A stretch of 64,000 nt of DNA from Geodermatophilus aquaeductus (lineage in GTDB: Bacteria; Actinomycetota; Actinomycetes; Mycobacteriales; Geodermatophilaceae), in NCBI RefSeq assembly GCF_900182545.1, contig NZ_FXTJ01000004.1, positions 62,001 to 126,000 of the forward strand. The letters are read 5' to 3'. Below are positions 1 through 64,000 of this stretch, piece by piece. The position numbers and the translations under genes were made by a program. Under the pieces are notes generated by a model. The model was not told the origin of the DNA. It made no database searches and saw only the letters and a list, made by a program, of their open reading frames with translations. Every line of letters starts with the position of its first letter. The stretch's first letter is position 1.

Positions 1-34
1 GGGTGCTCGCCCCGGCGTGAGCCCGCCCGCGCCC

Positions 35-199
35 AGGGTGTGTCTGACGGACCTCCAGCCTCGGTAGCACCGCCCAGGCGGCGCTCCACTGCGTTCGAGG
101 AGTCGTGGGATACGACCCCGGTATCCGACGACTCCTCGGCCTTGCGGAGCATCCGCCTGGACGGCGCTCCCTTCGGCATGGGTCCGTCAGACACGCCCT
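35..199. repeat. MITE-like imperfect palindrome, about 165 bp
   Basis: The ends are 19-bp inverted repeats with one mismatch (35-53 and 181-199, GTGTGTCTGACGGACC type). A second nested pair of 17-bp arms with one mismatch lies at 97-113 and 121-137. Parts between also pair (CCAGGCGG near 74-81 with CCGCCTGG near 152-160), so the segment can fold into one long hairpin. There is no coding capacity. This is the shape of a non-autonomous terminal-inverted-repeat element or interspersed palindromic repeat. It ends 12 bases before the first gene, so it could also affect that gene's promoter. No clear target duplication was seen. Confidence 0.6.
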
Positions 200-211
200 A
201 GTCTCGGCCGG

Positions 212-916
212 GTGACCACGGTGATCCTGCTGCGCCACGGCCGGACGACGGCCAACGCCGGTGGCGTGCTGGCCGGTTGGACCCCGGGCGTGCAGCTCGA
301 CGAGACCGGGCAGGCGCAGGTGGCCGCGGTCGGCCAGCGACTGGCGCCGGTGCCTCTGGCCGCCGTGGTCAGCAGCCCCCTGGAGCGCTGCCGGCAGACG
401 GCGGGAGCGGTGCTCGACGGCCGGGAGCTGGAGCTGCAGACCGACGACCGGCTCGGCGAGGCCCGCTACGGCGACTGGACCGGCCGGAAGCTCGAGGAGC
501 TGGTCAAGGACCCGATGTGGAAGGTCGTGCAGCAGCACCCCTCCGCGGCGGTCTTCCCCGGCCCCGAGGGGGAGGGGCTGGCGCAGACCCAGGCCCGCGC
601 GGTGGCCGCCGTCCGCGAGTGGAACGCCCGCCTCGGCCCCGACGCGGTGTGGCTCGCCTGCAGCCACGGCGACGTCATCAAGGCCGTCCTCGCCGATGCC
701 CTCGGCCTGCACCTGGACGCCTTCCAGCGGATCGTCGTCGACCCGGCGTCGATCTCGGTGGTCACCTACACCGAGACCCGCCCGTTCGTCGTCCGGGTGA
801 ACGACACCGGCGGCGACGTCTCCGCCCTCGTCCCGCCGAAGAAGCGCCCGCGGCGGCGGCGCGGCAGGGACTCCGACGCCGTCGTGGGCGGCGGCTCCGG
901 GGCGGCCGCGACCTGA
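212..916 (+). CDS. MSMEG_4193-type histidine phosphatase family protein
   Basis: 234 residues from a GTG start. The histidine-phosphatase signature LLRHGRT is at residues 6-12 (phospho-acceptor His9). The second-half ACSHGD places the other catalytic His at 152, and the conserved acidic residue lies in GEARYGDW (about 83). The family is annotated as a putative phosphomutase or phosphatase; the substrate is not known. The C-terminus is a basic tail (KKRPRRRRGR). It leads a run with the DUF3090 and SCO1664 genes (gaps of 36 and 16 bases), an order conserved in actinobacteria and usually close to mshC. Confidence 0.88.
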   Translation: MTTVILLRHGRTTANAGGVLAGWTPGVQLDETGQAQVAAVGQRLAPVPLAAVVSSPLERCRQTAGAVLDGRELELQTDDRLGEARYGDWTGRKLEELVKDPMWKVVQQHPSAAVFPGPEGEGLAQTQARAVAAVREWNARLGPDAVWLACSHGDVIKAVLADALGLHLDAFQRIVVDPASISVVTYTETRPFVVRVNDTGGDVSALVPPKKRPRRRRGRDSDAVVGGGSGAAAT

Positions 917-952
917 ACGCACCGGTCCGGGCGCCCGCGTAACCTCTATCGC

Positions 953-1504
953 GTGCCCCGCCAGGTCCATCGATTCGACAGCCCGTCCCGGTTCGTCGCC
1001 GGCACGGTCGGACAGCCCGGGGACCGCACCTTCTACCTGCAGGCCTCCGACGCCGAGGGCCGCGTGGTCAGCGTCGCGCTGGAGAAGTCGCAGGTGCAGG
1101 TGCTCGCCGAGCGCATGGACGAGCTCCTCGACGAGATCGCCACGCGCCCCGGGACCGTCGTCCCCACCACCGCCGACGTCGACGACCTCGAGCCGCTGAC
1201 CGCCCCCGTCGACGAGGAGTTCCGCGTCGCGGCCATGGGCCTGGCCTGGGACGGCGAGGCGCAGGCCGTCGTCGTCGAGGCCGTGGCCGCCACCGACGAG
1301 CCGGTCGACGAGGAGGCCATCCTCTCCGACGCCGAGGAGGGCCCCGACGCGCTGCGGGTGACCATCACCCCCGGCGCCGCCCGTTCGTTCGTGGCCCGCG
1401 CCCGCCGCGTCGTCGCCGCCGGACGCCCCTCCTGCCCGCTGTGCTCGCTGCCCCTGGACCCCACCGGGCACGTCTGCCCGCGGCAGAACGGCTACCGCCG
1501 CTGA
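953..1504 (+). CDS. DUF3090 family protein
   Basis: 183 residues from a GTG start. It matches the actinobacterial DUF3090 family: N-terminal PRQVHRFDSPSRFVAGTVGQ, a central acidic region, and a C-terminal cysteine cluster (CPLC, then GHVCPRQNG) that looks like a small zinc-binding knuckle. No enzymatic function is established. It lies between the MSMEG_4193-type phosphatase and the SCO1664 gene in the usual order, so the three are probably one transcription unit. Confidence 0.88.
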   Translation: MPRQVHRFDSPSRFVAGTVGQPGDRTFYLQASDAEGRVVSVALEKSQVQVLAERMDELLDEIATRPGTVVPTTADVDDLEPLTAPVDEEFRVAAMGLAWDGEAQAVVVEAVAATDEPVDEEAILSDAEEGPDALRVTITPGAARSFVARARRVVAAGRPSCPLCSLPLDPTGHVCPRQNGYRR

Positions 1505-1520
1505 TCCCCGGCTGCCGGCG

Positions 1521-2264
1521 ATGAGCGAGCCCGTGGAGGAGACGCGCGCCCCGGCCACCGACGCCGAGGCCCGGACGCTGCTGCTCGAGGGCGAGATCGA
1601 CCTCGAGGGCCGGATGGTCGACGCCAGCAACGTGACGCTGTTCGGCACGCTGCGCGCCGGTCCGCTCGAGGCGGAGTGCGTCTACAAGCCGGTCGCCGGC
1701 GAGCGGCCGCTGTGGGACTTCCCCGACGGCACGCTGGCCGGCCGCGAGATCTCCGCGGCGCTCGTCAGCGAGGCCACCGGGTGGTCGGTGGTGCCTCCCA
1801 CGGTGCTGCGCGAGGGCCCGTTCGGCCCGGGCATGGTGCAGCTGTGGATCGACGGCGACCCCGACGTCGACCTGGCCCGCTTCGTCCGCTCCGACCACCC
1901 CGGGCTGCGCCGCATGGCGGTGTTCGACGCCGTCGTCAACAACGCCGACCGCAAGGGCGGGCACATCATCCCGACGACGTCGGGGCACGTGTACGGCGTC
2001 GACCACGGCATCTGCTTCTCGCCGGACCCGAAGCTGCGCACGCTGCTGTGGCGCTGGGCGGGCAAGCCGCTGCCGCTGGAGACCCTCGCGGTGCTCGAGC
2101 GGCTCGCCGACGACCTGCGCGGCGACCTCGGCGAGGCGCTGCACGAGCACCTCACCCGCCGCGAGGTCCGCTGCACGCAGCAGCGGGTGGCCGAGCTGCT
2201 GCGCACGCAGCTGCACCCGGAGCCCTCGGGGGACTGGCCCGCCCTGCCCTGGCCCCCCTTCTGA
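1521..2264 (+). CDS. SCO1664 family protein (kinase-like fold)
   Basis: 247 residues from ATG. It is recognised as the SCO1664 family by ECVYKPVAGERPLWDFPDG near residue 52, FDAVVNNADRKGGHI near 134 and YGVDHGICF near 156. The pattern (Lys in VYKP, NNADRKGGH, DHG) resembles the ATP-binding and catalytic loops of phosphatidylinositol-kinase-like folds. The biochemical role is unknown. It follows the DUF3090 gene by 16 bases and is the last gene of the conserved trio before unrelated genes begin. Confidence 0.88.
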   Translation: MSEPVEETRAPATDAEARTLLLEGEIDLEGRMVDASNVTLFGTLRAGPLEAECVYKPVAGERPLWDFPDGTLAGREISAALVSEATGWSVVPPTVLREGPFGPGMVQLWIDGDPDVDLARFVRSDHPGLRRMAVFDAVVNNADRKGGHIIPTTSGHVYGVDHGICFSPDPKLRTLLWRWAGKPLPLETLAVLERLADDLRGDLGEALHEHLTRREVRCTQQRVAELLRTQLHPEPSGDWPALPWPPF

Positions 2265-2277
2265 GCCGACCGGCCCG

Positions 2278-2337
2278 CGAGGGTGTGCGCTGACGCCGCA
2301 CTCCGGGTCCCGGAACCCGCCCTGAGCCACACGCTCG
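2278..2337 (+). terminator. candidate terminator after the SCO1664 gene
   Basis: Imperfect inverted repeat with 10-bp arms (2278-2287 and 2328-2337, one mismatch) and a small inner hairpin (CGGGT/ACCCG, 2304-2319). It has no T-run, as is common in high-GC actinobacteria. It starts 14 bases after the stop codon. Confidence 0.35.
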
Positions 2338-2340
2338 GGC

Positions 2341-2398
2341 GGTGATGTGCGGCCACGGCGCTTCTGGGCCGCGGGATGCACCGTCGGTGCACATCACC
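2341..2398 (+). promoter_or_regulatory. competing inverted repeats in front of the VOC gene
   Basis: Perfect 10-bp arms GGTGATGTGC (2341-2350) and GCACATCACC (2389-2398) enclose a second perfect palindrome, TGCACCGTCGGTGCA (2377-2391), that shares bases with the right arm. The two folds exclude each other, and the Shine-Dalgarno GGAGG (2402-2406) follows within 4 bases. This could be an operator or a translational switch. Confidence 0.4.
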
Positions 2399-2415
2399 GG
2401 GGGAGGCTCACCGGT

Positions 2416-2802
2416 ATGCCGCACCGATCGCGCGTCGCCGTCCTGCTGCTCGACCTGCCGCCGGAGGTGCACGCCGCCGGCACGGACTTCTGGTCGGCCG
2501 CGACCGGCAACCCCGTCGAGCCGGACATGACCGACCCCGCCTGGCACCGCCTCGGGTTCCTCGGCGGCGGGCTGTCCTTCGAGGTCCAGCGCACGGGGGA
2601 GGGGACGCCGCCGCGCTGGCACGTCGACGTCGAGACCGACGACATCCCGGCCGAGGTCGCCCGGCTCGAGGCCCTGGGCGCGCAGAGGAAGGCCGACATG
2701 GGCTCGTTCTGGCAGATGACCGACCCGGCGGGCCTGGTGTTCTGCGTGGTCGGCGTGCAGACCGGCGAGGCGTTCGAGCGCCACGCGGTCACCTGGCCCT
2801 GA
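2416..2802 (+). CDS. VOC (glyoxalase/bleomycin resistance) family protein
   Basis: 128 residues from ATG, with GGAGG nine bases upstream deciding the start. The frame is open further upstream, but that part crosses the inverted repeats. VOC-type beta-alpha-beta units are visible: FWSAATGN near residue 23, LSFEVQRT, PPRWHVDVETDD near 68 and MTDPAGLVFCVVG near 100. Family members are metal-dependent lyases, dioxygenases or drug-binding proteins; the substrate cannot be predicted here. It is followed by a convergent maleylpyruvate-isomerase-like gene with only 6 bases between the stop codons. Confidence 0.8.
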   Translation: MPHRSRVAVLLLDLPPEVHAAGTDFWSAATGNPVEPDMTDPAWHRLGFLGGGLSFEVQRTGEGTPPRWHVDVETDDIPAEVARLEALGAQRKADMGSFWQMTDPAGLVFCVVGVQTGEAFERHAVTWP

Positions 2803-2808
2803 GGGCGC

Positions 2809-3525
2809 TCAGGACAGGTCGACGGCGGCGATCATCGCCGCGGCCTGCAGCCCGTCGCCGTCGACGGTGAGCACCTCCAGCGGCACCCGCCGCCAGCAGG
2901 CGAGCAGCAGGTCGCCGGCCGTGCCGCGCAGCGTGGCCACCGGCTGCGGCCGCGACCCGGCGAACAGCGTGCGCTCCACCCCCGCGTCGATCGCGTGCAG
3001 CACCACCGGGTGCGCGCCGTCGGGCGGGCCGTCGGGCAGCGCGCCGGGCACCATGACCTCCAGCCACTCGTCGAGGCCGTCGAGGCCGACGTGGGGAGGG
3101 ACGGGCCGCACGTCGCCGAGGACCTGCTCGGCGTCGACGGTGTGGACGACGGCCTCCTGCACCTGCCGCCGCAGTACGAAGCCGACGTCCTGGCGCGGCG
3201 CCCAGGTCCACACCCGCTCGGCGGGGTCGGCGTCGGCCAGCACGGTCTCCAGCTCCGCGGACTGCGCGACCGCCCAGCCCAGCAGCTCGTCGTCGGGACG
3301 GCGGGCGGGGTCGGCGTACCCGCCCGGGTCGGCGGCGCGGGTGCGCACGATCCACGCCCAGAAGTGCTGCACCGAGGCGAGGTGCCAGACCAGGTCGGAC
3401 AGCGCCCACCCCGGGCAGCCGGCCACCGGGGCGGCCCACCCGCGGGCGAGCACCGCCTCGGCGGCGACGTCGGCGAAGCGGGCGTCGACCCGCCGCAGCT
3501 CCGGCAGGTAGCCCGACAGCTCCAT
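2809..3525 (-). CDS. maleylpyruvate isomerase family mycothiol-dependent enzyme
   Basis: 238 residues from ATG. The N-terminal DinB-like four-helix domain of the mycothiol-dependent maleylpyruvate isomerase family is recognisable: WAAPVAGCPGWALSDLVWHLASVQHFWAWI, with the metal-binding His of VWHL near 47, and VQEAVVHTVDAEQ supplying the second His about residue 132. The C-terminal part resembles the SCP2-like/MDMPI C domain. Members use mycothiol for isomerisation or S-transfer; mshC in this window shows the cofactor is made. The physiological substrate is unknown. Confidence 0.8.
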   Translation of the reverse strand: MELSGYLPELRRVDARFADVAAEAVLARGWAAPVAGCPGWALSDLVWHLASVQHFWAWIVRTRAADPGGYADPARRPDDELLGWAVAQSAELETVLADADPAERVWTWAPRQDVGFVLRRQVQEAVVHTVDAEQVLGDVRPVPPHVGLDGLDEWLEVMVPGALPDGPPDGAHPVVLHAIDAGVERTLFAGSRPQPVATLRGTAGDLLLACWRRVPLEVLTVDGDGLQAAAMIAAVDLS

Positions 3526-3559
3526 CGCGGCCTCCTCGCGGCACGGGTGCGGCCCGACG

Positions 3560-4543
3560 CTAGCGGCTCCAGAGGGCCGGCACGGGCCTCGGCGCGGTGC
3601 GGCGCAGCAGCAGCGCCGAGGCGGTCGCCTCGTCGAGGACGAGGTCGGTGACCAGCCCGCCGGCCAGCGCCGCGGCCAGCGCCGTGACCTTGTTGACGCC
3701 GGACACCGCGCACACCCGCCGCGGGATGCGGCGCAGCGCCGGAGGGACCAGCCCGCTGGTGCGCGCGTTGATGGGGATGCCCTCCCACGACCCGTCGCCG
3801 CGCAGGAACACGGTGCACACGTCGCCGACCACGGAGGCCGCGGCGAGGTCGGCGCGGTCGGCGTGGGTCAGGTAGCCCTCGGCCCAGACCCGGCTGGGGA
3901 CGGCGCCGGCCACCGCGCCGACGCCGAACAGCGCGACGTCGGCCGACTGCTGGATGCCGAGCACCCGCCGGACGCTGCGCTCCCGCCACATGGCCTGGCG
4001 GGTCTCGGGCCGGTCGAAGAACGCCGGCACCGGGAAGTGGTGCACCTGCGCGTCCCAGGCGGTGCCGAACCGGCCGAGGACGTCGCTGCCGTAGCCCACG
4101 CCGCTGCTGTGGGTGTTCATCGCGCCGTTGAGCTGGACGACGTGCGCGTCGCGCAGCGGCCGGGCCCGCAGGTGCTGCCCGACCGCGCTGGTGGTGGTGC
4201 CCCACGCCAGCCCGAGGGTCATCCCGTCGCCCATCGCCTCGTCCAGGACCGCCGCCGTGCGGTCGGCCACGAGCTGCAGCCGGGCCACGTCGGGGGCGTC
4301 CTCGGGCACCGCGACGACGCGGGCGGTCACGCCGTACCGGTGCCCGAGCTCGCCGGCCATCGACGCTGCACGTCCGTGCACGGCGTTGACGGACACCGTC
4401 ACGATGCCCAGCGAGCGTGCCGCGTCGAGCATCCGGGACACCGTGGAGCGGGAGATCCCCTCCTCGACGGCGATGTCCTCCATCCGCACGCGATCGAGCC
4501 AGTAGCGGCGAGCCACCCGCTCCAGGTCCTCGTCGGATGCCAT
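3560..4543 (-). CDS. SorC/DeoR-type sugar-binding transcriptional regulator
   Basis: 327 residues. ATG at 4543 is chosen because GGAGAGG precedes it and the protein then begins with the helix-turn-helix (MASDEDLERVARRYWLDRVRMEDIA...GISRSTVSRMLDAAR). The rest is the SorC effector-binding domain, which binds a phosphorylated sugar or polyol (GLAWGTTTSAV, LNGAMNTHSSG, FGVGAVAG, ALAAALAGGLVTDLVLDEATA). It is divergent from glpD, with a tandem repeat in the shared promoter region, so it probably controls glpD-glpF-glpK in response to a glycerol or phosphosugar signal. This is inference from position. Confidence 0.85.
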   Translation of the reverse strand: MASDEDLERVARRYWLDRVRMEDIAVEEGISRSTVSRMLDAARSLGIVTVSVNAVHGRAASMAGELGHRYGVTARVVAVPEDAPDVARLQLVADRTAAVLDEAMGDGMTLGLAWGTTTSAVGQHLRARPLRDAHVVQLNGAMNTHSSGVGYGSDVLGRFGTAWDAQVHHFPVPAFFDRPETRQAMWRERSVRRVLGIQQSADVALFGVGAVAGAVPSRVWAEGYLTHADRADLAAASVVGDVCTVFLRGDGSWEGIPINARTSGLVPPALRRIPRRVCAVSGVNKVTALAAALAGGLVTDLVLDEATASALLLRRTAPRPVPALWSR

Positions 4544-4599
4544 GCCGTGCCCCTCTCCGCCCGCACGGACGCGGGCGACGAGGCCACCGTAGCCGCGCG

Positions 4600-4627
4600 G
4601 TGCACAGATGTGCACGGATGTGCAGAT
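4600..4627. promoter_or_regulatory. candidate operator in the SorC regulator/glpD divergent region
   Basis: Two head-to-tail 10-bp units, TGCACAGATG (4601-4610) and TGCACGGATG (4611-4620), are followed by a partial third (TGCAGATGG). Within them GTGCAC-AGAT-GTGCAC (4600-4615) is an inverted repeat. The 10-bp period puts every unit on the same face of the helix, as expected for a multimeric SorC-type repressor. It lies 57 bases upstream of the regulator start and about 100 bases upstream of glpD. Confidence 0.5.
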
Positions 4628-4728
4628 GGTTGCCGCCGGAGCCGCAAAGGAGCAGGTTGCACGGTGTCCACGGGCGCCGGCACCCCGCCGCCGCCCCGCA
4701 CCACCCCCGCACCACCCAGGAGTCCCCG

Positions 4729-6474
4729 GTGCCCACTGCACTCTCACCCGAGGTCCGCACGACCGCTCTCGACCGCATGTCCCGCGAGGTCCTCGACGTC
4801 CTGGTCATCGGCGGCGGCGTGACCGGTGCCGGCGCCGCCCTCGACGCCGCCAGCCGCGGCCTGTCGGTCGGTCTGCTCGAGCAGCGCGACTGGGCCTCGG
4901 GCACCTCCAGCCGGGCCAGCAAGCTCGTGCACGGCGGCCTGCGTTACCTGGAGATGCTCGACTTCGCCCTCGTCCATGAGGCGCTGCACGAGCGCGGCCT
5001 GCTCGTCGGCCGGCTCGCGCCGCACCTGGTCCACCCCGTGCCGTTCCTCTACCCGCTGCGCCACCGCGTGTGGGAGCGCGTCTACACCGGCGCCGGCATC
5101 GCGCTCTACGACACCCTCGGCGGCCTGCTCGGCCGGGTCGGCGGCCGCGGCGTCCCGCTGCACCGCCACCTGTCGAAGAAGGCGCTGCGCCGCGTGGCCC
5201 CCTCGCTGCGCGACGACGTCGCCATCGGCGCCATCCGCTACTGGGACGCCAAGGTCGACGACGCCCGTCTCGTGCAGGTGCTCGTACGCACCGCCGTCGG
5301 CCACGGCGCGCTGGCCGCCAGTCGCACCCAGGTCACCGGCTACCACGAGGAGGACGGCCGGGTCGCGGGCGTGCGCGCCGTCGACCTCGAGACCGGCCGC
5401 GAGCTCACCATCCGCGCCCGCCACGTCGTCGGCGCCACCGGCGTGTGGACCGACCACGTGCAGGAGCTCTTCGCCGCCCAGGGCCTGACCGTGCGCGCCT
5501 CCAAGGGCGTGCACATCGCCGTCCCGCGCGAGGTCATCGCCGGCGACGACGGCTTCATCCTGCGCACCGAGAAGAGCGTGCTGTTCATCATCCCGTGGCC
5601 GACGCACTGGGTGATCGGCACGACCGACACCCCGTGGGACCTCGCCAAGGACCACCCGGTCGCCTCGGCCGCCGACGTCGACTACCTGCTCGAGCACGCC
5701 AACGCCGTCCTCGCCCGCCCGCTCACCCGCGACGACGTCCTCGGCGTCTACACCGGCCTGCGGCCCCTGCTGCAGCCCATCGACGTCGAGGCCGGCGGCA
5801 CGACGCGGGTCTCGCGCGAGCACACCGTGGCCACCGTCCGGCCCGGCCTGACCATGATCGCCGGCGGCAAGTACACGACCTACCGCGTCATGGCCCGCGA
5901 CGTCGTCGACATGGCCCTGGAGGACCGCGCGCCCGGCGAGGACCCCGAGGCGCCGATCCCCGCCTCGCTGACCGAGGAGCTGCCGCTGGCCGGCGCCGAC
6001 GGCTACCGGGTCCGCTGGAACCGCAAGGCCCACCTGGCGGAGGCGCACGGCTGGACCGAGACGCGCGTGGAGCACCTGCTCGACCGCTACGGCAGCCTCG
6101 TCGACGAGGTCCTCGCGCTGGTCGACGCCGACCCCGACCTCGGCCGCCCGCTCGAGGGCGCGCCGGACTACCTGCGCGCCGAGGTCGTCTACGCCGTCAC
6201 CGCCGAGGGCGCCCTGCACCTGGAGGACGTGCTCACCCGCCGCACCCGGCTGTCCTACGAGCAGGCCGACCGCGGGACGGCGTCGGCCCGCCCGGCGGCC
6301 GAGCTCATGGCCGGCCTGCTCGGCTGGGACGACGAGCAGCGCGAGCGGGAGATCTCCACCTACCTCGCGCGCGTGGAGGCCGAGCACGCCGCCGAGGCGA
6401 TGCCCGACGACAGCTCCGCCGAGGCCGCCCGCCTGCGGGCGCCGGAGATCCGGCCCTTCGCCTCGGCGTCCTGA
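4729..6474 (+). CDS. glpD: aerobic glycerol-3-phosphate dehydrogenase
   Basis: 581 residues from GTG, with AGGAG six bases upstream. Oxidises sn-glycerol 3-phosphate to dihydroxyacetone phosphate with FAD, passing electrons to the quinone pool at the membrane. Visible features: Rossmann GGGVTGAG (28-35), SRASKLVHGGLRYLE, the FAD and substrate region ATGVWTDHVQ, IIPWPTHWVIGTTDTPW, GLRPLLQP and GGKYTTYRVMARDVVD, and the C-terminal regulatory domain (YVVTAEGALHLEDVLTRRTRLSYE type). Length is normal for the family. First gene of the glp operon. Confidence 0.95.
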   Translation: MPTALSPEVRTTALDRMSREVLDVLVIGGGVTGAGAALDAASRGLSVGLLEQRDWASGTSSRASKLVHGGLRYLEMLDFALVHEALHERGLLVGRLAPHLVHPVPFLYPLRHRVWERVYTGAGIALYDTLGGLLGRVGGRGVPLHRHLSKKALRRVAPSLRDDVAIGAIRYWDAKVDDARLVQVLVRTAVGHGALAASRTQVTGYHEEDGRVAGVRAVDLETGRELTIRARHVVGATGVWTDHVQELFAAQGLTVRASKGVHIAVPREVIAGDDGFILRTEKSVLFIIPWPTHWVIGTTDTPWDLAKDHPVASAADVDYLLEHANAVLARPLTRDDVLGVYTGLRPLLQPIDVEAGGTTRVSREHTVATVRPGLTMIAGGKYTTYRVMARDVVDMALEDRAPGEDPEAPIPASLTEELPLAGADGYRVRWNRKAHLAEAHGWTETRVEHLLDRYGSLVDEVLALVDADPDLGRPLEGAPDYLRAEVVYAVTAEGALHLEDVLTRRTRLSYEQADRGTASARPAAELMAGLLGWDDEQREREISTYLARVEAEHAAEAMPDDSSAEAARLRAPEIRPFASAS

Positions 6475-6480
6475 CCCGCC

Positions 6481-6509
6481 CGGGCCGGCGGGGAGTCCCC
6501 GCCGGCCCG
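6481..6509 (+). terminator. strong hairpin between glpD and glpF
   Basis: Perfect 14-bp arms (6481-6494 and 6496-6509, CGGGCCGGCGGGGA with its complement). The central bases give a tight loop. It begins 6 bases after the glpD stop and is not followed by a T-run. It may partly terminate, or protect the 3' end of, a glpD transcript within the operon. Confidence 0.55.
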
Positions 6510-6624
6510 GCACCCCGACGACGATCCCGGCGAGAGGAGGAGCACGGCAGGGATCCCGCACGACCCGCCCGAGCCGGGCGGGACCCCCACCAAGGCACAA
6601 CCGGACACAGAGAGGTGTCTTCGA

Positions 6625-7350
6625 GTGTCACTGACCTCCGTCTTCTTCTCCGAGGTACTCGGGACCGGGCTGCTGATCCTGCTCGGCGTCGGCGTCGTCG
6701 CCAACGTGCTGCTCACCGACTCCAAGGGCCGCGGCGCCGACTGGCTGCTGATCAACTTCGGCTGGGGCCTGGCGGTCTTCGTCGGCGTCTACGGCGCCTA
6801 CCGCAGCGGTGCGCACCTCAACCCGGCGGTCACCGTCGGGCTGTGGTCCTCCGGCGCCGACGAGTACGCCCCCGGCGTCGCCGTCACCTTCGGCAGCACG
6901 CTGGTGTACTTCGCCGGCGAGCTCGTGGGCGCCATCCTCGGCGCGGTCTTCGCCTGGCTGGCCTACAAGAAGCACTACGACCTGCACCCCGACGGCGGGG
7001 AGATCCTGGGCACCTTCTCCACCGGCCCGGCCATCCGGGCACTGCCGTGGAACGCGCTCACCGAGGCGATCGGCACGTTCGTGCTGGTGTACATCATCCT
7101 GCAGTTCGGGAACACGCCGTCGGAGATCGGGCCGCTCGCCGTCGCCCTGCTCGTCGTCGGCATCGGCGCCTCGCTCGGCGGGCCGACCGGCTACGCCATC
7201 AACCCGGCACGTGACCTCGGGCCCCGCATCGCGCACGCCGTCCTGCCCATCCGGCACAAGGGCAGCAGCGACTGGGGCTACGCGTGGGTGCCGATCGTGG
7301 GCCCGATCGTCGGCGGGATCGCCGCCGGCCTGTTCTCCCAGGTCTTCTGA
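6625..7350 (+). CDS. glpF: glycerol facilitator (MIP/aquaporin family)
   Basis: 241 residues from GTG. Six transmembrane helices with both aquaporin signatures: HLNPAVTVG near residue 69 and [10 protein letters not shown] near 192. The Asp after the second NPAR (NPARD) is the mark of glycerol-permeable aquaglyceroporins. It lies between glpD and glpK, so it supplies glycerol for phosphorylation. Confidence 0.93.
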
Positions 7351-7385
7351 CCCGTACTCCCCGCAACGACGCACAGGAGGAAGCA

Positions 7386-8906
7386 GTGACCACCTACATC
7401 GCCGCCATCGACCAGGGCACCACCAGCACCCGCTGCATGGTCTTCGACCACGCGGGCGCCGTCGTGGCCGTCGCCCAGAAGGAGCACCGCCAGATCTTCC
7501 CGCGGGCCGGGTGGGTCGAGCACGACGCGCAGGAGATCTGGACCAACGTCCGCGAGGTCGTCGGCCAGGCGCTGGGCCGCGCCGACCTCGTCAGCACCGA
7601 CCTCGCCGCCGTCGGGCTGACCAACCAGCGCGAGACCACCGTCGTCTGGGACAAGAACACCGGCGAGCCGGTGTACAACGCCATCGTCTGGCAGGACACC
7701 CGGACCGACCGGATCGTCACCGAGCTCGGCGAGCTCGGCGGCGGAGCCGAGCGCTACAAGGACAAGGTCGGCCTGCCGCTGGCCACCTACTTCGCCGGGC
7801 CCAAGGTCACCTGGATCCTCGACAACGTCGAGGGCGCCCGCGAGCGGGCCGAGCGCGGCGACCTGCTCATGGGCACGATCGACAGCTGGATGCTGTGGAA
7901 CATGACCGGCGGCACCGACGGCGGCCAGCACCTCACCGACGTCAGCAACGCCTCCCGCACGATGCTCATGGACTACAAGACCCTCAAGTGGGACGAGTCC
8001 ATCGCCGCGGACATGCGCATCCCGATGTCGATGCTGCCGGAGATCCGGTCGAACTCCGAGGTCTACGGCGAGGGCCGCCGGGCCGGCGCCCTGGCCGGCG
8101 TGAAGATCGCCGGGTCGCTGGGCGACCAGCAGGCGGCCACCTTCGGGCAGGTCTGCTTCTCGCCGGGCATGGCCAAGAACACCTACGGCACCGGCAACTT
8201 CCTCCTCCTCAACACCGGCGAGGAGGCGGTGGCGTCGAAGAACGGCCTGCTGACGACGGTCTGCTACAAGATCGGCGACCGCAAGCCGATCTACGCGCTC
8301 GAGGGGTCGATCGCCGTCACCGGCTCGCTGGTGCAGTGGGTGCGCGACAACCTGCGGCTCATCGGCGGTGCGCCGGAGATCGAGGCGGTGGCCCGCTCGG
8401 TGGACGACAACGGCGGCGCCTACTTCGTCCCGGCGTTCTCCGGCCTGTTCGCCCCGCACTGGCGCTCCGACGCCCGCGGTGCGCTGGTCGGGCTGACCCG
8501 CTACGTCAACCGCGGGCACCTGGCCCGGGCGGTGCTGGAGGCCACGGCCTACCAGACCCGCGAGGTGGTCGAGGCGATGAACGCCGACTCCGGTGTCGAC
8601 CTCACCGAGCTGCGGGTCGACGGCGGCATGGTGGGCAACGAGCTGCTCATGCAGTTCCAGGCCGACATCCTCGGCGTCGACGTCGTCCGGCCCAAGATCG
8701 CCGAGACGACGGCGCTCGGCGCGGCGTACGCGGCGGGCCTCGCGGTCGGCTTCTGGGCCGACGAGGACGAGCTGACCAGCCAGTGGGCCGAGGACAAGCG
8801 GTGGAGCCCGGACATGGACGCGGCCGTGCGCGACCGGTACTACCGCAAGTGGACGAAGGCGGTCCAGCGCACCCTCGACTGGGTGGACGACGACGACGAG
8901 GAGTGA
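7386..8906 (+). CDS. glpK: glycerol kinase
   Basis: 506 residues from GTG, five bases after AGGAGG (7375-7380). Phosphorylates glycerol with ATP to sn-glycerol 3-phosphate. FGGY-family motifs are present: N-terminal [47 protein letters not shown] and [17 protein letters not shown]. The C-terminus is acidic (DDDDEE). Length matches the family. Last gene of the glp unit, followed by a strong terminator. Confidence 0.95.
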
Positions 8907-8914
8907 GTGACGCT

Positions 8915-8949
8915 GCGGGCGCCGTCCCCAGGCCGGGGACGGCGCCCGC
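8915..8949 (+). terminator. terminator after glpK
   Basis: Perfect 15-bp stem (8915-8929 and 8935-8949) with a 5-base loop, starting 8 bases after the glpK stop. It has no U-tract, typical of high-GC actinobacteria. It separates the glp unit from mshC. Confidence 0.8.
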
Positions 8950-8982
8950 GGCGGTCCACGGCCCGCAACTAGGCTCGTCGCC

Positions 8983-10233
8983 GTGCTCGCCTGGCCTGCC
9001 CCGCTCCTGCCGACCCTCCCGGGCCCCGGCCTGGTCCTGCGGCTGTTCGACACCGCGCGCGGCCAGGTCGTGGACACCGAGCCGGGGCCGGTGGCCCGCA
9101 TGTACGTCTGCGGGATCACCCCCTACGACGCCACCCACCTCGGCCACGCCGCCACCTATCTGGCCTTCGACCTGGTCAACCGGCTGTGGCGCGACGCGGG
9201 GCACCCCGTCCACTACGTGCAGAACGTGACCGACATCGACGACCCGCTGCTCGAGCGGGCCGAGCGCGACGGCGAGGACTGGGTCGTGCTCGCCATGCGG
9301 GAGACCGCGCTGTTCCGCGAGGACATGACCGCGCTGCGGGTGCTGCCGCCCGAGGACTACGTGGGCGCCGTCGCGGCCATCCCGCGGATCGTGGCGCACG
9401 TGGAGACGCTGCTCGACGAGGGCCTGGCCTACGTCCTCGACGACGGCACCGACGACGTCTACCACGACGTGTCGCAGGCGCCCGGCTTCGGCGAGGAGTC
9501 CGGCTACGACGAGGCGACGATGCTGGCGCTGTCGGCCGAGCGCGGCGGCGACCCCGACCGCCCGGGCAAGCGCAACCGCCTGGACCCGCTGCTGTGGCGC
9601 GGCCGCCGCGAGGGCGAGCCGTCCTGGCCCGGGCCGCGCGGCATCGAGGGCCGGCCGGGCTGGCACATCGAGTGCGCCGCCATCGCGCTGGACACCATCG
9701 GCATGGGCTTCGACGTGCAGGGCGGCGGCAGCGACCTGGTCTTCCCGCACCACGAGTACTCCGCCGTCCACGCCGAGGCGCTGACCGCCACGAAGCCCTT
9801 CGCGCAGGCCTACGTGCACGCGGCGATGATCGGCCTCGACGGCGAGAAGATGAGCAAGAGCCGCGGCAACCTGGTGTTCGTCTCCAAGCTGCGCGGGGAG
9901 GGCGTCGACCCGATGGCCATCCGGCTGGCGCTGCTGTCGGGCCACTACCGCACCGACCGCGCCTGGACGCCGGACCTGCTCACCACCGCCGAGGAGCGGC
10001 TGGCCACCTGGCGGCGCGCCGTGGCACACGACGCCGGCGCCCCGGCCGCGCCGGTGCTGGCCGCGCTGCGCGAGCGGCTGTCCGACGACCTGGACAGCCC
10101 GGGCGCGATCGCCGCCGTCGACGCGTGGGCCGCGGCGACGCTCGCCGGCGACGGGGAGGCCGAGGACGGCGCGCCCGCCGTGGTCGCCGACGCCGTCGAC
10201 GCGCTCCTGGGCGTCGGCCTCCAGGAGGCCTGA
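8983..10233 (+). CDS. mshC: L-cysteine:1D-myo-inosityl 2-amino-2-deoxy-alpha-D-glucopyranoside ligase
   Basis: 416 residues from GTG. ATP-dependent ligase that joins cysteine to GlcN-Ins in mycothiol biosynthesis, related to cysteinyl-tRNA synthetase. Class I synthetase signatures: [19 protein letters not shown] (HLGH at 52-55) and KMSKSRGN near 289. Zinc-type residues are in CGITPYD and GWHIECAA. It has the shorter C-terminus and characteristic N-terminus of MshC rather than CysS. It overlaps the next gene by one base (TGATG). Confidence 0.95.
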
Positions 10234-11270
10234 TGGCCGGTGGCGGGGGGTTCCGCTCCACCGACCGCGCCGCCCGCGAACGGGAGGAGGACGCGCTCGC
10301 CCCGGCCGCCACGCGCGCGGCGGCCACCCGCGGCCGCGCCGTCGACGAGCCCGAGGACGCGCTGCGCACCGCCTTCGAGCGCGACCGCGACCGGATCCTG
10401 CACGCCAAGGCCTTCCGCCGGCTCAAGCACAAGACGCAGGTCTTCCTCAACCCCGACGGCGACCACTTCGTCACCCGGCTGACCCACACGCTGCAGGTCA
10501 CCCAGGTGGCCCGCGCCATCGCCCGCGCGCTCGGGCTCAACGAGACGCTGGCCGAGGCGATCGCGCTCGGGCACGACGTCGGCCACTCGCCGTTCGGCCA
10601 CATCGGCGAGGACGCCTTCGCCCCCTACGTGCCCGGCGGCTGGCACCACGCGGCGCAGGGCGTGCGGATCGTCGAGGTGCTCGAGCACCTCAACCTCACC
10701 TGGGAGGTGCGCGACGGCATCCGCGCGCACAGCTGGAAGATCACGCCGCCGCCGGCCACGCGCGAGGGGGAGTGCGTCCGCTACGCCGACCGGATCGCCT
10801 ACCTCTCGCACGACGCGCTCGACGCCGTCCGCGCCGGGGTGCTGCAGGTCGGCGACCTGCCGGTCGGTGCGCGGGAGGTGTTCGGCGAGCCGGGCAGCGC
10901 GATGGTGGGGGCGATGATCGACGCCGTCGTGCGGGGCTCGCTGGCCGACGGCGGAGCGGTGGTGATGGCGCCCGAGCCGCTGGCCGCGATGCACGAGCTG
11001 CGGGCGTTCATGTTCCAGCGGGTCTACATGTCCGAGACCGCCGCGGGGCAGAAGCAGCTCGCCGTCGACGTCATCCGCCGGCTGGTCGACCACCACCTCG
11101 AGCACCCCGGGCTGATCCCCGCCACCTACCGCGACACCGCCGCCGACCCGGTCACCCAGGTGGTCGACCACGTCTCGGGCATGACCGACCGGTTCGCGCT
11201 GGCCACCCACGACCGGCTCTTCGGGGACGACGCCGCCGCCCGCATGGCCCCGCTGCTGCGCCGGGGCTGA
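10233..11270 (+). CDS. dGTPase-like HD-domain triphosphohydrolase
   Basis: 345 residues; its ATG shares its A with the mshC stop. HD-superfamily dNTP triphosphohydrolase: THTLQVTQVARAIARALGLNE carries the first metal His, and ALGHDVGHSPFGHIGE (about 110-125) the HD pair and following histidines. CVRYADRIAYLSHDALDA has the further metal Asp. It is shorter than typical actinobacterial Dgt (over 400 residues), mainly in the C-terminus. It probably hydrolyses dNTPs to nucleosides; specificity is not readable. Confidence 0.85.
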   Translation: MAGGGGFRSTDRAAREREEDALAPAATRAAATRGRAVDEPEDALRTAFERDRDRILHAKAFRRLKHKTQVFLNPDGDHFVTRLTHTLQVTQVARAIARALGLNETLAEAIALGHDVGHSPFGHIGEDAFAPYVPGGWHHAAQGVRIVEVLEHLNLTWEVRDGIRAHSWKITPPPATREGECVRYADRIAYLSHDALDAVRAGVLQVGDLPVGAREVFGEPGSAMVGAMIDAVVRGSLADGGAVVMAPEPLAAMHELRAFMFQRVYMSETAAGQKQLAVDVIRRLVDHHLEHPGLIPATYRDTAADPVTQVVDHVSGMTDRFALATHDRLFGDDAAARMAPLLRRG

Positions 11271-11277
11271 CCCGTCT

Positions 11278-11342
11278 CCTGGGGTGTTCCCCGTCCTCGT
11301 GGGGTCCTGCAGAGCCCCACCGGGACGAGCAACACCCCAGGG
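11278..11342. terminator. long hairpin after the dGTPase-like gene
   Basis: Arms of about 30 bases pair with few mismatches: CCTGGGGTGTT at 11278-11288 with AACACCCCAGG at 11332-11342, and CGTGGGGTC inside with GAGCCCCACCG. It lies between a plus-strand gene and the minus-strand PAC2 gene that ends at 11421, so it can serve both directions. Confidence 0.65.
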
Positions 11343-11420
11343 GCGCCGCGACTCGACCGTTATCCCCAACTCGGCCGCGCGGATCCACGCCCGCCGCCGG
11401 AGCGGAGGGCGGGGAACGGC

Positions 11421-12284
11421 TCAGCTGGGGGAGGAGCCCCGGCGGCGGAGGTAGCGCTCGAACTCGCGGGCGATCTGGTCGCCGTTGGCCTGGGACAGGT
11501 CGCTCTCGGTGGCCCGCTCCTCGAGCGAGCGCACGTACTCGACGACCTCGGCGTCCTCCTGGGCCATCTCGTCGACGGTCTTGACCCACTCGTCGGCCTG
11601 CTGGGGGAGCGCGCCGAGCGGCACGGTCAGCTCCAGCACCTCCTCGACGCGCTGCAGCAGTGCCACGGTGGCCCGCGGCGAGGGCGGCTGGGAGACGTAG
11701 TGCGGTACCGCGGCCCAGAAGCTGACCGCCGGGAGGCCGGCCTGCACGCAGGCGTCCTGGAAGACGCCGAGGATCCCGGTCGGGCCCTCGTAGCGGGAGG
11801 TCTCCAGGCCCCACGCCTGCGCGGACTCGACGTCGTAGGCCGTGCCGGACACGGGGGTGGGCCGGGTGTGCGGGGTGTCGGCGAGCAGGGCACCGAGCGC
11901 GACGACGGTCTGGACGTCGAGCTCCTGGCACAGCTCGATGAGCTCCTGGCAGAACCCGCGCCAGCGCATGTTGGGCTCGATGCCGCGGATCAGGACGACG
12001 TCGCGGTCGCTGTCCGGCGGGCGGGCGACGGAGATGCGGGTGGTGGGCCACTCGATGCGCCGGCTGACCCCGCCGACGAGGGAGACGGTGGGCCGGTTGA
12101 CCTGGAAGTCGTAGTAGTCCTCGGGGTCGAGCGCCGCCAGGGGCGTGGCGTCCCAGATGAGCTCGAGGTGCTCGAGCGCCCCGGTGGCGGCGTCCCCGGC
12201 GTCGTTCCAGCCCTCGAAGGCGACCACCGCCACCGGCTGGTTCAGCTGGGGCAGGTCCTCGGGAGCGGACTTCGGGTCGATCAC
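11421..12284 (-). CDS. PAC2 family protein
   Basis: 287 residues from GTG. PAC2-family proteins resemble the PAC2/PSMG2 proteasome-assembly chaperone fold and are conserved in proteasome-bearing actinobacteria, but the bacterial function is not known. Recognised by [23 protein letters not shown] near the start, [53 protein letters not shown] and [33 protein letters not shown]. Upstream of the start there is no good Shine-Dalgarno sequence (GCAGGG at most), so the message may be nearly leaderless. Divergent from metH. Confidence 0.88.
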
Positions 12285-12355
12285 CCCTGCGAGCCTACGT
12301 CGGTCGAGCGCCCCACCAGGGTGGTGCGGGATGCGAGGATGGCGCAGCCGTGGAA

Positions 12356-12415
12356 ATGCGGCCGGGTCCGCGGTCGCTGCTGGTGCTACGCGCACCTCCG
12401 CCCACCGACCCCTGA
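12356..12415 (+). other. possible 19-codon upstream ORF in the metH leader
   Basis: ATG at 12356 opens a 19-codon frame ([19 protein letters not shown]) whose TGA at 12413-12415 ends eight bases before the metH GTG and overlaps the metH ribosome-binding site (GAGGA). This arrangement would suit translational coupling. There is no obvious Shine-Dalgarno sequence for the small frame, and it could be chance. Confidence 0.25.
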
Positions 12416-12423
12416 GGACGCCC

Positions 12424-16221
<3,798 letters not shown>

Positions 16222-16227
16222 AGGACC

Positions 16228-16263
16228 CGGGCACCGCGCCGTGTGCACACAGCGCGGTGCCCG
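16228..16263. terminator. bidirectional terminator between metH and the regulator gene
   Basis: Perfect 12-bp stem (16228-16239 and 16252-16263) with a 12-base loop, itself containing GTGTGCACAC. It lies between convergent genes. Confidence 0.75.
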
Positions 16264-16326
16264 CCGGCCCGGGAGCGCGATGCGTGCACGAACCGAGCGC
16301 GCGAGACGGTCCTCGCCGGGCTGCCG

Positions 16327-17799
<1,473 letters not shown>

Positions 17800-17964
17800 G
17801 GTCGCCTCCCGGGTGTGGCCTGTGTCACGGCAATGTACGCGGCGGGGGAGGGCGGTCGGCGTCTCAAGGTGAGACACCGAGCGGGGTCCCGCCGGGCTCC
17901 CGCGGTCCTAGCGTCGGCCCGGAGAGGTGACCCGCCTCACACCGGAGCCGACGGAGGCCGACGG

Positions 17965-19008
17965 ATGTACACCAAGGACGGCGAGCAGTACTACGTCGTG
18001 GACGCCCACATCGCCCTGTGGGACGCCCGCCCCGAGAACCAGCGCAACGTGCACGGCAAGCAGTTCATCGACTGCTTCTACGACTACCACCGCAACCTCA
18101 GCCCGGAGTCCGAGGTCTGGGACTACGAGGAGTACCTCTACCAGGGCGGCGAGCGGCTGATGCGCGACGTCTTCGCCGACGGGATCGTCGACCACGCGAT
18201 CTTCCAGCCGGCGCGGCTCGCGGAGTTCTACCACCGCGGGTTCGGGCAGACCGAGGAGGCGTTCGCGCTCGCGCAGGCCCACCCGGACAAGCTGACCTAC
18301 AACCACTACTGGGACCCGCGCGACGGCGAGAACGGCCTCGACGCGCTGCGCGCCGCCGCCGAGCGGATGCACCTGCAGGGCGTGAAGCTCTACACCGCCG
18401 ACTGGCACGGGGAGTCCCGCGGCTGGAAGCTCACCGACCCGATGGCCTACCGCTACCTCGAGCTGTGCCGCGAGCTGGGCATCCGCAACATCCACATCCA
18501 CAAGGGCCCCACCATCCGGCCGCTGGACCGTGACGCCTTCGACGTCGCCGACGTCGACCACGTGGCCACCGACTTCACCGACCTGACCTTCGTGGTGGAG
18601 CACTGCGGCCTGCCGCGGCTGGAGGACTTCTGCTGGATCGCCACCCAGGAGCCCAACGTGGTGGCCGGCCTGGCGGTCGCGATCCCGTTCATCCACACCC
18701 GGCCGCGCTACTTCGCCCAGATCATGGGCGAGCTCGTCTACTGGCTCGGCGAGGACCGGATCCTGTTCTCCAGCGACTACGCGCTCTGGACGCCGAAGTG
18801 GCTGGTCGAGCGGTTCGTGGACTTCCAGATCCCCGAGGACCTGACCGAGTACGCGCCGCTCACCACCGAGGTGAAGAAGAAGGTGCTCGGCCTCAACGCC
18901 GCCCGGCTCTACGGCCTCGACGTCCCGGAGCACCTGCGGCTGCCGGAGGCCGACGAGACGCAGACCGGCCCGCGCGAGCCGGCCGCGGCCGACCTGGCGG
19001 CCGTGTGA
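17965..19008 (+). CDS. amidohydrolase family protein (propane-cluster type)
   Basis: 347 residues from ATG, with ACGGAGG upstream. Amidohydrolase-2 fold: VVDAHIALWD (metal H-x-H variant) near residue 11, RNIHIHKGP near 174, VVEHCGLPRLEDF near 212 and LFSSDYALW near 271 (metal Asp). Close relatives sit directly after propane monooxygenase genes in mycobacteria and rhodococci, where their role is unclear. Here it is the first gene of an operon, overlapping the DUF59 gene by one base. Confidence 0.85.
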   Translation: MYTKDGEQYYVVDAHIALWDARPENQRNVHGKQFIDCFYDYHRNLSPESEVWDYEEYLYQGGERLMRDVFADGIVDHAIFQPARLAEFYHRGFGQTEEAFALAQAHPDKLTYNHYWDPRDGENGLDALRAAAERMHLQGVKLYTADWHGESRGWKLTDPMAYRYLELCRELGIRNIHIHKGPTIRPLDRDAFDVADVDHVATDFTDLTFVVEHCGLPRLEDFCWIATQEPNVVAGLAVAIPFIHTRPRYFAQIMGELVYWLGEDRILFSSDYALWTPKWLVERFVDFQIPEDLTEYAPLTTEVKKKVLGLNAARLYGLDVPEHLRLPEADETQTGPREPAAADLAAV

Positions 19009-19748
19009 TGACGGCGGTCCTCCCCGACCTCGCGCACGAGGTCCGCCGCGCCCTGGGCACCGTCGTCGACCCCGAGCTCGACGAGCCGGTCACCGACCTC
19101 GGCTTCGTCCGCTCGGTCGCCGTCGACGGCGGGGCGGTGGAGGTGCACCTGCGCCTGCCGACGTCGTTCTGCGCGCCCAACTTCGCCTGGCTGATGGTGT
19201 CCGACGCCCACGACGCGGTCGCCGCCGTCCCGGGAGTGCAGCGGGTGGTCGTCGAGCTCGACGACCACCACGACTCCGACCTCATCAACGCCGGCCTGGC
19301 CGCCGGCCTCGGCTACCGCGGCACCTTCGGCTCCGAGGCGGAGGACTCCCTCGACGAGCTGCGGGCCACCTTCACCCGCAAGGCGCACACCGCGGCGATG
19401 GAGCGGGCGCTCACCGCCCTGCTGCGCGCCGACCCGTCGGCCGACGTCCGGGAGGTCACCCTCGGCGACCTCCCGGACGACGCCGCCGCGGCGCTGCGGC
19501 GCCGGCGGTCCGCCGTCGGCCTCCCCGTCGACGACGGCGCGCCCGTGCTCGTCCGCGACGACGGCACCCGCCCCGGCCCGGACGACGCCGCGATGGTGCT
19601 GCGCCGCGCCCGGTCGGTGCGGATCTCCGTCGACGGCAACGCCCACTTCTGCCGCGGGCTGCTCACCACCCGCTATCCCGGGTCGGAGGCCGACCAGGTG
19701 CCCCGCCCCGACGACCGTCCCGTCCTGCCCCTGGAGGTCCTGCCATGA
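19008..19748 (+). CDS. DUF59/MIP18-type iron-sulfur assembly-like protein
   Basis: 246 residues from ATG, overlapping the amidohydrolase stop. The N-terminal 100 residues are a MIP18 (DUF59) domain: VRRALGTVVDPELDEPVTDLGFVRSVAVDGGAVEVHLRLPTSFCAPNFAWLM, with the conserved DPE and a Cys in FCAPN. The C-terminal about 140 residues are specific to the version found in propane-oxidation clusters. It presumably helps metal-centre assembly on a client protein, perhaps a monooxygenase encoded elsewhere. Overlaps the ADH gene by four bases. Confidence 0.82.
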   Translation: MTAVLPDLAHEVRRALGTVVDPELDEPVTDLGFVRSVAVDGGAVEVHLRLPTSFCAPNFAWLMVSDAHDAVAAVPGVQRVVVELDDHHDSDLINAGLAAGLGYRGTFGSEAEDSLDELRATFTRKAHTAAMERALTALLRADPSADVREVTLGDLPDDAAAALRRRRSAVGLPVDDGAPVLVRDDGTRPGPDDAAMVLRRARSVRISVDGNAHFCRGLLTTRYPGSEADQVPRPDDRPVLPLEVLP

Positions 19749-20770
19749 AGGCCGTGCGCGTGCACGCCTACCACTCCGACCCGACGATCGACGACATCCC
19801 GGAACCGGAGATCCGGGGTCCCCTCGACGTCGTGGTGAAGATCGGCGGTGCCGGCGTCTGCCGGACCGACCTGCACATCCTCGAGGGCCAGTGGGCCGAG
19901 CTGCAGAACCCGGACCTGCCCTACGTGATCGGGCACGAGAACGCCGGATGGGTGCACGCCGTCGGGGAGGGCGTCACCAACGTCGCCGTCGGCGACACGG
20001 TGATCCTGCACCCGCAGCCCAGCTGCGGCCTGTGCACGGCGTGCCGTGCCGGCCGGGACATGCAGTGCGAGAACGCCTTCTTCCCCGGGCTCTCCAACGA
20101 CGACGGCGGCATGGCGGAGTACCTGCGCACCACCGCCCGCGCCTGCGTCAAGCTCGACCCGTCGACCAACCCGGCCGACGTCGCGGCGCTGGCCGATGCC
20201 GGCATCACCGCCTACCACGCCGTGCGCAAGGCCCTGCCGCTGCTGCACCCGGGCACGACGGCGGTCGTGCAGGGGGCCGGCGGCCTCGGCCACATCGGCG
20301 TCCAGTGCCTGGCCGCGCTGTCGGGCACCCGGGTGGTCGTCGTCGACCGCAACCCCGAGGCGCTGGAGCTCGCCCGCCGGATCGGCGCGGACGAGACGGT
20401 CCTCGCCGACGGCGACCAGGTGCAGGCGGTGCAGGACCTGACCGGCGGCGGCGCGGACGTCGTCTTCGACTTCGTGGCCGAGCAGGGCGCGGAGATGGAC
20501 GGCTGGCGCATGACCGGCCCGGCCGGCTCGCTCTACGTCATCGGCTACGGCGGCGAGCTGCGCATCCCGACGCTGGAGTTCGTGGCCGGGGAGAAGAACA
20601 TCGTCGGCAACATCGTCGGCACCTACACCGACCTGGCCGAGCTGATGGTGCTCGCGCAGGCCGGGAAGGTCACCCTGCACACCCAGCAGTACCCGCTCGA
20701 CCGGGCCGTGGACGCCATCCGCGACCTCGACGCCGGGAAGGTCCGGGGCCGCGCCATCCTCGTGCCGTGA
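19745..20770 (+). CDS. zinc-dependent NAD(P) alcohol dehydrogenase
   Basis: 341 residues. Medium-chain zinc ADH: catalytic-zinc residues in GVCRTDLHILEG (Cys near 39) and VIGHENAG, the structural-zinc cysteines in CGLCTACRAGRDMQCEN (about 93-107), and Rossmann GAGGLGHIG near 177 followed by VVDRNPEAL, whose Asp favours NAD. Orthologues oxidise the alcohol made by propane or other short-chain monooxygenases. Third gene of a tightly overlapping operon, ending at a terminator. Confidence 0.88.
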   Translation: MKAVRVHAYHSDPTIDDIPEPEIRGPLDVVVKIGGAGVCRTDLHILEGQWAELQNPDLPYVIGHENAGWVHAVGEGVTNVAVGDTVILHPQPSCGLCTACRAGRDMQCENAFFPGLSNDDGGMAEYLRTTARACVKLDPSTNPADVAALADAGITAYHAVRKALPLLHPGTTAVVQGAGGLGHIGVQCLAALSGTRVVVVDRNPEALELARRIGADETVLADGDQVQAVQDLTGGGADVVFDFVAEQGAEMDGWRMTGPAGSLYVIGYGGELRIPTLEFVAGEKNIVGNIVGTYTDLAELMVLAQAGKVTLHTQQYPLDRAVDAIRDLDAGKVRGRAILVP

Positions 20771-20779
20771 GGCCGGGTG

Positions 20780-20809
20780 GGCGCCCCCGGCCTCACGGTC
20801 GGGGGCGCC
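20780..20809. terminator. bidirectional terminator after the alcohol dehydrogenase
   Basis: Stem GGCGCCCCCG (20780-20789) with CGGGGGCGCC (20800-20809). An alternative stem uses TGAGGCCGGG from the ADH stop region with CCCCCGGCCTCA. It separates the operon from the convergent NTF2-like gene, whose stop codon touches the right arm. Confidence 0.65.
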
Positions 20810-21177
20810 TACCTCTCGGTGCCCACCTTCTCGATGTCCATCCGCTGCACCAGGTCGCCGCTGAACCGGTAGACGTGCCGGACGGTCTCCCGCGACAGGA
20901 CCGCGCCCGACGGGTCGCGGACGGTCATGGCGACGGTGACGGCGACCGAGCCGTCCGGGCGCTCCTCGATCCCGGTCGGCCGCAGCAACGGGCGGATCTG
21001 CGCCCACTGGCGCTCCCAGTAGCCGCGGACCTCCTCGTGGCCGGAGACCCGCCCGCCCTCCCAGCCGTTGGGCCAGTCGACGTCCGGGGCCATGGCGGCC
21101 AGCACCGCGTCGAGGTCGCGGGCGGTGAACGCCCGGTACAGGGAGCGCAGCCGCTCGGCGCGGTCCGGTGCGGTCAT
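20809..21177 (-). CDS. nuclear transport factor 2-like (SnoaL/ketosteroid isomerase fold) protein
   Basis: 122 residues from ATG, with GAGAGGA upstream. Cone-shaped NTF2-like fold: RLRSLYRAFTARDLDAVLAAMAPDVDWPN at the N-terminus, then SGHEEVRGYWERQW and the long beta-strands VAVTVAMTVRDPSG and RHVYRFSGDLVQRMDIEKV. Members range from isomerases to simple binding proteins; no function can be given. Divergent from the transketolase-like gene. Confidence 0.75.
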   Translation of the reverse strand: MTAPDRAERLRSLYRAFTARDLDAVLAAMAPDVDWPNGWEGGRVSGHEEVRGYWERQWAQIRPLLRPTGIEERPDGSVAVTVAMTVRDPSGAVLSRETVRHVYRFSGDLVQRMDIEKVGTER

Positions 21178-21250
21178 GGGGCGGGTCCTCTCGCGACGAC
21201 GGTCCGGTTCCCCGTCATCCTGGTGCCCCATCCGCCCGACAGGAGAGACC

Positions 21251-23575
21251 ATGACGCTCGCCGCCCCGCGGCACCCCGCCACCGCCGCCGACGACGCCGC
21301 GCTGCGCGAGATCGAGCAGCGCGTGCTGTGGCTGGCCACGGCGGTCGTCGACCACGCCAACCGGGTGCGCCCCAACCCCAGCGGGCTCAAGGTCGGCGGC
21401 CACCAGGCCTCCAGCGCGTCGATGGTGACGATCATGACGGCGCTGTGGCTCGAGCAGCTGCGCGCCGACGACCGGGTGTCGGTGAAGCCGCACGCCTCGC
21501 CGGTCCTGCACGCGCTGGAGTTCCTGCTCGGCCAGCTCGACGCCTCCTGGCTGACCACGCTGCGGGAGTTCGGCGGGCTGCAGTCCTATCCCTCGCGGCT
21601 GAAGGACCCGGTGCCGGCGGACTACTCGACCGGGTCGGTCGGCATCGGCGCGACCGCCCCGATCTGGGGCGCGCTGGCCCGCCGCTACGTCAACACCCAG
21701 TTCGGCACCGGCGGAACGGGGCGGCAGTGGTCGCTGGTCGGCGACGCCGAGCTCGACGAGGGCGCCGTCTGGGAGGCCGTGCTCGACCCGATGGTCGCCG
21801 AGCTCGGTGAGGTGAACTGGATCGTCGACCTCAACCGCCAGTCGCTGGACCGCGTCGTCCCCACCATGGGCGCCACCCGGCTGCAGGGCATGTTCACCGC
21901 CGCCGGCTGGCAGGTGCTCACCGTCAAGTACGGCGCCCTGCTGGAGGAGCTGTTCACCCGGCCCGGCGGCGCGGAGCTGCGCGACCGCATCGACGGGATG
22001 GGCAACGCCGAGTACCAGCGGCTGCTGCGGCGCACGGCCGAGGAGGTCCGCCGCGAGCTGCCGGGGGAGGCGCCGGGTGCCGCGGCGATCGCCGGGCTGG
22101 TCGCCGGCGTGCCCGACGCCGAGCTGCTCGCCGCGGTGCGCAACCTCGGCGGCCACGACCTCGCCGCGCTGCGCGAGGCGTTCTCCCGGATCGACGACAC
22201 CCGCCCCACCGTGGTGATCGCCTACACGCTCAAGGGCTACGGGCTGGCCACCGAGGGCCACCCGCAGAACCACTCCGCGCTGCTCACCGAGGCGCAGCTG
22301 CACGAGCTGGCCGCGCGCGTCGGCGTCGACCCCGCGCAGCCGTGGGCCGGCTTCCCGGCCGGCAGCCGGCCCGCGGAGCTGCTGGCCGCGGCCGCCGCGC
22401 GCCTCGCCCGCCCTCCGGCCGAGCCCGCCGCGCCACCGGCCGTGCCCGCCGACCTCGGCCGTACCCCGTCGGGCACCGCCACCACGCAGGCGGCGCTGGG
22501 GCGCACGCTGCTCGACCTCAACCGCGCCGCGCCCGAGGTGGGCCGGCGGGTGGTCACCGTCAGCCCCGACGTGTCCAGCTCGACCAACCTCGGCGGCTGG
22601 GTGAACAAGGTCGGCGTCTGGTCCCACGAGGACCGGCGCGACTGGTTCGCCGACGACGCCGAGACGATCCTGCACTGGCGCGAGCGGCCCTCCGGGCAGC
22701 ACGTGGAGCTCGGCATCGCCGAGACCAACCTGGTCGGCGCCATCGGCGAGCTGGGCGCCACGTGGTCGCGGTGGGGCCAGCCGCTGCTGCCGATCGGGGT
22801 GCTCTACGACCCGTTCGTGGAGCGGGCGCTGGAGCCGTGGTCGTTCACGATCTACGCCGGCGGGCAGTCGCTGCTGGTGGGGACGCCGTCGGGCGTGACG
22901 CTGGCGCCCGAGGGCGGGGCGCACCAGTCGATCACCACGCCGTCGATCGGGCTGGAGCAGCCCGGCTGCCTGTCCTACGAGCCGGCGTTCGCCCTCGACA
23001 CCGAGTGGGTGCTGCTCGCCGCGCTCGGCCAGATGGGCCGCCCCGGCGGGCAGTCGGCCTACGTGCGGCTGTCCACCCGGCCGGTCGACCAGGCGCTGGC
23101 CGCCGTCCCCGCCGACCCGGCCGCCCGCGAGCGGCGCCGTCGCCAGGTGGTGGCCGGCGCCTATCCGCTGCGCCGGGTGCCGCGCCCGGCGGTCACCCTC
23201 GCGGCGATGGGCGCGCTCGTCCCGGAGGCGCTGGCCGCCGCCGAGCGGCTCGACGGGCTCGGGTTCCCCGCCGACGTCGTCGTCGTGACCAGCCCCGGGC
23301 TGCTGTTCCGGGCGGTGCAGGCCCGCCGCGGTCTCGACGAGGCCGCGGCGTGGGTGCTCGACGCCGCGCTGCCCGCCGACCGCGCGACGCCGCTGGTCAC
23401 CGTCCTCGACGGTCACCCGCACACGCTGGCCTTCCTCGCCGGCGTCCGCGGGGTGCCAGCCACACACCTCGGCGTCACCCGCTTCGGGCAGTCCGGCGAC
23501 CTCGACAGCGTGTACCGGTACCACGGTCTCGACGTCGACTCGCTGGTCGGCGCGGCGCTCGACCTCGTCGACTGA
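21251..23575 (+). CDS. transketolase-like thiamine diphosphate enzyme (pyruvate dehydrogenase E1-type)
   Basis: 774 residues from ATG directly after AGGAGAG. Three-domain transketolase/homodimeric E1 layout: LKVGGHQASSASMVTIMTAL, VKPHASPVLHALEFLLG and the ThDP-binding GDAELDEGAVWEAV...NWIVDLNRQSLDR (about 165-200). The pyrimidine-binding domain follows from about 405 (RVVTVSPDVSSSTNLGGW, ELGIAETNLVGAIGELG with the activating Glu), then a C-terminal domain. Shorter than AceE (about 890-930) and longer than transketolase (about 700), with no lipoyl domain. It probably belongs to the actinobacterial group annotated as transketolase or pyruvate dehydrogenase; the substrate is uncertain. Confidence 0.8.
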   Translation: MTLAAPRHPATAADDAALREIEQRVLWLATAVVDHANRVRPNPSGLKVGGHQASSASMVTIMTALWLEQLRADDRVSVKPHASPVLHALEFLLGQLDASWLTTLREFGGLQSYPSRLKDPVPADYSTGSVGIGATAPIWGALARRYVNTQFGTGGTGRQWSLVGDAELDEGAVWEAVLDPMVAELGEVNWIVDLNRQSLDRVVPTMGATRLQGMFTAAGWQVLTVKYGALLEELFTRPGGAELRDRIDGMGNAEYQRLLRRTAEEVRRELPGEAPGAAAIAGLVAGVPDAELLAAVRNLGGHDLAALREAFSRIDDTRPTVVIAYTLKGYGLATEGHPQNHSALLTEAQLHELAARVGVDPAQPWAGFPAGSRPAELLAAAAARLARPPAEPAAPPAVPADLGRTPSGTATTQAALGRTLLDLNRAAPEVGRRVVTVSPDVSSSTNLGGWVNKVGVWSHEDRRDWFADDAETILHWRERPSGQHVELGIAETNLVGAIGELGATWSRWGQPLLPIGVLYDPFVERALEPWSFTIYAGGQSLLVGTPSGVTLAPEGGAHQSITTPSIGLEQPGCLSYEPAFALDTEWVLLAALGQMGRPGGQSAYVRLSTRPVDQALAAVPADPAARERRRRQVVAGAYPLRRVPRPAVTLAAMGALVPEALAAAERLDGLGFPADVVVVTSPGLLFRAVQARRGLDEAAAWVLDAALPADRATPLVTVLDGHPHTLAFLAGVRGVPATHLGVTRFGQSGDLDSVYRYHGLDVDSLVGAALDLVD

Positions 23576-23623
23576 CCCCGCCCGCCGGCCCCACCCGCAC
23601 CCCGCCCGCCACCCTCGGCGTGT

Positions 23624-23661
23624 GGTGCCCGACCTCACCCTGCAGCGCGGGGTCGGGCACC
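23624..23661 (+). terminator. terminator after the transketolase-like gene
   Basis: Perfect 11-bp stem (GGTGCCCGACC at 23624-23634 with 23651-23661). It lies in the 200-bp gap before the phosphofructokinase gene, which otherwise shows no coding sequence. Confidence 0.6.
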
Positions 23662-23775
23662 GCACGGCGCGGACGGTCGCGGACCCGGCCGTCCCGGAAT
23701 CCCACTCGACATGACGACCTGACGACCGGGGTGCCGCGCGCAGCGGCGGGGTGCCCGTGTGGGAGCGTTCTCCCC

Positions 23776-25098
23776 GTGATCGGACACGAGGACCTCACCG
23801 TGCGGACGCTGGGGCCCTGCCGCATCGACTCGCCCCTGGCCGATCGGCTGGCCGCCCGCGAGACGACGCAGCACTCGGTGGTGGAGGACGACCGCATCCT
23901 CTTCGACGACACGATCTCGATGGCCGGTGTGCGCGGCGTCCCGGTCGAGCAGCTGCCCAGCCTCGAGCCCGGCGGCCCGCGCCAGCGCATCTACTTCGAC
24001 CCGGCCAAGACGCGGGTCGGCATCGTCACCTGCGGCGGGCTGTGCCCCGGCCTCAACGACGTCATCCGCGGCCTGGTGCTGGAGCTGTGCCGGCACTACG
24101 GGGTCCGCCGGATCGTCGGGTTCCGCAACGGCTACCGCGGCTTCATCCCGCACTACGGCGAGGACGTCGTCGACCTCTCGCCCGAGGTCGTGCAGCACAT
24201 CGACGACGAGGGCGGCACCATCCTCGGCACCTCCCGCGGGATGCAGGACCCCGAGGAGATCGTCGACGCCCTGGAGCGGCTGGCGATCAACATCCTGTTC
24301 GTCATCGGCGGCGACGGGTCGATCCGCGGCGCGATGGAGGTCGTGCGGGTCATCGGCGAGCGCGGCCTGAAGATCGCCGTCGTCGGGGTCCCGAAGACGA
24401 TCGACAACGACATCCCCTACATCGACCAGAGCTTCGGCTTCCAGACGGCGATGTCGGAGGCGACCAAGTCCATCCACGCCGCCAGCGTCGAGGCCCGCTC
24501 GGCCCCCGGCGGCGTGGGCCTGGTCAAGCTCATGGGCCGGCACTCGGGGTTCATCGCCTGCTACTCGACGCTGGCCAAGGACGACGCCGACTACGTGCTC
24601 ATCCCCGAGGTGCCCTTCGCGCTGCACGGCGAGCGCGGCTTCCTCGAGCACCTGCGCCGCCGGGTCGAGGACCGCGGCCACGCCGTCGTGGTGGTGGCGG
24701 AGGGTGCCGGGCAGGAGCACATCGAGGAGCACGAGCCCGGCCGCGACGCCTCGGGCAACGTCCGCCTCGGCGACATCGGCCGGCTGCTGCGCCGGCTGAT
24801 CACCGAGCACCTCGACGACGCTAAGGTCGAGAACAACGTCCGCTACTTCGACCCGAGCTACGCCATCCGCAGCGTGCCGGCCAACCCCTACGACAGCGCG
24901 TACTGCCTGCGGCTGGCGCACGCGGCGGTGCACGCGGCGATGGCCGGGCGCACCGAGGTGATCGTGGCGCGCCGGCGCCGGCGGTTCGTGCACATCCCGA
25001 TGGCGCTGGCGGTCAGCCGCCGCAACCACGTCGACCCGCTGGGCGACCTGTGGATGTCGGTGCTCGAGGCGACCGGTCAGCCCGTCCGCTTCGAGTAG
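23776..25098 (+). CDS. ATP-dependent 6-phosphofructokinase, plant/trypanosome-like group
   Basis: 440 residues from GTG. Phosphorylates fructose 6-phosphate in glycolysis. Motifs: GGLCPGLND near 86, FVIGGDGSIRG near 177, VPKTIDNDI near 205 and MGRHSGFIA near 252. The second Gly of GGDGS indicates ATP rather than pyrophosphate as donor, while PKTIDND (Lys for the bacterial Gly) and the N-terminal extension of about 80 residues place it in the PFK group shared with plants and kinetoplastids. Stands alone. Confidence 0.9.
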   Translation: MIGHEDLTVRTLGPCRIDSPLADRLAARETTQHSVVEDDRILFDDTISMAGVRGVPVEQLPSLEPGGPRQRIYFDPAKTRVGIVTCGGLCPGLNDVIRGLVLELCRHYGVRRIVGFRNGYRGFIPHYGEDVVDLSPEVVQHIDDEGGTILGTSRGMQDPEEIVDALERLAINILFVIGGDGSIRGAMEVVRVIGERGLKIAVVGVPKTIDNDIPYIDQSFGFQTAMSEATKSIHAASVEARSAPGGVGLVKLMGRHSGFIACYSTLAKDDADYVLIPEVPFALHGERGFLEHLRRRVEDRGHAVVVVAEGAGQEHIEEHEPGRDASGNVRLGDIGRLLRRLITEHLDDAKVENNVRYFDPSYAIRSVPANPYDSAYCLRLAHAAVHAAMAGRTEVIVARRRRRFVHIPMALAVSRRNHVDPLGDLWMSVLEATGQPVRFE

Positions 25099-25115
25099 GC
25101 GGCCGGGACGGCGTC

Positions 25116-25421
25116 GTGTTCCTGCGCATCTGGAGCTACGACGTCGCCCCGGGCGCGGTGGACCGCTTCGCCGTCGCCTACGGGCCGGACGGGGACTGGG
25201 CGCGGCTGTTCGCCCGGTCCCCGGGCTTCCTCGGCACGGAGCTGTACCGCGACGCGGGCGGGGGAGCCCGCTTCGTCACGGTCGACCGCTGGCGTGACGA
25301 GGCGGACTGGACGGCGTTCCTCGCGCGGGAGGCCGGGGCGTACCGCGCGCTCGACGCCCGGTTCGCCGCCCTGTCCGGGACGCAGGCGCTCCTGCTCGAG
25401 GGGACGACGCCGGGCGGGTGA
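25116..25421 (+). CDS. antibiotic biosynthesis monooxygenase-like (dimeric alpha-beta barrel) protein
   Basis: 101 residues from GTG, starting 17 bases after the phosphofructokinase gene. The ABM-like pattern is MFLRIWSYDVAPGAVDRFAVAYG, then SPGFLGTELYRDAGGGARFVTVDRWRDEADWTAFL. Such proteins form ferredoxin-like dimers; some are quinol or heme oxygenases, many have no known role. Confidence 0.7.
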   Translation: MFLRIWSYDVAPGAVDRFAVAYGPDGDWARLFARSPGFLGTELYRDAGGGARFVTVDRWRDEADWTAFLAREAGAYRALDARFAALSGTQALLLEGTTPGG

Positions 25422-25430
25422 GCGCCGCGG

Positions 25431-25571
25431 TCAGTGCTTCTTGTCGGCCGTGGCGGTCAGGCGCTCCATCTGCGAGCGGTCGTCGACCTTGGCCTTGTGT
25501 TCCTTGCGCTTCTCCTTGAGGGTCTTGCCGGACTTCTTCGACATCGAGTGGCGCGGGGACTTGTCGGCCAT
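25431..25571 (-). CDS. small basic conserved protein, 46 residues
   Basis: ATG at 25571, preceded by GGAGGAG at good distance. About 30 per cent Lys and Arg (HSMSKKSGKTLKEKRKEHKA). Short Lys-rich proteins of this pattern are common in high-GC actinobacteria, without known function. It is probably soluble and may bind nucleic acid. Convergent with the ABM-like gene, 9 bases apart. Confidence 0.65.
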   Translation of the reverse strand: MADKSPRHSMSKKSGKTLKEKRKEHKAKVDDRSQMERLTATADKKH

Positions 25572-25657
25572 GGAGGGCTCCTCCGTCGGGCCGGCCGGTC
25601 GGCCGGCGGGGTGCCCGGGGCCGGCGGGCGCCGCCCCGGGACCGGTGTGACCGGGGG

Positions 25658-26167
25658 TCAGGGGGCGGGCTGCCCGCGGTCGGGATCGAGCCCGGGACGG
25701 TCGAGCCCGGACAGCAGGACGGTCGGCTCGTCGCCGTTGGCGCGGTCGGTGGCCGCGGCGAAGGCGCGCTGGGCGTCGGCCTCGGAGGTGTCCGGCGGCA
25801 CGACGAGCAGGTCCAGCCGGCCGCGCCGGAGGTCGCCGGTGAGGTTGAGCAGTTGCGGGTCCAGGTGGCGGAACCAGCCGAGGCGGACGGTGCGGTCGCC
25901 GACCCGCAGCCGGCGGGGCGCCGCGGCCCAGGAGTCGGGGTTGAACGCCACCCGGGTGGCCCGGATCCCGCGGCGGCCCAGCTCCTCGAGCAGCGGGGCC
26001 AGCTCGGCGTTCAGGTCCCTCGTCCGGGGCCACCAGGCGCCGTCGAGGGTGGTGCGGGCCGACACCGGGTCGATGAGCTCGAGCCGGACCGCCCCCGGAC
26101 GGACCGTGGGGGCCTGCGCGTCCCCGGCGTCGCCGGAGGACCGGCGGGTCACGCGGATGGTGGTCAC
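25658..26167 (-). CDS. DUF5994 family protein
   Basis: 169 residues from GTG (start uncertain, Shine-Dalgarno sequence weak). Conserved DUF5994 features: VRLELIDPVSARTTLDGAWWPRTRDLNAELAPLLEEL near the start, TRVAFNPDSWAAAPRRL, VRLGWFRHLDPQLLNLTG, LDLLVVPPDTSEADAQRAFAAATD. Function unknown; the family is restricted to actinobacteria and often lies among stress-associated genes. Confidence 0.75.
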   Translation of the reverse strand: MTTIRVTRRSSGDAGDAQAPTVRPGAVRLELIDPVSARTTLDGAWWPRTRDLNAELAPLLEELGRRGIRATRVAFNPDSWAAAPRRLRVGDRTVRLGWFRHLDPQLLNLTGDLRRGRLDLLVVPPDTSEADAQRAFAAATDRANGDEPTVLLSGLDRPGLDPDRGQPAP

Positions 26168-26454
26168 GACCGGCTCGCGGTCGTGCGGGGGGAGGACGCG
26201 TGCGGGGTGAGTCCCATGGCTGGGACCGCCGATCTCCCTCCGGGAGCGGAGGGGCTGGGCGCCGCAGTGGCGCCGTGGGCCGAACCTACACCCGCCGGCC
26301 GCCCGGACCGCCGCCGTCGGAGGGGCGGGGGGACGGCCGGCGGGCGCAGTCACCTCATCGGGGTGGCGCACCGGGGCGGTGTCTGTCCGACCCTGCCCCC
26401 GGTGGGGTCGCGGAACGACGACCGCGGGGGACGCTGCGAGTGGAGGAGAGCGGG
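26168..26454. other. 287-bp divergent intergenic region
   Basis: Separates the DUF5994 gene from the SHOCT gene. It has no supported ORF and no strong palindrome. It contains the SHOCT ribosome-binding site TGGAGGAGAG and presumably promoters for both genes. Confidence 0.4.
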
Positions 26455-26703
26455 ATGCCCAGGTTCTTGCGACGAGCGGCGGTGCTGGGGGCCACGGCCC
26501 ACGTGGCGGCGAAACGGGGTGAGCGGAGAGCCGCGGAGGAGGCGCCGGTCCAGGAGGCGCCGCCGCCGCCTGTCCCCGCGGCCGCGCCGGCTCCTCCCGA
26601 GGACCGCTACGGCGACCTGGTGAAGCTCAAGGAGCTGCTGGACTCGGGCGTGCTGACGCAGGCGGAGTTCGACGCGGAGAAGCAGCGGGTCCTCGCGTCC
26701 TGA
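26455..26703 (+). CDS. SHOCT domain-containing protein
   Basis: 82 residues from ATG, after TGGAGGAGAG. The N-terminus is a basic hydrophobic stretch (RFLRRAAVLGATAHVAAKRGERR), followed by a Pro/Ala linker (residues 33-50) and a C-terminal SHOCT helix pair: YGDLVKLKELLDSGVLTQAEFDAEKQRVLAS. SHOCT domains mediate oligomerisation in small stress proteins. No partner is apparent in the operon. Confidence 0.88.
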   Translation: MPRFLRRAAVLGATAHVAAKRGERRAAEEAPVQEAPPPPVPAAAPAPPEDRYGDLVKLKELLDSGVLTQAEFDAEKQRVLAS

Positions 26704-26784
26704 CGGCTCGCCGCCGGGGGCCGCCGGGCGCTCGACGAGCTCCGCCTCCCGGGTCGGCTCCCGGAGGAGGGACAGGGTGGTGCC

Positions 26785-27462
26785 GTGGACGGCGCAGTCG
26801 GCCGGAGCCCGCAGCGCGCCCCGGAGAGCTACACCTGGCCGCTGCTGACGGTCGTGCTGGTCATCCTGGCGCAGGTGCTCATCCCGCCCGGGCTCCGCGT
26901 CGGGCCGCCGCTGGTCGTGCCGGTGGTCGAGGGGATCGCGCTGCTGGTGCTGCTGGGGATCGCGGCCCGGCCCGGTCCGGTCCCGCGCAGCGCCCGGTCG
27001 CTCGTGCTCGTCCTGTTCGGGATCCTGGCGGTCGCGAACGCCGTCGCCGCCGTGCGGCTCGTGAGCCTCGTGCTCGAGAACGGCGACGTCGACGGCGAGG
27101 CACTCACCGTGCAGCGACTGATGGTCGCAGGGGTCCTGGTCCTGGTCGTCAACGTGGTCACGTTCGCGCTGCTCTACTGGCAGCTGGACGGCGGGGGACC
27201 GGCCGGCCGGCTCGCGGAGCCTGCGCCCTTCCCCGACTTCCAGTTCCCGCAGACCCAGACGACGGGCCTGGCGGCACCGGGCTGGCGCCCGCACTTCGGG
27301 GACCACCTCTACCTGGCGTTCACCAACCTGGTCGCCTTCAGCCCGACCGACACGCTGCCGCTGACCCTGCGGGTCAAGGCGCTGATGGCGCTGCAGTCGC
27401 TGATCTCCCTGGGCGTCCTCGTGGTGGTCCTCGCCCGGGTGGTCAACATCCTGCCCGCCTGA
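26785..27462 (+). CDS. multi-pass membrane protein of unknown function
   Basis: 225 residues from GTG. Four clear hydrophobic segments (about 15-35, 38-60, 70-95 and 112-132) are followed by a soluble loop with FPDFQFPQTQ and then YLAFTNLVAFSPTDTLPLT before a last helix (ALMALQSLISLGVLVVVLARVV). The FSPTD-type re-entrant-looking segment between two helices resembles the pore region of two-helix channels, but no canonical K+ filter is present. I do not recognise a named family with confidence. Confidence 0.7.
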   Translation: MDGAVGRSPQRAPESYTWPLLTVVLVILAQVLIPPGLRVGPPLVVPVVEGIALLVLLGIAARPGPVPRSARSLVLVLFGILAVANAVAAVRLVSLVLENGDVDGEALTVQRLMVAGVLVLVVNVVTFALLYWQLDGGGPAGRLAEPAPFPDFQFPQTQTTGLAAPGWRPHFGDHLYLAFTNLVAFSPTDTLPLTLRVKALMALQSLISLGVLVVVLARVVNILPA

Positions 27463-27548
27463 GTGCGCCGTGTCCGGTGCGCCAGCCGGGCACCACGATC
27501 GGCCGGGCGCGTGCCGCGTCCCCGGCACCGTCGGACGGAGGTCGGCCC

Positions 27549-28220
27549 GTGGGAGACGTCGCCCCGGCGGTGCTGCCCCTGGCGGTCGTCGTGGCGGTGT
27601 CCCCGCTCCCGGTCCTCGCCGTCGTCGCGATGCTGCTGACGCCGCGGGCGGGCGTGACCGGCCCGGGGTTCCTCGCCGGGTGGGTCGCCGGCATCGCGGG
27701 GGTCACCGGCCTGTTCGCCGTGCTGGCCGGCGACCGCGCGCCGGGCGGTGCCGGCGACTCCTCCGCGGCGTCGTGGACCGAGCTGGCACTCGGCGTGCTG
27801 CTGCTCGCGCTGGCCGCGCGCGGGTACCGGACGCGGCCGGGGCCCGGGACGGCGCGGCGCCCGCCGGCGTGGCTGGCGGCGGTCGACCGGTTCACCGCGG
27901 TGCGGGCCGGTGTCCTCGGCCTGGTGGTGTCCGCGGCGAACCCGAAGGTCCTGCTCGTGTGCGTCGCCGCGGGCCTGGCCATCGCCGACGGCGGTGCCCC
28001 CGGCGCCCAGGACGCCTGGTCCGTGACCGTCTTCACGGCGGCCGCCGCCAGCACGGTCGCGGTGCCGGTGCTCGTCCACTCGGTGGGGCGCCGGCGGATG
28101 GCCGGGCCGCTGGAGGCGCTGCGCGGCTGGCTGGTCGCGCACGGCACGGCGGTGACGGTCGGACTGCTGCTCCTGCTCGGCGTCGTCCTCGTCGGTCAGG
28201 GGCTGGGCGGCCTGATCTGA
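27549..28220 (+). CDS. GAP/Sap family membrane protein (lipid export-like)
   Basis: 223 residues from GTG, with GGAGG seven bases upstream. Hydrophobic protein with six predicted helices in the pattern of the GAP family (Sap, sulfolipid-1-addressing protein of mycobacteria; LysE-like superfamily): AVVVAVSPLPVLAVVAMLLTPRAG at the N-terminus, and VLGLVVSAANPKVLLVCVAAGLAIAD in the middle. Mycobacterial relatives help move glycolipids across the membrane; the cargo here is unknown. Confidence 0.78.
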   Translation: MGDVAPAVLPLAVVVAVSPLPVLAVVAMLLTPRAGVTGPGFLAGWVAGIAGVTGLFAVLAGDRAPGGAGDSSAASWTELALGVLLLALAARGYRTRPGPGTARRPPAWLAAVDRFTAVRAGVLGLVVSAANPKVLLVCVAAGLAIADGGAPGAQDAWSVTVFTAAAASTVAVPVLVHSVGRRRMAGPLEALRGWLVAHGTAVTVGLLLLLGVVLVGQGLGGLI

Positions 28221-28233
28221 CGACGACCGGCGG

Positions 28234-28428
28234 TCACCGGCGCTGGGCGGCGAGCCGGCACTCGAGCAGGCCGTTGAGCCGGGATTCGGCGTCCTCCGCG
28301 GCACGGGCGGAGTCGTCGTCGCGGGACCGGGTGCTCACCGCCCGGGCGAGCCGGAGCGCGGCGAGGGCGGCGGAGATGGACCGGTCGAGGGTCGGGAAGT
28401 CGGGGAGTGTCCGAGACGGCGCGGTCAT
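28234..28428 (-). CDS. small hypothetical protein, 64 residues
   Basis: ATG at 28428 with GGAGG seven bases upstream. Helical, charge-rich sequence (LDRSISAALAALRLARAVSTRSRDDD...AAEDAESRLNGLLECRLAAQ). No recognised domain. Convergent with the GAP gene and downstream of the ClC gene on the same strand. Confidence 0.6.
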   Translation of the reverse strand: MTAPSRTLPDFPTLDRSISAALAALRLARAVSTRSRDDDSARAAEDAESRLNGLLECRLAAQRR

Positions 28429-28548
28429 GGTCAGGCCTCCGCTCTGACGCGTGGCTCCGGCGCGGACGGCGTCGGACACCGAGGTCTCCCGACGGGACCG
28501 GGTCCCGGGCCCCGCGGTGCTGCGACCTCCCGTCGAGCATGGGGTGCC

Positions 28549-30006
28549 TCACGGCCCGTGCGGCTCACCCGGGCGGGATGAGCCACCGGGGACGGCCGCG
28601 ATCCCGTCGGCCGCGGCCGGCCGGGGGACCGGGACCGGGGTGTCGGGTGCCGGGTCGGCCGCGGCGTCCCCCGGCGCGGCCGGTCGGGGCGCCAGCCGCG
28701 CGGAGGCGACGTAGGACACCGTCACGGCCACGATGACCAGCGGCATGACGGCCAGCCCGTCGGCGCCCAGCATGAGGGTCGCCAGCAGCACCGAGGTGAG
28801 CGGCAGCTGCAGCATCGCCGCGCAGGTGGCGGCCAGCCCCATGGCGACGGCGGGAGTCACCGGCAGGCCCGGCAGGTGCGACAGCGCGATCCCACCGGCC
28901 GCTCCGAGGAAGACGGCCGGGAACGTGGGCCCGCCGCGGAAGGCGACCAGCGAGCCGGCGTAGGCCAGCGACTTGCACAGCAGCAGCAGGAGCAGGGCGC
29001 CCACGGTGTAGTCCGCGCGGGCGTCGACCAGCCCGGGCAGCTGCTCCTCGCCCGAGAACAACACGTCGGTGACGTCGTGGCCGGAGACCTGCGCGTAGCC
29101 GATGGCCAGCCCGGCGACCGCCAGGCCGACCACCGGTGCGGCGACGAGCACGCGGCGCTCGACCGGTGCCCGCAGCCACGTCGCCAGCCGGCGGATCCCG
29201 GTGACCAGGAGGGCCGCGGCGAGCCCGATGGCCACGGCCCAGGCGAACTGGGCGAGGTCCGGCCGGTCGAACGACGGCAGGCCGGGCAGCGCGAAGGAGA
29301 AGACGCCCTCCCCGGTCCAGGCGTCCAGGCCGACGAACACCAGCGAGCCGATGCCGGAGGCGAGCAGCCCCGGCACCAGCAGGGGCCGCAGCATCGGACC
29401 CCCGATGCCCGCGGCTTCCATGAGCAGGAACGCGCCGGCCAGCGGTGAGCCGAACAGGGCGCTGATCGCCGCGAAGCTGCCGGTCGCGGCGACGAGCGCG
29501 AGCGCCTGCGCGGGCACCGGCCGGCGGGCCAGCCGGACGGCCGCCGCGGCCAGGCCGCCGCCGATCGCGATCAGCGGCGCCTCCGGGCCGACCACGGCAC
29601 CGAGGCCCAGGCTGACGACCGCGGCGACCGCGATCCCGAGCAGCGGCAGGGGAGCAGGCGCTCCACCTCCGGGGTGGAAGCCGTCCAGCGGGGACTCCCC
29701 GCCGCGGCCCGGGACGGAGCGGACGACGAGCCCGACCAGCAGACCGGCGAGCCCGAGCAGCGGCAGCGGCCACCACACGGGGACGGGGTCGAACGACAGG
29801 GCCGCGGGCAGACCGGTGTAGAGCCAGTCCCCGAGGGCGCCGGTGAGCACGAGGAACCAGTACGCCACGGCCGAGATCGGCACCCCCAGCACGGCGGCGA
29901 CGACCAGCAGCCGCAGGTACTGCGGGCTGCGCAGCATGGTGGCCGGGTCGGCGGGTGCGGCGGGTGCGGCCGGTGCGGCGGGTCCGTCGGTGGCGGACGG
30001 TGTCAT
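28549..30006 (-). CDS. ClC family chloride channel/transporter
   Basis: 485 residues from ATG. CLC architecture with the three ion-pathway motifs in modified form: GGESPLDGFHPG for the first (usually GSGIPE), VVGPEAPLIAIGGG for the second (gating Glu kept, GPEAP for GREGP), and GGPTFPAVFLGAAGGIAL for the third (GxFxP). LAATCAAMLQLPLTSVLLATLML follows near residue 390. The N-terminus is an Ala/Pro-rich cytoplasmic stretch; there is no CBS domain. It probably exchanges chloride for protons or conducts halides at the membrane. Confidence 0.87.
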   Translation of the reverse strand: MTPSATDGPAAPAAPAAPADPATMLRSPQYLRLLVVAAVLGVPISAVAYWFLVLTGALGDWLYTGLPAALSFDPVPVWWPLPLLGLAGLLVGLVVRSVPGRGGESPLDGFHPGGGAPAPLPLLGIAVAAVVSLGLGAVVGPEAPLIAIGGGLAAAAVRLARRPVPAQALALVAATGSFAAISALFGSPLAGAFLLMEAAGIGGPMLRPLLVPGLLASGIGSLVFVGLDAWTGEGVFSFALPGLPSFDRPDLAQFAWAVAIGLAAALLVTGIRRLATWLRAPVERRVLVAAPVVGLAVAGLAIGYAQVSGHDVTDVLFSGEEQLPGLVDARADYTVGALLLLLLCKSLAYAGSLVAFRGGPTFPAVFLGAAGGIALSHLPGLPVTPAVAMGLAATCAAMLQLPLTSVLLATLMLGADGLAVMPLVIVAVTVSYVASARLAPRPAAPGDAAADPAPDTPVPVPRPAAADGIAAVPGGSSRPGEPHGP

Positions 30007-30211
30007 CCCTCTGACCTCTCGCTCTCGTCAGCGGCGGACGGCACCACCGTGCGCTCGTGCACCGGCGTCGTCAGCGGCAGTTCGGCAGCGGCACCGGCGG
30101 CCGGCCGCACAGCGACGCGATCTGCCGGGTGGTGGACGTCCGCTCCCGGCAGGTGTCGCGGAGAGAGGTGACGACCCGGTGCCCGCGGGGCCACCGCACC
30201 CATCCGGGACG

Positions 30212-31588
30212 TCACGCGGCCGGGGCGTGCCACGTCGCGCCCTCCGGCAGCAGCCGCTGGGCCTCTTCGGGCCCCCAGCTGCCCCGCGGATAGGGATGCA
30301 GCGGCACGGCGTCGCCGAGGATCGGGTCGACGACCCGCCAGGCCGCCTCGACGGTGTCCTGCCGGGCGAACAGCCCACGCCGCCCGTCGAGCGCGGCACC
30401 GATGAGGCGGTCGTAGGGGCGCATGTCCGACCCGGCCTGCTGCGCGAACACCATCTCCTGCGACTCCGCCCGCGCGCCCGCACCGGGGAGCTTCCCGACG
30501 AGGCTGAGGCCGAGCTCCGTCTCGGGCCAGATGCGGAAGCGGAGCTGGTTCCGGATCCCGCTCGGACCGACGCCGAACACGTCGACGGGCACCGGTGTGA
30601 AGCGGATGGTGATCTCGGTGGCGGTGACCGGCATGGTCTTGCCCGCACGGATGAGCAGCGGGACCCCGGCCCATCGCCACGAGTCCACGGCCAGCCGCAT
30701 GGCCACGAAGCTCTCCGTCGTGGAGTCCGGGGCGACGCCGTCGACGTCGAGGTAGCCCTCGTACTGACCGCGGACCACGTCCTCGGGCGCCAGCGGCCGG
30801 ATCGCCGCGACGACCCGCGCCTTGGCGTCCAGCCACGAGTCGATGCCCGACCCGTCCGGCGGATCGGCGAGCACGGTGGCGAGCACCTGCAGCATGTGGT
30901 TCTGCACGACGTCGCGCACGGCGCCGGTGGCGTCGTAGAAGCGGCCGCGGTGGGCGACGTCGAAGGCCTCGGCCATCGTGATCTCCACGCTGGCCACGTG
31001 GTCGCGGTTGAGCAGCGGCTCGAACACCGAGTTGGCGAAGCGGGCGGCCATCACGTCCTCGAGCGGGTCGAGGCCCAGCCAGTGGTCGACGCGGTACACC
31101 GACTCCTCGGGGAAGTACCGGTGGATCGTGTCGTTGAGCTCCCGGGCACTGTCGAGGTCGTGGCCGAACGGCTTCTCCACCATGACCCGGGCGCCCTCGG
31201 CGCGGCCGGCGGTCGAGATGCCCCGTGCGATCCGCCCGAACAGGAACGGCGGCACCTCGAGGTAGAACAGCGCGCGCTTGCCGTCGCCCATCTCCCGCGC
31301 CATAGCGGCGTAGGTGGCGTCGTCGTCCAGGTCGCCGTCGACGTAGCGCAGCAGGCCCAGCATCCGCTTCCCCGGCCCGGAGTCCGGATCGAGCCCGTTG
31401 TCCCGCAGGGACGCCGCCGCGTACCCGCGGAACCGGTCCAGGTCCCACCCGCTCTTCGCGACGCCGACCACCGGCACGTCCAGGACCCCGCGGTCGACCA
31501 GCCCGACCAGGGCGGGGAAGGTCTCCAGCTTGGCCAGGTCGCCGGTCGCCCCGAAGACCACCAGCGCGTCCACTCGCTCGCTCACCAT
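30212..31588 (-). CDS. zwf: glucose-6-phosphate dehydrogenase, Zwf1 (Rv1121)-like
   Basis: 458 residues from ATG. Resembles the mycobacterial Zwf1 branch: VVFGATGDLAKLETFPAL at the start (usual RKK replaced), LFYLEVPPFLF near 107, VMVEKPFGHDL near 135, YRVDHWLG near 165, ARGQY-type VRGQYEGY, and SWRWAGVPLLIRAGK. The catalytic His169 and preceding Asp are present, but the Lys expected in DHxLGK is Leu173 (DHWLGLDPLED). That Lys contacts substrate phosphate in characterised enzymes, so activity or specificity may be altered. No gnd or pgl gene is adjacent. Confidence 0.85.
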   Translation of the reverse strand: MVSERVDALVVFGATGDLAKLETFPALVGLVDRGVLDVPVVGVAKSGWDLDRFRGYAAASLRDNGLDPDSGPGKRMLGLLRYVDGDLDDDATYAAMAREMGDGKRALFYLEVPPFLFGRIARGISTAGRAEGARVMVEKPFGHDLDSARELNDTIHRYFPEESVYRVDHWLGLDPLEDVMAARFANSVFEPLLNRDHVASVEITMAEAFDVAHRGRFYDATGAVRDVVQNHMLQVLATVLADPPDGSGIDSWLDAKARVVAAIRPLAPEDVVRGQYEGYLDVDGVAPDSTTESFVAMRLAVDSWRWAGVPLLIRAGKTMPVTATEITIRFTPVPVDVFGVGPSGIRNQLRFRIWPETELGLSLVGKLPGAGARAESQEMVFAQQAGSDMRPYDRLIGAALDGRRGLFARQDTVEAAWRVVDPILGDAVPLHPYPRGSWGPEEAQRLLPEGATWHAPAA

Positions 31589-31761
31589 GCCGGTCCACCT
31601 CCTCGTCGTCGTGGCGGTCGTCGGTCACCGGACCACCCCGGTGCGGCGTCTCGGCTGCGCAGGGGAGGCGCGCGCCGACCCCGACCGGGGCCACCTTCCC
31701 GCCGGCACACGCGGCTCGGCATCGCCAGGGAGTGGTGAAGGGCAGCCCCCGGCGCGGTCGA

Positions 31762-31782
31762 GGTCATCCGCGCCGGGTGGCC
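31762..31782 (+). promoter_or_regulatory. palindromic motif, CATCCGCGCCGGGTG type
   Basis: GGTCATCCGCGCCGGGTGG fits the recurrent dyad described in the findings. It lies 32 bases before the ATG of the 116-residue gene at 31815, which has no ribosome-binding site, as expected for a near-leaderless transcript. Confidence 0.45.
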
Positions 31783-31814
31783 CGGGGCCGCGGCCGTCCC
31801 CCGACACTGCGCCC

Positions 31815-32165
31815 ATGGACGAGCCCGGAACGCTGGCGACCGCACCCCTCGATGTGGAGGAGGACACGGCGTTGCCCGGCTTCCTGGGCGCCGTCCGCCC
31901 GACCGGCCTCGGGTCCGGGACGCTGCCGGGGGAAGGCGCGGGGCGGTCGTGCGCCGCTCTGCTGGGCGGCCTGCACGGGGTCGAGGAGCAGCTGCGCCGG
32001 CTGGAGGCACGGCTGGTCGCCGAGGCCGGCGGGGACCCCGCGAGGGAGCTCGAGGCGCGGCGGCTCATGGCGCTGTCCCGGGCCCGGTTCGAGGCGGCGA
32101 CGGTCCGGACGTTCCTGCCCATCCTGATCGAGCGCGACGTCCGCAGGCAGCTGTCCGGAGGCTGA
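31815..32165 (+). CDS. hypothetical protein with three-helix-bundle dimerization-like C-terminus
   Basis: 116 residues from ATG with no clear Shine-Dalgarno sequence. The C-terminal half is helical, and its last segment SRARFEAATVRTFLPILIERDVRRQL matches the pattern of small actinobacterial three-helix-bundle dimerization proteins (ARF-x2-A-x-VR-x-F-x-P-x-L-x-ER). The N-terminal 45 residues are low in structure. The function of the group is unknown. Confidence 0.6.
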   Translation: MDEPGTLATAPLDVEEDTALPGFLGAVRPTGLGSGTLPGEGAGRSCAALLGGLHGVEEQLRRLEARLVAEAGGDPARELEARRLMALSRARFEAATVRTFLPILIERDVRRQLSGG

Positions 32166-32185
32166 GGGACGCCGCGCCGGCGGCG

Positions 32186-32782
32186 TCAGGGTCCGGTCCC
32201 CGTCCACACGGGCTCGACGGCCGCCCACTCGGCCGCCCAGCGGCGGGACCGGCTCCGGTCGAGCAGGGCGCGGACGGCGAGGTGGGCACCGACCGCGGCG
32301 ACCGCCAGCGCGGTGGAGGTCCCCAGGCCGCGCCCGACGGCCCGCCCGGTGACCTCGCCGGGGCTGAGCGGGGGGAGGGCGCGGTTGCCGGCCCCGTCGA
32401 GCCAGACCGCGACCGCGGCGCCCGCCGTCGATCCGGCGGGGACCCACACGGGCCCCCGGTGCTCGACCCCGCCGGGACCGGTCCAGACGGCGGTGGCCGG
32501 TCGCCGGGCGGGCCGCGGGGCCCCGCGGGCGGGGACGTGCGGGTCCGCCAGCAGCAGGCCCGCGACGACGTGGCGGTCCGCGGCCTGCGCGGTCGCCCGG
32601 GCCCGCGCGCGGGCCCGGGTCACCGCGGCGACGGCGAGCCCGACCGGCGCGGTGGTCGAGATCCCCGAGACGAGCAGGAGGCGGGACAGGAACTCGACGT
32701 GGTCGGAGCCCCGCTTCATCGGCCCGGACCCCAGCGTGAACCGCCGCACGAGGTCCTCGGGGGTCGGTCGGTAGGCGGGCAC
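32186..32782 (-). CDS. Rv1733c-like two-helix membrane protein
   Basis: 198 residues. GTG at 32782 is chosen for the GAGGAGG seven bases upstream. Rv1733c-family layout: basic N-terminus (RRFTLGSGPMKRGSDHVEFLSRLLLVSG), helix one with TTAPVGLAVAAVT, a soluble middle region of about 100 residues (AVWTGPGGVEHRGPVWVPAGSTAGAAVAVWLDGAGN), helix two (TSTALAVAAVGAHLAVRALL) and a short cytoplasmic tail. The mycobacterial homologue belongs to the DosR dormancy regulon; its biochemical role is unknown. Confidence 0.8.
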   Translation of the reverse strand: MPAYRPTPEDLVRRFTLGSGPMKRGSDHVEFLSRLLLVSGISTTAPVGLAVAAVTRARARARATAQAADRHVVAGLLLADPHVPARGAPRPARRPATAVWTGPGGVEHRGPVWVPAGSTAGAAVAVWLDGAGNRALPPLSPGEVTGRAVGRGLGTSTALAVAAVGAHLAVRALLDRSRSRRWAAEWAAVEPVWTGTGP

Positions 32783-32853
32783 GGCTGCCTCCTCACGGTC
32801 GCACCGGCGGCCGGCCCGCGGATGCGGGCGCGGCCGCCGGTGGGCCGTCGACA

Positions 32854-33312
32854 TCAGAGGGACGAGTCCCGCAGCTCCCGGCCGTGGACGACGATCGCGT
32901 AGATCACGAGGACGTCGATCGTGATGATCAGGACGCTCCACACCGGGTAGGCCGTGATGAACACCAGGTTCACCAGCGCGCTGAGCCCGGCGAGGACCAC
33001 CGCGACGGTCCGGGCGGCTGTGTTCCCGGCGAGCACGCCGACGCCGGAGGCGACCAGGAGCACGCCCAGGAGCAGGTGGGTCCAGCCCCAGACGGTGTAG
33101 TCGACGTTCACCACGAGGCCGGCCTCGGTGACGCCGTAGAAGCCCTCGTCGAAGATGGCCACCAGGCCCTCGATGGCCTGGAACGAGCCGACCATGATCA
33201 GCATGAAGCTGCCGAACACCACCCAGCCCGTCCAGGCGGTCGGGGCCGGGTCTCTGCCGTAGGCGGGACGGGTGGTGTCCACGTCGGGACGGGACGAGCC
33301 CACGTCGGTCAT
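32854..33312 (-). CDS. DUF7144-type four-helix membrane protein
   Basis: 152 residues from ATG. N-terminal soluble stretch, then four helices: WVVFGSFMLIMVGSFQAIEGLVAIF, VWGWTHLLLGVLLVASGVGVLAG, AVVLAGLSALVNLVFI and VLIITIDVLVIYAIVVHG. This is the widespread actinobacterial small membrane family with a GW..F-x7-G-x3-EG motif. Function unknown. Confidence 0.78.
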   Translation of the reverse strand: MTDVGSSRPDVDTTRPAYGRDPAPTAWTGWVVFGSFMLIMVGSFQAIEGLVAIFDEGFYGVTEAGLVVNVDYTVWGWTHLLLGVLLVASGVGVLAGNTAARTVAVVLAGLSALVNLVFITAYPVWSVLIITIDVLVIYAIVVHGRELRDSSL

Positions 33313-33388
33313 CGGTGCTCCTCGGATCGGCGAGCCGGGTCCGGTGCCCGGATCCGGCCCACCGTCCCGCTGTCCCGGGCGCGCGGCG

Positions 33389-33985
33389 TCACTCGTTCCG
33401 GGTGAGGCCCTGCGGTCGTCCGGGCGACTCCGCCGGGACGACCGCGGGAGGCGCCGGCGTCCCGGCGCGCCGGGCCTCGCTCAGCTGCACCGCACCGAAG
33501 ACGAGCTTCGCGATGAGGCCGACGACGACGAGGCCGACGAGCATCTGGATCGTCACCAGGACGCGGGCCAGCTCGGTGACCGGAGCGATGTCCCCGAGGC
33601 CGACCGTGGCGAAGACCGTGACGGTGAAGTAGATGCCGTCGGTGCGGTCGAGGGGCTCGCTGAACGCCCCGGGCTGCTGGCCGGCGATGACGATGTACGT
33701 CGAGGCGAAGACCAGGAGCAGCAGGGGCACGCCCACGCCCAGCGCACGGATCGCCCGCAACCGCGGCCTGGGTGACCGGATGATGTCCCGGATCTGCAGC
33801 GCCATGAACAGCCCGAACACCGCCAGGGACACGACGAACAGCACTCCGGTGGCCCAGTTGAGAGGCCGGTCCAGCGGCGCCTGGTAGTAGGCGAGCAGCA
33901 GTACGGCCGTCGCCCCCACCGAGTGCAGCAGCGTCGTGGCGATCTCCCGCGCACCCGCCCCGAAGCCGTCCGGCCCACCGGCCAC
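33389..33985 (-). CDS. two-pore-helix type potassium channel family protein
   Basis: 198 residues. The start is one of two consecutive GTG codons (33988 or 33985); the second has the better distance to AGGAGG. Four hydrophobic segments; the last two flank FTVTVFATVGLGDIAP, whose TVGLGD is a potassium selectivity filter with Leu in place of the usual Tyr. The C-terminus is short and cytoplasmic, without an RCK domain. Probably a homotetrameric K+ channel. Divergent from the GH15 gene. Confidence 0.85.
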   Translation of the reverse strand: MAGGPDGFGAGAREIATTLLHSVGATAVLLLAYYQAPLDRPLNWATGVLFVVSLAVFGLFMALQIRDIIRSPRPRLRAIRALGVGVPLLLLVFASTYIVIAGQQPGAFSEPLDRTDGIYFTVTVFATVGLGDIAPVTELARVLVTIQMLVGLVVVGLIAKLVFGAVQLSEARRAGTPAPPAVVPAESPGRPQGLTRNE

Positions 33986-34174
33986 CACGCACCTCCTCGC
34001 CACTCGCCGCTGCCCGCCGACCGTGGGGCGGCGGGCCCGCCCGCGCATCCCCCGGGACGGATGGGCCGGTCCCCTCGTCCCCCGTGGGTGATGCCGCGTC
34101 CCCGGGCGGTCGCGAGCGTGGGACGTCCGCACACGTCCGCACGGGCGTCCCGCCCGACCTCCCCGGAGATGACC

Positions 34175-36040
34175 ATGACCGAGACCGCGATCGCCGAGCA
34201 CGGCATCATCGGTGACCTGCAGACCGCCGCCCTCGTCTCCACCGACGGGTCGATCGACTGGTTCTGCTGCCCGCGGTTCGACTCACCCAGCGTGTTCGGG
34301 GCGCTGCTGGACGAGGCCCGCGGCGGGCTGTTCCGGATCCGCCCGGCCGGCGTCGACTACACGACCCGGCAGATGTACCTCCCCGACACCGCGGTGCTGG
34401 TGACCCGCTTCTCCACCGAGGCCGGCGCGGGCGAGGTCGTCGACTTCATGCCGCCGGCGGGGACGACGGCCACGAACGAGCACCGGATCGTGCGCATGGT
34501 CCGCTGCATCCGCGGGGCCATGAGCTTCGACGTCGAGGTGGCGCCCCGCTTCGACTACGGCCGGGCTCCCCACGAGATGCACCTCTCCGAGCACGGCGCC
34601 GTCTTCACGTCCAACGGGTCGGCGCTGACCCTGAGCGTGGTGCGCGAGCCGGAGGACGACCGCAAGGCCCGCGTCGAGCTCTGGGGCGAGGACCTGCGCG
34701 CGTCGCTCGAGCTGGTCGCGGGCGACGTCCGGGGCATCGTCCTGGGCTGGGGGACCGACGGGCCGCCGCGGGCCGTCCGGGTCGCCGAGGTCCGTGACCT
34801 GCTCGACCGGACGGTGCACCACTGGCAGTCGTGGCTGGGCCGCTCCACCTACACCGGCCGGTGGCGGGAGTCCGTCGGCCGCTCGGCGATCACGCTCAAG
34901 CTGATGACCTACGCCCCGACCGGTGGCCTGGTGGCCGCTCCGACGGCGGCGCTGCCCGAGCAGGTCGGGGGCGAGCGCAACTGGGACTACCGCTACACCT
35001 GGGTGCGCGACGCCTCCTTCTCGGTGCACGCGCTGCTGCGGCTCGGCATGGTCGAGGAGGCCGCCTACTTCCTGCGGTGGCTGGGCGACCGGGTCCGGGA
35101 GCACGTGGGCAGCGACAGCGGCCCGCTGAACATCATGTACCGCATCGACGGCTCCTCCGACCTCAAGGAGGACGTGCTCGACCACTGGGGCGGCTACCGC
35201 GGCTCGGCGCCGGTCCGCATCGGCAACGGCGCCGCCGGGCAACTGCAGCTCGACATCTACGGCGAGGCGATGGACAGCATCTACGACGCCGAGCTGTCGG
35301 GCCTGCCGATCCCCGTCCGCGGCTGGTCGGCGATCACCTCGGTGCTGGACTGGGTCGCGGCCAACTGGGACCAGCCGGAGGAGGGCATCTGGGAGACCCG
35401 CGGCGGCCGGCAGTCCTTCACCTACGGCCGGGTCATGTGCTGGGTGGCCCTCGACCGGGGGATCCGCATGGCGGCCAAGCGGGGCCTCCCCGCGCCGGTC
35501 GCCCGCTGGACGGAGGCCCGCGACGAGGTCTACCGGCAGGTCGTGGACCGGGGCTTCCACACCTCCCGGCAGGCGTTCGTCCAGCACTACGACACCGACG
35601 TCCTGGACGCCTCGCTGCTGCGGATGCCGATGGTCGGCTTCATCGACGGCCGCGACCCGATGTGGACCTCGACCCTGGCGGCGATGGACGCCGAGCTCGT
35701 CACCGACAGCCTGGTCTACCGCTACGACCCCGCCGCCTCGCCCGACGGGCTGCAGGGGTCGGAGGGCACCTTCTCGCTGTGCAGCTTCGCCTACGTGGAC
35801 GCGCTCACCCGCGCCGGCCGCCTCGACGACGCCCGCATGGCGTTCGAGAAGATGCTGACCTACGGCAACCACGTGGGGCTCTACTCCGAGGAGATCGCCC
35901 TGACCGGCGAGCAGATCGGCAACTTCCCACAGGCCTTCACCCACCTGTCCCTGATCGACGCGGCCGTCGGCCTCGACCGGGCCCTCGACCGGGCGCTGGA
36001 GCGGGGGCGGCACGGGGACGTGACCGCGGCCGGCGCCTGA
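34175..36040 (+). CDS. glycoside hydrolase family 15 protein (trehalase/glucoamylase-like)
   Basis: 621 residues. ATG at 34175 is chosen because CGGAG is six bases upstream; another ATG six bases earlier lacks spacing. N-terminal beta-sandwich domain (HGIIGDLQTAALVSTDGSIDWFCCPRFDSPSVFGALLD) and an (alpha/alpha)6 catalytic domain: GERNWDYRYTWVRDASFSVHALLRLG near 265, IRIGNGAAGQLQLDIYGEAMD near 349, and GSEGTFSLCSFAYVDAL near 530, in the region of the catalytic Glu. Mycobacterial relatives are trehalases; glucoamylase or dextran activity is also possible. No signal peptide, so cytoplasmic. Confidence 0.88.
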   Translation: MTETAIAEHGIIGDLQTAALVSTDGSIDWFCCPRFDSPSVFGALLDEARGGLFRIRPAGVDYTTRQMYLPDTAVLVTRFSTEAGAGEVVDFMPPAGTTATNEHRIVRMVRCIRGAMSFDVEVAPRFDYGRAPHEMHLSEHGAVFTSNGSALTLSVVREPEDDRKARVELWGEDLRASLELVAGDVRGIVLGWGTDGPPRAVRVAEVRDLLDRTVHHWQSWLGRSTYTGRWRESVGRSAITLKLMTYAPTGGLVAAPTAALPEQVGGERNWDYRYTWVRDASFSVHALLRLGMVEEAAYFLRWLGDRVREHVGSDSGPLNIMYRIDGSSDLKEDVLDHWGGYRGSAPVRIGNGAAGQLQLDIYGEAMDSIYDAELSGLPIPVRGWSAITSVLDWVAANWDQPEEGIWETRGGRQSFTYGRVMCWVALDRGIRMAAKRGLPAPVARWTEARDEVYRQVVDRGFHTSRQAFVQHYDTDVLDASLLRMPMVGFIDGRDPMWTSTLAAMDAELVTDSLVYRYDPAASPDGLQGSEGTFSLCSFAYVDALTRAGRLDDARMAFEKMLTYGNHVGLYSEEIALTGEQIGNFPQAFTHLSLIDAAVGLDRALDRALERGRHGDVTAAGA

Positions 36041-36050
36041 TCGGTCCTCC

Positions 36051-36087
36051 CGGCCCCGCCTCCCGGTCCCACCGGGAGGCGGGGCCG
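36051..36087. terminator. bidirectional terminator between the GH15 and MFS genes
   Basis: Perfect 17-bp stem (36051-36067 and 36071-36087) with a CCC loop, in the 54-bp gap between convergent genes. Confidence 0.85.
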
Positions 36088-36094
36088 CGCGGCG

Positions 36095-37567
36095 TCAGGC
36101 CGTCTGCTCGTCCGGGACCGGCGCAGGCCGGGGGATGAGGAGGGCGACGACGACGCCGACGAGGGCGAAGCCGCCCAGGACGATGATCCCGGCGGCGAAC
36201 GGGGTGCCGCCCGGCACGGCCGCGACGACGAGGATCGAGCCGGCGATCGCCACGCCCAACGAGGACCCGAGGTTGGACACGCTGCGCGAGACCCCGGAGA
36301 TGTCGCCCTGGACCGCCTCGGGCCAGCTGGACTGCACCAGGTTCACCGATGCGGTGAGCATGATGCCGATCCCGGCGCCCAGGAGGAACAGCCCCGGCAC
36401 GAGGGTCCAGACGGCCGACTGCTCGCGGCCCAGCGCCAGGATCAGGCCGAGGCCGATCACCGTGAGCCCGAAGCCGCCGCGGATCAGCCGGCGCGCGGAG
36501 TGCCGCTGTGCCATCCGTGCGGCGATCGCCGAGGTGGCCAGGACGCCGACCGTGGCCGGCAGCAGCACGAGGCCGGTCTCGATGGCCGAGTAGCCGCGGA
36601 CCTGCTGCAGGAACACCGAGATGACGAAGAAGGCGCCCTGCAGGACCAGCCACTGCAGGGTCTGCGTCGTGAGGCCGAGGTTCGACACCTTGTTGGCGAA
36701 CAGGCTCAACGACACCAGCGGCGCCCGGCCCGCCCGCTCCCGGCTCCGGACGTGCAGCACGAAGGCGCCGAGGAAGACGACGCCGATCCCCATGAGCGGC
36801 CAGACCGGTGAGACGCCGCCCTCGGGGATGAGCACGGTGCCGGCGACGGTGACGTCCTGCTTGGCGCCGAGCCACCCGTACGTGCCCGACTGCAGGACGC
36901 CGAAGACGACGAAGAACATGCCCAGCGCGGAGAGGACCGCGCCGAGGCCGTCGAAGCGGGGTCGTTGCGCCGGCAGCGGCGGGTCGACGATGCGCCGCGC
37001 GAGCAGCGCAATTGCCGCCACGACGAGCACCTGCAGCCAGAACGAGGCCCGCCAGCTGACGGTGCTGGTCACGAGGCCGCCGATCAGCGGTCCCGCGGCG
37101 GCGCCGAGGCCGGCCGCGCCGCTCACCACGCCGAAGAACCTCGCCCGGGCGGTGCGCTCCTGGAACAGCACGGTGACCAGGATGTAGATGGGCGGGATGA
37201 GCAGCGCCGACCCGATCCCCTCCAGGACCGAGTAGCCGACGATCAGCAGCCCGAGGCCCTGGGCGAAGGACGCGAGCAGCGCGCCGGTCCCGTAGACCAC
37301 GAGCCCGACGACGAAGCAGACCTTGCGCCCCCAGATGTCGGTGAGCTTGCTGCCCGGGATCATCAGCGCGGCCATCGTGAGCGTGAACAGGGTGATCGTC
37401 GTCTGGATCCCGGCGACCTCGGTGTCCAGGTCGTCGGCGATCGTGGTGATCGCCACGTTCATGTTGGAGCCGGCGTAGCTGGCGATGAACTGCGCGAGCG
37501 CGAGCGGCAGCACCACCGCGCCGGCGGAGGCCAGCGCCGCGCTCCCGGCCGGGGTCGTCCTCGTCAT
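36095..37567 (-). CDS. MFS transporter, DHA2-like (14 helices)
   Basis: 490 residues from ATG, with GAGGGAG upstream. Drug:H+ antiporter-2 pattern: LALAQFIASYAGSNMNVAITTIADDL (helix 1), TLTMAALMIPGSKLTDIWGRK (motif A-like), LEGIGSALLIPPIYILVTVLF, GAAAGPLIGGLVTSTVSWRASFWL (antiporter motif C), and about 14 hydrophobic segments. Substrate unknown; such proteins export drugs, dyes or metabolites. No TetR-type regulator is adjacent. Confidence 0.88.
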   Translation of the reverse strand: MTRTTPAGSAALASAGAVVLPLALAQFIASYAGSNMNVAITTIADDLDTEVAGIQTTITLFTLTMAALMIPGSKLTDIWGRKVCFVVGLVVYGTGALLASFAQGLGLLIVGYSVLEGIGSALLIPPIYILVTVLFQERTARARFFGVVSGAAGLGAAAGPLIGGLVTSTVSWRASFWLQVLVVAAIALLARRIVDPPLPAQRPRFDGLGAVLSALGMFFVVFGVLQSGTYGWLGAKQDVTVAGTVLIPEGGVSPVWPLMGIGVVFLGAFVLHVRSRERAGRAPLVSLSLFANKVSNLGLTTQTLQWLVLQGAFFVISVFLQQVRGYSAIETGLVLLPATVGVLATSAIAARMAQRHSARRLIRGGFGLTVIGLGLILALGREQSAVWTLVPGLFLLGAGIGIMLTASVNLVQSSWPEAVQGDISGVSRSVSNLGSSLGVAIAGSILVVAAVPGGTPFAAGIIVLGGFALVGVVVALLIPRPAPVPDEQTA

Positions 37568-37630
37568 CCGTGCTCCCTCGGGTCGGTCGCGGTGCCTCCG
37601 GGGACCGTCGGCCCTCCGCCCGGCGGGCGG

Positions 37631-37650
37631 ATCGCCCGGGCCGGGTGAGC
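37631..37650 (-). promoter_or_regulatory. palindromic motif upstream of the MFS gene
   Basis: On the minus strand, GCTCACCCGGCCCGGGCGAT, a member of the recurrent dyad family. It lies 63 bases before the MFS start. Confidence 0.45.
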
Positions 37651-37675
37651 CGTCCCGGTGTGCGCGCCGGCCCCT

Positions 37676-37696
37676 GCTCACCCCGGAGGGGCGAGG
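37676..37696 (+). promoter_or_regulatory. palindromic motif upstream of the 485-residue membrane protein gene
   Basis: CTCACCCCGGAGGGGCGAGG shares its CACCCCGGAGGGG core with the copy at 60231-60253. It lies 86 bases before the ATG at 37783. Confidence 0.45.
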
Positions 37697-37782
37697 CGGA
37701 ACGGGGCGGATCGGTCCCACGCTGCGGCGCGAGACGGGCGTCCCGGTCCGCGGGGATGCGCTCGTGCACGGAGGTGGTGGCG

Positions 37783-39240
37783 ATGACCCAGCTCGACAAG
37801 CCGGAGGTCGGACCGGTCCCGTCGCCGGGGGTGACCGCCGACGAGCGCGCCGAGCTGGACCGCCTGCGCCGGGAGGTCCAGGTCCTGCGGGACGGCGGGC
37901 GCCCGGCGCGGCGCCGGTTCCGGTGGCGGTCGCTGCTGTCCGTGGTGCTGGTCGTCCTCGGGTGCGTGCTCGCTCCCGTGGCCGGCCTCGCCGTGTGGAC
38001 GAACAACCAGCTGTCGGACACCGACCGCTTCGTGCGCAGCGTCAGCCCGCTCGTCGACGACCCGGACGTGCAGAACGCCCTCACCAACCGGCTGACGGCC
38101 ACCGTCTTCGAGTACGTCGACGTGCAGCAGCTCGCCGACGACGCGGTGACCGAGCTGAGCGGGCTGGGACTGCCGCCCGAACTGGTGGCCCGCCTGAGCA
38201 CCCTGACGCCGACCCTCACCTCGGCGGTCCAGGGCTTCGTGCGCGACAAGATCGCCGAGGTGGTGGCCAGCGAGCGGTTCGAGTCGGCGTGGGACCAGGC
38301 GATCCGGGTGGCCCACCGCCAGATGGACGCGGTGCTCTCCGGCGACGCCGAGAGCATCGTCGTCCGCGGCGACACGGTGTACCTGGACCTCGCGCCCTTC
38401 ATCGACGTGGTCAAGGAGCGGCTCAGCGACGCGGGGCTCACCGCCGTCGACCTGGTGCCGGAGGTCCACCCGACCGTGGCGCTGGCCCAGGCCGACACGC
38501 TCGTGCGCGCCCAGTCGGCCTACTCCGCGATGGACACCGTCGCCGACGTGCTGCCCTGGGTCGTCCTGATGCTCCTGGTCGTGGGGATCTACCTCGCCCG
38601 CAACCGGTGGCGCGCGCTGGTGGGCACCGGGCTCGGTCTGGCGCTGTCCATGGTGGTCCTCGCCGCGGGCCTGCTGGTCGCCCGCGGCCTGCTGGTCGGC
38701 GAGGTGCCGGCGGCGGCGGCGCCGGCGACGGCGTCCGGGTTCGACATCGTCGTCACCTACCTGCGGCTGGGCCTGCGCACGCTGCTCGTGCTGGGGCTGG
38801 TGCTCGCCCTGGCCGGCTTCCTGGCCGGCCGGTCGGAGACCGCGGTGCGCATCCGCCGGGGGACGGCCCGGCGCCTGCACGGGCTCCGGGGTGGGCCGTC
38901 CGCCGGGAGCCCGGTGGCCACCTGGGTGCACCGGCACGTCCGGGGCCTGCGGATCGGCGCCGTGGCGGCCGCCGTGCTGGTCTTCGTGTTCCTGACCGAG
39001 CCCTCCGGGGCCGCCATCCTGGTCATCGCCGCCGTCCTGCTCGTCGTGCTCGCCGTCATCGAGTTCCTCGGGCGCCCGGGCACCCCGCCGTCGCCGGCTC
39101 CCGCACCCCCGGCGGACGACCTGCCGCCGGCCGAACCGACCTCGCCGGGCGCCGCGCTGCCCCCGGGCACCGTGCCGGCCCCCGCCACCCCACCGGAGTC
39201 GGAGGTCACGATCCCGCCCGCCGGGGCCACGAGGTCATGA
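37783..39240 (+). CDS. conserved actinobacterial integral membrane protein of unknown function
   Basis: 485 residues from ATG, after GGAGGTGG. One N-terminal helix (RSLLSVVLVVLGCVLAPVAGLAVW) is followed by an extracellular domain of about 200 residues starting NNQLSDTDRFVRSVSPLVDDPDVQNALTNRLT, which is the family signature. Then come a helix cluster (PWVVLMLLVVGIYLAR, LALSMVVLAAGLLVARGLLVG, LVLGLVLALAGFLAGR, AVAAAVLVFVFL, AILVIAAVLLVVLAVIEFL) and a Pro-rich tail. The short charged N-terminus is coiled-coil-like. Function unknown. Overlaps the RDD gene by four bases. Confidence 0.8.
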   Translation: MTQLDKPEVGPVPSPGVTADERAELDRLRREVQVLRDGGRPARRRFRWRSLLSVVLVVLGCVLAPVAGLAVWTNNQLSDTDRFVRSVSPLVDDPDVQNALTNRLTATVFEYVDVQQLADDAVTELSGLGLPPELVARLSTLTPTLTSAVQGFVRDKIAEVVASERFESAWDQAIRVAHRQMDAVLSGDAESIVVRGDTVYLDLAPFIDVVKERLSDAGLTAVDLVPEVHPTVALAQADTLVRAQSAYSAMDTVADVLPWVVLMLLVVGIYLARNRWRALVGTGLGLALSMVVLAAGLLVARGLLVGEVPAAAAPATASGFDIVVTYLRLGLRTLLVLGLVLALAGFLAGRSETAVRIRRGTARRLHGLRGGPSAGSPVATWVHRHVRGLRIGAVAAAVLVFVFLTEPSGAAILVIAAVLLVVLAVIEFLGRPGTPPSPAPAPPADDLPPAEPTSPGAALPPGTVPAPATPPESEVTIPPAGATRS

Positions 39241-39710
39241 GCCGGTCCCACGCGACGGCGACCCCGGTGTCCGCTCCTGCGCCGGGGGCGCCGTCGACGA
39301 CGTCCGCCGGGGTGGTGACCCGGGTCCTGGCCGCCGGCGTCGACCTGGCCGCCGTCGCCGGCGCGGTGCTCCTGGTGGACCTGGCGGCCGCGGGCATCCG
39401 GTTCGCCTGGGCCCCGGCGTCCTTCAGCTGGCCCCGGCTGGCGCTCTGGGGCACGGCGGCGCTGCTGGTGGTCGCGGTCGGCTACCTGACGGTGGCCTGG
39501 GCCACGACCGGACGCACCTACGGCGCGCGCCTGCTCGGGCTGCGCGTCCTGTCCGCCCGGGGCGCTCCGCTGGGCTGGTTCCGGTCGGTCCTGCGGGCGG
39601 TGGCCTGCGTGGTGTTCCCGATCGGGCTGTTCTGGTGCGGGATCAGCGTCACCCGCCGCTCCCTGCAGGACGTCCTGGTCGGGTCGGTCGTGCGGTACGA
39701 CCCGCCCTGA
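39237..39710 (+). CDS. RDD family membrane protein
   Basis: 157 residues, its ATG overlapping the previous stop (ATGA). RDD-type: TRVLAAGVDLAAVAGAVLLVDL in helix one (Asp kept, first Arg and second Asp varied), then GTAALLVVAVGYLTVAWATTGRTYGARLLGLRVLSARG, with the signature G-x-T-x-G-K/A-x2-LGLRV, and SRRSLQDVLVGSVVRYD-like end. RDD proteins are implicated in ion transport in some bacteria. It is coupled to the preceding membrane gene, and both face the nonapeptide-repeat gene. Confidence 0.85.
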   Translation: MSRSHATATPVSAPAPGAPSTTSAGVVTRVLAAGVDLAAVAGAVLLVDLAAAGIRFAWAPASFSWPRLALWGTAALLVVAVGYLTVAWATTGRTYGARLLGLRVLSARGAPLGWFRSVLRAVACVVFPIGLFWCGISVTRRSLQDVLVGSVVRYDPP

Positions 39711-39712
39711 CC

Positions 39713-40966
39713 TCAGGTCACCGCACCGCGCGGGCGGCGGAGGACCCGGTCGACGAAGCGGGCCACCGAGTCGTCGGCGTGCATCCCCTCCGTGCGCACC
39801 GTGCGCGCCGCCTGAGAAGAGACCGCGCCGCTCGACTGCCGCAGGATCGCCGGCAGGTCGATGGCGTCGATGACCTGACGGGCGAGCTCCGGGAGGTCGA
39901 GCCGGGCGACGACGGCGTCGAGGTCGACCCGCGCGATCACGGGGTCGGGCCGCACGCGGGCGAGGATCGCGTCGGGCTCGACCCGGGCGAGGACGGCGTC
40001 GAGGTCGACGCGGGACGCGATCCGGTCCACGTCGACGCCGGCGAGGGCCGCGTCCAGGTCGAGGGCCGCCACGAGGGCGTCGAGGTCGACCCTGGCCAGG
40101 ACGGCGTCGAGGTCCACGCCGGCGAGGATCGCGTCGAGGTCCACGCGCGCGAGGACGGCGTCGAGGTCGACGCGGGACAGGACGGCGTCCACGTCGACTC
40201 CGGCCAGGATCGCGTCGAGGTCGACCCGGGCCAGGATCGCGTCGAGGTCGAGGGCCGCCACGAGGGCGTCGAGGTCGACCCGGGCGAGCACCGCGTCGAG
40301 GCCCAGCCGGGCGAGCACGGCGTCGAAGTCGACGCGGGACAGGACCGCGTCGAGGTCGACCCGGGACAGGATCGCCTCGAGGTCCACGCGGGCCAGCACC
40401 GCGTCCAGGTCCAGCCGCGCCACCGCGGCGTCGAGGTCCACCCGGGTGACCACCGTGTCGATGTCGACCCGGTTCACCACGACGGCGACGTCGACCCGGT
40501 CCACCACGGCGGCGATGTCGACCCGGTCCACCACGGCGGCGATGTCGACCCGGTCCAGCACGGCGGCCACGTCGGCGCGGGCCACCACGGCGTCGACGTC
40601 GGCGCGGGCGACCACGGCGTCGACGTCGATGGTCGCGGCGAGCGCGTCGAGGTCGACGTGCCCGCGGACCAGCTCGGTGAGGTCCAGCGAGGCGACCGCC
40701 CACTCCACCGCCCGGCGCAGGAGGGCGCGGCCGGCCTCGGCCGCCGCCCGCTCCGCGCGGGCCCGCGCGAGCTCGCCGCGCGCCGCCAGGCCCGGGGGGA
40801 GCAGCCGGGCGGGTCCGCCGAGCAGCACGCGCCGGCCCAGGCGGAACGCCCCGGTCGCCGTCGACGTCCCCGTCAGGGCCGCGGACCGCGCGACGTCCGC
40901 CGCACGGTCCCCGGCGGCCACGGCGAGGTCCACCGCGAGGCGCTGCCACCACTGGTCGTCGTCCAC
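39713..40966 (-). CDS. nonapeptide-repeat protein
   Basis: 417 residues from GTG at 40966. Residues 1-103 are helical and Arg/Ala-rich (MDDDQWWQRLAVDLAVAAGD at the start). Residues 104-364 are about 29 tandem nonamers with consensus VDLDAVLAR. The C-terminal 50 residues (LRQSSGAVSSQAARTVRTEG...DDSVARFVDRVLRRPR) look like a conserved cap. There is no signal peptide or membrane helix. The period of nine with fixed V/L, D and A positions suggests a regular solenoid. Similar proteins occur next to RDD genes in other actinobacteria, to my knowledge without assigned function. The start has no Shine-Dalgarno sequence, so the message is probably leaderless. Confidence 0.75.
   Translation of the reverse strand: MDDDQWWQRLAVDLAVAAGDRAADVARSAALTGTSTATGAFRLGRRVLLGGPARLLPPGLAARGELARARAERAAAEAGRALLRRAVEWAVASLDLTELVRGHVDLDALAATIDVDAVVARADVDAVVARADVAAVLDRVDIAAVVDRVDIAAVVDRVDVAVVVNRVDIDTVVTRVDLDAAVARLDLDAVLARVDLEAILSRVDLDAVLSRVDFDAVLARLGLDAVLARVDLDALVAALDLDAILARVDLDAILAGVDVDAVLSRVDLDAVLARVDLDAILAGVDLDAVLARVDLDALVAALDLDAALAGVDVDRIASRVDLDAVLARVEPDAILARVRPDPVIARVDLDAVVARLDLPELARQVIDAIDLPAILRQSSGAVSSQAARTVRTEGMHADDSVARFVDRVLRRPRGAVT
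39875..40657 (-). repeat. 27-bp tandem repeat array encoding about 29 nonapeptides
   Basis: In-frame 27-bp units encode VDLDAVLAR variants. Units at the protein C-terminal side (11-25) are nearly identical; those at the N-terminal side use VDIAAVVDR and ADVDAVVAR versions. A seven-unit (189-bp) block is duplicated: the VDLDALVAA-LDLDA junction occurs twice, with GAGGGCCGCC at 40061 and again at 40250. Confidence 0.85.
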
Positions 40967-41020
40967 CCGGTCAGGTTCGGGCAGACCAGGACGTCGGCCC
41001 TCACCTGCTCCGGGTGATGG
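40962..41020. promoter_or_regulatory. bipartite promoter element of the nonapeptide-repeat gene
   Basis: The palindrome CTCACCTGCTCCGGGTGATG lies at 41000-41019. A second element, TCCACCCGGTCAGGTTCGGG, starts at 40962 and contains the GTG start codon (complement). The same two elements, 38 bases apart, recur at 50234-50290. The palindrome lies 33 bases before the start codon. Confidence 0.5.
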
Positions 41021-41136
41021 CGGCGGCCGGACCGCTCCCGAGACTCCGGGGTGTGACCGCTCGCCGGACCGCCACCGGGAGTCGGCGGCGGGGACCGGGT
41101 GGTCGCGGGGATCGACCGACGAGCTGAGGAGCTGGC

Positions 41137-41628
41137 ATGGCCACCTTGACCGCATGGAAGTTCGACACACCGGGCGGAGCGGAGAACGCCCTCGGCCTGC
41201 TCGAGCGGATGCAGAAGGAGGAGCTGCTCCACATCGACGACGGCGCCTACGTCTACTGGCCGGAGGGCAAGAAGAAGCCGAAGACCCAGCAGCTGAGCAA
41301 CCTCAAGGGCGCCGGGGCGCTCGGGGGCAGCTTCTGGGGCCTGCTGTTCGGGCTGATCTTCTTCGTCCCGCTGCTCGGCATGGCGGTCGGTGCGGCCATG
41401 GGCGCCCTGTCCGGGTCGATGGCCGACGTGGGCATCGACGACGACTTCATCCGCGGCGTCCGGGACCACGTCACGCCGGGCACGTCGGCGCTGTTCGTCA
41501 TGACGTCGAACGTCGTCGTCGACCGGGTGCTGGACGAGTTCAAGGACAGCGGCGCCACGCTGCTGTCGACGAACCTCTCGAAGGAGCAGGAGGCGAAGCT
41601 GCGCGAGGCGTTCGCCGAGGCCGAGTAG
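41137..41628 (+). CDS. DUF1269 domain-containing protein
   Basis: 163 residues from ATG. Soluble N-terminal half (TAWKFDTPGGAENALGLLERMQKEELLHIDDGAYVYWPEGKKKPKTQQ), a Gly-rich hydrophobic pair (LGGSFWGLLFGLIFFVPLLGMAVGAAMGALSG) typical of DUF1269, and a C-terminal half ending TSALFVMTSNVVVDRVLDEFKDSGATLLSTNLS. Conserved membrane-associated stress protein of unknown function. It has its own terminator. Confidence 0.87.
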   Translation: MATLTAWKFDTPGGAENALGLLERMQKEELLHIDDGAYVYWPEGKKKPKTQQLSNLKGAGALGGSFWGLLFGLIFFVPLLGMAVGAAMGALSGSMADVGIDDDFIRGVRDHVTPGTSALFVMTSNVVVDRVLDEFKDSGATLLSTNLSKEQEAKLREAFAEAE

Positions 41629-41638
41629 GCACTCCACA

Positions 41639-41690
41639 CCGCGACGGGGGCGGGCCGGGGCAGAGGGACCCCGATCCGCCCCCGTCGCGG
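41639..41690 (+). terminator. terminator after the DUF1269 gene
   Basis: Perfect 15-bp stem (41639-41653 and 41676-41690), with GGGG/CCCC pairing possible inside the loop. It starts 11 bases after the stop. Confidence 0.75.
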
Positions 41691-41791
41691 CGAGCACGGA
41701 CCGCACTCATCCACGGTGGGCGATGGCGTCCGCCGGCCGGGCGGCCACGGTCGGGGGCCCGAGCTGCCCGTTCTCCGACGAGGGACACCCG

Positions 41792-43228
41792 ATGACGCAC
41801 ACGACCACGGCACGGCGGAAGCACACCCCCCGGCCCACGCTCGGTACGACCCGTGGGCAGCGCGTCGCCCGGGGCAAGGCGGCGCGGGCGGAGGTGCCCC
41901 GCGCGAGCCACAGCGAGTTCACCGCCGGCGCGGACCGCACCGATCCGCTCACCCTGCTGGAGGGCCAGGGGCTCACCCGGGTCCCCGAGCTGCTGCCGAT
42001 CCGCTACGGGCGCATGGCCTCCTCGGCGTTCGCCTTCTTCCGCGGCGCGGCGCTGCCGATGGCCAGCGACCTGGCGCGGACCCCGCGGTCCGGCCTGACC
42101 GTGCAGGCCTGCGGGGACGCGCACCTGGCGAACTTCGGCCTGTTCGCCTCACCGATGCGCACGCTCGTGTTCGACGTCAACGACTTCGACGAGACCCTGC
42201 CCGGCCCCTGGGAGTGGGACGTCAAGCGCCTGGCCACCAGCCTGGAGATCGCCGGGCGGGCCAACGGCTACCCGGACAAGAGCCGGACCCGCATCGTGCT
42301 CGCGGCGGTGGCCGCCTACCGGCGGGCGATGCGCGCCTTCGCCGACATGGACGCCCTGCAGGTCTGGTACGCGCGCGCCGACGCCGACCGGGTCCAGTCG
42401 CTCACCTCGGTGTCGCTGCGCGGCCGCCAGCGCAAGCTGCTGGCCCAGGCGAGCGCCAAGGCCGAGACCAAGGACAACCTCGGCTCGCTCACCCGCTTCG
42501 CCACCGTGCACGACGGGGTGGCCCGGCTCAACGCCGAACCGCCGCTCGTCGTCCCGCTCCGGGACCTCGTCGTCGACCCGGTGGAGGCCGAGAAGACAGA
42601 GCGCGGGCTGCACGAGCTGGTCCGCGCCTACGGGGCGAGCCTCGAGCCCGAGCGGCGGGTCCTGCTCGACCGCTTCAAGCAGGTCGACATCGCGCGCAAG
42701 GTCGTCGGCGTCGGCAGCGTGGGGACGCGCTCGTGGATGCTGCTGCTGCTCGAGGACGGGCACAACCCGCTGTTCCTGCAGGCGAAGGAGGCCGGGCCCT
42801 CGGTGCTGGAGGCCTTCGTCGGCGCCAGCGAGTACGACAACTGCGGACAGCGCGTCGTCGTCGGGCAGCGGCTCATGCAGGCGGTCAGCGACATCTTCCT
42901 CGGCTGGGTGCGCGTGAAGGGCATCGACGGCCAGACGCGGGACTTCTACGTGCGGCAGCTCCGCGACTGGAAGGGGTCCCTCGATCCCGAGTCGCTGATC
43001 CCCGAGGGGATGCTCGCCTACGGGGAGGTCTGCGGCTGGACCCTGGCCCGCGCCCACGCGAGGTCCGGTGACCGCGTCGCCATCGCGGCGTACCTCGGCG
43101 GCAGCGCCGCCTTCGACGTCGCCGTCCGGGAGTTCGCCGCGTCCTACGCGGACCAGACCGAGCGCGACCACCAGACGCTGGTGGACGCCATCTCGTCCGG
43201 GCGGATCGCCGCCGAGGCGGGGATCTGA
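41792..43228 (+). CDS. DUF2252 family protein
   Basis: 478 residues from ATG. DUF2252 (kinase-like fold) signatures: RVPELLPIRYGRMASSAFAFFRGAALPMASDLA near 70, VQACGDAHLANFGLFASPMRTLVFDVNDFDETLPGPWEWDVKRLATS near 112, VVGVGSVGTRSWMLLLLE near 307, LFLQAKEAGPS and FYVRQLRDWKGS. The GDxHxxN and DxND motifs match the catalytic and metal loops of aminoglycoside-phosphotransferase-like kinases. The substrate is unknown. Confidence 0.88.
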   Translation: MTHTTTARRKHTPRPTLGTTRGQRVARGKAARAEVPRASHSEFTAGADRTDPLTLLEGQGLTRVPELLPIRYGRMASSAFAFFRGAALPMASDLARTPRSGLTVQACGDAHLANFGLFASPMRTLVFDVNDFDETLPGPWEWDVKRLATSLEIAGRANGYPDKSRTRIVLAAVAAYRRAMRAFADMDALQVWYARADADRVQSLTSVSLRGRQRKLLAQASAKAETKDNLGSLTRFATVHDGVARLNAEPPLVVPLRDLVVDPVEAEKTERGLHELVRAYGASLEPERRVLLDRFKQVDIARKVVGVGSVGTRSWMLLLLEDGHNPLFLQAKEAGPSVLEAFVGASEYDNCGQRVVVGQRLMQAVSDIFLGWVRVKGIDGQTRDFYVRQLRDWKGSLDPESLIPEGMLAYGEVCGWTLARAHARSGDRVAIAAYLGGSAAFDVAVREFAASYADQTERDHQTLVDAISSGRIAAEAGI

Positions 43229-43292
43229 CCCGTCCGCGCACCCGGCCGCGCCGGTCCGGCGGGGCCCCCGGGGAGGGAGGGGGAGGAGGGCG

Positions 43293-44246
43293 CTGACGGT
43301 CCACGGGCTCCGTGCGTCGGTCCACCGGCTCGAGGCGACCTTCGCCGGCCGGTGCGCCCGCTCGTTCGTCGCCCTGCAGGGCATCGACCGCGCCCTCGTC
43401 CTCGCCTCCCAGGCGTTCACCGCCCTGATCCCGCTGGTGCTGCTCGCGGCCGCGCTGGCGCCCGCCGACCGGCGGGACCTGGTGTCCTCCGGCCTCATCC
43501 GCCGGTTCCGGCTCACTGACGACGCGGCCGACGCGGTGAGCACCCTCTTCGCGCACCCCGCCGGCAGTGCGGTGGGGCTGCTCAGCGGCTTCCTGCTCGT
43601 CTTCTCGGGCGTCTCGCTCACCCGGCGGATGCAGCGCATGTACCTGCAGGCCTGGGGGCTCACCCGGCCGCCCGGGATCGGGCACGCGGTGCACGCGGTG
43701 CTGGGGTTGACCGCCCTGCTGCTGGGGATCGGGCTGACCTACTCCGCGCGGGCGCTCGTCGCGTCGCTGCCCCGTGCCGGGATCCTGGCGGTGGTGCTCT
43801 CCGCGGGAGCCGGGTTCCTGCTGTGGACCTGCCTGCCGTGGCTGCTGCTGGACCGGCGCGTCGCCTGGCGGCGGCTGGTCCCCACGGGCGCGCTGACGGC
43901 CGTCGGCACGACCCTCTACGGGATCGTCTCGACGGTCTACATGCCCCGCCTGCTGGAGACCTACAGCGACCGGTATGGCCTGTTCGGGGTGACACTGGCC
44001 CTCGTCGGGTGGCTGCTGGCCGTCGCCGTCATCGTCGTCGTCGCCACCACGGTGGCCGCCGAGTTCGACCGCGCGCCGGACCCCTGGGCGCGCCGGACCC
44101 GGCGGAGGCTGCGGATCGGGCCCGCCGTGGACGACCCGGCCGGCGCGGGGCCCACCCCCACGCGCGGCGCGGACGACTCCCCGGTGGTGGGGAGGTCGGA
44201 ACCGGCTGCCGGCGCCTCGCGCATGCGCCCGGAGGCACCCGGGTAG
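43293..44246 (+). CDS. YihY/BrkB family membrane protein, probable CTG start
   Basis: 317 residues if translation starts at CTG 43293, six bases after the GGAGG of GGGAGGAGGG (43281-43290). No ATG, GTG or TTG is in frame at a sensible place. BrkB-like pattern: FVALQGIDRALVLASQAFTALIPLVLLAAALAP, GSAVGLLSGFLLVFSGVSLTRRMQRMYLQAWGL, FLLWTCLPWLLLDRRVAWRRLVPTGALTAVGT and YSDRYGLFGVTLALVGWLLAVAVIVVVAT, with about six helices. Also called ribonuclease BN-like in older annotation, without nuclease evidence. Function unknown. Confidence 0.78.
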   Translation: MTVHGLRASVHRLEATFAGRCARSFVALQGIDRALVLASQAFTALIPLVLLAAALAPADRRDLVSSGLIRRFRLTDDAADAVSTLFAHPAGSAVGLLSGFLLVFSGVSLTRRMQRMYLQAWGLTRPPGIGHAVHAVLGLTALLLGIGLTYSARALVASLPRAGILAVVLSAGAGFLLWTCLPWLLLDRRVAWRRLVPTGALTAVGTTLYGIVSTVYMPRLLETYSDRYGLFGVTLALVGWLLAVAVIVVVATTVAAEFDRAPDPWARRTRRRLRIGPAVDDPAGAGPTPTRGADDSPVVGRSEPAAGASRMRPEAPG

Positions 44247-44322
44247 AACCTCCGGCCGAGTGCGGACGACGCCCGGTCAGCCACGCCGCGGGCCCGCCAC
44301 GGACGGCACGGAGGCTCCCCAC

Positions 44323-44685
44323 GTGGCCCGATGGTCCGGCGACGCGCGGACGGCGGCGACGGCTGCCGCGCTGACCCCCTACGCCTGGCGCGACCTCACC
44401 GACCGCATGCTCGCCCGGCTGGTCGTGGGCGCGGCCGACCGGCACGGCGTCACCGCCTTCCTCGCGTCGCTGCCCGGGACGGACCCGGGACCGGCCGGTG
44501 CCGCGGAGCCGACCGGGCCCGACGACCCGCGGGTCGAGGTGCTGCTGCGGGTGCTGGCGGACCGGCCCTGGCGCGGGCTCACGCTCGACCGGCTGGTCAC
44601 CGACCTGTTCGCGGCGCTGGACGCGTGGCAGGCGGGGCGGGGCACGTCCGACCGCGACCTGCGCCGGCCCTCGGGAGAGCGCTGA
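44323..44685 (+). CDS. hypothetical protein, 120 residues
   Basis: GTG at 44323, preceded by GGAGG nine bases upstream. Helical and soluble, with no recognised motif. The C-terminal part VEVLLRVLADRPWRGLTLDRLVTDLFAALDAW is the most structured. It lies between the BrkB gene and the convergent sulfatase gene. Confidence 0.55.
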   Translation: MARWSGDARTAATAAALTPYAWRDLTDRMLARLVVGAADRHGVTAFLASLPGTDPGPAGAAEPTGPDDPRVEVLLRVLADRPWRGLTLDRLVTDLFAALDAWQAGRGTSDRDLRRPSGER

Positions 44686-44719
44686 CCCTGGCGCGTCCGC
44701 CGGGCCCGCTCCCGAGCCG

Positions 44720-47071
44720 CTACTGCCGGGCCATCGCCATGCGCATCTCGCTCTCGCTGTCCTCGATGAGGTCGCCCGAGACGTCCACGGTCACGGCGTG
44801 CAACGTGCCGGTGAACCGGAACGGTGAGGGGTACTCCGGGGTGACCGGCGAACCGGGGTTGGCCCCGCAGGTCAGCGCTCCCGGGTTAATGATGAAGGGC
44901 GTGGTCACCGGGGCGTCCGCGGCGGCGACGAGCTGCCGGTCGACGTAGAGCTGCAGCCGTCCGGGTGTACCGCGCCCGTTCGGGAGGTCCGGCTCGCCCG
45001 TGGGCTCGAACTCGAAGCGGAGCTCGTGCGCGCCGGCCGGGACCGGCCCGGGGGACGAGACCCGGTGCAGGCTGCGTCCCACGTAGTTGTGGACGTAGTG
45101 GAGCCGGCCGTCCTGCACGAAGAACGAGTAGCCGCCGGCCGCCGTGCCCTGGGAGAGCAGGACGCCCTCCGCGCCGCCGTCGGGGATCTCGACGCGGGCC
45201 GTGATGCTGTGCGGCCGGTTGAGCACCCGCGGGCCGGCGAAGAAGGGAACGGACTGGGTGTCGGGGATGTAGGTGTAGCTGTTCCGGGCCGGGGCCGCCT
45301 GGGGCTTCTCGGCGATCATGCGCTGCAGGGCACTGCCGTCGATCGGCATGACGCCGTACTTGCCCGCCTCCACGTACCACGTCGCGATGAGCGCGATCAG
45401 CCGGTCGCGGTTCGCCGCCGCGACGTCGTCGTTCTCCGCGAAGTCCTCGTCGATGTGGTACAGCTCCCATCCCTGGCTGTCGAGCTCCGAGAGCCTCGCG
45501 GAGGAGATGGGCTGTCCGAACGGGATGCCCGCCTCCGCGAACGAGGGTCCCGGCCAGGGGCAGACGGCCCGCCAGCCGTCGTGGTAGATGGCCCGGTGGC
45601 CGAGCATCTCGAAGTACTGGGTGTGGTGGTCGCTGGCGGCACCGGCGTCCTCGAAGCTCTTCGCGAAGCTGACGCCCTGCAGCGGGGCCTGCGTCACGCC
45701 GCGGATCGCGGTCGGCGGCTCGATGCCCAGCACGTCGAGGACGGTCGGCACCATGTCGATGACGTGCGCGTACTGCGTCCGGACCTCGCCCCTGGCCTCG
45801 ATGCCCGCCGGCCAGGAGACGATGAACGGATCCGAGGCGCCGCCGCGGTAGGTCTCCCGCTTCCACCGCCGGAACGGCGTGTTGCCGGCCCACGTCCAGC
45901 CCCACGGGTAGTGGTTGAAGGTCCGGGGGCCGCCGATCTCGTCGATCAGCGCGAGGCTGTCCTCAAGGGACTCCTGGGCGTTGTTGAAGAACTGCGCCTC
46001 GTTCGTGGTGCCGGTGGGACCGCCCTCGGCGCTCGCGCCGTTGTCGGAGACCACCATGACGACGGTGTTCTCGAGGTCCCCCCGCTCGCGCAGGAAGTCC
46101 AGCAGCCGGCCGACCTGTGCATCGGTGTGGCTGAGGAACCCCGCGAAGACCTCCATGAACCGGCTGAACAGTCGGCGCGCGGGTGCGGGCAGCGAGTCCC
46201 ACTCGGGGACGTCCGGGTCGTGCCGGGACAGCACCGTGCCCGGGGGGACGATCCCCATGTCCTGCTGCGCGGCGAAAACCCGTTCCCGGTAGGCGTCCCA
46301 CCCGTCGTCGAACTGCCCCGCGTACCGGTCGGCCCACTCCTTGGCCACGTGGTGGGGGGCGTGCATGGCCCCGAAGCACAGGTGCAGGTAGAAGGGCTTG
46401 TCGGGGTCGACCTGCCGGGAGTCGGCGATGAACTGGATCGACCGGTCGACCAGGTCCTCGCTGAGGTGGTAGCCCTCCTCCGGCGTCGCCGGTGGCTCCA
46501 CCTGGTGGTTGTCGTGGACCAGGTCCGGATACCACTGGCTGGTGTCGCCCCCGAGGAAGCCGTAGAACCGCTGGAACCCGCGGGCCAGCGGCCAGCGGTC
46601 GTACGGTCCGGCCGCGGTCTCGTGGTTGCTCGGCGTCAGGTGCCACTTGCCGACCATGTACGTGTTGTAGCCGTGCTCCAGGAGCATCTCGGAGAGGAAC
46701 CCGTTCTCGAACGGGATGACGCCGTTGTAGCCGGGATAGCCCGAGGACAGCTCGGTGATCGCCGCCATGCCGTTGCTGTGGTGGTTGCGCCCGGTCACGA
46801 TGCAGGACCGGCTGGGCGAGCACAGCGCCGTGGTGTGCATGTTGCTGTAGCGCAGGCCGTCGGCCGCGAGCGCGTCGAGGTTCGGCGTCGCGATCGGGCT
46901 GCCGTAGCAGCCGAGCTGCCCGAATCCGACGTCGTCGAGGACGATCATGAGCACGTTGGGTGTCCCGGGGACGGCACGGACGGGCCGGGGCCACGCGGGA
47001 CTCGACTCGTCGGTGGTGCGGCCGATGACGCCGGGGAACGCCGCCCCGGCCGGGTACTCGTGCAGCGCCAT
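44720..47071 (-). CDS. arylsulfatase (AtsD-like)
   Basis: 783 residues. ATG at 47071 is chosen over an upstream GTG for its GGAG. Alkaline-phosphatase-superfamily sulfatase: VLMIVLDDVGFGQLGCYG supplies the metal Asp pair, and CSPSRSCIVTGR (Cys84, to be converted to formylglycine) is the C-x-P-x-R signature. GKWHL near 144, GAMHAPHH and VVSDNGASAEGGP complete the site. The C-terminal about 150 residues form a beta-rich domain (GRLHYVHNYVG...LQLYVDRQLVAAADAPVTTPF). No signal peptide, so probably cytoplasmic. A paralogue lies at 50398. Confidence 0.92.
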   Translation of the reverse strand: MALHEYPAGAAFPGVIGRTTDESSPAWPRPVRAVPGTPNVLMIVLDDVGFGQLGCYGSPIATPNLDALAADGLRYSNMHTTALCSPSRSCIVTGRNHHSNGMAAITELSSGYPGYNGVIPFENGFLSEMLLEHGYNTYMVGKWHLTPSNHETAAGPYDRWPLARGFQRFYGFLGGDTSQWYPDLVHDNHQVEPPATPEEGYHLSEDLVDRSIQFIADSRQVDPDKPFYLHLCFGAMHAPHHVAKEWADRYAGQFDDGWDAYRERVFAAQQDMGIVPPGTVLSRHDPDVPEWDSLPAPARRLFSRFMEVFAGFLSHTDAQVGRLLDFLRERGDLENTVVMVVSDNGASAEGGPTGTTNEAQFFNNAQESLEDSLALIDEIGGPRTFNHYPWGWTWAGNTPFRRWKRETYRGGASDPFIVSWPAGIEARGEVRTQYAHVIDMVPTVLDVLGIEPPTAIRGVTQAPLQGVSFAKSFEDAGAASDHHTQYFEMLGHRAIYHDGWRAVCPWPGPSFAEAGIPFGQPISSARLSELDSQGWELYHIDEDFAENDDVAAANRDRLIALIATWYVEAGKYGVMPIDGSALQRMIAEKPQAAPARNSYTYIPDTQSVPFFAGPRVLNRPHSITARVEIPDGGAEGVLLSQGTAAGGYSFFVQDGRLHYVHNYVGRSLHRVSSPGPVPAGAHELRFEFEPTGEPDLPNGRGTPGRLQLYVDRQLVAAADAPVTTPFIINPGALTCGANPGSPVTPEYPSPFRFTGTLHAVTVDVSGDLIEDSESEMRMAMARQ

Positions 47072-47131
47072 GGTGGTCTCCGGTCTCGGGGGGCTCGACC
47101 CGTCCACACGACCAGCCCGGCCGTCGGCGCA

Positions 47132-47153
47132 CGTCGCCCCGACGGGATGAGCC
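47132..47153 (-). promoter_or_regulatory. palindromic motif upstream of the minus-strand sulfatase gene
   Basis: On the minus strand GCTCATCCCGTCGGGGCGAC, a variant of the recurrent dyad. It lies in the 94-bp gap between the SulP stop and the sulfatase start, suggesting the sulfatase has its own promoter. Confidence 0.4.
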
Positions 47154-47165
47154 GCCCGCCCCGCG

Positions 47166-48878
47166 TCAGCCGCCCGGCACCTGGTCGCCCGCGCTGTGCA
47201 CCGCGCCCCGCACGCTGAGGTGCACGTTGTCGGCCCCCAGCCGGTCCTCGACGCCGAGCCGGCGCAGCGTGGTGCGCAGTGACGTGCGGACGCGGGCGAG
47301 CACCAGCCGGATCCCGCGCTCGTCGAGGTCGTCGAGGAGCGCCACGAGCGTCTCCGCTCCCGTGACGTCCATGTCGACCATGCCCTCGGCGTCGAGCACC
47401 ACCGTCCGCACCGGCGGGTCGGACCCGTCGACCAGCCGGACCACCTGGTCGCGCAGCACGTCGGCGTTGGCGAAGAACAGCGGGGCGTCGAAGCGGTAGA
47501 CCAGGAGCCCCGGGATCCGGTGCAGGTCCCCGTGCTCGTCGTCGGTGGCCCGCCAGGTCTGGTGCCCGGCCACGCGCCCGAGCACGGCGGTGGGCGGCAG
47601 CAGTGCCCGCCGCAGGACCTCGAGCAGCGACACCGCCACGCCCACCCCGATGCCCGGCAGCACCCCGAGGGCCAGCACGCCGGCGGCGGTGACGGCGGCC
47701 ATGACGAAGTCGCTGCGGCGCACCCGCCACAGCCGGCGCAGCGCCGCCACGTCGACCATCCGGACCGCCGCCACCAGCACGACGGCGCCGAGGGCGGCCT
47801 GCGGGAGGTAGCGGAAGACCGGCGTGAGGACCAGCAGCGTGACGGCGACCAGCCCGGCCGCCGCGATGTTGGCCACCTGCGAGCGGGCCCGCCCGTCGGC
47901 GACGACGAAGCTGCGGCTGTCGCTGCCGTTGGCGGGGTAGCCCTGCAGCACGCCCGAGCCCACGGACGCGGCCGCCAGCCCGAGGAACTCCTGGCGCGCG
48001 GACACCGGCTCGCGGTCGCGGCGGGCCAGCGCCGTGGCGGTGAGCATGCTGCCGGCGAAGACCAGGACGGCGACGCTGGCTCCCGCGCCGAGCAGGTCCA
48101 CCACGTCCCCGGAGCGGATCCCCGGCAGGGACGGCGCGGGGATGCCGGCCGGCACCTCCCCGACCACGGGCAGCTCGTCCTGCCAGCCCGCCAGCCCGAC
48201 GACGGCGGTGGCCGCGGTGATGGCCACCAGGATCGCGGGCACGCGCGGCGCCCACCGCATCAGCACGACGACGACCAGCAGGCTCCCCGCGGCGAACGCC
48301 GTCGCGTACGGGTTGGCGTCGCCGAGGTGTGCGACGACGACACCCGCCCGCTGCCACCACCGGTCCCCGGACGTCGGGATGGCCAGGGCCTTGCCGAGCT
48401 GGCCGGCGGCGATGACCACCGCCGAGCCGGCCAGGTAGCCGGCGAGCACGGGCGTGGACAGCAGCCGGGCGACGACGCCGAGCCGCAGCACCGCTCCCGC
48501 GAGCAGGAAGCCGGCCGTGACCAGGGCTAGCAGTGAGGCCAGCGCCGCCGCGCGGTCCGGGTCGTCGGCCACGAGCCCCCCGACGTAGGCGGCCGTCACG
48601 ATCGACACGGAGGACTCGGGCCCGACGTGCAGGTACCTGCTGCTGCCGACCAGGCCGTACAGCAGCAGCGCGCCCAGGGCGGTGTACAGCCCGGTGACGG
48701 GGGAGAGTCCGGCCAGCTCGCCGTAGGCCAGTCCCTGCGGCACGAGCACCGCCCAGACGGCGAGCCCGGCCAGCAGGTCCGCGGGCAGCCACCCGAGGCG
48801 GTAGTCCCGCAGCCGGGCGGCACCGGGCAGCAGCCGGCCGAGGAGGGCCGGGGCCCGGGCCGGCGCGCCGTCGCTCAT
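47166..48878 (-). CDS. SulP family inorganic anion (sulfate) transporter with STAS domain
   Basis: 570 residues from ATG. SLC26/SulP: DLLAGLAVWAVLVPQGLAYGELAGLSPVTGLYTALGALLLYGLVGSSRYLHVGPESSVSIVTAAYVGG at the N-terminus is diagnostic, about 12-14 helices follow, and PANGSDSRSFVVADGRARSQVANI is in the core. The C-terminal STAS domain runs from about 440 (PGLLVYRFDAPLFFANADVLRDQVVRL...VVLDAEGMVDMDVTGAETLVALL). Sulfate is a likely cargo given the flanking sulfatases; bicarbonate is also possible. Overlaps the antiporter gene by four bases. Confidence 0.92.
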   Translation of the reverse strand: MSDGAPARAPALLGRLLPGAARLRDYRLGWLPADLLAGLAVWAVLVPQGLAYGELAGLSPVTGLYTALGALLLYGLVGSSRYLHVGPESSVSIVTAAYVGGLVADDPDRAAALASLLALVTAGFLLAGAVLRLGVVARLLSTPVLAGYLAGSAVVIAAGQLGKALAIPTSGDRWWQRAGVVVAHLGDANPYATAFAAGSLLVVVVLMRWAPRVPAILVAITAATAVVGLAGWQDELPVVGEVPAGIPAPSLPGIRSGDVVDLLGAGASVAVLVFAGSMLTATALARRDREPVSARQEFLGLAAASVGSGVLQGYPANGSDSRSFVVADGRARSQVANIAAAGLVAVTLLVLTPVFRYLPQAALGAVVLVAAVRMVDVAALRRLWRVRRSDFVMAAVTAAGVLALGVLPGIGVGVAVSLLEVLRRALLPPTAVLGRVAGHQTWRATDDEHGDLHRIPGLLVYRFDAPLFFANADVLRDQVVRLVDGSDPPVRTVVLDAEGMVDMDVTGAETLVALLDDLDERGIRLVLARVRTSLRTTLRRLGVEDRLGADNVHLSVRGAVHSAGDQVPGG

Positions 48879-50200
48879 CCGGGGACGCGCGGGGCGGGCC
48901 CGTCCGGCGTTCTCGGGACCGGCGGCCGCGCCGGGGGAGCCGGGTCCGCCGGGCCCTCCCGCAGCGCCGGGTCGGCCGCGACGGCGCCGGCGTGCCACGC
49001 GCCGTAGGCGCCGGCGGCCCGGGCGGCGCTCGCTCCGTGCAGCAGGACGCTGAGCCCGACGGTCAGCGCGACGACGTCCACGACGAGGTCCGCCGACGGC
49101 GGGCCGCCCTCGAGCAGCAGCAGCGCGAAGACGATCGAGGCGAGCCCGCGCGGCCCGAACCAGCCGACGTAGAGCACCGTGGGCCACCGGAGCCGGCTGC
49201 CGGCCAGCGCCGCCGCCACCGGCAGCATCCGCACCACGGTCAGGCTGAGGACGGCGTACAGCGCCGTCCGCCAGTCGATCGCGGACAGCGCCGGGCCGAG
49301 CAGGACGGCGCCGAACACGAAGAAGGCCGCGGACGCCAGTACGTCGCCCACCTGCTCGACCAGGCCGACCACGCCGGCCGGGCCCTCCTGGGTCGCCGCC
49401 GGTCGGGGTGCCGAGTGGCGCCAGACCACGCCGAAGACCAGGCCCGTCACCCACGCGGTGATGAAGCCGCTGCCCTCCAGCGACACGGTGATGCTGTAGC
49501 CGGCGACCGCGACGGCGAGTGCGGGCACCAGGCGCCACTGCTCGGCCACCCACCCGCGCGCCGTCGCCCAGGCCAGCACGCGGGCGCCGCCCCAGCCGAC
49601 GACGACGCCGACCGCGGTGCTCAGCACCAGGGCCCGGAGGAAGACCTCCCCGGCCCCCGCACCGCCGGTGTCGCCCGTCGCCGCGGCGAGCAGCACCACG
49701 AAGAACGGCAGCGCGATCCCGTCGTTGAGGCCGCTCTCGACGTTGAGCCCGCGCCGGACGGTCGCCGGGACGCGCGGGTCGGCGATCGCGGGTTGCCCGA
49801 GGGCCGCGTCCGTCGGTGCCAGGACGACGGCGACCAGGGCGAGCTCGGCCCACGACAGGCCGGGCAGCAGCAGCCAGGCGGCCAGCGTCCCCAGGACCAT
49901 CGTGAGGGGCAGCCCGAGGCCGAGCAGCCGCAGGGGGAGGGAGTCGTCGCGGCGCAGGGCCGACCACCGCACGGTGCTCGCGTCGGTGAACAGGACCGCC
50001 ACCAGCGCCGCCTCGAGGAGGAGCGTCACCGCCTCCGAGTCCCGGGTGAGGTCGACGAGGTCCAGTCCGACGGGGCCGCAGGCCAGCCCGGCGGCGACCA
50101 GGAGCATGGGTCCCGACACCGGCGTGGGCGCGAGCCGCCGCGACGTCACCGCCACGCCGGCGACGGCCGCCGCGGCGGCGGCTGCCGCCCAGGCGCTCAC
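48875..50200 (-). CDS. cation:proton antiporter (CPA1/NhaP-like)
   Basis: 441 residues from ATG. Na+/H+ exchanger domain: LVAAGLACGPVGLDLV, ALVAVVLAPTDAALGQPAIADPRVPATVRRGLNVESGLNDGIALPFFVVLLA, where APTDAALG and ESGLNDG are the ion-binding motifs of the CPA1 family, and YVGWFGPRGLASIVFALLLLEGG near 360. About 12 helices and a Pro-rich tail. Coupled to the SulP gene, suggesting co-regulated ion balance during anion uptake. Confidence 0.88.
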   Translation of the reverse strand: MSAWAAAAAAAAVAGVAVTSRRLAPTPVSGPMLLVAAGLACGPVGLDLVDLTRDSEAVTLLLEAALVAVLFTDASTVRWSALRRDDSLPLRLLGLGLPLTMVLGTLAAWLLLPGLSWAELALVAVVLAPTDAALGQPAIADPRVPATVRRGLNVESGLNDGIALPFFVVLLAAATGDTGGAGAGEVFLRALVLSTAVGVVVGWGGARVLAWATARGWVAEQWRLVPALAVAVAGYSITVSLEGSGFITAWVTGLVFGVVWRHSAPRPAATQEGPAGVVGLVEQVGDVLASAAFFVFGAVLLGPALSAIDWRTALYAVLSLTVVRMLPVAAALAGSRLRWPTVLYVGWFGPRGLASIVFALLLLEGGPPSADLVVDVVALTVGLSVLLHGASAARAAGAYGAWHAGAVAADPALREGPADPAPPARPPVPRTPDGPAPRVPG

Positions 50201-50233
50201 GTGGTCGCCGCGCGATCGGGCCGTCGGTTTCCC

Positions 50234-50290
50234 TCCACCCGGTCAGGCTCGGGCGCGCCGCTCCGCCTGCCCTCACCCGCGGCGGGTGAA
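50234..50290 (-). promoter_or_regulatory. bipartite promoter element of the antiporter-SulP operon
   Basis: The palindrome CTCACCCGCGGCGGGTGAA lies at 50272-50290. The second element, TCCACCCGGTCAGGCTCGGG, starts at 50234. It has the same pair and same 38-base spacing as at 40962-41020. The palindrome lies 71 bases before the antiporter ATG. Confidence 0.55.
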
Positions 50291-50320
50291 GGGCACGGCC
50301 GCCGCCGGGGCGGCGGGCCG

Positions 50321-50340
50321 CTCACCCGCGCCGGGTGAGG
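50321..50340 (+). promoter_or_regulatory. palindromic motif upstream of the plus-strand sulfatase gene
   Basis: CTCACCCGCGCCGGGTGAGG has eight-base arms and is the best copy of the dyad in the window. It lies 57 bases before the ATG at 50398 and 30 bases from the divergent antiporter's copy. Confidence 0.6.
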
Positions 50341-50397
50341 ACCGCCCGGCGGTCCCCCTCCACGCTCGGCACTCCGTCCGAGGTGGGGAGTGCCGAC

Positions 50398-52755
50398 ATG
50401 TCAGAGCCGTTCCGTGGTGTGGAGAACCTCGACATCCGTGACTCGACGCCCGACTGGGCACCCTTCTCCCAGCCGATCGCCCCACCCGGGACACCGAACG
50501 TGGTCTACGTGGTCCTTGACGACGTCGGGTTCGGCGCGCTGGGCTGCTACGGCGGGCTCATCGACACCCCCAACATCGACCGGATCGCCGACGCCGGGGT
50601 CCGCTACACCCAGTGGCACACCACGGCGCTGTGCTCACCCACGCGTTCCTGCCTGCTGACCGGCCGCAACCACACGACCAACGGCATGGCCTGCATCACC
50701 GAGGCGGCCACCGGCTTCCCGAACGGCAACGGGCACGTGCCGGCGGAGTGCGCCACGCTGCCGGAGGTGCTGGTCGAGCGCGGGGTCAGCACGGCGATGG
50801 TGGGCAAGTGGCACCTGTGCGCGCAGGACGAGATGAACCTGGCCGCGTCGAAGCGCAACTGGCCGCTGGGGCGCGGGTTCGAGCGGTTCTACGGGTTCCT
50901 CGGCGCGGAGACCAACCAGTGGTATCCGGACCTCGTCCACGACAACCACCCGGTCGACGCGCCCGCGACGCCGGCGGAGGGCTACCACCTCAGCGTCGAC
51001 CTGACCGACAGGGCGATCGAGTTCGTCGACGACGTCAAGACGATCTCCCCGGACCGGCCGGTGTTCCTCTACTACGCCCTGGGGGCCGCGCACGCGCCGC
51101 ACCACGTGCCGCAGGAGTGGGCCGACCGGTACCGCGGTCGCTTCGACGCGGGCTACGAGGCCGCCCGCGAGCAGATCCTCGCCCGGCAGATCGAGATGGG
51201 CATCGTGCCGCCCACCACCGAGCTGCCACCGATCAACCCCATCGGCACACCGGAGTCGCGCACCGGGCCCGACGGCGAACCGTTCCCCCCACTCGACTAC
51301 ACCAAGCCGTGGGACGGCCTGGGCGAGGACGAGCGGCGGCTGTTCGCCCGCATGGCCGAGGTCTACGCCGGCTTCCTCTCCCACGCCGACGCCCAGATCG
51401 GCCGGCTGATGGACCACCTCGAGTCCATCGGCCAGCTGGAGAACACGCTGGTCTTCGTCGTCTCCGACAACGGCGCCAGCGGTGAGGGCGGACCGGACGG
51501 CTCGGTCAACGAGAACAAGTTCTTCAACGGCATCCCCGACGACCTGGCCGACAACCTGGCGATGCTCGACGAGCTCGGCGGCCCGAAGACCTACAACCAC
51601 TACCCGACCGGCTGGGCGATGGCGTTCAACACGCCCTTCAAGATGTGGAAGCGCTACTCGTTCAACGGCGGGACGTGCGACCCGTGCATCGTCTCCTGGC
51701 CGGCCGGGATCGCCGCCCGCGGTGAGGTGCGGGACCAGTACCACCACGCCATCGACCTCGTGCCGACCGTGCTCGACTGCCTCGGCATCGCCGAGCCCGC
51801 CGTCGTCCGCGGGGTGACCCAGGTGCCGATCCAGGGCGTCAGCATGGTCTCCGGCTTCACCGCCGCCGACGCGCCGTCGGCGCGCAAGACGCAGTTCTTC
51901 TCGATGCTGGGCACCCGCGGGATCTGGCACGAGGGCTGGAAGGCGGTCACCACCCACCCGGCGCTCGGCGGCTGGGGCCACTACGAGCGCGACACCTGGG
52001 AGCTCTACCACGTCGACACCGACCGCTCCGAGCTGCACGACCTGGCCGCGCAGGAACCCGAGCGGCTCGCCGAGCTGGTCGGGCTGTGGTTCTACGAGGC
52101 GGGGGCCAACCACGCGTTCCCGCTCGACGACCGCTCGGCGCTGGAGATCATCCTGACGCCCCGGCCGCAGCTCATCCCGCCCCGCGACCGGTACGTCTAC
52201 CGGCCCGGTGCCGCGGAGATCCCGGAGCACATCGCGGTCAACGTCCGCAACCGCTCCTTCTCCATCGGCGCACTCGTGGACCTCCCGGCACCCGGCGCGC
52301 AGGGCGTCCTGTTCGCCCACGGGAGCCGCTTCGGCGGGCACGCCCTCTACCTCCGGGACGGCCGGCTGCACTACGTGAACAACTTCGTCGGCGTCACCGA
52401 GCAGCGGGTGGACGCCACCGAGGACCTGCCGACCGGGGAGGGGCTGATCCTGTCGGCGAGCTTCGACAAGACCGGCGAGGACCCGCCCGGCACCGCCTCC
52501 GGGACGCTGACGCTCTACCACGGGGACCGCGAGGTCGGGCACGGCGAGATCCGCACCCAGCCGGGCCTGTTCTCCCTGGCCGGGGAGGGGCTGACCGTCG
52601 GCCGCGACAGCGGGGAGGCGGTCACGGACGACTACCCGGGGCAGGCGCCCTGGCGGTTCACCGGCGGGACGCTGCACCAGGTCGCCATCGACGTCTCGGG
52701 CACCCCGTACGTCGACCTGGAGCGCGAGGCCGTCGCGATGCTCTCCCGGGAATGA
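50398..52755 (+). CDS. arylsulfatase (AtsD-like), second copy
   Basis: 785 residues from ATG. Sulfatase signature CSPTRSCLLTGRN with the formylglycine precursor Cys79, metal Asp pair in VVYVVLDDVGFGALGCYGG, GKWHLCAQ near 142, ALGAAHAPHHVPQEW and FVVSDNGASGEGGPDGS. It carries the same C-terminal domain as the copy at 44720, to which it is clearly paralogous. The adjacent FGE gene would activate the Cys. It has no signal peptide. Hydrolyses sulfate esters; the substrate is unknown. Confidence 0.93.
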   Translation: MSEPFRGVENLDIRDSTPDWAPFSQPIAPPGTPNVVYVVLDDVGFGALGCYGGLIDTPNIDRIADAGVRYTQWHTTALCSPTRSCLLTGRNHTTNGMACITEAATGFPNGNGHVPAECATLPEVLVERGVSTAMVGKWHLCAQDEMNLAASKRNWPLGRGFERFYGFLGAETNQWYPDLVHDNHPVDAPATPAEGYHLSVDLTDRAIEFVDDVKTISPDRPVFLYYALGAAHAPHHVPQEWADRYRGRFDAGYEAAREQILARQIEMGIVPPTTELPPINPIGTPESRTGPDGEPFPPLDYTKPWDGLGEDERRLFARMAEVYAGFLSHADAQIGRLMDHLESIGQLENTLVFVVSDNGASGEGGPDGSVNENKFFNGIPDDLADNLAMLDELGGPKTYNHYPTGWAMAFNTPFKMWKRYSFNGGTCDPCIVSWPAGIAARGEVRDQYHHAIDLVPTVLDCLGIAEPAVVRGVTQVPIQGVSMVSGFTAADAPSARKTQFFSMLGTRGIWHEGWKAVTTHPALGGWGHYERDTWELYHVDTDRSELHDLAAQEPERLAELVGLWFYEAGANHAFPLDDRSALEIILTPRPQLIPPRDRYVYRPGAAEIPEHIAVNVRNRSFSIGALVDLPAPGAQGVLFAHGSRFGGHALYLRDGRLHYVNNFVGVTEQRVDATEDLPTGEGLILSASFDKTGEDPPGTASGTLTLYHGDREVGHGEIRTQPGLFSLAGEGLTVGRDSGEAVTDDYPGQAPWRFTGGTLHQVAIDVSGTPYVDLEREAVAMLSRE

Positions 52756-52765
52756 CCACCGCGAG

Positions 52766-53710
52766 ATGACCACCACGGTGCAGTCCGTCCGGCACGGGGC
52801 CGTCCTCGTGCCGGGCGGGGCGTTCCGGATGGGCAGCGACCGGTTCTACCCGGAGGAGGCGCCCGTCCGGACGGTGACGGTGCCCGACCTGTGGGTGGAC
52901 CAGCACCCGGTGACCAACGCGCAGTTCCGGCGCTTCGTCGCCGCCACCGGGCACGTCACGGTGGCCGAGCGGCCGCCGGACCCCCGGGACTTCTCGGGCG
53001 CCGAGGCCGCCGACCTCGTCCCGGGGTCGCTGGTGTTCCGCGAGACCGCGGGACCGGTGCCGCTGGACGACTGGACGCGCTGGTGGCACTGGGTCCCCGG
53101 AGCCGACTGGCGGCACCCCGAGGGGCCGGGGTCGACGCTGCACGGCCGCGAGCGGCACCCGGTCGTGCACGTCGGCCACGAGGACGCCACGGCCTACGCG
53201 GCCTGGGCCGGCCGGCGGCTGCCCACCGAGGCGGAGTGGGAGCACGCCGCCCGCGGTGGGCTCGACCAGGCCGTCTACGCCTGGGGCGACGACCCCGAGC
53301 CCCGCGGCCGGGTGATGGCCAACCGCTGGTACGGCCGCTTCCCCTGGGAGGCCCTGCGCCCGCACGGCTTCGCGCGCACCTCAGCGGTCGGGCGGTTCCC
53401 GCCCAACGGGTACGGCCTCTCCGACGTCACCGGCAACGTGTGGGAGTGGACGGCGACCGCCTGGCCGGAGGGCGGCGACGCACCGGCTCCCGACGACCCG
53501 GCGGGGGCCGGCCACGGCTGCTGCGGCCCCACCGCGCCGGCGCTGACCGAGCACGCCCGCCGGGTGATCAAGGGCGGCTCGCACCTCTGCGCGCCGTCGT
53601 ACTGCCTGCGCTACCGGCCGGCCGCCCGCCAGGGCCAGGAGGTGCGCAGCACCACGGGACACGTCGGCTTCCGCTGCGTCAGCGACGTCCCGCCTCCCGG
53701 GAGGCCGTGA
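52766..53710 (+). CDS. formylglycine-generating enzyme (sulfatase-modifying factor)
   Basis: 314 residues from ATG, 10 bases after the sulfatase gene. Oxidises the sulfatase active-site Cys to formylglycine using copper and O2. FGE-sulfatase domain throughout: VLVPGGAFRMGSDRFYPEEAPVRTVTVPDLWVDQHPVTNAQFRRFV, LPTEAEWEHAARGG, YGLSDVTGNVWEWTA. The copper-binding pair Cys275 and Cys280 lies in IKGGSHLCAPSYCLRYRPAAR, as in aerobic FGEs. Its place beside two Cys-type sulfatases strongly supports the role. Confidence 0.95.
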   Translation: MTTTVQSVRHGAVLVPGGAFRMGSDRFYPEEAPVRTVTVPDLWVDQHPVTNAQFRRFVAATGHVTVAERPPDPRDFSGAEAADLVPGSLVFRETAGPVPLDDWTRWWHWVPGADWRHPEGPGSTLHGRERHPVVHVGHEDATAYAAWAGRRLPTEAEWEHAARGGLDQAVYAWGDDPEPRGRVMANRWYGRFPWEALRPHGFARTSAVGRFPPNGYGLSDVTGNVWEWTATAWPEGGDAPAPDDPAGAGHGCCGPTAPALTEHARRVIKGGSHLCAPSYCLRYRPAARQGQEVRSTTGHVGFRCVSDVPPPGRP

Positions 53711-53755
53711 ACCCGCGGTCGATCCGAACCGATGGTCCCGGAGGAGGTGCCGCGC

Positions 53756-55048
53756 GTGTCCCCGCTCCTGCACCGGGCCGCGACGGCCGGCTCCCCCTCC
53801 GCGGCCGGGCGACCGCGGCCGCGGCGCCTGCTGCGCAGCCGGCGCCGGCTCCGCGCCGGACTCCTGCAGCTTCTGTGCGCGGCGGCCGGGCTGGGGCTCG
53901 GGCTGACCCTGCCTCGCCTCCGGAGGGGACCCACGGTCGACAGCGGCCGGCTCGCCGAGCTCCTGTTCACGCTGGGCATCGGGGTGACCGGCCTGGTGAG
54001 CGTCGTCTTCGCGCTGCTGTTCGGTGTGGTGCAGTGGTCGGCCACCAGTTTCAGCCCCCGGCTGGGCCTGTTCCGAGGCGATCCCCTGGTGTGGCGGACC
54101 TACGCGTTCTCCGTGGGACTGTTCGTCTTCTGCACGACCGCCGGACTGGTGAGCGGCAACGGGGACCGGGTCTCGCTGGCGGTGCCCGTCACCGCGGTCC
54201 TGGGGTTGCTCGCCGCGCTCGCGCTGATCCGCGCGCTGCAGAACCGCGCCTTCCTGTCCCTGCAGCTGGCCGAGGTGCTGGAGGTGGTGTCCGCCCGCGG
54301 TCGCGTGGTGATCGGTGACCTCTACCGGCCCGGGCCGGCAGCCGGGGAGGCGGTCCCCGTGGCACCGCCCGTCCCGCCGATCCGCCGTACCGTCCGCTGG
54401 GGCGGCGGGCCGGGAGTGGTCCAGCAGCTGGCGCTGCGGCACCTGGTGGAGGCAGCGAGCCGCACCGACGCCCTGGTGGTCTTCCGCATCGGGGTCGGCG
54501 ACCGGTTGGACGAGGCCGTCGCACTGGCGGACGTCCACGGCGGCGACGTCCCCGACCGGGTCGTACAGGCGGCGGTGTTCCGTGGCAGGGAGCGGTCCTC
54601 CGACCAGGACCCGATGCTGGCGGTGAGGCTGCTGGCCGACATCGGACTGCGGGCGCTGTCCCCGGCTGTCAACGACCCTGCCACCGCCGTGGACGCCATC
54701 GACGCGGCCGAGGGCCTGCTCCGCGCGCTGGCCGGCCGGAGCCTGCAGGTCGCCGACGTCACCGACGCCGCCGGGGAGTCCCGGGTCCGCCTCGTCCTGC
54801 CGTCGTGGGAGGACTACCTGCGCACCGCGATCGAGGACCTGCTCCCTCCAGCGGCACCCGTCCCGATGGTCCTGCGGCGACTGGACCGACTCCTGGGCGA
54901 TCTGCTGGAGGCGTCCCCGGCATCCCGTCACCCGCCGCTCCTCCTGCTCCGCGGGCGGGTGACGGCCCTGCTCGCCGCGGGAAGGCAGGCAGCGGCGCCG
55001 GACGGGCGGCCGGTGCCGCTCCCGGCGGCCGGCGGCCCGCGTCCGTGA
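53756..55048 (+). CDS. DUF2254 family membrane protein
   Basis: 430 residues. GTG at 53756 is chosen, eight bases after AGGAGG; an in-frame ATG at 53732 lacks spacing. Four N-terminal helices (LLQLLCAAAGLGLGLTLP, ELLFTLGIGVTGLVSVVFALLFGVVQ, TYAFSVGLFVFCTTAGLVSG, AVPVTAVLGLLAALALIRAL). FSPRLGLF follows the second helix, then a soluble domain with DIGLRALSPAVNDPATAVDAIDAAEGLL, the DUF2254 signature. Function unknown. It follows the FGE gene by 45 bases and may be cotranscribed. Confidence 0.85.
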   Translation: MSPLLHRAATAGSPSAAGRPRPRRLLRSRRRLRAGLLQLLCAAAGLGLGLTLPRLRRGPTVDSGRLAELLFTLGIGVTGLVSVVFALLFGVVQWSATSFSPRLGLFRGDPLVWRTYAFSVGLFVFCTTAGLVSGNGDRVSLAVPVTAVLGLLAALALIRALQNRAFLSLQLAEVLEVVSARGRVVIGDLYRPGPAAGEAVPVAPPVPPIRRTVRWGGGPGVVQQLALRHLVEAASRTDALVVFRIGVGDRLDEAVALADVHGGDVPDRVVQAAVFRGRERSSDQDPMLAVRLLADIGLRALSPAVNDPATAVDAIDAAEGLLRALAGRSLQVADVTDAAGESRVRLVLPSWEDYLRTAIEDLLPPAAPVPMVLRRLDRLLGDLLEASPASRHPPLLLLRGRVTALLAAGRQAAAPDGRPVPLPAAGGPRP

Positions 55049-55052
55049 CGGC

Positions 55053-56435
55053 TCAGGGGCGGTCGCCGGACGGCGGGACGGACGCGCCGGCCGACAGCGG
55101 CGCCCGCTGTTCCGGACCGCCGCGGGCGGGCGTGGAGGCCGGCGGCCGGCCGAGCGCCAGCCGCCACAGCGACGCCCAGTCCAGCCGGCCCCGCGGCGGC
55201 CGGATCCCGGGCCGGTCCCGGGGCAGCCGCACCCGCAGCGCCAGGGGGCGGACGGTGCAGTGCACGGGGGTGGACAGGTGCACCGACTCGCCGTCGATGC
55301 CGACCGGGACGGCGGGCTCCGGAGAGCTCACGACCACCTCGCGCGCCTCGAGCCGGAGCAGTCCCCGCCGGTGGGCGCCCTGCAGCAGCCCCACGGCCTG
55401 CCGCGCCGAGCCCACCCGGACGGCGACCACGCCCAGCACCCCGCGGTCGAGCCGGGACCGGCGCCCCATCCCGGCGAGGTCGGAGGCCTCGTAGGGGTCG
55501 TTGCTGACCAGGAGGGCCTGCGGCCCGTCGACGACGACCCCGTCCGCGTCGGCGACCAGGTGCGCGCCCCGCCGGCCGCCCAGCAGGTCCGGCAGCGTGG
55601 CCAGCGTGGTGCCGCGCTTGTCGTCGCGGTAGGCCGGGTCGTCGACGATCTCGGCGTAGGCCCCGAACGAGGCGTTGTTGACGAACGGCCGCCCGTTGAT
55701 CTCGCCGAGGTCGATCCGGGCCTCCACGCCGTCGCGCAGCGCGTCGAGACAGCGGGCCGGGTCCTCGCGGTCCAGGCCGAGGTCGAGGGCGAAGTGGTTC
55801 CGGGTGCCGGCGCTGATGACCAGGAACGGCACGTCGGCGTCGGCGGCCACCTGCGCCACCAGCGCCTGGGTGCCGTCCCCGCCGGCCACGCCGAGCAGGT
55901 CGGCGCCCCGGGCGAGAGCGTCGCGGGCCAGCTGCTGCACGTCGACGTGCGGACGGTCGAGCAGCGCCACCTCCGCACCCATCGCCTCCGCCTTCTCCTG
56001 CAGGCCGAACCGGGTCACCTTGCCGCCACCCGAGCGCGGGTTCATGACGACGAAGGGCCGCAGCGGCGCGGCCGCGTCCACGACCGGCAGCTCCCACGCG
56101 GAGCGGTCCGGACGCAGCGCGGTGCGCGCGGCCAGCACCGCGGCGGCCAGCAGCGCGGCGGCCAGCAATGCGACCCACAGCAGGCCCTCCACGACGAAGA
56201 GCACGAGCACGGCCACCGGGACGGCGACCACCAGGGCCAGCGCCAGCCAGCGCAGCACCCCCCGCTGCTGCAGGAACCAGAACCCGGCAGCCAGCACGAC
56301 GACGACGGCCGTGGCGGTCAGCACCACCAGCCACCCGCCGCCCTCGCCGGCGAAGGACAGCAGCAGGGCCGCCGCCAGCACCGCCAGTGCCAGGGAGGCC
56401 CGCGCCTCCCAGATCCGCGCGCGCAACGCGTCCAT
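55053..56435 (-). CDS. diacylglycerol kinase-like lipid kinase with N-terminal membrane domain
   Basis: 460 residues. ATG at 56435 is chosen for the GGAGG seven bases upstream. About four helices in residues 12-115, then a DAGK catalytic domain: PFVVMNPRSGGGKVTRFGL near 130, GVAGGDGTQALVAQVA near 184 (GGDGT ATP loop), VPFLVISAGTRNHFALDLGL and RPFVNNASFGAYAEIV. It probably phosphorylates diacylglycerol or a sphingoid/undecaprenol-like lipid. Convergent with the DUF2254 gene with 4 bases between. Confidence 0.85.
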   Translation of the reverse strand: MDALRARIWEARASLALAVLAAALLLSFAGEGGGWLVVLTATAVVVVLAAGFWFLQQRGVLRWLALALVVAVPVAVLVLFVVEGLLWVALLAAALLAAAVLAARTALRPDRSAWELPVVDAAAPLRPFVVMNPRSGGGKVTRFGLQEKAEAMGAEVALLDRPHVDVQQLARDALARGADLLGVAGGDGTQALVAQVAADADVPFLVISAGTRNHFALDLGLDREDPARCLDALRDGVEARIDLGEINGRPFVNNASFGAYAEIVDDPAYRDDKRGTTLATLPDLLGGRRGAHLVADADGVVVDGPQALLVSNDPYEASDLAGMGRRSRLDRGVLGVVAVRVGSARQAVGLLQGAHRRGLLRLEAREVVVSSPEPAVPVGIDGESVHLSTPVHCTVRPLALRVRLPRDRPGIRPPRGRLDWASLWRLALGRPPASTPARGGPEQRAPLSAGASVPPSGDRP

Positions 56436-56712
56436 CTCGCACCTCCCGGCGCCGACGCCCGGTGCCACGAGCGATCGTCGCGGCCCGGAACGGCCGCGAC
56501 GTCACCCCGTCCGGACGGTTCCGGGGCCTCCGGGCGGGCCGGCGTCCCCGCTCCGGCCGGCCGGCCGACGGTGTCCGGGGGGCCGCCGGGGGACGGGTGA
56601 GCGGCGCGGTCACACGTCGCAGATGAGGTCCTCCGGCCGCGCGGGGACGAGGCTCGGCCCGTCCGGCGCCGAAGACCCCGGACGCGCCGTCGACGGTGGA
56701 GGAGGGACGACC

Positions 56713-57276
56713 ATGAGCACCGACGTGACCGGTCCGCACCCGGGGGTCACCCCCGTCCGCTCCGGCCCGGTGCGGACGGGGATGGTCGTGCTCGGGATCG
56801 CCGCCGTCGTCGTCGGCGTCGTGCTGGTGGCCAACCCCTTCGCCGCGGCCCGGACGCTGGCCCTGATCGCCGGGCTCGGGCTCGTCGTCGCGGGGCTCCT
56901 CGAGATCGCCGTGGGCTGGGAGACCGGCCGCCGCGGCCCGGCGCTCCTGCTGGGGGCGGTCCTGGTCGTGGGCGGCGTGCTCGCCGCCGTCTGGCCCGAC
57001 GTCACGCTGTGGACCATCGCGCTGGTCACCGGCCTCTCGCTGGTCCTCCACGGGATCGCCCGGACGGCGCTCGCGGTGGCCGCGCGGGCGCAGGTCCCGG
57101 GCTGGGGCTGGCTCGCGCTGGCCGGCGTCCTCAACGTCGTCGTCGGCGTCCTGGCGCTGGCCTGGCCCGAGGCGACGGTCGTGGTCCTGGCGGTGGTCCT
57201 GGGCGTCGAGGTCCTGCTGTTCGGCGTCCTCCTGCTGGTCGCCGCCGCCGTCGGGCCGTCCCGGTCCCGCGTCTGA
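56713..57276 (+). CDS. HdeD/DUF308 family membrane protein
   Basis: 187 residues from ATG after GGAGGGACGACC. Six short helices in three tandem pairs (GMVVLGIAAVVVGVVLVANPFAAARTLALIAGLGLVVAGLLEIAVG is the first pair), as in acid-resistance protein HdeD. The repeated pattern G-x2-VVGV-x9-P recurs at residues 30, 75 and 140. Function in actinobacteria unknown; linked to envelope or acid stress in enterobacteria. Confidence 0.83.
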   Translation: MSTDVTGPHPGVTPVRSGPVRTGMVVLGIAAVVVGVVLVANPFAAARTLALIAGLGLVVAGLLEIAVGWETGRRGPALLLGAVLVVGGVLAAVWPDVTLWTIALVTGLSLVLHGIARTALAVAARAQVPGWGWLALAGVLNVVVGVLALAWPEATVVVLAVVLGVEVLLFGVLLLVAAAVGPSRSRV

Positions 57277-57300
57277 TCGGCCGGGGATCCGGCCGCCGTC

Positions 57301-57351
57301 ACCGAGAACACGCCAACCGAGAGCACGAGAACCGAGAGCACGAGAACGGAG
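57301..57351 (+). repeat. 15-bp tandem repeats in the amphi-Trp gene leader
   Basis: ACCGAGAGCACGAGA occurs twice exactly (57316-57330, 57331-57345), with a degenerate copy before (57301-57315) and a partial one after that merges with the ribosome-binding GGAG of the next gene. Confidence 0.8.
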
Positions 57352-57357
57352 CCCGTC

Positions 57358-57630
57358 GTGTCCGACGTCAAGATCGAGCAGAAGGTCGTCAGGAGCCGCG
57401 CCGAGGTGGCGCAGTTGCTGGCCGAGTTGGCGAAGTCCATGGAGGGGGAGGGGAGCGTCTCCCTGCGCCTGGCCGACAGCACGGTGGAGCTCGAGGTCCC
57501 CGACCGCATCCGGTGCGAGGTCGAGGTGGAGGTCGACGGGGACGAGGTCGAGCTGGAGCTCGAGTTCACCTGGTCCACCGCCCGGACGGCGGCGAAGGGC
57601 GCCTCCGCCAAGGGCTCTGCCGGCACCTGA
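57358..57630 (+). CDS. amphi-Trp domain-containing protein
   Basis: 90 residues from GTG, six bases after GGAG. Matches the small amphi-Trp domain: helix VRSRAEVAQLLAELAKSMEGEG, strands VSLRLADSTVELEVPDRIRCEVEVEVDGDEVELELEFTW, with Trp near 72, and a Lys/Ala/Gly tail. Role unknown. Often found with gas-vesicle or stress genes. Confidence 0.82.
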   Translation: MSDVKIEQKVVRSRAEVAQLLAELAKSMEGEGSVSLRLADSTVELEVPDRIRCEVEVEVDGDEVELELEFTWSTARTAAKGASAKGSAGT

Positions 57631-57744
57631 CCGGACCGCGGCCGCGCCCTCCCCGGCGCGGGCCGTGCCGCCGGGGGACACCCGTCCGCCGGTACCGCAG
57701 ACAGCCGGTGCCGGGCGGTCGGGACCGAGGAGAGGAGGCTCGCC

Positions 57745-57960
57745 ATGAGGACGAACCTGTACGAGATCCGCGTGGACGGGCTGCTCACCGACCAGGCCCG
57801 CGAGGCCTTCTGCGACATGCGCATCGTGGAGACGCCCACCGGGGCCAGGCTCTACGGCGAGGTCATCGACGAGGCGCACCTGCTGGGCATCATGGCCCAG
57901 TGCCGGACGCTGGGCCTGGTGATCGTGTCCGCCAACCGGGTCTCCTCCGAGGCGTCCTGA
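57745..57960 (+). CDS. small conserved protein, paralogue of the 62984 gene
   Basis: 71 residues from ATG after GAGGAGAGGAGG. Pattern YEIRVDGLLTDQAREAFCDM...TGARLYGEVIDEAHLLGIMAQCRTLGLVIVSANRV. The 68-residue protein at 62984 shows the same positions (YEVRVTGRLSRRARDAFAGM, SGLVHQDEDLHQLLARIQSLGLHVVSVQQV). The fold is probably a compact ferredoxin-like or ACT-like unit. No known function. Confidence 0.7.
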   Translation: MRTNLYEIRVDGLLTDQAREAFCDMRIVETPTGARLYGEVIDEAHLLGIMAQCRTLGLVIVSANRVSSEAS

Positions 57961-58028
57961 ACCCGGGGCCGCCCGGATCCGGCCTCCCGAGAGGGCCCCC
58001 CGACGCGCGGCGGCGGCCCGGACGTGCG

Positions 58029-58069
58029 CCGTCCCGCCGACCGGGCCCGGGGGCCGATCGGCGGGACGG
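58029..58069. terminator. bidirectional terminator
   Basis: Perfect 12-bp stem (58029-58040 and 58058-58069), with further CCGGGCCCGG pairing in the loop. It lies between the gene ending at 57960 and the minus-strand mini-gene ending at 58085. Confidence 0.75.
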
Positions 58070-58084
58070 GTCCTGCGGTCGGGA

Positions 58085-58168
58085 TCAGTCCCTGCGGTCA
58101 TGACGGTGGCTGACCCGCCGGGCGGTGCGCCGGGCGGTGCGCCGGGCGACCCTGCGTGAAGCGAACAT
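58085..58168 (-). CDS. 27-residue Arg-rich miniprotein
   Basis: ATG at 58168 is preceded by GGAGAGGAGGACACG, a near-ideal ribosome-binding site. It encodes 27 residues, 11 of them Arg, with a repeating ARRT unit (MFASRRVARRTARRTARR then VSHRHDRRD). It lies 57 bases downstream of the DUF6325 gene on the same strand, before a terminator. It could be a nucleic-acid- or membrane-binding peptide; no homologue can be named from sequence alone. Confidence 0.55.
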   Translation of the reverse strand: MFASRRVARRTARRTARRVSHRHDRRD

Positions 58169-58225
58169 CGTGTCCTCCTCTCCGGTGCCGGTGTGCAGCG
58201 GTCCGTGTCGGGCGACCCAGCCCGC

Positions 58226-58768
58226 TCAGGTGGGCACGGACGACGTCTCGACGCGGTGCAGGTCGGCCGCCTCCTCGGCGGTCAGCAGCCCGATCCCGAT
58301 CAGGTCGAGCGGACTGATGAACCCGTCGCTCACCCGGAAGCCGCCGGCGCGGGCGATCGCGTCGCGCAGCCCGACCGCCCAGTGGTGCTCGAGCAGGATC
58401 AGTGCGGCGGCCGAGCCGTTCGGGATGTCCTCGAGCACGTCCCAGGCGTCCTCGTCGGAGAAGGCGGAGATCCCGTCGGCCGCCGCCTCGGCGCCGGCCT
58501 GTGCGCCCGGCTCCACGCCCGCCTCCCCGTCGAAGCCCAGGCCGACGAGGGCGCCGACCATGCTGCCGACCTCGATCGCCTCGTCGTCGGAGAGGTTGCT
58601 CAGGTGCATCGCCTCGAGCCCGCCGTCGGGGTCCTTGTAGACCGCCAGGGCGTCGATCACGCGCACGGTGTCGCTCTGCCGCAGGCGCTCGAGCTCGTCG
58701 ATGATCTCGCCGTGGAAGTCGGGCTGCGGGAACCCGAGCACGATGAGCTGTACAGGTCCGATGGCCAT
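58226..58768 (-). CDS. DUF6325 family protein
   Basis: 180 residues. ATG at 58768 is chosen for GGAG and the conserved start MAIGPVQLIVLGFPQPDFHGEIIDELERLRQSDTVRVIDALAVYKDPDGGLEAMHLSNLSDDE. Middle part Gly/Ala-rich; the C-terminus has WDVLEDIPNGSAAALILLEHHWAVGLRDAIARAGG. It is related to DUF1269 proteins such as that at 41137 but without long hydrophobic segments. Actinobacterial stress-associated family of unknown function. Confidence 0.8.
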   Translation of the reverse strand: MAIGPVQLIVLGFPQPDFHGEIIDELERLRQSDTVRVIDALAVYKDPDGGLEAMHLSNLSDDEAIEVGSMVGALVGLGFDGEAGVEPGAQAGAEAAADGISAFSDEDAWDVLEDIPNGSAAALILLEHHWAVGLRDAIARAGGFRVSDGFISPLDLIGIGLLTAEEAADLHRVETSSVPT

Positions 58769-58857
58769 TCTCGTCTCCACTTCCTCGGGGACCGGGCCCG
58801 CGCACCTCGCGCGCGGGGACCGGCACCCGGAGCGTCGTGTCTCCCGTGGGGGACCAC

Positions 58858-58877
58858 CTCGCCCGCGGCGGGTGACC
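58858..58877 (-). promoter_or_regulatory. palindromic motif upstream of the DUF6325 gene
   Basis: On the minus strand GGTCACCCGCCGCGGGCGAG, a good copy of the recurrent dyad. It lies 89 bases before the start. A GGGTG-containing segment follows 28 bases after it, close to the 30-base position seen at the two bipartite promoters. Confidence 0.5.
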
Positions 58878-58916
58878 GCCGGTGCGGGACGGGGTCGCCG
58901 GTCAGGAGGTCGCCGG

Positions 58917-59948
58917 TCAGAAGACGGTGGCCCAGTCGTCCCGCATGCTCACGACGGTCCAGCCCCGGTCCCCGGCGCCGGCCAGCGCCTCCTCGGCGCC
59001 GCCGGTGTAGGCGAACTCGCGGTCGGCGTCGTCGTGGCGGAGGAGCAGGCGCAGGGAGGGCAGGCCGTCGTGCCGGGCGAAGTCCAGCATCGGGCCGTCG
59101 CCGTTGCTGTTGCCGGCGGCGAGCAGCGGCCGGCGGCCCACGCGGCTCCAGATCCGGACCGGCTTCTCGGGGCCGTCGTCGAGGTACTCGGGCACGGGCG
59201 TGTGCGTGACCGTGCCGCCGTCCGGGCCGCCGGTCCAGGCCAGGGCGGCGGTGCTGCCGATGACCCGCTCCCGCGGGATGCCGTAGAGCTCGTCGCTGAC
59301 CGGGCGCACGAAGTCGCGGCCGCCGCCGGAGGCGATGTAGCTGGTGAACCCGTGGGCCGCGAGGTGGTCGAGCAGCTCGACCATCGGCCGGTAGGTGCAC
59401 TCGAGGTAGCTCCGGTGCAGGACCGGGTTCGACGTCGTCCGCAGGAAGGTCCCGGCGAGCTGCTCGAAGTCCTCGACGTCGACGCCGTCGTGGGCCGCCA
59501 GGACCCCGGCCATGAGGACGTGCGCCTTGCGGTCGTCGCCGGCGTAGTGGTCGGTGATGACGCTCTCCAGCCACGCCGCGTCCCGCTCGACGGCGGCCTT
59601 CCACGGCTGCCGGCCGGCCAGGGAGGGATCGGCCTGCGCCATCTCGACCAGGCGCCGCAGGACGAAGTCGAGCTGGACCGGCATCGGCTTCTCGCACCAC
59701 AGCGTGCCGTCGTTGTCGAACACGGCGACCCGCTGCTCCACCGGGACCGGTGCCGCGTCGCCGGCTCCCCGGACCCGGTCGACGAAGGCGAGGACCGCGT
59801 CGCGGGCGGGTCCGGGGCGCCAGCTCGGCAGCACCCCGTCGGAGGCCGTGAGACGCACGGCGTCCCGGGAGGAGGCTCCCGCGGGAGGCGCGGGCACCGC
59901 GCGCGGGGACGGCACGGCACGCTGGGGCACGGCACGGGGCGAGGGCAT
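58917..59948 (-). CDS. HAD family hydrolase
   Basis: 343 residues from ATG. HAD motif I is VAVFDNDGTLWCEKPMPVQ near 78-95 (DND-G-T nucleophile). Motif II-like is TSYIASGGGRDFVRPVSDELYGI near 205, and the C-terminal motif IV is LLAAGNSNGDGPMLDFARHD near 275. It belongs to the phosphoserine-phosphatase-like branch, often annotated as nonspecific acid phosphatase. The N-terminal 40 residues are Pro/Ala/Arg-rich with SPRAVP repeated and may be disordered. Substrate unknown. Confidence 0.85.
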   Translation of the reverse strand: MPSPRAVPQRAVPSPRAVPAPPAGASSRDAVRLTASDGVLPSWRPGPARDAVLAFVDRVRGAGDAAPVPVEQRVAVFDNDGTLWCEKPMPVQLDFVLRRLVEMAQADPSLAGRQPWKAAVERDAAWLESVITDHYAGDDRKAHVLMAGVLAAHDGVDVEDFEQLAGTFLRTTSNPVLHRSYLECTYRPMVELLDHLAAHGFTSYIASGGGRDFVRPVSDELYGIPRERVIGSTAALAWTGGPDGGTVTHTPVPEYLDDGPEKPVRIWSRVGRRPLLAAGNSNGDGPMLDFARHDGLPSLRLLLRHDDADREFAYTGGAEEALAGAGDRGWTVVSMRDDWATVF

Positions 59949-59980
59949 GGCGGCGAGCCTCCGTGCCGGACCGCGACGGC

Positions 59981-60003
59981 GGATCACCCGCGCCGGGCGA
60001 ACC
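59981..60003 (-). promoter_or_regulatory. palindromic motif upstream of the HAD gene
   Basis: On the minus strand GTTCGCCCGGCGCGGGTGAT. It ends 32 bases before the HAD ATG, the same distance as at three other genes. Confidence 0.5.
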
Positions 60004-60006
60004 GGG

Positions 60007-60198
60007 TCAGTGCTGGGGGCCCCGCACGGCGGCGACCGCGGCGCCCAGCACGGCTCCGGTGCCGATGCACCCGGCGAGGAACCACGCGCCGTCGCGGTGC
60101 CATCGGGCGCTCGCGAGGTCGCCGTGGTGGGCGGCCGGCCGGCCGGTGCGGACTCCCGACCGGGGGACCGACGTCGTCTGCTCCGCTGCGTCGTCCAT
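60007..60198 (-). CDS. small single-helix membrane protein, 63 residues
   Basis: ATG at 60198 (an in-frame GTG nine bases upstream is possible). Polar N-terminus and one C-terminal transmembrane segment (WFLAGCIGTGAVLGAAVAAV). No recognised family. A palindrome lies 32 bases upstream. Confidence 0.5.
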   Translation of the reverse strand: MDDAAEQTTSVPRSGVRTGRPAAHHGDLASARWHRDGAWFLAGCIGTGAVLGAAVAAVRGPQH

Positions 60199-60230
60199 GG
60201 ACGGCACCGTCCTCCGGGAGCGTCGTCGCG

Positions 60231-60253
60231 TCCCCACCCCGGAGGGGTGGGGA
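60231..60253 (-). promoter_or_regulatory. perfect palindrome TCCCCACCCC-GGA-GGGGTGGGGA
   Basis: Ten-base perfect arms around a 3-base centre. It shares CACCCCGGAGGGG with the copy at 37676. It ends 32 bases before the small membrane-protein ATG and 13 bases after the stop of the next gene upstream, so it could alternatively act as a terminator. Confidence 0.45.
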
Positions 60254-60265
60254 CGCCGCGCCGGG

Positions 60266-60592
60266 TCAGTCGGCCTCGCCGTGGTCGTGCGTGGCCAGGA
60301 ACCGGACGGCGGCGCGGACGTCGGCCAGAGCCTCACCTCCAGGCGCGAGGAGGCCCGCGCGCACGCAGATGGCGCAGGTGCCGGTGAACCGGGCGCCGGA
60401 GTACCCGGGTGGCGCGGGCGCGCGCCGGATCGTCACCTGCCCGTCGTCGGACACGTGGGTCCGGGAGAACGCGAGGCTGCGCTCGAGGCGCTCGTCGTCA
60501 GTGGGCACCGTTCCCCCCGGGAGGAGGTCCGCCCGGAGCGGAGGGACTCCGGGCGACCGGGTTCCCAGGACGTCCGTCGACAGGTCCTCCAC
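60266..60592 (-). CDS. hypothetical protein, 108 residues
   Basis: GTG at 60592 is chosen for GGAGG eight bases upstream; a GTG at 60508 would give 80 residues. The conserved-looking core is SDDGQVTIRRAPAPPGYSGARFTGTCAICVRAGLLA, with a CAIC pair that might bind metal, and the tail is acidic. Not a family I recognise. Confidence 0.5.
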   Translation of the reverse strand: MEDLSTDVLGTRSPGVPPLRADLLPGGTVPTDDERLERSLAFSRTHVSDDGQVTIRRAPAPPGYSGARFTGTCAICVRAGLLAPGGEALADVRAAVRFLATHDHGEAD

Positions 60593-60692
60593 GGCGATCG
60601 CCTCCGGCGCGTCCGGGGTGCCCCGTGGTGGCGTCGTACGCCTGCACTCCCGGAGGGCACCGCCGACCCAGCCTGGGGGACGCCCGCCGCCA

Positions 60693-60710
60693 CCACATCG
60701 GACGATGTGG
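60693..60710. promoter_or_regulatory. 18-bp palindrome CCACATCG-GA-CGATGTGG
   Basis: Perfect 8-bp arms around 2 bases. It lies downstream of the LuxR gene stop (60741) and 101 bases upstream of the 108-residue gene, on the same strand. The short centre favours a protein-binding site over a terminator loop. Confidence 0.45.
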
Positions 60711-60740
60711 CCCATCCGCGGGCGGTGTCGGGCAGGTGGG

Positions 60741-62909
60741 TCAGGTCTCGAGGAGGCCGAGCTCCTGGGCCCGGGCGACGGCGTCGCCGCGGGTGTGGAC
60801 GCCGAGCTTCCGGTAGGCCGACCAGACCTGGGCCTTCACGGTGTGCCGGGACAGGGAGAGCCGGTCGGCGATGCCCTCCAGCGTGAGGTGCGTCAGCAGG
60901 AGGGGGAGGACCCGCAGCTCCGCCGTCGTCAGGGTCGCCGTGCCCGCCTGCAGCGAGCCCAGCCGTCCGCGCACCTCGTCGGTCCGCTTGCCGAGCACCC
61001 CGAGGTCGGGGCGGCGCCGGAGCACGGCCTCGGCGTCGCGGACGAAGACCCGGGACCCGCCCGCATCGCCCAGGCCGAGGGCGACCTCGGCCATCTCGAG
61101 CAGCGCCTCGACCGCCACCCAGGGCAGCGCGTGCGACAGCAGCGGGCGCAGCCGCTGGGCCTCGCCGAGACAGGCGCGGGCCCCGGCGGGGTCCCCCCGG
61201 TGCCGCGCCACACGGGCGGCGAGGGTGAAGACCAGGACGCTGGTGACGTGCGACTCGGTGTGCGCGCGGCGGACGACCGACCGCGCCCGCTCGACCAGCG
61301 CCTCCGCGGCGCGCCAGTCGCCCTGCCGCAGCTGCAGCAGGGCCCGGTAGGAGAGGACCGCCGTGAGCAGGGGCGGCCGCTGGGTCCCGTCGACGATCTC
61401 GGCCGCGTCGTCGAACCACGCGGCCGCGCCGTCGTCGTCCCCGAGGAGCAGGGCGGCCACGCCGTGCAGGAAGAGGCGCATCGGGTAGTCCACGTCGGCG
61501 GCCGAACCGGCACCGGGGCGGCGGCCGGCCTCCTCGAGGTCGCGCCGCATCTGCTCGGGACCACCGCGGCACATGACCACCCGCGCCGCGGTGAGCCACA
61601 TGGCGGTGCGCTCCGGGTCGTCGGCCGCCGGCCGCCGGTCCGCCCAGCGCTCGGCCAGGTCCGCCCAGCGGTCGGCCGCGGCCGGCCGGCCGGTGAGCGC
61701 GCACAGGTAGGCCGCCAGCGCCGCCATCGCCGGGTGCCGTTCCACCGCGCCCCGCTCGTCGACCCAGGTGAACCAGTCCAGGAGGGTGGCCGACCGGCCC
61801 GCCGCGTACATCGGCTGGCCGAGGGCGACGGCGATCCGCGCGACGCGGTCGACGTCCCCGGCCTCCTGGGCGTAGCGGAGGGCCGCCTCCGGCCGGCCGT
61901 CGGCCTCGCACCATGCGGCGGCCCGCCGCAGCAGGCCGCCGGCCGCGTCGCCTCCGGTGCGGTCCAGCCGCGCCCGCAGCAGGTCGCGGAGGATCGGGTG
62001 GTAGCGGTACCAGGTCCCCTGGCCGTCGAGCGGCACCAGGAAGAGGTTGTCCCCCTGCAGGCGCTCCAGCTCCGCGGCCGATCCCGACCGGTCGAGCACC
62101 GCGTCGCAGAGGGCGCCGCAGAGACGGTCGAGGACCGACGTGCGGGTCAGGAGGTCGAGGTCCTGCGGCGCGAGGCCGGTGAGCAGCTCCGCCTGCAGGT
62201 ACTCGCCGGCCAGCCGCTCCCCACCGTCCGCGCCGGGCCGCCGGGAGGCCGTGCGCGCGCGTGCGGCGAGGTAGAGCCCGGCTGCCCATCCCTCGGTGCG
62301 GCGGGCCAGCGCGGCCACCTCGTCGTCGGGGAGGTCGGCTCCGGCGGCCCGCAGCAGGGAACGGGCCGCTCCGTCCGAGAAGGCCAGGTCGTGCGTCCCG
62401 ACGTCGACCACACGGCCCTGGGCGCGGAGGCGGGCGAGCGGCACCGGCATCCCGCGCCCGGCGAGGGCGATCTGCGTCGTCCCGCGGGCGTGGCCGGCGA
62501 GCGTCACCAGCGCGTCGAGGGACGGCCCCTCCCGGAGGTGGTGCACGTCGTCGACGACCAGGACGAGCGGCCGGGGCGGGCGCGCGAGGGCCGCCCCGAG
62601 GCGGGGGACCACGGTGGCCTGGACGGAGGTCCCCGGCGACCGCAGCGCCTCGAACGTCCCGGCAGGCAGCGTGCTGACGCGGTCGAGGGCCACGGCGAGG
62701 TGGGTCAGCAGGACGACGGGGTCGTCGTCCTGGGGGTCCAGCGACACCCAGGCGACGGGGCGGTCGTCGGCCTCCGACCACTGGACCAGCAGCGTGGTCT
62801 TCCCGTACCCGGCGGGGGCGACCACGGCGACGACCGGCGTACCGCGGGCGCGCTGGAGACGGGCGAGCAGCCCCGGCCGGGGGACGACCCCGCGCCGGGT
62901 GGCCGGCAC
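60741..62909 (-). CDS. LuxR family (MalT-like, LAL) ATP-dependent regulator
   Basis: 722 residues from GTG 62909, but the usual N-terminal strand (VLESKLFVPATRRGVVPR) begins before it, so the true start is probably upstream. A CTG at 62987 overlapping the preceding gene's TGA is the only candidate (748 residues). NTPase: Walker A VVAPAGYGKTTLLVQW about residue 30, Walker B LVLVVDDVHHL near 117. TPR-like region from about 320 to 640. C-terminal LuxR HTH TTAELRVLPLLLTHLTLEGIADRLSLSRHTVKAQVWSAYRKLGV. A signal-integrating activator; targets unknown. Confidence 0.85.
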   Translation of the reverse strand: MPATRRGVVPRPGLLARLQRARGTPVVAVVAPAGYGKTTLLVQWSEADDRPVAWVSLDPQDDDPVVLLTHLAVALDRVSTLPAGTFEALRSPGTSVQATVVPRLGAALARPPRPLVLVVDDVHHLREGPSLDALVTLAGHARGTTQIALAGRGMPVPLARLRAQGRVVDVGTHDLAFSDGAARSLLRAAGADLPDDEVAALARRTEGWAAGLYLAARARTASRRPGADGGERLAGEYLQAELLTGLAPQDLDLLTRTSVLDRLCGALCDAVLDRSGSAAELERLQGDNLFLVPLDGQGTWYRYHPILRDLLRARLDRTGGDAAGGLLRRAAAWCEADGRPEAALRYAQEAGDVDRVARIAVALGQPMYAAGRSATLLDWFTWVDERGAVERHPAMAALAAYLCALTGRPAAADRWADLAERWADRRPAADDPERTAMWLTAARVVMCRGGPEQMRRDLEEAGRRPGAGSAADVDYPMRLFLHGVAALLLGDDDGAAAWFDDAAEIVDGTQRPPLLTAVLSYRALLQLRQGDWRAAEALVERARSVVRRAHTESHVTSVLVFTLAARVARHRGDPAGARACLGEAQRLRPLLSHALPWVAVEALLEMAEVALGLGDAGGSRVFVRDAEAVLRRRPDLGVLGKRTDEVRGRLGSLQAGTATLTTAELRVLPLLLTHLTLEGIADRLSLSRHTVKAQVWSAYRKLGVHTRGDAVARAQELGLLET

Positions 62910-62983
62910 GAACAGCTTCGACTCGAGGACCTCGACCGGGAGGTCGCGCGGGGTGGGCCGCGCCCGGTACCCCGGCGGCCGGC

Positions 62984-63190
62984 TCAGGGCGCCACCTGCT
63001 GGACGGACACGACGTGCAGGCCCAGTGACTGGATCCTCGCGAGCAGCTGGTGCAGGTCCTCGTCCTGGTGCACCAGGCCGGAGATGACCGTCTCGGCCGT
63101 CACCTCGGCGACGTCCATGCCGGCGAAGGCGTCACGTGCGCGCCGGGACAGGCGTCCCGTCACCCGGACCTCGTACGTCCGATCCGGCAT
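62984..63190 (-). CDS. small conserved protein, paralogue of the 57745 gene
   Basis: 68 residues from ATG with GGAGG seven bases upstream. Same residue pattern as the 57745 product over its whole length. The stop codon overlaps the possible CTG start of the LuxR gene, so the two may be translationally coupled; a sensory or modulating partner role is possible. Function unknown. Confidence 0.7.
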   Translation of the reverse strand: MPDRTYEVRVTGRLSRRARDAFAGMDVAEVTAETVISGLVHQDEDLHQLLARIQSLGLHVVSVQQVAP

Positions 63191-63263
63191 GTCGGGCCTC
63201 CGTCGCGTCGTCCCTGGGCGGACCCATGACTGCCCCACCGTCGCGCCGGTGGCCGGGAGGCGC

Positions 63264-63283
63264 CTCACCCGGCCCAGGTGAAC
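63264..63283 (-). promoter_or_regulatory. palindromic motif upstream of the small gene-LuxR unit
   Basis: On the minus strand GTTCACCTGGGCCGGGTGAG. It lies 73 bases before the ATG at 63190 and directly after the stop of the right-edge LuxR gene. Confidence 0.5.
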
Positions 63284-63286
63284 GCC

Positions 63287-64000
63287 TCACGGCAGCAGCC
63301 CGCTGTCCTGGGCCCGCCGCACGGCCGCCCGCCGGGACGAGACGCCCAGCTTCGCGTAGATGGAGCGGATGTGGGTCTTCACCGTGTTCACCGAGACGGT
63401 GAACTCCTCGGCGATCTCCCGGGCGTTGAGCAGCGAGGGCAGCAGCGCGAGCACCGCGAGCTCGCGCTCGCTGAGCCGAACGGCCGGGCGGGAGACGAGC
63501 GCCGCGCGGGCGGCGGCCACCTCGGCGTCGAACCGCGCCCGTCCCCGGCGGGCCGGCCCGGCGTCGAGGAGCTCCTGCGTGAGCGGTCCCGCGAGGGCGA
63601 GGGGCCGCGCCACGCCGACGGACTCCGCCCGCACGAGCGCTGCCTCCAGCGACGCGCGCCCGGCCGGCAGGTCGCCGGCCTGCAGCGCGCACTCGGCGTC
63701 CACCAGGTGCGCCTCCACCGCGGTCTGCGGCAGGAGCAGCGGCGTCGCCGGGTCGTGCACCGGGGTCACGGATGCCTGCGCGGCTGCGAACCGCCCGGCG
63801 GCCATCTCCTCCCGGGCCCGCAGGAGCAGCGTCTCCCCGGTCCGGGAGACCCGTGCGGCCAGCCAGGCCGCCACCTCGGCCGCGGCGGAGGGGTTCCCGC
63901 TCAGCAGCGCCACCCCGTGCTCGAGGAGCGCCAGGGCCGCCGCCATCGACGGCGGTGCGGGGGTCGCCCCGAAGGCCTCGCGTGCCGCCTGCACCTCCGC
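63287..64000 (-). CDS. LuxR family transcriptional regulator, 5' end outside the window
   Basis: The frame is open to the window edge, so at least 237 C-terminal residues are seen. TPR-like helical repeats (AALALLEHGVALLSGNPSAAAEVAAWLAARV, VEAHLVDAECALQAGDLPAGRASLEAAL) precede the C-terminal LuxR HTH: LSERELAVLALLPSLLNAREIAEEFTVSVNTVKTHIRSIYAKLGVSSRRAAVRRAQDSGLLP. This is the layout of the end of a MalT/LAL-type regulator like that at 60741, but the two are diverged. An in-frame GTG at 63994 is unlikely to be the start. Confidence 0.82.
   Translation of the reverse strand, partial: AEVQAAREAFGATPAPPSMAAALALLEHGVALLSGNPSAAAEVAAWLAARVSRTGETLLLRAREEMAAGRFAAAQASVTPVHDPATPLLLPQTAVEAHLVDAECALQAGDLPAGRASLEAALVRAESVGVARPLALAGPLTQELLDAGPARRGRARFDAEVAAARAALVSRPAVRLSERELAVLALLPSLLNAREIAEEFTVSVNTVKTHIRSIYAKLGVSSRRAAVRRAQDSGLLP

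Follow-up and report, generated by a model that had tools for sequence, protein, structure and literature searches.

A nonapeptide-repeat protein family of actinobacteria constantly linked to RDD-family membrane protein genes

RDD proteins are widespread membrane proteins that are still poorly understood. Alpha-solenoid repeats such as HEAT, Armadillo and TPR as well as the N domain of MgtE consist of units much longer than nine residues, and the best-known nonapeptide repeat is RTX. According to the accessible text of two papers on RDD proteins, one member of the family, from Halobacillus andaensis, is a Na+(Li+,K+)/H+ antiporter (PMC5996927), and the B. subtilis RDD protein SppI/YteJ binds and inhibits SppA (PMC7568657); a nonapeptide block is not mentioned in this text. 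In this study, we analyzed a stretch of 64,000 nucleotides of Geodermatophilus aquaeductus (the window), in which a gene for a protein of tandem nonapeptides adjoins a gene for a member of the RDD family (PF06271). The repeat protein itself is no RDD protein; in 17 relatives, however long the array, a single polypeptide comprises the repeats, the cap and RDD.

The repeat gene (39713..40966, minus strand) encodes 417 aa when translated from a GTG start. A longer GTG start at 41170 would yield 485 aa and overlap the divergent DUF1269 gene (41137-41628), and 40966 is therefore the likelier start. Position counts and Tandem Repeats Finder placed the repeat block, with the consensus VDLDAVLAR, at residues 104-364 (39875..40657, minus strand). 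The preceding N-terminal region (residues 1-103; 40658..40966, minus strand; from alignments and hydropathy) closes with the N-cap motif LDLTELVRGH, which is common to relatives. The block is followed by a conserved C-terminal cap (residues 365-417; 39716..39874, minus strand; from alignments and profile matches to relatives), which in the aligned relatives reads IDLPxIIRxSTGxxxSxxVRxVRxQGxxADxxVxRxVDRLLxRR. On the opposite strand, a long open frame (39635-41017 of the window, plus strand) spans the whole repeat gene and is probably a by-product of the GC-rich repeats.

Within the block, 28 units are in exact register (residues 104-355), and a 29th unit, LDLPELARQ, extends to residue 364. Identity was 0.64 at lag 9 versus 0.06-0.18 at those lags up to 30 which are not multiples of 9. 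The commonest residues over the 28 units were V at position 1 (21 units), D at position 2 (25), L at position 3 (16), D at position 4 (23), A at position 5 (24), V at position 6 (17), L at position 7 (15), A at position 8 (19) and R at position 9 (22). Tandem Repeats Finder reported a period of 27 bp with 27.3 copies (score 518) and beside it one of 162 bp, equal to six units (score 648); blocks of about six units therefore seem to have been duplicated as well. Differences among the 28 units amounted to 0.17 at codon position 2 and to 0.33 and 0.37 at positions 1 and 3, and this pattern, with position 2 half as variable, is consistent with selection at the protein level. The block is acidic, its 28 units containing 53 D/E and 24 R, and the mean net charge was -1.1 per unit in a set of 476 units picked by a pattern barring proline at some positions. 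A sequence-only reading of this DNA had described about 29 tandem nonapeptides over 261 residues between distinct terminal caps, and both statements hold: the units were found in this number, and the N- and C-terminal parts are non-repetitive and conserved in relatives.

The same reading regarded nine residues as the period of no known common solenoid, and indeed no catalogued repeat was matched. The protein reached the cut-off of no Pfam or NCBIfam model and had no usable match among PHROGs, PADLOC or the PDB sequences; in the literature outside most subscription journals, nothing was recognised on the nonapeptide repeat, nor was any experimental work on these proteins found. Frequent [VA]DL triplets recall pentapeptide repeats, which were rejected with a lag-5 identity of 0.12 versus 0.64 at lag 9 and no Pfam match. 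A coiled coil was likewise rejected, the best Pfam match (Cortex-I_coil) reaching 19.4 bits versus a cut-off of 60 and the lag-7 identity being 0.13. The repeat protein thus belongs to an uncatalogued family; to speak of a new fold goes beyond the evidence.

In a set of 61 genomes, comprising the own genome and 60 relatives, six convincing homologues were detected besides the protein of the window: three belong to the genus, one to the family and two to the order. They share an N-cap and, at the C-terminus, a cap about 50 residues long. Four of the 11 matching genomes (G049, G042, G014 and G052) were dropped, as their ORFs look like chance or antisense matches. Seven loci belong to named relatives: Geodermatophilus sabuli, G. 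ruber, three Blastococcus records, a Geodermatophilaceae bacterium and Aeromicrobium. A first profile, built of the C-terminal cap and about two units, matched 67 of 394 genomes of the class and 23 of 396 genomes sampled from the phylum. With this profile the gene was found in 4 of 26 genomes of the genus Geodermatophilus, and since most of them lack it, it does not represent a core function. A second profile, built from relatives with units such as VDPNRLLDR, matched 61 of the 394 class genomes with E up to 1e-5, including 14 very strong matches (E up to 2.1e-26). In the phylum sample, where E up to 1e-4 was allowed, it matched 27 of 396 genomes. The genomes found by the two profiles were largely the same. 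In a plasmid collection the window protein had no match, and a fused relative used as query had a single one, restricted to its RDD part.

Across 78 distinct proteins, the longest run of units ranged from 1 to 31. The array is therefore expandable, and the caps are its constant part. Locus L047 (193-1788, plus strand) holds 31 units of the VDVNRVADR type, and parts of this repeat stretch are matched by phrog_30808 (E 6e-15) and phrog_19741 (E 1e-10), both of unknown function. In L084, L090, L093, L099 and similar loci, the units are longer and less regular, alternating by eye between about 10 and about 13 residues, and may represent an older form of the nonapeptide. An ORF of the same genus (L012, G014:C47, 460-1746, plus strand), which we take, by its sequence alone, to be alpha/beta-hydrolase-like, terminates in nine-residue repeats unrelated to these (HFLDAVERR, DGLDAVERR).

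The RDD gene of the window (39237..39710, plus strand; 157 aa) is convergent with the repeat gene, the two ending tail to tail at 39710 and 39713 with their stops two bases apart. Its product scored 47.1 bits against PF06271 (cut-off 24.1). When seven partners were aligned and inspected by eye, the RDD feature of one conserved Arg and two conserved Asp was present, with R and D in VTRVLAAGVD and D in SLQD. A model of the six other partners, excluding that of the window, gave 139.9 bits for the RDD protein of the window and 14.2 bits for the other RDD protein of the genome. As the genome holds only these two RDD genes, chance adjacency is very unlikely.

In all six first homologues, the next downstream gene on the same strand encodes an RDD protein. 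Altogether, 102 distinct loci were compared (69 from the class sample including the window, 23 from the rest of the phylum, 6 from near relatives and 4 named). In 98 of them RDD lies directly 3′ of the cap, on the same strand in 80, fused in 17 and convergent in one, the window. Two of the other four loci end at a contig edge, and two (L114 and L115, with weak cap matches) are without RDD. The count leaves out L053, L056 and L058 as second copies of L018, L017 and L027, L060-L078 as longer stretches of class loci already included, L117-L129, L131-L149, L159 and the repeated phylum loci as second copies, as well as G729:C68 and a 69-base contig-edge piece (G079:C96). Over the 97 loci with RDD on the same strand or fused, the median distance from the end of the cap to the start of the RDD domain was 87 bases, and all five fused proteins tested exceeded the PF06271 cut-off within the ORF that also encodes the repeats. 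The RDD neighbour had been suspected to be a functional partner; every genomic test of this study supports this, and the repeat protein and RDD very likely work together.

When the 98 partner RDD domains were placed in a tree, all 17 fusions fell, together with 13 split pairs, in one clade of 30 (support 100/97), and the remaining 68 rows are all split. The label fused or split requires six changes, at least four of these being forced by well-supported branches. The RDD domain of the window belongs to the larger clade, yet not to the group of the other Geodermatophilaceae copies, which suggests that it is not their vertical orthologue. Its gene has an inverted orientation that was seen in no other pair examined. 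As the two genes of the window are convergent, they do not form one transcript.

Other neighbours are inconstant. They were counted in 29 neighbourhoods with a home-made gene caller, after two of 31 had been dropped because no cap gene was called; the caller missed the RDD gene in three of the 29, where six-frame ORFs show it. A large membrane protein ORF (37570..39240, plus strand; 556 aa as listed) overlaps the RDD gene by 4 bp and had also been proposed as a partner. This part of the proposal gains little support, as only four of the 29 neighbourhoods (those of the window, L058, L070 and L079) contain a homologue, with a weaker and more distant match in L017 (E 1e-15). DUF7144 was present in 12 of 29 and DUF6325 in 9 of 29 neighbourhoods, and a cluster presumably of LuxR/MalT-like regulators, judging by sequence, in 9 of 29. 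Among the neighbour clusters, none was recognised as SppA. A channel-like cluster was found in six of 29 (L019, L059, L070, L073, L075 and the window), Ion_trans_2 being confirmed in both members tested (L073 and L019). An AI-2E-like gene follows RDD directly in L018, L021 and L054, with Pfam confirmation on the L053 copy.

For the structure of the units, the placement of proline was analyzed in 548 units. These came from runs of at least four units, and a unit was accepted even if it missed one of five conditions. Asp occupies position 2 in 501 of them. Of 81 prolines, 4 are at position 2, 44 at position 3, 20 at position 4, 12 at position 5 and 1 at position 9, so that 76 fall on positions 3-5 and none on positions 1, 6, 7 or 8. 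Such a placement of proline and Asp is characteristic of a helix beginning at position 3 and N-capped by Asp. AlphaFold models of the window protein and of the Aeromicrobium relative have helices of seven residues on positions 3-9 of most units, with two residues between them, and a long C-terminal helix. Confidence was low (mean pLDDT 51.1 and 54.6, pTM 0.21 each, 8 sequences per alignment), and Foldseek against the PDB returned 0 matches for either model. As proline placement and AlphaFold agree, the unit is probably a seven-residue, Asp-capped helix with a two-residue joint.

The protein resembles alpha-solenoids and the MgtE N domain in its predicted tandem helices, its caps and a probably cytoplasmic location. 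It differs in its unit of nine residues with a single helix and in having no Pfam or PDB match. An alpha-solenoid consists of stacked helices with a common core; the helices are predicted here, at a pTM of 0.21. Of the earlier idea of a new type of solenoid, the helix and joint of each unit are backed by both models and by the prolines, whereas the three-dimensional arrangement is modelled with low confidence (low pTM, 0 Foldseek matches). A solenoid is a plausible shape by these models, and a flexible chain of helices fits them equally well.

No segment of the repeat protein, N-terminal region included, exceeded the hydropathy threshold. For five fused relatives, K/R were counted in the loops flanking the second RDD segment. 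The following loop contains 5-6 of them in each of the five, and the preceding loop has none in the four proteins whose segment call was usable; the segment finder was crude, misplacing the first segment in L173 and splitting it in L110. This charge pattern points to a cytoplasmic N-terminus. We infer that the repeat protein is cytoplasmic, contacts RDD directly and has the shape of a solenoid. It would then be the soluble component, located in the cytoplasm, of a membrane module that has RDD as its second component. The C-terminal cap, which both models show mostly as a long helix, may dock it on RDD, and in fused relatives the cap would continue directly into the first of the RDD membrane helices. 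The nonapeptides, as two-turn helices with an Asp N-cap and a Val-Asp joint, would form a rod- or solenoid-like acidic arm, the length of which would shift through gain or loss of whole units. Most likely this arm would regulate or scaffold RDD, the regulatory role being our guess. We give about an even chance to this reading as a whole, a cytoplasmic acidic repeat arm docked on RDD that regulates or scaffolds it. By homology, RDD may be a cation/proton antiporter or an inhibitory subunit of a membrane protease, and an arm of this type could serve either kind, antiporter or SppI-like, in regulation or scaffolding.

The low confidence between units in both models would also suit an arrangement without a solenoid core, in which each unit is an independent short amphipathic helix resting flat on the inner surface of the membrane around RDD. 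Positions 1, 3, 6 and 7 are hydrophobic and by helical geometry would give each helix one hydrophobic face, and RDD is a membrane protein. However, an acidic block disfavours binding to anionic membranes, and with the strongly acidic composition given above (28 units of the window, 476 units of the family) we consider this arrangement unlikely. The copy number of 1-31 and the internal period of six units would further agree with a spacer of variable length or a multivalent docking strip for a cytoplasmic partner, with a nearly neutral number of units and RDD as a mere anchor. The constraint on unit positions seen at codon position 2 speaks only to some degree against this alternative, which overlaps with the reading of a docked regulatory arm; we hold it to be similarly unlikely. 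A secreted, calcium-binding beta-roll of the RTX type would share the tandem nine-residue unit and the regular aspartates. It is contradicted by the scarcity of Gly (4 of 252 block residues), with no GGxGxDxUx motif in the block by position counts, by the absence of a match to the RTX models of Pfam, by the helical prediction in both models and by the relatives fused to a membrane protein, and is thus very improbable. That the stretch is not a gene but a GC-rich repeat open in several frames by chance, as long ORFs on both strands might suggest, is hardly credible, since caps conserved in sequence adjoin RDD in 98 of 102 loci.

Returning to the arm docked on RDD, a more far-reaching version is conceivable, which we regard as improbable at present: duplication of an unusually short unit, with nine residues and one seven-residue helix, would have built up a new alpha-helical repeat fold, an acidic ladder sensing cations or pH in the cytoplasm and gating an ion exchanger of the RDD type. 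At least two classes of the phylum would use it, either as a subunit of its own or as a fused domain. If folded as predicted, the unit would, to our knowledge, rank among the shortest helical repeats and be an easily extended scaffold. With its constant and sometimes fused partner, the repeat protein offers a handle on the role of an actinobacterial branch of the RDD family.
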